Shown one piece after another: positions 1 through 21,432 of a stretch of DNA of 21,432 nucleotides. A model generated the notes under the pieces. It ran no database searches and was not told the origin of the DNA. It saw only the letters and a program-made list of their open reading frames with translations. The number at the start of each line of letters is the position of its first letter. The stretch's first letter is position 1. Made by a program: the position numbers and the translations under genes. Location: IMG/VR virus record IMGVR_UViG_3300033150_000194, positions 1-21,432 of that record; one strand, given 5' to 3'. This DNA is from a virus.

Positions 1-179
1 GAATTGTTCTTGCCGGAACTGGTTTTCATGGAAAGATTCTCCGCTCTACCGATTATGGAGCTACTTGGTCTGATTTTGGGCAACAATTTGGTGAAGCATA
101 TATCTATAGTCTAGCTTATCTCAGCAATGGAATTGCTCTTGCCGGGACTAATCCCAATGGAAAGATTCTCCGTTCAGCT
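1..179 (+). repeat. Two imperfect 129-bp-period repeats (propeller blades)
   Basis: Bases 1-50 and 130-179 are clearly related at nucleotide level, sharing for example GGAAAGATTCTCCG. The period is 129 bases, or 43 codons. The repeat encodes successive beta-propeller blades, so it is a protein-level repeat rather than a mobile element. Confidence 0.7.
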
Positions 180-185
180 TTTTAA
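1..185 (+). CDS. BNR/Asp-box repeat tail fibre protein, C-terminal fragment
   Basis: Open from the window edge in frame 3 and ending at TAA 183-185, so only the last 60 residues are seen. It contains an Asp-box motif (STDYGATW, about residues 16-23), the hallmark of sialidase-type beta-propeller blades. A second copy of the blade core (GIALAGTNPNGKILRS) follows 43 residues later and ends the protein without its own Asp-box. In phages such proteins are usually distal tail or fibre proteins that bind surface glycans. The position fits: the far end of this window also carries tail-tip genes, so on a circular or permuted map this would follow the tail module. Enzymatic sialidase activity cannot be claimed from this fragment. 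Confidence 0.6.
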   Translation, partial: IVLAGTGFHGKILRSTDYGATWSDFGQQFGEAYIYSLAYLSNGIALAGTNPNGKILRSAF

Positions 186-204
186 CAAAGGAATAATAAT
201 AATC

Positions 205-399
205 ATGGCAAAGAAAAAACGACCAAAGAAATGGATTCAAAAAGCTAACATCAAGGAAGGCGCACTTACTGAAATGGCTAAGCGGGCAGGCTTTGCAAGC
301 TGGCAAGCCTACTGCGATCAGCCTGCTGAGAAACTGAGTCCGCTGGCAAAAAGACGTTGTGCCTTGGCACGGACTCTCACTAAAATCGCTAAGCGATAA
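205..399 (+). CDS. Small basic phage protein with KKWIQ motif
   Basis: 64 residues, very rich in Lys and Arg, opening with MAKKKRPKKWIQKANIKEGAL. I recognise this N-terminal pattern (KKWIQ, a few residues, then a GAL motif) from small hypothetical proteins in many phage genomes; the function is unknown. ATG 205 is chosen because AAAGGA at 187-192 precedes it and the protein family starts here. The frame is open further upstream to 127, but that part is a shadow of the fibre gene. High charge suggests nucleic acid or virion contact, which is inference only. It is followed closely by the next gene, whose Shine-Dalgarno overlaps its stop. Confidence 0.65.
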   Translation: MAKKKRPKKWIQKANIKEGALTEMAKRAGFASWQAYCDQPAEKLSPLAKRRCALARTLTKIAKR

Positions 400-410
400 A
401 GGAGCGAATG

Positions 411-656
411 ATGGGTCTACGAGAACGACTGGAACAGAGGCGGCAAGCACTTCAAATCACACGTGAAGCATCAAAGTTGCTTGGCGTTCGGAGTGGCATA
501 TTTCTTCGGAAGCTGAAGTCCGAAGATGCCGACGCTCAGATGGCATTTGTGATGGCGGCTGAGGAAGTTGGGGACTTTGATCCCGATTCGCTGATGGCAA
601 TTCTGGAAATTATTTTGGAGTTCATCGCGATGCTGGCTGAGATTTTCAATTGGTAA
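411..656 (+). CDS. Small helical hypothetical protein
   Basis: 81 residues. The N-terminal half is charged and helical (RERLEQRRQALQ). The C-terminal 25 residues are acidic and hydrophobic (MAILEIILEFIAMLAEIFNW), an amphipathic or weakly membrane-active helix ending in Trp. Two start codons lie in tandem at 408 and 411; AAAGGAG at 398-404 is six bases from 411 and only three from 408, so 411 is preferred. No family is recognised. The hydrophobic, acidic tail resembles those of small phage membrane or peripheral proteins, but a holin role is speculative. Confidence 0.6.
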   Translation: MGLRERLEQRRQALQITREASKLLGVRSGIFLRKLKSEDADAQMAFVMAAEEVGDFDPDSLMAILEIILEFIAMLAEIFNW

Positions 657-670
657 GTCAATCTGCAAGC

Positions 671-716
671 GGGCCGCTCCGAGTCCTGCCCCTCGGGGCG
701 GTCCTGGGGACCAGCC
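671..716 (+). other. GC-rich intergenic hairpin cluster
   Basis: The 61-base gap between two small genes is far more GC-rich than its surroundings. It can form GCCC-CTCG-GGGC or, in competition, CCGAG/CTCGG, followed by a separate hairpin GGTCC-TGG-GGACC (700-712). An outer GGGC (671-674) can pair with GCCC (713-716). There is no T-run, so a classical terminator is unlikely. It may act on mRNA stability or hold the following start codon (718) in structure. Confidence 0.4.
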
Positions 717-717
717 C

Positions 718-918
718 ATGAGACAACGATGGAGAAAGCGCAGGAAGATGGTCCAAAGGAAGAAGACTGACACCAGAAAACGGAAGGAACGAAAACTAGG
801 TACATGCCAGTGTGGGAAGCCAATACTCTTTACCTGTACCGATCTTTGTGAAGATTGTTGGGTGGGTGTTCAACTTCGATGGCATGGATACGATCAATCG
901 GTAAAGATTAACCTCTGA
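718..918 (+). CDS. Small basic protein with a Cys-rich putative zinc-binding motif
   Basis: 66 residues. Residues 1-27 are almost entirely Lys/Arg. They are followed by Cys30, Cys32, Cys40, Cys44 and Cys47 (CQCG, then CTDLCEDCW), a spacing compatible with a small zinc ribbon. Basic arm plus zinc ribbon suggests nucleic acid binding, but no named family is recognised. The start at 718 has only a weak upstream GGGGA; ATG 748 is an alternative but has a poorly placed ribosome site. The gene ends ten bases before the next start, whose Shine-Dalgarno overlaps its stop codon, so the two are probably coupled. Confidence 0.5.
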   Translation: MRQRWRKRRKMVQRKKTDTRKRKERKLGTCQCGKPILFTCTDLCEDCWVGVQLRWHGYDQSVKINL

Positions 919-927
919 GGGTTTACT

Positions 928-1800
928 ATGCCAAGCTTCAAGAAGAACACGACACTTTCGCTCTTCTTGATTGCGGTTTTAGCCGTGATGGGTTTAATGT
1001 GTGGTAGAACGCTACGCAGCCAGTCCAATGTGGTCGTGGCACCCGCAATCGAGGAGACTGTGCCAACGGACATTTATGATTTGTTGACAGTACTCAGGGA
1101 TGGCGAAGAAGTTGATCTAGCGGTAGATGTCGCTCAAGTTGTGGTTAATGCCCAAGAATTAGGCGAAGTTGGTGAGCTTATTCGATTTGATGTATCGGAA
1201 AGCAATGCTGAATCTTTTAAGTGGCTGCTCGTGCCGGAGTCTGTTGACTTTGAGGTTTATGATAATGGTAAGCGAGCGGTCTTTAGTGCTCGAAAGCCAG
1301 GTGAATATATGTTCATCGTTGCCTGTGCTTACAAGGGCACTGTTGACGTGACAACTCACGTTGTAACAATTATCGGGCTTGATCCACAGCCTGACCCAAA
1401 TGATCCTGATGACGAGCATCCTGTTGTGCCCCAACCTGCTGAAGGGGCCTCACTTATTGAATGGATGCCTTACTGGTGCTCTCAAGCAAAACGTCCCAAG
1501 GACGAAACGATGCGGCTGGCGGCCAGCTTTGAAAGTGTTGCGGCTACGATTTCAGCAGGTGTAAATACAACACCACAAGAGATCATTACAGCTACAAGCG
1601 AAGCCAACCGACAAGCCCTTGGTGTATCTATGCAGGCTTGGATGCCTGTTCTACAAAACCTTCAGGCTGAGTTGAAGACCCGGGCTGAAATGGGTATGCT
1701 AACAACTGCTGAACAACACGCGGAGACATGGCGAGAAATTGCTGAAGGTCTTCGCGGGTATGCAGCTTTGTTCATGGAGGCCACAGCAATTTTGAAATAA
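928..1800 (+). CDS. Membrane-anchored Ig/PKD-like domain protein
   Basis: 290 residues. An N-terminal hydrophobic segment (about 10-24, ending GLMCG) acts as signal anchor; the bases around Cys25 do not make a good lipobox because Met precedes it. Residues about 82-150 look like an Ig/PKD-type beta domain (KPGEYMFIVACAYKG, a typical last-strand pattern). An Asp/Pro-rich linker follows at 152-170, then a helical domain to the C-terminus. I associate this layout (short beta sandwich, Pro linker, helical tail of about 110 residues) with hypothetical proteins of Planctomycetes and their prophages; that is a memory of resemblance, not a search result. Function unknown, probably outside the cytoplasmic membrane. 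It directly precedes a Tat-leader protease, so a joint role at the envelope is plausible. Confidence 0.55.
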   Translation: MPSFKKNTTLSLFLIAVLAVMGLMCGRTLRSQSNVVVAPAIEETVPTDIYDLLTVLRDGEEVDLAVDVAQVVVNAQELGEVGELIRFDVSESNAESFKWLLVPESVDFEVYDNGKRAVFSARKPGEYMFIVACAYKGTVDVTTHVVTIIGLDPQPDPNDPDDEHPVVPQPAEGASLIEWMPYWCSQAKRPKDETMRLAASFESVAATISAGVNTTPQEIITATSEANRQALGVSMQAWMPVLQNLQAELKTRAEMGMLTTAEQHAETWREIAEGLRGYAALFMEATAILK

Positions 1801-1814
1801 TTGAGGAGGATGTG

Positions 1815-2846
1815 ATGAATAGGCGCGATGCTTTGAAGTTGATCCTGGGATCGGCGGGCGGTCTGTACACAGGGATGAATCTAATCACACCTAAATTTGC
1901 GCTCGGTGCGCCAAGCGACTTGTATACGGCTACAGAACGTCCACTATTCACAGGGTGGGTTGATGATTTTGAAGCCCGTAAGAAGTTCGTAGCAAAGCAT
2001 CGCTATCCATTCCTTTGCCAACAGGATGGACATATCAAAGGAACGGGCAAAGGTAAGAAAGTCTTCCTGTGGAAATTGTACGAGCAGGTTACTGGTGGCC
2101 CGCTCGTTCCTCACTACCAGACAATTGGTGATTGTGTTTCACATGTATTTGGGTTAGGAATTGACATACTTACAGCCGTTCGGATTTGCATGTTTTCCAT
2201 GCCAGAACGGTGGGTAGCAAAAGCGGCAACAGAAATCATCTATGCAGGTTCCCGCGTTGAGGTAGGCGGTGGGAAGGTTTGGGGCGATGGTTCAACTGGG
2301 GCCTGGGCGGCTGAATTTTGCCGCGCATGGGGAATTCTGCTACGGCAAAGGTACTTGAATGGTCTCTACGACTTCACCACGTATAGTGGCTTAAAAGCCA
2401 GAGAAATGGGTCGTCGTGGGCAAGGTGTACCTGATGAATTGGAACCTTTGGCTAAACTACACCCTGTCAAAACCTGTTCGATTGTAGGTTCTTGGGAGGA
2501 GTGTCGTGATGCTGTAGCCAATGGTTATCCAGTAGCCATGTGCAGTAACATTGGCTTCAATACAAAACGAGACAAAGAAGGCTTCTTACGGCGATCACGG
2601 CGACCGTGGTATCATGCAATGCTTATTATTGGAATTGATGACGAGTATCGGCGTCCCGGTGCTCTGATTCAAAATTCATGGGGTGAGCATTGGGTTAGCG
2701 GTCCAACAAGACATGACCAGCCAGCCGGAAGCTTCTGGTGTGATGCCAGCACAATCGACGCCGCTATGCGACAAGGGGATAGCTTTGCGTTGAGTGGTTA
2801 TGTTGGTTACCCAAGAGTTGACATCCCTAATTATATTTTATGGTGA
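1815..2846 (+). CDS. Tat-leader papain-like cysteine protease (C1-type)
   Basis: 343 residues. The N-terminus has a twin-arginine motif (NRRDALKLI, Arg3-Arg4), a Gly-rich hydrophobic stretch and a possible cleavage region near FALGA (28-32), so export in folded form is likely. The catalytic signature of the papain clan is present in order: Gln102 and Cys107 in QTIGDC, His267 in YHAM, and Asn287 in QNSWG. The family cleaves peptide bonds with a Cys-His pair, Asn orienting the His and Gln forming the oxyanion hole. There is no obvious long inhibitory prodomain. ATG 1815 is preferred over GTG 1812 because GAGGAGGA at 1803-1810 lies too close to the GTG. The substrate is unknown: host envelope proteins or virion proteins are both possible. 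The stop overlaps the upstream start region of the following reading frame. Confidence 0.75.
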   Translation: MNRRDALKLILGSAGGLYTGMNLITPKFALGAPSDLYTATERPLFTGWVDDFEARKKFVAKHRYPFLCQQDGHIKGTGKGKKVFLWKLYEQVTGGPLVPHYQTIGDCVSHVFGLGIDILTAVRICMFSMPERWVAKAATEIIYAGSRVEVGGGKVWGDGSTGAWAAEFCRAWGILLRQRYLNGLYDFTTYSGLKAREMGRRGQGVPDELEPLAKLHPVKTCSIVGSWEECRDAVANGYPVAMCSNIGFNTKRDKEGFLRRSRRPWYHAMLIIGIDDEYRRPGALIQNSWGEHWVSGPTRHDQPAGSFWCDASTIDAAMRQGDSFALSGYVGYPRVDIPNYILW

Positions 2847-2888
2847 GACAAATGAAAAGGAAAATCCTTTTCCTGTTAGGAGTCAGCT

Positions 2889-3119
2889 ATGTCACGTTTG
2901 CTCTCGTCATGGCGACAGGTGGTTCGATTGATACGATCAATCGGGCTAGCATTGTCGAAGGGCCAAAAGATTGTGGAGCCCGAGAAAATCGAGGAAACGA
3001 TGTACATTGTGAACGATTACCTGGACTTACAGAGGGTACCGAAAACCCAGCAGACCGAATGCGGCATGGATGGTTGCCGTTGCAAGCGAAGGCTGCTCAA
3101 ACAATCTCGGGAGAAATGA
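2889..3119 (+). CDS. Small Cys-containing hypothetical protein in overlapping frame
   Basis: 76 residues in frame 3 with an excellent TAGGAG site (2877-2882) six bases before ATG 2889. Its C-terminus has CGMDGCRCK (Cys58, Cys63, Cys65), a pattern like the tails of small secreted proteins. Its TGA overlaps the ATG of the thioredoxin (ATGA at 3116-3119), which argues that this frame is translated. The competing frame 2 is also open across the whole interval from ATG 2852 and starts with a good signal-peptide-like sequence (KILFLLGVSYVTFALVMA). Possible readings are: this gene as called; a frame-2 leader joined by +1 frameshift or sequence error to this frame; or a single long frame-2 protein ending in thioredoxin. 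I favour the first but not strongly. Confidence 0.45.
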   Translation: MSRLLSSWRQVVRLIRSIGLALSKGQKIVEPEKIEETMYIVNDYLDLQRVPKTQQTECGMDGCRCKRRLLKQSREK

Positions 3120-3436
3120 CGGCGACGATAGTTCAGGAAGACCGTACTAAGAACTTTCTTCCTAATTGCATGATTCTTTGGACAGTAGAATGGTGTGGAT
3201 CATGCAAAAAGATGAAGTCCGTTGTAGAGGAGCTTCGAGAAGAAGGCTATACGGTCTATGTTTTGGACTATGATGAAAACAAAGAGCTTGCTAAGAAAAT
3301 GGGTATCAAATCCTTACCTACATCGGTAATCTGGGAAGACAAGAAAGAAGTCAAGCGACACGTTGGAATAGTCAAGGTAGACAAGATCAAGAAGACCTTG
3401 AAGAAGAATGAAGGCCCTGACTATGATATTTTCTAA
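3116..3436 (+). CDS. Thioredoxin-like protein
   Basis: 106 residues, the usual thioredoxin length, when started at ATG 3116 (GGGAG at 3109-3113, ATGA overlap with the preceding small ORF). The active site WCGSC places Cys27 and Cys30 at the start of helix 2. The cis-proline loop is SLPT (Pro68), and the strand order around them (MILWTVEW, VYVLDYD, TSVIW) fits the fold. The family reduces or exchanges disulfides. As called it has no signal peptide and would act in the cytoplasm. If translation began at ATG 2852 in the same frame it would be a 194-residue, membrane-anchored protein with a thioredoxin end, hence potentially periplasmic. It could keep the neighbouring cysteine protease or Cys-rich proteins in the right redox state, which is inference from adjacency. 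Confidence 0.8.
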   Translation: MTATIVQEDRTKNFLPNCMILWTVEWCGSCKKMKSVVEELREEGYTVYVLDYDENKELAKKMGIKSLPTSVIWEDKKEVKRHVGIVKVDKIKKTLKKNEGPDYDIF

Positions 3437-3737
3437 GCTTCTACTTCTTTCACTGGCAATAGCGTCGATTTCGATGACCATCACGAAATCGAATGCAATG
3501 GAGTGGTTTCGACGGTTAGTGTCAAAGCTCGGGAGTTGGGTAGAGGAACTGTTTCACTGTCCATATTGTTTGAGTCATTGGCTTGCAACTAGTGGAGTTT
3601 TTGCATGGCTTGAAGGCTCTATCATCGAATTGATGATTTACACTATGGTTGTTGTAACACTTTCAAGCTTAGCTTCTTTGGGCATTATACATTTCTTCAT
3701 TGCACTTAATGCTCTTGAAGAAGGGAGCGAAGAATGA
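3423..3737 (+). CDS. Small membrane protein, DUF1360-like (CPYC motif)
   Basis: 104 residues with hydrophobic segments at about 4-21 and 69-96, and a shorter one near 52-64. The central motif CPYCLSHWLA (Cys46, Cys49) closely resembles the CPxCxGxW core of DUF1360 membrane proteins known from bacteria and phages; function unknown. The gene overlaps the end of the thioredoxin gene. ATG 3423 with AAGG at 3411-3414 is preferred; ATG 3408 in the same frame is an alternative that adds five residues. Its stop overlaps the next start (ATGA). A CxxC in a membrane protein right after a thioredoxin invites a redox link, and small membrane proteins in this position can also be lysis proteins; neither is shown. 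Confidence 0.6.
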   Translation: MIFSKLLLLSLAIASISMTITKSNAMEWFRRLVSKLGSWVEELFHCPYCLSHWLATSGVFAWLEGSIIELMIYTMVVVTLSSLASLGIIHFFIALNALEEGSEE

Positions 3738-4054
3738 GATTTAATTTTGCACGCAAAGCACGACGGATGGCACGGCGTCAATACCGCCGTGGAAAGATTA
3801 CCCGTCAAGAGTACGATCACGTATGCGAGGCTTCCCGCGATCCAGAAGTGGTAGCAAAGTGGGAGGCTGAAGTAGAGAAGCAACTTGGAGCACCTTGGAA
3901 AGTCGAAGGTAGCTTTCTTAACGGCTTCGACTTCTCTGCAATTTGGGAGTGGTTCAAGGAAAATTGGCCCACTATCCTAAAAATCCTGTTGACAATTCTC
4001 CCTTTGCTAATTTTGGAACCGAACCCAGAAAAAGAGGACGAGTCTGATTCGTAA
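3734..4054 (+). CDS. Small membrane protein with basic N-terminus
   Basis: 106 residues. Residues 1-25 are strongly basic (ARKARRMARRQYRRGK), the middle is charged and helical, and residues about 79-95 (PTILKILLTILPLLILE) form one transmembrane helix followed by an acidic tail. AGGGAG at 3721-3726 precedes ATG 3734, which overlaps the previous stop. No named family. One transmembrane helix plus charged tails is compatible with a holin or spanin-like accessory, but also with many other roles. Last gene before a strong hairpin, so it probably ends the accessory transcription unit. Confidence 0.55.
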   Translation: MRFNFARKARRMARRQYRRGKITRQEYDHVCEASRDPEVVAKWEAEVEKQLGAPWKVEGSFLNGFDFSAIWEWFKENWPTILKILLTILPLLILEPNPEKEDESDS

Positions 4055-4077
4055 GGCCCATCAGGCCGCCTCAGAGG

Positions 4078-4106
4078 GACTGGGGTGGCATCGTATCACC
4101 CCAGTC
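4078..4106 (+). terminator. Perfect 10-bp stem-loop after accessory block
   Basis: GACTGGGGTG (4078-4087) pairs perfectly with CACCCCAGTC (4097-4106) around a nine-base loop. It sits in the gap between two genes. The T-run is weak (CCTTTT eleven bases later), so termination may be partial or the stem may protect the upstream mRNA end. Confidence 0.55.
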
Positions 4107-4131
4107 GAATACAACCTTTTGGAGAGATATC

Positions 4132-4515
4132 ATGAAAGTCAAATGTCCATTTTTGCACTACCCTCGCTACGCGATGAAGGTCTACATGAAGGATGGTCGT
4201 GTGATTAACCAGCGAGGTATGTCACAACCTGAACTCAACGTCAATGTTGATGAAGAAGACGTGGTAACAGTTGTTGTTGAGTGTCGGGCAGAATGCGGCC
4301 AAGTTACTGGTACTAAGATACTTGTTGATGGAGTATGGGCACCATATAGTGAGGCAGCGCTGGATGAAGTGCTCAATCCTCCTGTTTCTGAACCAGAACC
4401 AGGACCGTGGGGTGAAGTTGAGGCTGAGGTTGAGGTTGAAGTTGAGGCTGAGGAAGCAGCAGACTTCAGTAGTGAAGTTGACTGTGAAGTCGATGAAGAG
4501 GATGAAGACGAGTAA
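4132..4515 (+). CDS. Acidic-tailed hypothetical protein upstream of terminase
   Basis: 127 residues. The first 85 residues look like a small mixed alpha/beta domain with Cys5, Cys51 and Cys55; the last 40 are a Glu/Val/Ala/Asp tail (EVEAEVEVEVEAEE) encoded by near-repeats of GAGGYT. A clear TTTGGAGAG site precedes ATG 4132. It lies directly before the large terminase, where a small terminase subunit often sits, but no helix-turn-helix or other TerS feature can be seen, so that assignment is not made. Highly acidic tails also occur in DNA mimics and in proteins regulating packaging. Function unknown. Confidence 0.55.
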   Translation: MKVKCPFLHYPRYAMKVYMKDGRVINQRGMSQPELNVNVDEEDVVTVVVECRAECGQVTGTKILVDGVWAPYSEAALDEVLNPPVSEPEPGPWGEVEAEVEVEVEAEEAADFSSEVDCEVDEEDEDE

Positions 4516-4519
4516 ATGA

Positions 4520-6187
4520 ATGAGCGGTCTGATAGACACTTTCCGCGAGGCAATTGCGGATGGCATGAAAAGTCGAACGATGACTACTTGTTCTCGGTGG
4601 GCTACGCATCGCCGTGTAATGGGCGAGCCATTCCCAGGCGTATACGGTTTTGACCATCATCCGTGGTGCAAGGAAATACACGACTCGGAAGCATCGTACA
4701 ATTCTGCGATGAAGGCCGCCCAAATGGGAGTCACGGAAGTCGCTATCAATCGAGCATTTTACACTGTCGATGTTCTCAGAAAAGATGTTCTATATGTTCT
4801 GCCAACATTGAATAATGCAAGCGATTTTGCGAAAGCTCGTTTCAATACGGCATTACTCTACAGTCCCTATCTCAAGAGACTTTTTACCGACACAAACACA
4901 ATCGGGTTAAAACAAGCCAGCGGAACGAATCTCTATATCCGAGGTTCGCGTGGAGATGCCAACCTAAAGTCAATTCCAGTTTCAACATTGATCCTTGACG
5001 AAGTAAATGAAATGGATCAGAAGCAAATCTGGTTGGCTTTGGAACGTTTGTCAGGTCACACCGAGAAATCGGTTTGGGCAATTTCAACCCCGACTGTTCC
5101 AAAGTATGGTATCCACAAACTGTTCCAGCAAGGTACACAAGAGCACTTCATGTTCAAATGTCCGCATTGCGGACGTTGGACAGAATTGATTTGGCCCGAT
5201 TGCATGGAGATTATTGGGGAAACTGTGTCCGACCCCCGTTGCAGAGAATCCTTCCTAAAATGTAAGGAATGCGGACACAAACTTGACCATGCGAGCAAAG
5301 CAGAATGGTTGAACATTGATAATTGTAAGTGGGAATCAACTGCAAATTGTGATGAAGACCATCGAAGCTTTCAGATCAATCAATTGTACAGTTTTACTGT
5401 CTCGCCCGGGGAAATCGTTGTTGCACATTTTCGGGGTCTGGGTGATGAAGCCGCAATGGTCGAGTTTCATAACTCCAAATTAGGTATACCGTATATACCA
5501 GCAGGCGGCTTGGTAACAGATACCGAAATCGAAAACTCAGTTGGTGGGTATTCAAAGAATGATTCTCGGCCTGATATTGGTGGTGAACGTTGCATCTGTA
5601 TGGGAGTTGACCAAGGTAAATTAAACAATGTCGTCATAATGGAGTATCTGTTCGACCAGTACAGCCGTGATTTGAATGTTGCAGCTTACGGTCGGCTACT
5701 TTGGGAAGGTAAGCTTCCGGGAAACAATTTTGAAGAACTTGATCGACTTATGCGTGAATGGCAAGTTTTGGGGTGTGTTATCGACGCTGATCCGCAGATC
5801 AATGATGCACGTCGATTTGCTAGACGTTTTCCCGGTTATGTCTTTCTGTGTCGCTATCGTCGAGGCGTCACCGGTAAGGAAATTCAATTGGCAGAAGAAG
5901 AGGGCGGCGCACCAATTGCCACCGTGGACCGAACAAACTGGTTGGACGCTGCACTAGGACGTTTTCATAGTGGACGTATTCAACTTCCTGCGGACGTAAG
6001 CATGGAATTTCGAGATCACATGAAAAATGTTGTGCGAACCTATGAAAGAGATGACTTAAACAATCCAAGAGCCGTCTATATTAACACTGGGGCAGATCAC
6101 TTTGTCCATGCGTTGACTTACGCAGAGATCGCTTTACCACTGGCGGCTGGTATTGTGACAGGGCAAGACCTTGGAACATTTCTGTAA
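4520..6187 (+). CDS. terL: Terminase large subunit (GpA-like packaging ATPase/nuclease)
   Basis: 555 residues. The ATPase half has a degenerate Walker A region near residues 65-72 (KAAQMGVT), as is usual in GpA-type terminases, a clear Walker B at 157-161 (LILDE), and a coupling motif STP at 189-191. Two zinc-knuckle CxxC pairs (Cys214/217 and Cys248/251) follow, again typical of the GpA group. The nuclease half shows acidic residues in the expected order: Asp364 in MGVDQG, Asp422 and Asp424 in IDAD, and Asp526 in GADHF. The enzyme drives DNA into the procapsid at the portal and cuts the concatemer. The start lies four bases after the previous stop, so translation is probably coupled. No small subunit is recognisable nearby. 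Confidence 0.9.
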   Translation: MSGLIDTFREAIADGMKSRTMTTCSRWATHRRVMGEPFPGVYGFDHHPWCKEIHDSEASYNSAMKAAQMGVTEVAINRAFYTVDVLRKDVLYVLPTLNNASDFAKARFNTALLYSPYLKRLFTDTNTIGLKQASGTNLYIRGSRGDANLKSIPVSTLILDEVNEMDQKQIWLALERLSGHTEKSVWAISTPTVPKYGIHKLFQQGTQEHFMFKCPHCGRWTELIWPDCMEIIGETVSDPRCRESFLKCKECGHKLDHASKAEWLNIDNCKWESTANCDEDHRSFQINQLYSFTVSPGEIVVAHFRGLGDEAAMVEFHNSKLGIPYIPAGGLVTDTEIENSVGGYSKNDSRPDIGGERCICMGVDQGKLNNVVIMEYLFDQYSRDLNVAAYGRLLWEGKLPGNNFEELDRLMREWQVLGCVIDADPQINDARRFARRFPGYVFLCRYRRGVTGKEIQLAEEEGGAPIATVDRTNWLDAALGRFHSGRIQLPADVSMEFRDHMKNVVRTYERDDLNNPRAVYINTGADHFVHALTYAEIALPLAAGIVTGQDLGTFL

Positions 6188-6199
6188 CGGAGGAAGACG

Positions 6200-8023
6200 A
6201 TGGCCTTCAAAGCCTTTTCCGTACTGGAAACTCGACACCCTCAATACTTTCACGATATGGCGTATTGGACGACGTGGCGGGAAGTGTATGATGGCGGTGA
6301 AGACTATACAAAGCTTTACCTAAAGAAGTTCACCGAACGTGAAACTGATGAAGATTTCTATTCACGTATGTCGATTACTCCAACACCGACGTATGCAAAG
6401 GCTGCCATCAATGATATACGTAATGCCATTTTTCAGCGTATGCGCGATATCATTCGACGTGGCGGTTCTAACGCTTACATGAAAGCTGTGGCAGGTGAAG
6501 GTGGCGGTGTTGATCTCAAAGGAAGTACCATGAATGGCTTCCTTGGCATTGATGTTTTGAAAGAAATGCTTGTCATGGGTAAAGTGGGTGTCTATGTTGA
6601 CATGCCACAACTTACGGGCCCAACTCTTGCTGATGTGGGTGGTGCTCGTCCTTACTTGTATTTGTATCAAGTTGAAGATATTTTGGCTTGGGCTATTTCC
6701 AAACCAGAAGAGCCAAGCGAGTTTCAAGCTCTACTTTTGCGTGATACAGGTATCGACTTTGCTCAACACGAGATGTACAATCTCAAACTTCCTGACAAGG
6801 AATATGAACGGTATCGTTTGATTTGGATTGATGAAGAGACAGGCTTTGTCAACATTCAATTCTATGATTCCGAATCAAACACAATTACACCCGATGGCTA
6901 CCCGTCTGATGGAACTCCAATCACTCTTGAATTACGACGGATTCCATTTGTCCTTTTCGACATTGGTGATAGTCTCTTGAAGGATGTAGCCAATCATCAG
7001 GCAGCCTTACTCAATTTAACATCAAGTGATGTAGCCTACGCTTTGAAAGCAAATTTCCCGTTCTATACCGAACAGCAAGATATGCGGGCAGTTGGCGATC
7101 ACTTGAAGCACCCTGTCAATCCAGATGGCTCAGCTTCAGCGGGTGGACAACGAGCATTTGGACGAGAAGTGCAAGTTGGTCCCACACACGGTCGAGCCTA
7201 TGATCTACGAGCAGAACGTCCTGGCTTCATTCATCCCTCACCAGAACCTTTGGAAGCTTCTTTGAAGCTTCAAGAGAAGCTTGAGGACGATATTCGGAAG
7301 TTGGTAAATCTTGCCGTAGTCAACAAGATTGGAAAACGAGCTACTTCGGCCGAAGCACTCAAGATGAGTGACCAAGGTTTGGAAGCTGGATTGTCCTTCA
7401 TTGGATTGGTATTGGAAAGTGGTGAGCGAAAGATTGCAGAACATTGGGCTGCTTATGAAGAGAAGCGACCAAAGCAGCGTAAAGTTGCCACAATTAAGTA
7501 TCCTGATCGCTACAGTCTCAAGACAGACAAGGATCGTATTGAAGAGGCGGACAAACTTGCAGAATTGATGTACACGGTCCCAGGCAACGTAGTGAAGAAA
7601 GAATTGTCGAAGAATATCGTAACAACCCTACTGGCTGGTAAGGTCAATGTTGATACACTCGACAAAATCTTCGCTGAGATTGATGCAGCCCAGTATACAA
7701 CTAGTAATCCTGAAATCATTATTCAAGCAAAAGAAGCAGGTCTTGTTGGTGAGCAGGTTGCATCAATGGCATTGGGATTCCCCGAAGACGAATACCTTCA
7801 AGCTCGTGAGGATCACGCAGCGCGAGCTAAACGTATTTTGGAAGCTCAAACATCAAGTAAACAAGAAGGTAAAAGACCAGCCGCTCGCGGTGTAGAAGAT
7901 ATTTCTATTTCCCCTGAAGAAGAAGGTAAAACTGAACGCAGAGAAGCCACAGACACAACGCTTAAAGAAACAACTAAGAAACCAGTTCGCGGCGAAGGTC
8001 GTAAAAAGCAAGAGGAGGAATAA
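6200..8023 (+). CDS. Portal protein (DUF4055-like)
   Basis: 607 residues, a normal portal size, placed directly after terminase with a strong GGAGGAAG site. The N-terminus (HPQY, then YWTTWREVYDGGEDY, then ETDEDFYSRM) matches the opening of DUF4055-type phage portals as I know them. The middle contains the stem and wing-like regions, and residues about 440-520 are helical. The last 60 residues are a charged, low-complexity tail rich in Lys/Glu. Portals form a dodecameric ring at one capsid vertex through which DNA is packaged and to which the tail attaches. Assignment rests on both position and family resemblance. Confidence 0.8.
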   Translation: MAFKAFSVLETRHPQYFHDMAYWTTWREVYDGGEDYTKLYLKKFTERETDEDFYSRMSITPTPTYAKAAINDIRNAIFQRMRDIIRRGGSNAYMKAVAGEGGGVDLKGSTMNGFLGIDVLKEMLVMGKVGVYVDMPQLTGPTLADVGGARPYLYLYQVEDILAWAISKPEEPSEFQALLLRDTGIDFAQHEMYNLKLPDKEYERYRLIWIDEETGFVNIQFYDSESNTITPDGYPSDGTPITLELRRIPFVLFDIGDSLLKDVANHQAALLNLTSSDVAYALKANFPFYTEQQDMRAVGDHLKHPVNPDGSASAGGQRAFGREVQVGPTHGRAYDLRAERPGFIHPSPEPLEASLKLQEKLEDDIRKLVNLAVVNKIGKRATSAEALKMSDQGLEAGLSFIGLVLESGERKIAEHWAAYEEKRPKQRKVATIKYPDRYSLKTDKDRIEEADKLAELMYTVPGNVVKKELSKNIVTTLLAGKVNVDTLDKIFAEIDAAQYTTSNPEIIIQAKEAGLVGEQVASMALGFPEDEYLQAREDHAARAKRILEAQTSSKQEGKRPAARGVEDISISPEEEGKTERREATDTTLKETTKKPVRGEGRKKQEEE

Positions 8024-8025
8024 CA

Positions 8026-8319
8026 ATGCTTCCAGTACGTGTAGCAAAGCAGACCCAAGAGAAACTTCAAACGGGGAGTGGGACTGCTGGCGCAACTGCT
8101 GCTGCACTCACTGATAATCCCTGGCCTGCTAATTATGGTGTCTTCATTCGGAACCATGATGGAGCAAATGCCATGTACGTTGGGAACAGTGGTGTGTCGG
8201 CAAGTAATGGTTTTCGGCTTGATGCTGGAGACGATATTTGGGTTCCAGTAGCCGATCCGAGAGAGATTTACGTCATCCGAGCTATTGCGGATGTGGCTTA
8301 CAGTTTTCTTGTGGTATAA
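8026..8319 (+). CDS. Small beta-rich virion protein
   Basis: 97 residues with a strong GAGGAGG site (8012-8018) overlapping the end of the portal gene. The pattern of an N-H-D-G-A stretch, then MYVGNSGVSASNGF, then LDAGDDIWVPV and a final hydrophobic strand is a small beta-sandwich. I have seen this in many phage structural modules as an uncharacterised protein next to the portal. It could be a decoration, head fibre or portal-associated protein. No enzyme motif. Function inferred only from location and fold pattern. Confidence 0.55.
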   Translation: MLPVRVAKQTQEKLQTGSGTAGATAAALTDNPWPANYGVFIRNHDGANAMYVGNSGVSASNGFRLDAGDDIWVPVADPREIYVIRAIADVAYSFLVV

Positions 8320-8328
8320 GATGTCATC

Positions 8329-8853
8329 ATGTACAAATATTACGGCACAATCCAAGAAGCGAATGAATACTTTGAAAACCGGCTCCATGAATGGGCTTGG
8401 AGTAATGCTCCCTCGGATGATCGACGTAAGGCTCTTATCAAGGCCACTGCTATCATTGATGCTCTCAACTTTAAGGGTGAGAAGGCGGCAGTCTACGACG
8501 TAATGTACGACGAAGATGGAGAAGAGTTGGATTGGTCTGAAGATGATATAATCGAGGCCGAATTGTCGCAGGAATTGGAGTTCCCGCGAGGCACGGACAC
8601 TGAAATTCCCGATCAAATCAAGATTGCATGCTGGGAAATTTCACACGCTCTTTTGGATGGAGTTGATCCTGACCTTGAATTGGAAAACCTGGGTGTGGTC
8701 AGCCAGGGGGTTGCCTCAGTACGAACAACTTACAATCGGAATCACACACAAATTGAACACTTGATGAATGGGATTCCAAGTGCCGCAGCATGGAGATACC
8801 TACGACCATTCTTGCGGGATACTAAGGCAATTAAACTCAGTAGGGTAGACTAA
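8329..8853 (+). CDS. DnaT-like head-tail connector/adaptor protein
   Basis: 174 residues. The sequence follows a well-recurring pattern: YGTIQEANEYFENRLHEWAW at the start, RRKALIKATAIIDALNF, an LEFPR step, IPDQIKIACWEIS, and AAWRYLRPFLRD near the end. Databases often label this family DnaT-like ssDNA-binding, but in phage late clusters it is best viewed as a helical connector or adaptor that docks below the portal. No DNA-replication gene surrounds it here, which supports the structural reading. There is no convincing ribosome site before ATG 8329, nine bases after the previous stop, so coupling to the upstream gene is likely. Confidence 0.65.
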   Translation: MYKYYGTIQEANEYFENRLHEWAWSNAPSDDRRKALIKATAIIDALNFKGEKAAVYDVMYDEDGEELDWSEDDIIEAELSQELEFPRGTDTEIPDQIKIACWEISHALLDGVDPDLELENLGVVSQGVASVRTTYNRNHTQIEHLMNGIPSAAAWRYLRPFLRDTKAIKLSRVD

Positions 8854-8873
8854 CATTTGTTAGGAGAGTTGCA

Positions 8874-9812
8874 ATGAAAGATAACTTGTACAAACTTTAC
8901 TGGTCCATGCCAATGTTTGCCTGCTACGAAGGTGAAGGTGGTGACGGTGATGGCGATGACGGTGGTGGCAGTGGTGATGGTGATGACCATGACGCTCGTC
9001 TAAAGATGGCTCAGGAAGAAGCCCAACGGGCTCAAGAAGAAGCGGAGCGAAAAGCTGCCGCTGCTCGTGAAGCTGCTGAAGAAGCTGAACGTAACCGAGC
9101 AAAGAAATTTTCGCAAGACGATTTGAATCGCTTCCTGGCTGAGGATCGTCGAAAACATCAAGAAAAGTATACAAAGCTTGAAGCTAGTTACAAGGAAATT
9201 CTAGCTGACAAAAATCTGCAAAAGGAACAGCGGGCAAAGCTAGAGGCTGAGCTTGCTGATTTGCAGAAATCGTTCCGAACAAAGGAACAGCAAGCAGAAT
9301 ATGAACGGAAGCAAGAGCGTGAACGTTTCGAGACTGAACTTGAGACGTACAAAACAGCAGCAACAAAATGGGAGAATTTGTACAAGAACTCGGTCATTGA
9401 CCGATCTCTCCAAGATGCTGCGGTGGCTGCTGAAGCGTTTAATCCTGCACAAATTGTCGGGTTACTTCGTCCAATGACAAAGATGCAGGAAAAAACAGAT
9501 GAAGCTGGTAAGCCACTGGGCGATTTTACACCTTTGATTGATTTCCCCGACATTGATGAAAAAACCGGGGAGCAAGTCATCACGTTGAGAACCCCAGAAG
9601 AAGCTGTACAACGCATGAAAGAATTGCCTGAGATGTTTGGTAATCTCTTCAAGGCAAATGTCGTCAGCGGTGTTGGCTCGGGTTCCGCAACCGGCGGCGT
9701 ACAGTCGGGTGATGGTGGTCGCATTGATCCGACAAAGCTCTCTCCTGAGCAGTATCGGAAGCTCCGCAGGGAAAACCCTGAAGCCTTGGGACTAAAGCGA
9801 CGGCCCAATTAA
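8874..9812 (+). CDS. Capsid scaffolding-like coiled-coil protein
   Basis: 312 residues. Residues about 20-42 are a Gly/Asp tract. Residues about 43-175 form a long, highly charged coiled coil rich in Glu, Ala, Lys and Gln. The C-terminal third is mixed and ends in a basic helix (LSPEQYRKLRRENP) with RR-rich tail, the type of C-terminal hook by which scaffolds hold coat protein. Position immediately before the major coat gene is the standard place for a scaffold. TTAGGAGAG precedes the ATG. No protease domain is fused. The Gly/Asp tract could bind divalent metal, which is speculative. Confidence 0.75.
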   Translation: MKDNLYKLYWSMPMFACYEGEGGDGDGDDGGGSGDGDDHDARLKMAQEEAQRAQEEAERKAAAAREAAEEAERNRAKKFSQDDLNRFLAEDRRKHQEKYTKLEASYKEILADKNLQKEQRAKLEAELADLQKSFRTKEQQAEYERKQERERFETELETYKTAATKWENLYKNSVIDRSLQDAAVAAEAFNPAQIVGLLRPMTKMQEKTDEAGKPLGDFTPLIDFPDIDEKTGEQVITLRTPEEAVQRMKELPEMFGNLFKANVVSGVGSGSATGGVQSGDGGRIDPTKLSPEQYRKLRRENPEALGLKRRPN

Positions 9813-9842
9813 AGAAAGGGGCCCGACTAATGTTGCCCGATG

Positions 9843-9875
9843 TAGGGCGACGAAAACAGTTTTTTCCTCGCCCTA
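9843..9875 (+). promoter_or_regulatory. Coat-gene leader with competing hairpins
   Basis: TAGGGCGA (9843-9850) pairs perfectly with TCGCCCTA (9868-9875), and inside it GAAAA (9852-9856) pairs with TTTTC (9862-9866) after one mismatch. Flanking segments can form exclusive alternatives: GCCC 9835-9838 with GGGC 9845-9848, and GCCCT 9870-9874 with AGGGC 9882-9886. This arrangement resembles an attenuator or a translational switch ahead of the coat gene. No T-run follows the main stem, though a six-T stretch (9860-9865) lies inside it, just downstream of the first alternative stem. Confidence 0.45.
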
Positions 9876-9916
9876 ACGAAAAGGGCTAAGTGAACCTAAA
9901 TGATAGGAGTAGCGTA

Positions 9917-11332
9917 ATGAATCTGCTCTACAGTAATCCGTCATTGGCTTGCTACGTCAATGACAATGATGCGCTGATTCCTGAGCTTTGGGCACAAGAG
10001 GGTCTTGCGATTCTCGAAGAGAGTATGGTCATGGCCCGCTTGGTCCACCGGGATTTCAGTGATGAAGTCGCCAACTTCGGCGACGTGGTAAACACTCGTC
10101 GGCCAAGCCAGTTCACGGCTGCTCGAAAGACAGACGCGGATGACGTTGTGGCCCAAGACGCAGTTACGACAAACGTGCAGGTACCCCTGAACCAGCACAT
10201 CTACGTAACCTTCACCATTAAGGACGGTGAAGCCAGTAAGTCTTTCCAAGACTTGGTAGAACTGTACCTGCAACCGGCCGCCCAGGAAATGGCAAGCTCG
10301 GTTGACCGCATTCTGTGTGGTCAGGTTCATCAGTATCTCGCCAATCGTGTTGGTCGTCTGATGGAGATGGACGCAGACAATGCGAAGAACTACCTGCTGG
10401 AAACGCGGGAGAAGATGAACGTGAACAAGGCTTACCAAGCTGGGCGTAACCTTGTTCTGTCGCCTCAATCCGAGACTGAGCTTTTGAAGACGGAACTCTT
10501 CATCAGTGCTGAGAAGCGTGGTGATGACGGAACGGCTCTTCGGGATGCCAGCCTTGGGAAGGTGTTGGGCTTCGATACCTACATGGACCAGAACGTACCT
10601 TACGTTCTGAAGGCCAGCACGGACTATGTTGACGGTGAGACACAGGAATCGGAACCCGTCAATGAAACGACCATTAACTGCCTCGTACTGAACTATGCAG
10701 CAATCGACGGTGAGTACGTGGTCATCGAAGGTGAAGGCAAGCCTCACGTGATTTCGGCTGCAACGGATGACGGCACGAACACGAACGAGATCGTTCTGGT
10801 CGAGGGCCTGGAAGAGGACGTTGCGGCCAATGCTACGGTTACAGTCTACAAGGCTTGTGAGACGGGCGCGGCTTACTCTGCAGGGTACTCAAAGTTTATC
10901 ACCTTGACTGAGCAAGGTGGTGGTGGTGGTGCTTTTGCGGTTCCGCAAGTTGGTCAAATCATATCGTTTGGTCTTGGCGCAAGTCGTCACACCTACACTA
11001 TCATCGCCGCTGAGGCTGATGGAAATGATGTCGATGTCTTGCTTGACCGCCCGCTAGAAGCGAGCCTTACTTCAGGCCAGGACGCATTCCCAGGTCCGTC
11101 TGGTTCGCTGAACTTCGCGTTTCATCGGAATGCGCTGGCACTCGTTACTCGGCCGCTGGCTCTGCCGAACACTGCTCTCGGTGTACGGTCAAGCATTGGT
11201 GCCTATAATGACGTGACCATGCGTGTGTCGATGCAGTACAACATCACGGCTCAAGGTACAATCGTAACGCTCGACCTACTTTGCGGTGTCGCGCTGCTTG
11301 ACGAAAACCTGGGTTGTGTGTTACTTGGCTAA
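9917..11332 (+). CDS. Major capsid protein, P22 coat-like
   Basis: 471 residues. ATG 9917 is chosen over the upstream in-frame GTG 9890 because TAGGAG (9904-9909) sits seven bases before it. The N-terminal part (VNTRRPSQF, then FTIKDGEASKS, LYLQPAAQEMASSVD) and the C-terminal part (ALVTRPLALP, MRVSMQYNI, TLDLLCGVALLDENLG, VLLG) match the P22-type coat family, an HK97-fold capsid protein with an extra inserted domain. Residues about 230-395 form a beta-rich insertion including a GGGGG turn. Codons end in C or G more often than in neighbouring genes, as expected for the most highly made protein. A strong terminator follows at once. Confidence 0.88.
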   Translation: MNLLYSNPSLACYVNDNDALIPELWAQEGLAILEESMVMARLVHRDFSDEVANFGDVVNTRRPSQFTAARKTDADDVVAQDAVTTNVQVPLNQHIYVTFTIKDGEASKSFQDLVELYLQPAAQEMASSVDRILCGQVHQYLANRVGRLMEMDADNAKNYLLETREKMNVNKAYQAGRNLVLSPQSETELLKTELFISAEKRGDDGTALRDASLGKVLGFDTYMDQNVPYVLKASTDYVDGETQESEPVNETTINCLVLNYAAIDGEYVVIEGEGKPHVISAATDDGTNTNEIVLVEGLEEDVAANATVTVYKACETGAAYSAGYSKFITLTEQGGGGGAFAVPQVGQIISFGLGASRHTYTIIAAEADGNDVDVLLDRPLEASLTSGQDAFPGPSGSLNFAFHRNALALVTRPLALPNTALGVRSSIGAYNDVTMRVSMQYNITAQGTIVTLDLLCGVALLDENLGCVLLG

Positions 11333-11349
11333 ACCTCCTGTTCGTAACA

Positions 11350-11379
11350 CCGGGCGGGCAACCGCTCGCCCGGTTTTTT
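11350..11379 (+). terminator. Rho-independent terminator after coat gene
   Basis: CCGGGCGGGC (11350-11359) pairs with GCTCGCCCGG (11364-11373) with one G-U pair and loop AACC, directly followed by six T residues (11374-11379). This is the clearest intrinsic terminator in the window and probably separates abundant coat mRNA from the connector and tail genes. Confidence 0.9.
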
Positions 11380-11398
11380 CTTACCTTTGGAGCGCATC

Positions 11399-11719
11399 GT
11401 GGAACTGATTTTTGCAGCATTTGGAGCCGACATGTGGACGGAGTTGATTGCCAACTTCGGCCCTCTCGTTGGTATCGTGCTGTTTTTCATCTGGCGCGAT
11501 TGGAAACGTGAAGACGCGCTTACTATGAGGGTTGAAAAACTGGAGGATTACCAACGAGATACATTGGTAAATCTCGTTGAACGTTCAACTACAGCTTTAA
11601 CACAAAATGCAGAGTGTTTAAGCTGGGTTGCACGGGTGACGGAACGACTTTGTAGTCGTTGTCCATTTGTCGAAACAAACGAAGTGCCGCAAGAGGTCAA
11701 AGATGTCGAGCGGCGTTAA
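11399..11719 (+). CDS. One-helix membrane protein, holin-like (BhlA-type pattern)
   Basis: 106 residues from GTG 11399, which has GGAG at 11389-11392 six bases upstream; a TTG at 11387 is in frame but inside that site. Residues about 14-32 (ELIANFGPLVGIVLFFIWRDW) form one transmembrane helix, followed by a charged helix (KREDALTMRVEKLEDYQR) and a C-terminal region with three cysteines. One N-terminal membrane helix then a RED-L-x-RV-x-LE helix is the pattern of BhlA/UviB-type holin-like proteins. Its place between coat terminator and connector genes is unusual for a holin, so a virion or assembly role is also possible. It overlaps the next gene by 17 bases. Confidence 0.55.
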   Translation: MELIFAAFGADMWTELIANFGPLVGIVLFFIWRDWKREDALTMRVEKLEDYQRDTLVNLVERSTTALTQNAECLSWVARVTERLCSRCPFVETNEVPQEVKDVERR

Positions 11720-12206
11720 TCGAAGCATGAATCGTTTTATCCGGCGTACATTGTATAGCCTGAAGAGGCAATACGGTGGTCGTGTGGACGTATACAAGCT
11801 TAATTCGACAGATACCGACTATGAAACTGGTGAAAAGACATATGATCGCACAATGATTACTGTGCAGAATTGCATCGTTTTACCAGTTCAAATCAAGCGA
11901 GAAGCTGTGCAAACAATCTCGCACATTTCGGCAAATAAAATGTTTGTCTATGGCGGGTCGTATGATGCTGGAACACGGACGTTTATCATCGACGCCCGAG
12001 ATTTACCTAATGATTATGAAGTCACAAACGATGACTGGCTGATTTATGATAGTCGTCGCTATGACATTAAGAGTATTAGTGAGTTTGAACAACACACTGC
12101 TTGGGTAATCATTGGTAAAGAAGTCAAAGGTGTAAAGCCAGAACAAATCTTCCATGTGAAGGTTGAGAACTGGCTTAATGTAGAACATGAAGTAGGACAA
12201 ACATAA
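11703..12206 (+). CDS. Head-tail connector / head closure protein
   Basis: 167 residues from ATG 11703, supported by AGAGG at 11692-11696. A basic N-terminal helix is followed by a small beta-barrel-like region (VDVYKL, VQNCIVLP, TFIIDARDLP, DDWLIYDSRRYDIKSI, AWVIIGKEV). The strand order and the terminal phrase of a measured quantity, loop, then Y-D-I-K-S-I is typical of head-closure/neck proteins that plug the connector. The assignment is by fold pattern and by gene order (after coat, before tail terminator and tube). Its stop shares a base with the next ATG (TAATG at 12204-12208). Confidence 0.55.
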   Translation: MSSGVNRSMNRFIRRTLYSLKRQYGGRVDVYKLNSTDTDYETGEKTYDRTMITVQNCIVLPVQIKREAVQTISHISANKMFVYGGSYDAGTRTFIIDARDLPNDYEVTNDDWLIYDSRRYDIKSISEFEQHTAWVIIGKEVKGVKPEQIFHVKVENWLNVEHEVGQT

Positions 12207-12691
12207 TGTTGGATACAAATTTGGCCCGCTGGACGATGGCATCTATTGCCGTTTATTTTAAGAACGTGGCTGATACAATCAACCTTACGTTCTTCGTAGA
12301 AGGTGTAGATGAACGAGAGCCTGATACAATGCGTCAGGAACACGCAGAATTGAGGGTTAGTGGTCCATATATTCGTGAATTGAGTCACGACTACTGGCGT
12401 GTTCACATTGACATAAACATCATACTGACGGACTACATGAAAATGTCCACAGAAGATGCTTACGACATCAATCGTTGGGGCGGTGCGTTCCTCACTGCTA
12501 TGATGGACCCAATCCCAATCTTTCGATTTGGGACTGGACCTGACGATGATGGTTCCCTAGTTGGTTGTTTAACCCAGCGGAAGGGTTTTAGTGAACCAGC
12601 GCGTCTGATCCACTTTGGTCAAGTAAGCCGTGAAGACCGAATCCGGCAGGCCGTTGTGGATGGTCGATTTGAAATGTACCTTTCGATGTAG
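12206..12691 (+). CDS. Tail terminator / tail completion-like protein
   Basis: 161 residues. The order of elements (N-terminal helix RWTMASIAVYFKN, strand LTFFVEG, LRVSGPYIRELS, DYWRVHIDINIIL, then IPIFRFGTGPDDDGS and a final FEMYLSM) recurs in phage neck clusters immediately before the tail tube gene. Proteins at this place form the ring that ends the tail tube and joins it to the head. ATG 12206 overlaps the preceding stop, so translation is coupled. No catalytic motif seen. Name given by location and pattern, not by a confirmed family match. Confidence 0.5.
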   Translation: MLDTNLARWTMASIAVYFKNVADTINLTFFVEGVDEREPDTMRQEHAELRVSGPYIRELSHDYWRVHIDINIILTDYMKMSTEDAYDINRWGGAFLTAMMDPIPIFRFGTGPDDDGSLVGCLTQRKGFSEPARLIHFGQVSREDRIRQAVVDGRFEMYLSM

Positions 12692-12701
12692 GAGTTGAAC
12701 A

Positions 12702-13460
12702 ATGGCACGAATTGAACTCCGCGATGCGACCATTCGCATTAAGGATGGTCTTAGCGGCAGTGCAACCATCTCTGAGAGTACTCCCAATGCAAGCGATACG
12801 GATGTTGATATTTTGTCACCAAACCTGAATACAACTGATACTGAATTGGTGCCAGTTGGGGCTCGGTTTACTGTCAACACCGTAAACAACACCACAACCT
12901 ACACGGTCACTGCACGTACACCGACGGACACAAGTCCGACAACAAACATTGAGTTCTCGCCAGCCTGGGGTACTGAAACTCCGGCGCAGAACGATGTAAT
13001 TACTTTCCTACCTCAACAGATTGATGTTACCATTGGTGAAGGTAATCTGACTTGGACAGAAGCCAAGGAATATGAATACCTGCTTGATCGTGGTAATCTT
13101 GACACTGTGAAGGAAGGTGATGAGCAACCTCTTGAGGTTTCGCTTGAATTTGTGTACGAGCACGTTACTACCGGAACGAGTGAATCCATCACCCCTGTCG
13201 ATGCTGTAAAAGGTATCGGTGGGGCGGATGAATGGGTTTCCAGTTCGGATGACCTGTGTGAACCGTATGCAGTGGACCTTGAGGTTCTTCACTGTGTGCC
13301 ATGTGGTAGTGATGAAGATGAGCGAATCGTCTTCCCTGACTTCCGTTACGAAAGCCTGGAGTACGATCTTGGTGAAGCCACGATTTCTGTCGGCGGTCGA
13401 TGCAATGCGAGCGATGCGATAGTGACACGTGGTGATTATGCGGATGATTGCCCGTCATAA
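12702..13460 (+). CDS. Major tail tube protein (probable)
   Basis: 252 residues, beta-rich, with TAGGAG eight bases before its ATG. It opens IELRDATIRIKDGL and closes with a typical tube-like run (DFRYESLEYDLGEATISVGGRC). Residues about 35-105 look like an inserted beta mini-domain (GARFTVNTVNNTTTYTVTA, then IEFSPAWG, then AQNDVITFLP). Five cysteines in the last third (186, 198, 201, 234, 250) include a CVPC pair, unusual for a tail tube. It is followed by a hairpin terminator and then the chaperone and tape measure, the standard order around a tube gene. Decoration or Ig-like tail protein is the alternative. Confidence 0.65.
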   Translation: MARIELRDATIRIKDGLSGSATISESTPNASDTDVDILSPNLNTTDTELVPVGARFTVNTVNNTTTYTVTARTPTDTSPTTNIEFSPAWGTETPAQNDVITFLPQQIDVTIGEGNLTWTEAKEYEYLLDRGNLDTVKEGDEQPLEVSLEFVYEHVTTGTSESITPVDAVKGIGGADEWVSSSDDLCEPYAVDLEVLHCVPCGSDEDERIVFPDFRYESLEYDLGEATISVGGRCNASDAIVTRGDYADDCPS

Positions 13461-13478
13461 TCAAAGTTGAACCTGTAT

Positions 13479-13504
13479 AGTGGGGTGGGCTAACCCACCC
13501 CACT
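13479..13504 (+). terminator. Stem-loop terminator after tail tube gene
   Basis: AGTGGGGTGGG (13479-13489) pairs perfectly with CCCACCCCACT (13494-13504) around CTAA. It is followed by TTCTTCC, a modest pyrimidine run. Probably a partial terminator that lowers expression of the chaperone and tape measure relative to the tube. Confidence 0.75.
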
Positions 13505-13536
13505 TTCTTCCACCTTGTAAGAGGGAGAATGAAAAG

Positions 13537-14082
13537 ATGAGAATTGGTGGTGTAGAAGTCAAAGGTCCGAATGAAGAAGTTCTTGTCCTTCCTCGATTGG
13601 CTGGCGACATTGTGATTAAGGCTCAAGCTGTTACAGACATGAGCGAATTTGAAAAGCTTGTTCCTGAACCAAAACCGCCTGGGAAGCTCACGAAAGATGG
13701 TTGGGTTCCCCAGCTAAAAGACGAGACATATCGGCAAAAACTTGCTAACTACAATGAGCAACGATTTGCCTACATGGTTCTCCGATCATTGGAGCCAAGT
13801 GAGATCGAATGGGAAACCGTCGTACTTGACAATCCAAAGACTTGGAAGAACTGGGATCAAGAGTTGCGTGAGGCTGGTTTCTCTGATGTAGAAGTCAACC
13901 GTATTGTCGTCTGCGTAATGCAGGCAAATGCACTGGATGAACGTAAGTTGAAGGAAGCTCGTGAGCTTTTTCTACTTGGGAAGGCGGAGGAATCAAACGA
14001 ATCCTCTGGCCTCCCAACAGAACCGGAGAATACGCAATCTGGCGAGCCTGTGAACGAGTTGGAGTCCGACCCCCAAGAGTAA
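13537..14082 (+). CDS. Tail assembly chaperone (gpG-like), short form
   Basis: 181 residues from ATG 13537, with GGGAG at 13523-13527. The frame is open further upstream through the terminator hairpin, but that part is not believable coding sequence. Residues 1-155 are a compact domain ending in helices (ELREAGFSDVEVNRIVVCVMQANALDERKL); the last 30 residues are a Ser/Pro/Glu/Asn-rich linker. Location between tube and tape measure, size, and this linker ending near a slippery site are the standard signs of the lambda-G type chaperone, which coats the tape measure during tail assembly. The -1 frame beyond it is open and conserved-looking (see the extension entry). Confidence 0.65.
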   Translation: MRIGGVEVKGPNEEVLVLPRLAGDIVIKAQAVTDMSEFEKLVPEPKPPGKLTKDGWVPQLKDETYRQKLANYNEQRFAYMVLRSLEPSEIEWETVVLDNPKTWKNWDQELREAGFSDVEVNRIVVCVMQANALDERKLKEARELFLLGKAEESNESSGLPTEPENTQSGEPVNELESDPQE

Positions 14083-14243
14083 AGGAATCTTGGGATGACT
14101 GTGATACATGGACACAGGCGTTGATGCTTGCTTATGACCAAACACGGCAACATGAGGAGCTTGAAGAGAAGAAAGCTCTCATGGGTGCTGGAAAGAAAGC
14201 TCCTCAAATTCCATCACGGAAGAGAGGTAGGGGACGACGATGA
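14070..14243 (+). CDS. -1 frameshift extension of the tail chaperone (gpGT-like)
   Basis: The -1 frame is open from 13965 to TGA 14241-14243 without a plausible own start. It encodes KESWDDCDTWTQALMLAYDQ then a QHEELEEKKAL helix and a basic tail, which looks like real protein. The stop overlaps the next ATG (ATGA at 14240-14243), as expected for a translated frame. The C CCC C run at 14070-14074, three codons before the zero-frame TAA, allows the CCC-decoding tRNA to move back one base and yields a 235-residue fusion (179 plus 56). C CCC CAA is not a perfect heptamer, and a slip elsewhere between 13965 and 14082 is possible. The coordinates given assume the C-run. Confidence 0.6.
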   Translation, partial: PPRVKESWDDCDTWTQALMLAYDQTRQHEELEEKKALMGAGKKAPQIPSRKRGRGRR

Positions 14244-14755
14244 GATTCACTCCCAATTTTACAGCCTTCGACTTAGATATAGCCGGTTATAAACGGCATC
14301 TGAGTGACTACATGGAGGATTGGTTGAAACAAGCAGGGCGTGAATGGCTTCAAGCAACTGTTCTTGCAGTCATACCTACGTGGTCCAAGGCGTCCAGGGC
14401 CACGTTCCAAAAACTTGCCAATGAACTCGGGATGGTTATTCCTTATGGCCCTCAATTGAGTCGTAAGGATCGTACTGCACTGGGTCTCTCTACAGGTAGT
14501 GGTAGTGGTTTGGAACTTGACCCTGGAGCTTCACGATGGCATTTCGTGTATAACAGTACCCTTCGGTATCTTGCCTACAACGAATACAATCGTGTCGTGT
14601 ATGGACAAGCCCCAAATGTATTTTCGCGCAAAGGATTGCGCAATCCAACGCCCTATCACTTCCAAGAGAAAGGCCAGAAAGCGTTTGAGGATTTCACACG
14701 CTTTACGGTACTCCCTGACCCCTACCAGTATTTCAAAAGGGTTAAGGTGACCTAA
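14240..14755 (+). CDS. Phage minor tail / gp10-like morphogenesis protein (tentative)
   Basis: 171 residues. The N-terminal helix carries WLKQAGREWLQATVLAVIP and is followed by WSKASRATFQKLA, then a Gly/Ser-rich loop (STGSGSG) and a Tyr-rich region (YNSTLRYLAYNEYNRVVYG). The order of a long helix, a turn with W-S-x-A-S-R-A, and a later loop recalls HK97 gp10-type tail completion proteins, though the usual position of that family is before the tube rather than before the tape measure. The start overlaps the -1 extension stop and the stop overlaps the tape measure start, so all three are translationally linked. Function uncertain. Confidence 0.4.
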   Translation: MRFTPNFTAFDLDIAGYKRHLSDYMEDWLKQAGREWLQATVLAVIPTWSKASRATFQKLANELGMVIPYGPQLSRKDRTALGLSTGSGSGLELDPGASRWHFVYNSTLRYLAYNEYNRVVYGQAPNVFSRKGLRNPTPYHFQEKGQKAFEDFTRFTVLPDPYQYFKRVKVT

Positions 14756-17700
14756 TGCCGGAAGAAATTACACAGCGACTAGGCTTTGATGCGTCAAAGG
14801 CTATCCAGGAATTGGGTCGCTTGCGAGGAGAGCTTAACAACTTTAAGCAATCCTTACAGAGCGTATCTGGCGCTCTGCGCAAGTTCCCCGGTAATGCTAC
14901 ACCAGCAATCAAAGCATTGAGACAGCTTGCATTGGAAGCTAACAATGCAAGAATGGCTGTTCAAGGTCTAGCGACGGCTGGAGTACCGACACAGCAGCTA
15001 CAAACTTCAGCGCAGACGGCCGCCGCTTCAATGGGTGGTCTTGCTACACAGTCACAAGCTGCTGCTCAACAGGTTGGAACAGCGGTCGCTGGTTCTTTTA
15101 ACCAGGCTGCTCAATCAATACAAGGGGCAGGACAAGCTGCTGGTCAAGCAGCGAGAGCCGTGCAGCAAGGTTCGGCACAGACTACTGCGGCAGCCGGACA
15201 GGCGGCGAGGGCGCTGGATAATGCTGGTGAGGCAGGTCGAAATGCTGCCAAAACAATTACACTCTCCTGGAAGACTGTTCTTCGAGTCATCCAGGCACAA
15301 TTAATTGTGCGCGCTATTAGTACTATTGTTAGTGCTTTCAAAGATGCTCAAACAGCAGCAGCGGAGTTCTCTGTAGCTGTTGCTGAAGCATTCACAATTT
15401 CTGGTGGGCAGCTTGGCTCAATGGATCAGATGAATGCTTCCATTTTGGAACTGGCTCGAAGTCTTGGGCTAACAGGGCAGGAAGTTGCTGAAGGTGTCTA
15501 TCAAACTTTGTCGAACCAGGTTGTTGAAGCTGGTGACGCATTAAGGTTTACAAATGAAGCGGCTCGATTATCTATTGCGACCAATTCTGAACTACGAGAA
15601 TCAGTCAACGCTATATCATCTGTGATGAACAGCTACAATCTCAACGTAGCTGAGGCAGAACATGTATCTGACGTATTGTTCAAGACGATTGAGCTTGGTC
15701 GTTTGCGTCTAAGTGAGTTTGGTGATGTTCTTGGTCGTGTATCACCGTTAACAGCGGCTCTTGGAATCCGTTATGAGGAAATGGCGGCTGCACTAGCTGC
15801 TATGACTCAGAAAGGTGTCCCAGCCCATACCGCCATCACTCAATTGACCCAGGTTTCTCAGAAGCTTTTGCGACCTACTCAAAAGCTGCAAGAACTCTAT
15901 GAAGAATGGGGTGTAGAAACAGGTCCAGAAGCCATTCGACGTTTCGGTGGTTTGCAAGGTGTCTTATTGAAGATGAAGGATGCCACTGCTGGGAGTGATA
16001 AGGAATTTGCTGACTTGCTTGGTCGTGTTCGAGCTATGGTTGGTGCCTTGAACCTGACTTCTAATGAAGCCAATGCGCTAACTGAAGCTTTGGAGGCTAT
16101 GGAAAATAGCGCTGGTGCCACTGGAAAAGCTCTCGAAGAGATGCGGAGTTCAGCAGGTCGGCAAGCAGTGGAAGCATGGAATAACCTTGGTGATACCATG
16201 ATTGAAGTCGGGCAGAAGTTGCTCGAAATTACAACGCCAATGGTTAAGGCATTGGATGCTGTTTTACGTGACATGGACCTTCTCAAAGCGATTGCAATAG
16301 GAACAATCGCAGGTCTTGCTGGTATGAAGCTTGCTGCTATCGGCTTGACAGGGGCTTTGTCAAGTGCTGCCGGTGCTGCTGCGGCTTTGGGTACTGCTTT
16401 ACTTACCATCGCTCCAATCATTCTTGCCATTGGGGCAGCAATGGCAGCAATCAAGATTGGTGAATGGATTAGTGCTTCTCTTGATACTGTTTCTGAATTG
16501 GAACAAGTGGCGAGTCGAAATGAAAAACAATTAACAAGGATGCACGAACTTCAAACCCAAAAGCGTATCGCTGCTACTCGTAAGGAATTTGAAGAACGTC
16601 GCAAACTTACTGGTGAATTCTTTTCAGAAGCTTCAAAACAATATCGAAGAGATTTTGATATTTTGGAAGCTTCAAGTAAAGCTGTAGGCAAGACTTTTGA
16701 GTCTACCCTTGAAAACTTGCTACAAAGACGCCAAGATGCAATCAAAGCACTCAAGGATACAATTCTTGAAGCTGATAGTGCCATTAAAGAGTCGATGGAG
16801 GAAGTAACTTCAACTCAACAAGCAATTGCTGATACTGCATTCAAGCGTGAAAAGCGACACATGAGCGCACGGCAGCAATTATGGGCTGAGATTGAACGGG
16901 CTCAACGAACGGCTGCTGAAGCTCGAAAAGCTTACGCTGGTGCTGGTGCTAATGAAGAAGCGGCACGGGCGGCTCGTGAATTGTCACATTTGGCAGAGAA
17001 ACGAGCACAAGATGCTATATCCCATGCTGAAGAACTTGGAAATTATGGTGACTTGAGGCGTGCTGAGAATGAGCTTGATAAGATTCGTAGTGATCGAATC
17101 AAAGGAGAAATCTCATTCCAGATTGAACGCAAAAAGCATCAATCTAAAGCGCACAAAGAACATCTTCAACAGCTTGAGGCTGAGGGTGAAGCCTTAGAAC
17201 AGCTTCTAAAGAAGGCAAAAGAATTGCTGGACCCATTCGAGAAGGGTGAGTTGAAGGGTCCAAAGCAAATGCGTGAAGATTTCGAGCGGGTAGTCGAAAT
17301 GATGCCCGAAATCGAGCAGAAACTTGATGCTGCCTTTGACTTCAGCATGTATGAGAAGCTTGGTATCGGGGATGCAATGGGCCAATTGAAGCAAGGTGTT
17401 CTTGATGCTTTGAAAGATGCTAAGATCAATTGGGATCAAGTCATCAATGAGTTTGCAGGAAAGCTTCAAGCTCGAACATTCACGGCTCCTGTTAAGCTTG
17501 AAATTACTAATGAGTACATCATTGAAGAGTTCGTCAAGAAATTTGGTGAGATTGATCCTCTTAGAGACCCCGGTAAAATGGGTGCTCAGATGGAGGAAGT
17601 TCTTGAAGGTATCAAAACTAAGTATGAAGACCTTACCGAATCTATTCAGCAAGATAATGCTCAAGCTCTTGAACAAGTAATTGCTGCCACAAAGAAATTG

Positions 17701-19173
17701 CAAGATGATGAATGGTTCAATTGGTGGGATAAGTTCCAAGATGATCTGGTGAAGGGTGGTCAAGTTATTTCTAATGCCTATGAAAGAGCGACTGGAAATA
17801 CTTCAAAGGCTGGAAGCATCATGGAAGTTAATGCTTCTAAAGCTGATATTTTGCGGAAGAAACTGTTTGATGCTGCTAATGCTATTCAAGAGGCGGTGGT
17901 TCAACAGAAACCATTGACAGAAACCCAGCGTAATGCCATCAATGCTATCAAGGAATATGGTGCTGAGCTTCAAGAAAATGGCGAACTATCCAGAAACATG
18001 GGTAATCAAGGTGTCGCAGCCTATGAAAGAATCCTGAAAGCTGGTAATGCTGCCATTAGAGCTTCTGATGCTCTTCAAGAAAAGATAAAATTGGAAGAAC
18101 CCTACAAGGAAGCAATTGAAGCATTGAATGGTGCTAAGAAAGGTGCCGAACAAGCTAAAGCTGCTCAGGAGGGGATGACAACTGAAGCTGGTAAAACAAA
18201 GCAAGCATTGGAAGATGCAAAAGGTGCTCAGGTAGCCTTTCCTGGTGTTGCAACAACAGCGACACAAACACTTGCTACTGAAACAGATCAAGCACGTCAA
18301 CTCAAAAGTGAGCTTCAAAGTGCAACTCAGGCACAGAAAGATTTGATTGCGGCTGCTAGGGAAGGTGCTACTGCACCAGGAGAGTTGGGAGCGCCTGCTG
18401 AACCAACTGCTCCACGAGAAATTTCGTTAGAAGAATTGCAACAACAGCTTGAAGCTGCGCGCCAGCTTTCATCTGAGCTTGGTACAGTCAATGAGAAGTA
18501 TAATGCCATTGTGACCTCAACAACGGCCTTGGCTGAAGCGATGGGTGTACCTTCACAAGCAGCAGTACAATTGCGTGACACACTCGTTACAGCAGAACAG
18601 GCTGCTATCGGCATTGGTAATGCCTTTGTGCCTGCTACTGAACAAGTAAACATTACCAATGCAGCGGTTGGGAACCTTATTACATCACTAAACAATGCGA
18701 CGACAGCCACTAATATATCGGCTCGGGCCGCAGCCAACTGGAATATACAATTACAGAATTGTGTTCAATCTGGCTATGCAGCCGCCTCAGCGATGCGGGC
18801 AGCCGCCGCAGCGGCTATCCAGGCTGCGAAGGCTTGTGCCCAGGCTGCGGCAGCGTGTTCAGGAGGAGGCGTGGGAGCGGCTCATGGGGGGCGTTATTTC
18901 CAAGATGGTGGACGTGGGACAGATAGAATTCCCGCTTGGTTGACACCTGGTGAGTTTGTAGTGAATGCCCGTGCTGCACGTAACTTTTTCCCACAGTTGC
19001 AAGCAATCAATGCTGGACAACAGCCGATCTACCGTGACCAAGGTGGCATGGTAACAAATATCGGTGACATCAATGTAACAGTGCAGGGAGGCGAAAATTC
19101 AAGCCAGACAATCCGTGAGATTGCTACTGGTCTACGACGTGAACTCAAAAGGAAAACGACGAGAATTTTCTAA
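14755..19173 (+). CDS. Tail tape measure protein
   Basis: 1472 residues, by far the longest gene. Residues 1-170 are an Ala/Gln-rich coiled region. About 205-420 is a TP901-type tape-measure core (ELARSLGLTGQEVAEGVYQ, then a VLGRVSPLTAALGI region). A hydrophobic membrane-insertion stretch lies at about 509-570, then long coiled coils (about 575-1250). The end holds an Ala/Cys cluster at about 1335-1374 and a Gly-rich GGRYFQDGG-WLTPGEFVVN motif common at the C-terminus of this family. It sets tail length and is ejected into the host envelope. At about 1.5 angstrom per residue the tail would be roughly 0.2 micrometre; the rule is known, the value here is inference. Confidence 0.92.
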   Translation: MPEEITQRLGFDASKAIQELGRLRGELNNFKQSLQSVSGALRKFPGNATPAIKALRQLALEANNARMAVQGLATAGVPTQQLQTSAQTAAASMGGLATQSQAAAQQVGTAVAGSFNQAAQSIQGAGQAAGQAARAVQQGSAQTTAAAGQAARALDNAGEAGRNAAKTITLSWKTVLRVIQAQLIVRAISTIVSAFKDAQTAAAEFSVAVAEAFTISGGQLGSMDQMNASILELARSLGLTGQEVAEGVYQTLSNQVVEAGDALRFTNEAARLSIATNSELRESVNAISSVMNSYNLNVAEAEHVSDVLFKTIELGRLRLSEFGDVLGRVSPLTAALGIRYEEMAAALAAMTQKGVPAHTAITQLTQVSQKLLRPTQKLQELYEEWGVETGPEAIRRFGGLQGVLLKMKDATAGSDKEFADLLGRVRAMVGALNLTSNEANALTEALEAMENSAGATGKALEEMRSSAGRQAVEAWNNLGDTMIEVGQKLLEITTPMVKALDAVLRDMDLLKAIAIGTIAGLAGMKLAAIGLTGALSSAAGAAAALGTALLTIAPIILAIGAAMAAIKIGEWISASLDTVSELEQVASRNEKQLTRMHELQTQKRIAATRKEFEERRKLTGEFFSEASKQYRRDFDILEASSKAVGKTFESTLENLLQRRQDAIKALKDTILEADSAIKESMEEVTSTQQAIADTAFKREKRHMSARQQLWAEIERAQRTAAEARKAYAGAGANEEAARAARELSHLAEKRAQDAISHAEELGNYGDLRRAENELDKIRSDRIKGEISFQIERKKHQSKAHKEHLQQLEAEGEALEQLLKKAKELLDPFEKGELKGPKQMREDFERVVEMMPEIEQKLDAAFDFSMYEKLGIGDAMGQLKQGVLDALKDAKINWDQVINEFAGKLQARTFTAPVKLEITNEYIIEEFVKKFGEIDPLRDPGKMGAQMEEVLEGIKTKYEDLTESIQQDNAQALEQVIAATKKLQDDEWFNWWDKFQDDLVKGGQVISNAYERATGNTSKAGSIMEVNASKADILRKKLFDAANAIQEAVVQQKPLTETQRNAINAIKEYGAELQENGELSRNMGNQGVAAYERILKAGNAAIRASDALQEKIKLEEPYKEAIEALNGAKKGAEQAKAAQEGMTTEAGKTKQALEDAKGAQVAFPGVATTATQTLATETDQARQLKSELQSATQAQKDLIAAAREGATAPGELGAPAEPTAPREISLEELQQQLEAARQLSSELGTVNEKYNAIVTSTTALAEAMGVPSQAAVQLRDTLVTAEQAAIGIGNAFVPATEQVNITNAAVGNLITSLNNATTATNISARAAANWNIQLQNCVQSGYAAASAMRAAAAAAIQAAKACAQAAAACSGGGVGAAHGGRYFQDGGRGTDRIPAWLTPGEFVVNARAARNFFPQLQAINAGQQPIYRDQGGMVTNIGDINVTVQGGENSSQTIREIATGLRRELKRKTTRIF

Positions 19174-19180
19174 GTGAGAA

Positions 19181-19246
19181 GTGCCAGTGTAATAAGGGCT
19201 GCACGGAACCTAGCGGGCTTTCCGTTACGATACCCAACACTGGTGT
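19181..19246 (+). other. Structured intergenic element after tape measure gene
   Basis: The 112-base gap after the tape measure gene contains an outer stem CCAGTGT (19184-19190) with ACACTGG (19237-19243), extendable by G-U pairs. Inside are a possible GGG/CCC helix (19196-19198 with 19233-19235) and an inner stem ACGGAA (19203-19208) with TTCCGT (19220-19225). No T-run follows. It may be an RNA element controlling the next structural gene. No known riboswitch or tRNA fits. Confidence 0.4.
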
Positions 19247-19285
19247 TTGCAAGGTAAAGCTCGCGAAGCAAATGGAGAAAGAGAC

Positions 19286-19768
19286 ATGAGAACTCAACTT
19301 CCTCTGCGCGGTTACTATTTCATTGAGCACCGGAACAAAGCTGGAAAGCTCATTGGCATCTACCGCGTACCTAATGGCATTACTGATGCAGGCATGAATG
19401 ACCTACTTGACGTGCATTTCGGAAATGACACGCAGCACGCTCTTTGGTACATTGGCCTCATTGACAGTTCTGGTTATTCTGGCGTGGACTCAAGTGATAC
19501 ACTTTCATCTCATGCGGGTTGGTCAGAAAACAATGATTATAGTGGGAACCGAAAACAATGGGTTGTTGCCTCGGCTGCTGGTCGTTCGATCTCGAATGGA
19601 ACCACGGCTGATTTCAATATCACTGCTTCAGCAACTCTACGGGGTATCTTTATCACGGATCAGGAGACTGGTACATCTGGTATCTTATGGTCTACGGCCC
19701 TGTTCAGTTCGCCTGTCTCGGTTCAAAATGGTGACACGCTGAAGATCACTTACACGGTCAGTGGCTAA
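19286..19768 (+). CDS. Phage structural protein, tail-tip/minor tail type
   Basis: 160 residues from ATG 19286, which has GGAG at 19274-19277; the open frame upstream to 19247 lies in the structured gap. The sequence shows LRGYYFIEHRNKAGKLIG, GITDAGMNDLLDVHF, ALWYIGLID, SSHAGWSENNDYSG, then RSISNGTTADFNITASATLRGIFI and a final NGDTLKITYTVSG. This combination recurs in phage and prophage clusters, where it is an uncharacterised virion protein. All-beta with one short helix. Its place after the tape measure suggests a baseplate, tail-tip or decoration role. No enzymatic motif is visible. Confidence 0.6.
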   Translation: MRTQLPLRGYYFIEHRNKAGKLIGIYRVPNGITDAGMNDLLDVHFGNDTQHALWYIGLIDSSGYSGVDSSDTLSSHAGWSENNDYSGNRKQWVVASAAGRSISNGTTADFNITASATLRGIFITDQETGTSGILWSTALFSSPVSVQNGDTLKITYTVSG

Positions 19769-19784
19769 GTCTCTCCCTCGGCGG

Positions 19785-19820
19785 GCCTCGGCGTGGGAGG
19801 ATTCCCACACCGAGGCTTTC
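19785..19820 (+). terminator. Stem-loop terminator
   Basis: GCCTCGG (19785-19791) pairs with CCGAGGC (19810-19816), and GTGGGA (19793-19798) with TCCCAC (19803-19808), separated by one C-A mismatch, around the loop GGAT. TTTC follows. Good stem with a short T-run, at the end of the preceding structural gene. Confidence 0.75.
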
Positions 19821-19837
19821 TTCAAAAGGTGGCGACA

Positions 19838-20863
19838 ATGGCGTTGTTATGGATTGATGGTTTTGAAGGCTATGATGATGCGGTCAATGTTGATTGTCAA
19901 AGTGTTGTAGCACGCCGCTATGCTATTGGCCCCAGTCGTATTCGATTGGAAGCTGGTCGCTTTGGTGGCTATTGCCTTGTACCACACTACAAAGATTCTA
20001 GTATCAGAACCCCTGTTTTGACAACAGATGACACACTAATTGTTGGGTTTGCTTTAAGATTTTGGGGCGTTCCTGACAATTGTTACTTTTTCTGGATGTT
20101 GAGTGAAGGTACGCAAGGAATGGGTATTGGAGTAGATGATTCAGGAGTAGTTCGTGTCTATCGGGGTGCTTCTATCATTGCAGAATCAACCAAGATTCTG
20201 ATACGCTCAAATAAATGGGTGTATGTTGAGTTTAAGGTTGTCTGTGACAACACAAATGGTTCCTATGAACTACGCATCAATGGAGAAACCATCCTCTCAG
20301 ATTCAGGGATTGATACGCAACAAAATCAACCATATCACGATCAAGTTTTCATTCGTGGCTTTGGAGTTAGTGCAAGCTATACGCCACACATTGATGACTA
20401 CTATATCTGTGATAGCACAGGTTCAAAGCATAATGACTTCCTTGGTCAGCAAAGGATCAGCCCCATCTGGCCTAATGCTGATACAATAGACATTGACTGG
20501 ACCCCCAGTGCTGCTGTAGATCACTACAGTTTGGTTGATGAAGTTGATCCTGATGATGACAGCGAATATATTGAAGATACTGTGACAGACAATGAAGACA
20601 TCTATGAATATAGTGACATTTCAGGATTTGATACAGTTGAGGCCGTCTGTCTTTGTACAGATGTTCGAGTTACCGATGTTACATCCTACAATTTGAAGAC
20701 AGTTGTAAAATCAGGTGGGACAAAATATGATAGTGCTGACGATACAATTGGTAGCACAGAATACTTGACTAACTTACGTTTAATGGCTGACGATCCAGAC
20801 ACAGGGACCGATTGGACTGTCAGTGGCATCAATGGTCTTGAAATGGGTGTAAAGGTGGGCTAA
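19838..20863 (+). CDS. LamG-like tail protein, copy 1
   Basis: 341 residues from ATG 19838; the in-frame GTG 19793 lies in the terminator hairpin and is rejected. It begins MALLWIDGFEGYDD. Residues about 30-200 look like a concanavalin/LamG-type jelly roll (VGFALRFWG, WVYVEFKVVCDNTNGSYELRING, HIDDYYICD). A second region from about 205 to the end (IDWTPSAAVDHYSLVDE, VTDNEDIYEYSDI, then NGLEMGVKVG) is a phage-type beta domain seen at the end of many such tail proteins. Such proteins are usually distal tail or fibre-associated and may bind glycans. The stop overlaps the start of a paralogue. Confidence 0.65.
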   Translation: MALLWIDGFEGYDDAVNVDCQSVVARRYAIGPSRIRLEAGRFGGYCLVPHYKDSSIRTPVLTTDDTLIVGFALRFWGVPDNCYFFWMLSEGTQGMGIGVDDSGVVRVYRGASIIAESTKILIRSNKWVYVEFKVVCDNTNGSYELRINGETILSDSGIDTQQNQPYHDQVFIRGFGVSASYTPHIDDYYICDSTGSKHNDFLGQQRISPIWPNADTIDIDWTPSAAVDHYSLVDEVDPDDDSEYIEDTVTDNEDIYEYSDISGFDTVEAVCLCTDVRVTDVTSYNLKTVVKSGGTKYDSADDTIGSTEYLTNLRLMADDPDTGTDWTVSGINGLEMGVKVG

Positions 20864-21432
20864 TGGCTTTGCTCTGGTTTGATGGGTTTGACCGATATGG
20901 GGATGACTCCGGCTATGTTGATCCACGACAAATCATGCTTTGTCGTTACCAATTAGCTGGGAATGGTAATCTTAACATTGCCGCAAGACCTGGCAGATTT
21001 GAAGGATACTCAATATCAATACTCTGGGATTCATCGCATTGGTTTCAGACTCCATACTTGACAACTAACAAAACGTTGATTGTTGGATTCTCAATGTATC
21101 AAGATACAGCGAAAAATGGAGTTGTCATGTCACTCAGAACAATTGGTAACTACGTTGGATTGCAACTACAACTCAATAGTGATGGCTCTTTCAGTCTCCT
21201 ACGTGGTTGGGATGTTCTAGGGACAACGGCAGCAGGAACACTCCCACTTGATGAGTGGAAATTCATTCAGCTCAAAGTTTACTGTGACAACACAAATGGT
21301 ACAGTAGAACTTCGAGTTGATAATACAACTGCTCTACAACTTACAGGTATTGATACACAATATGATTCAAGCCATGACTACTATGCGGCTGTTCGTTTCC
21401 AGGGCATTTCATACATTTGGGCAGAGGCTCCA
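20863..21432 (+). CDS. LamG-like tail protein, copy 2, truncated by window end
   Basis: 190 residues are visible and the frame runs off the window. It begins MALLWFDGFDRYGDD and repeats the pattern of the previous gene (TNKTLIVGFSM, WKFIQLKVYCDNTNGTVELRV, GIDTQ), so the two are tandem paralogues. They share DNA such as CTGTGACAACACAAATGGT, which points to duplication or to conservation of a key loop. ATG 20863 overlaps the previous stop (TAATG). Same probable role: distal tail protein with a concanavalin-like fold. The C-terminal domain lies outside the window, so it is unknown whether it also carries the second beta domain. Confidence 0.65.
   Translation, partial: MALLWFDGFDRYGDDSGYVDPRQIMLCRYQLAGNGNLNIAARPGRFEGYSISILWDSSHWFQTPYLTTNKTLIVGFSMYQDTAKNGVVMSLRTIGNYVGLQLQLNSDGSFSLLRGWDVLGTTAAGTLPLDEWKFIQLKVYCDNTNGTVELRVDNTTALQLTGIDTQYDSSHDYYAAVRFQGISYIWAEAP

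Follow-up and report, generated by a model that had tools for sequence, protein, structure and literature searches.

The late region of the phage record analysed here encodes a C1-like, papain-type cysteine protease with a predicted twin-arginine (Tat) leader, and its stop codon is overlapped by the gene for a predicted exported thioredoxin. We consider it about an even bet (a probability of roughly 0.5) that protease and thioredoxin together serve a planctomycete-infecting phage as its lysis module, opening the host envelope. The window, meaning the whole stretch of DNA that was analysed, corresponds to one entire IMG/VR record, classed as linear and 21,432 bp long, and is thus probably just part of the phage's genome. 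The protease gene lies among the following features:

928 to 1800, + strand: protein with an N-terminal transmembrane (TM) or signal segment, an Ig-like domain and a helical tail, directly 5' of the protease (tblastn synteny, window clade)
1815 to 2846, + strand: Tat-leader papain-like (C1-type) cysteine protease (motifs, alignment, model, Foldseek)
1815 to 1910, + strand: predicted twin-arginine leader (MNRRDALKLILGSAGG...), with cleavage at about residue 31 (sequence motif)
2840 to 3436, + strand: thioredoxin (WCGSC), either secreted or anchored in the membrane, its gene overlapping the stop codon of the protease gene (Pfam Thioredoxin, E=3.7e-14)
3408 to 3737, + strand: DUF1360 membrane protein with a CPYC motif, present in part of the window clade (Pfam E=1.3e-5)
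3734 to 4054, + strand: small protein, hydrophobic at its C-terminus and a conserved part of the cassette (synteny)
4132 to 4515, + strand: acidic protein between the cassette and the terminase (synteny)
4520 to 6187, + strand: terminase large subunit, TerL (phrog_675 E=1.6e-90, Pfam GpA_ATPase)
6200 to 8023, + strand: portal protein (phrog_145 E=2.4e-30)

An initial annotation of this DNA had placed the protease gene in a phage late region between fibre-like ORFs and TerL, which is correct, and genes for TerL, portal, a P22-type coat protein and tape measure follow it on the 3' side. The "Ig-like" label of the 928–1800 product was read from its sequence, with no Pfam match. The DUF1360 protein has a conserved CPYCLSHW, and it is pure speculation that it might serve as electron donor to the exported thioredoxin.

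The protease ORF spans 1812/1815–2846 on the + strand and its product has 343 residues, with the ATG at 1815 better spaced from an AGGAGG than the GTG at 1812. Counting from the ATG, the catalytic set is Gln102/Cys107/His267/Asn287, or 103/108/268/288 from the GTG. Relatives were gathered stepwise from IMG/VR, where the family has hundreds of members; the final two scans yielded 174 and 534 confirmed relatives, with 80 kept from each, and one phage C1-like protein (L004) was excluded as its match spanned just 55 residues. In the 198 ORFs of 196 loci, with identities as low as 28%, Cys is present in 197, His and Asn in 196 each and Gln in 190. The missing Cys, His and Asn belong to halves of two genes, each split over two ORFs, and no intact copy lacks Cys, His, Asn or the Trp of the NSWG motif; conservation of the Gln/Cys/His/Asn set is thus far beyond chance. 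The complete papain-type catalytic set reported earlier is therefore real, and the homologues in these loci, whose lack of Cys-His-Asn would have formed part of the case against the earlier proposal, retain the triad. The two split genes (L048 3705–4699 and L058 3472–4475) consist of overlapping ORFs, reflecting either a frameshift or an assembly error.

AlphaFold2 modelling from a 71-sequence alignment gave a papain fold (pLDDT 88.1, pTM 0.85) in which the catalytic Cys opens a long helix, as in papain; an earlier model built from 8 close sequences reached a pLDDT of 32 and was discarded. The comparison with C1 peptidases that had been proposed returned xylellain as the top PDB match in Foldseek (E=1e-9), followed by cathepsins B, S, K and L and plant papains, with moderate TM-scores of about 0.4–0.7. 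The family profile likewise reaches the xylellain/cathepsin/papain group by sequence, from E=7e-4. Against Pfam PF00112 the protein scores 17.9 bits, under the cut-off of 20.7, and we therefore term it C1-like and not a listed member; PHROG searches gave nothing useful for it, and neither Pfam nor PHROGs includes a dedicated model for the family. Two hallmarks of peptidase family C1, the Gln-Cys-His-Asn order and the papain fold, are present in the window protease, and the gene probably encodes an active C1 (papain)-type enzyme.

In nine loci the protease ORF is extended to 670–1061 aa by large in-frame inserts with intein-like ends, all located at catalytic motifs. These lie directly 5' of the catalytic Cys in L009, L038, L044, L144 and L091–L093, and as the insert immediately precedes it this Cys would be the +1, first post-splice residue. 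Others lie right past the His motif in L054 (L094 is a second copy of that contig) or right past NSWG in L010 and L044, the latter holding two inserts. Pfam detected Intein_splicing slightly below the cut-off in L009 (8549–10717) and LAGLIDADG_3 in L010 (9015–11051), and the other candidates, including L044 (6913–10098), were recognised by their ends alone. This placement suggests that the active site is strongly constrained. In addition, ten loci (L165, at 12234–14009, L166, L167, L170, L172, L177, L184, L200, L211 and L230) have a second, longer relative of 515–591 aa located 3' of the protease, in which Gly replaces the catalytic Cys.

The leader MNRRDALKLILGSAGG fits the TatP-style pattern RRx[FGAVML][LITMVF] and has the features expected of a Tat substrate, with RRxxL in the n-region, a moderately hydrophobic h-region and an AXA-like site. 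The twin-arginine motif occurs in 19 of 19 distinct loci of the window clade; among 324 other ORFs from these loci ~4 have it, and several leaders of the clade have AXA-like sites (e.g. PAYA|A in L011). At the level of motifs, the earlier proposal of a Tat-exported papain-type protease is thus borne out. In the tree the Tat loci form one clade with a support of 100/100, and its sole motif-less row is the split gene L048, the first part of which starts MDRRNALK. Leaderless relatives, which the initial annotation overlooked, make the Tat leader a trait of this one clade and not of the whole protease family.

Also missed at that stage were the thioredoxin partner and the cassette of membrane genes. 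The gene overlapping the protease stop codon encodes a thioredoxin domain with a CxxC motif (WCGSC; see above), and the same pairing occurs in L010, L047, L049 and others. An exported thioredoxin is found among the first downstream genes in all 19 distinct Tat loci, a count that is not independent for the loci that seeded the profile, which was built partly from the window clade; independent support comes from the Pfam matches in the window, L010, L047 and L049. Among leaderless loci the profile detected a thioredoxin in 34 of 131, 56 more encode an exported protein in which CxxC occurs two or more times, and in many loci no thioredoxin was found with the profile used.

Membrane proteins are common on the other side of the protease, where, in 123 of 148 loci, the product of the gene immediately 5' contains a TM segment. 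Proteins of ~70 aa with two TM segments form a family that is present in 52 leaderless loci; 51 of these have the gene within ~1.1 kb on the upstream side of the protease gene, often abutting it. In 15 loci of the window clade a different family of small membrane proteins is encoded upstream; no small two-TM gene was seen beside the protease in the window itself. This profile-based synteny is better evidence than counts based on hydrophobicity, by which small two-TM ORFs were only modestly enriched (54/148 versus 23/144). Matches of the small membrane proteins to holin PHROGs are weak (E 0.0014–0.025), and a holin identity would follow from topology and position, the two-TM genes apparently standing where holin genes stand relative to endolysins.

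The initial annotation had also stated that no conventional peptidoglycan hydrolase is visible in the window, and this holds for the six families searched there (Phage_lysozyme, M15_3, SLT, NLPC_P60, Amidase_3 and CHAP), none of which matched; the protease itself has no peptidoglycan-hydrolase match in Pfam or PHROGs. The proposed scan of the remaining genome was run on long relatives, and in 17 of these (1.37 Mb) the same six families and Amidase_2, which was searched in relatives only, were absent, with controls matching. Likewise, Phage_lysozyme and Amidase_2 were absent from 31 further records of 103–244 kb (5.2 Mb), and the full lists of Pfam families matched by selected ORFs, 24 families for G011 and 22 for G003 together with G004, include no peptidoglycan hydrolase. 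These negatives apply to records that may be incomplete, and such searches could miss an endolysin that is embedded in a tail gene or belongs to a family outside those searched. The same relatives showed two other protein types. Several Amidoligase_2 proteins are encoded in G003, G004 (L026–L032) and G005, making up 7 of the 47 scanned ORFs in G003 and G004, and one ORF of the close relative G011 (L071–L075) is a second protease, matching Trypsin_2 at E=4.9e-23.

The sole plasmid match, and only cultured relative, is on Planctopirus limnophila plasmid pPLIM01 (NC_014149.1; L235, L236). Its homologue (PLIM_RS21800) has 24.5% identity to the window protease, with a tblastn E of 0.6 and a family profile E of 1.4e-32, keeps Cys, His and Asn, and lies upstream of TerL with a hydrophobic N-terminus in place of a Tat leader. 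It is preceded by a gene (21–1133) homologous to window 928–1800 (E=1.9e-19 in a profile search of this one target). The reading of gene 21–1133 as a holin fused to an Ig-like protein was rejected: its N-terminus is hydrophobic, yet neither small-membrane-gene profile matches. The plasmid is phage-like, with terminase, portal, capsid and tail genes and a separate ClpP-type head maturation protease, and there is no endolysin among its annotated features; the 2010 genome paper makes no mention of phage (PMC3035269). Furthermore, G015 (162.7 kb; L067) encodes two adjacent DUF1501 proteins with RR leaders (14107–15339 and 15336–16610), one at E=7e-110, for which the best plasmid match is to Singulisphaera. 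The pPLIM01 homologue and these DUF1501 proteins make Planctomycetota the likely host group, to which the host of the window's own phage may also belong. The earlier link to a host with a protein-rich envelope thus gains support, through homology to pPLIM01. Planctomycete envelopes are described as SDS-resistant, proline- and cysteine-rich protein stabilised by disulfides, as reported for P. maris, with comparable data lacking for P. limnophila according to the same paper (PMC3035269). Planctomycetes are now reported to possess peptidoglycan as well (PMC4432640).

If the pair does form a lysis module, the operon of Ig-like signal protein, protease, thioredoxin and DUF1360 protein would be expressed late, and the folded protease would be exported via the host Tat pathway or, in leaderless relatives, released by a small holin-like protein. 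The anchored thioredoxin would then reduce the disulfides of a cysteine-rich wall protein and the protease would cleave the opened protein layer (or sacculus peptide), at which point the cell would burst. With one enzyme opening disulfides and the other cutting chains, the pair would suit a disulfide-linked protein wall. The Tat leader, the N-terminal anchor of the pPLIM01 homologue and, in leaderless relatives, a holin-like neighbour may represent three delivery routes for one enzyme, a variety also seen among endolysins. More tentatively, with odds nearer one in three, the system as a whole would be aimed at a disulfide-linked protein wall and not at peptidoglycan, an exported protease and a disulfide reductase replacing the endolysin through these three modes of delivery. 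We know of no C1 protease that cuts peptidoglycan, which, planctomycetes having peptidoglycan, counts against a lysis module.

Among the alternatives, envelope remodelling or superinfection exclusion survives best, although we think it unlikely. Here the exported protease and thioredoxin would modify or degrade proteins on the infected cell's surface, such as receptors or rival phage proteins, and no lysis would follow. Export and a redox partner are compatible with such a role, and pPLIM01 resembles a resident phage-plasmid that retains the protease gene. However, the gene lies in the late block, adjoining TerL or two-TM genes, and is retained in phages of 103–244 kb that gave no match to either of the two commonest endolysin families; exclusion genes typically vary among related phages, which also counts against this role.

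Somewhat less probable still is a virion-associated protease that digests the outer protein layer at entry for genome injection. A protein-rich wall has to be crossed at entry too, the gene has fibre and tail genes nearby in the window, and the majority of relatives are leaderless; a Tat leader and an exported thioredoxin are nevertheless ill-suited to a virion component, and the adjoining genes encode mostly membrane or exported proteins. We give slightly less weight again to a true peptidoglycan endopeptidase that has diverged toward planctomycete wall peptides, with the thioredoxin keeping its catalytic cysteine reduced. CHAP and NlpC/P60 peptidoglycan hydrolases have a papain-like fold, and the position in the cassette, with no other endolysin found, would fit. 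On the other hand, NSWG, the Gln-Cys-His-Asn set and the best matches are those of C1 proteases and not of CHAP or NlpC, and no wall-binding domain is seen in the protease. A head maturation (prohead) protease, to which the nearby TerL and portal genes might point, is highly improbable because of the leader and the separate ClpP-type head protease of pPLIM01, and both the predicted export and a gene position that is not between portal and capsid genes argue against it.

The lysis-module reading matters as the planctomycete envelope is debated and protein-rich, and the family points to lysis by proteolysis combined with disulfide reduction; in the open-access literature searched we found no account of how phages lyse planctomycetes. 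The family also comprises hundreds of environmental phage records, while tblastn of GenBank phages with family and pPLIM01 proteins gave no convincing match at the sensitivity used. GTDB scans found no relative of the protease using short peptide patterns, which may miss more distant homologues on planctomycete chromosomes, whether cellular or in prophages. The same gene was found next to terminases in other phages, as the initial annotation had suggested might be sought. Since the homologue is carried by P. limnophila DSM 3776, which is genetically tractable (PMC4910669), the idea of a lysis role is directly testable.

Compared with known systems, xylellain of Xylella fastidiosa (PDB 3ois) and the C1A cathepsins and papain share with the window protease the papain fold, the Gln-Cys-His-Asn order and NSWG. 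The window protease differs from them in its ~15% identity, an N-terminal region with an IKGxGKGK motif, its phage origin with a thioredoxin partner, and a Gln-x4-Cys spacing where papain has Gln-x5-Cys. Peptidase_C1 proteins of uncultured Caudovirales in BFVD (e.g. A0A6J5TCZ4) are alike in phage origin and papain fold, at 12–16% identity, and no PHROG family matches the family of the window protease. CHAP and NlpC/P60 endolysins use a fold of the papain-like superfamily for lysis, a parallel that holds if the lysis reading is right; unlike theirs, the expected substrate would be protein and not peptidoglycan, and neither CHAP nor NLPC_P60 matched in the window or long relatives. Finally, the methanogen phage pseudomurein endoisopeptidases PeiW and PeiP (C71), which differ in family, triad and host and for which we know of no thioredoxin partner, set a precedent for a cysteine peptidase acting as endolysin against an unusual wall.
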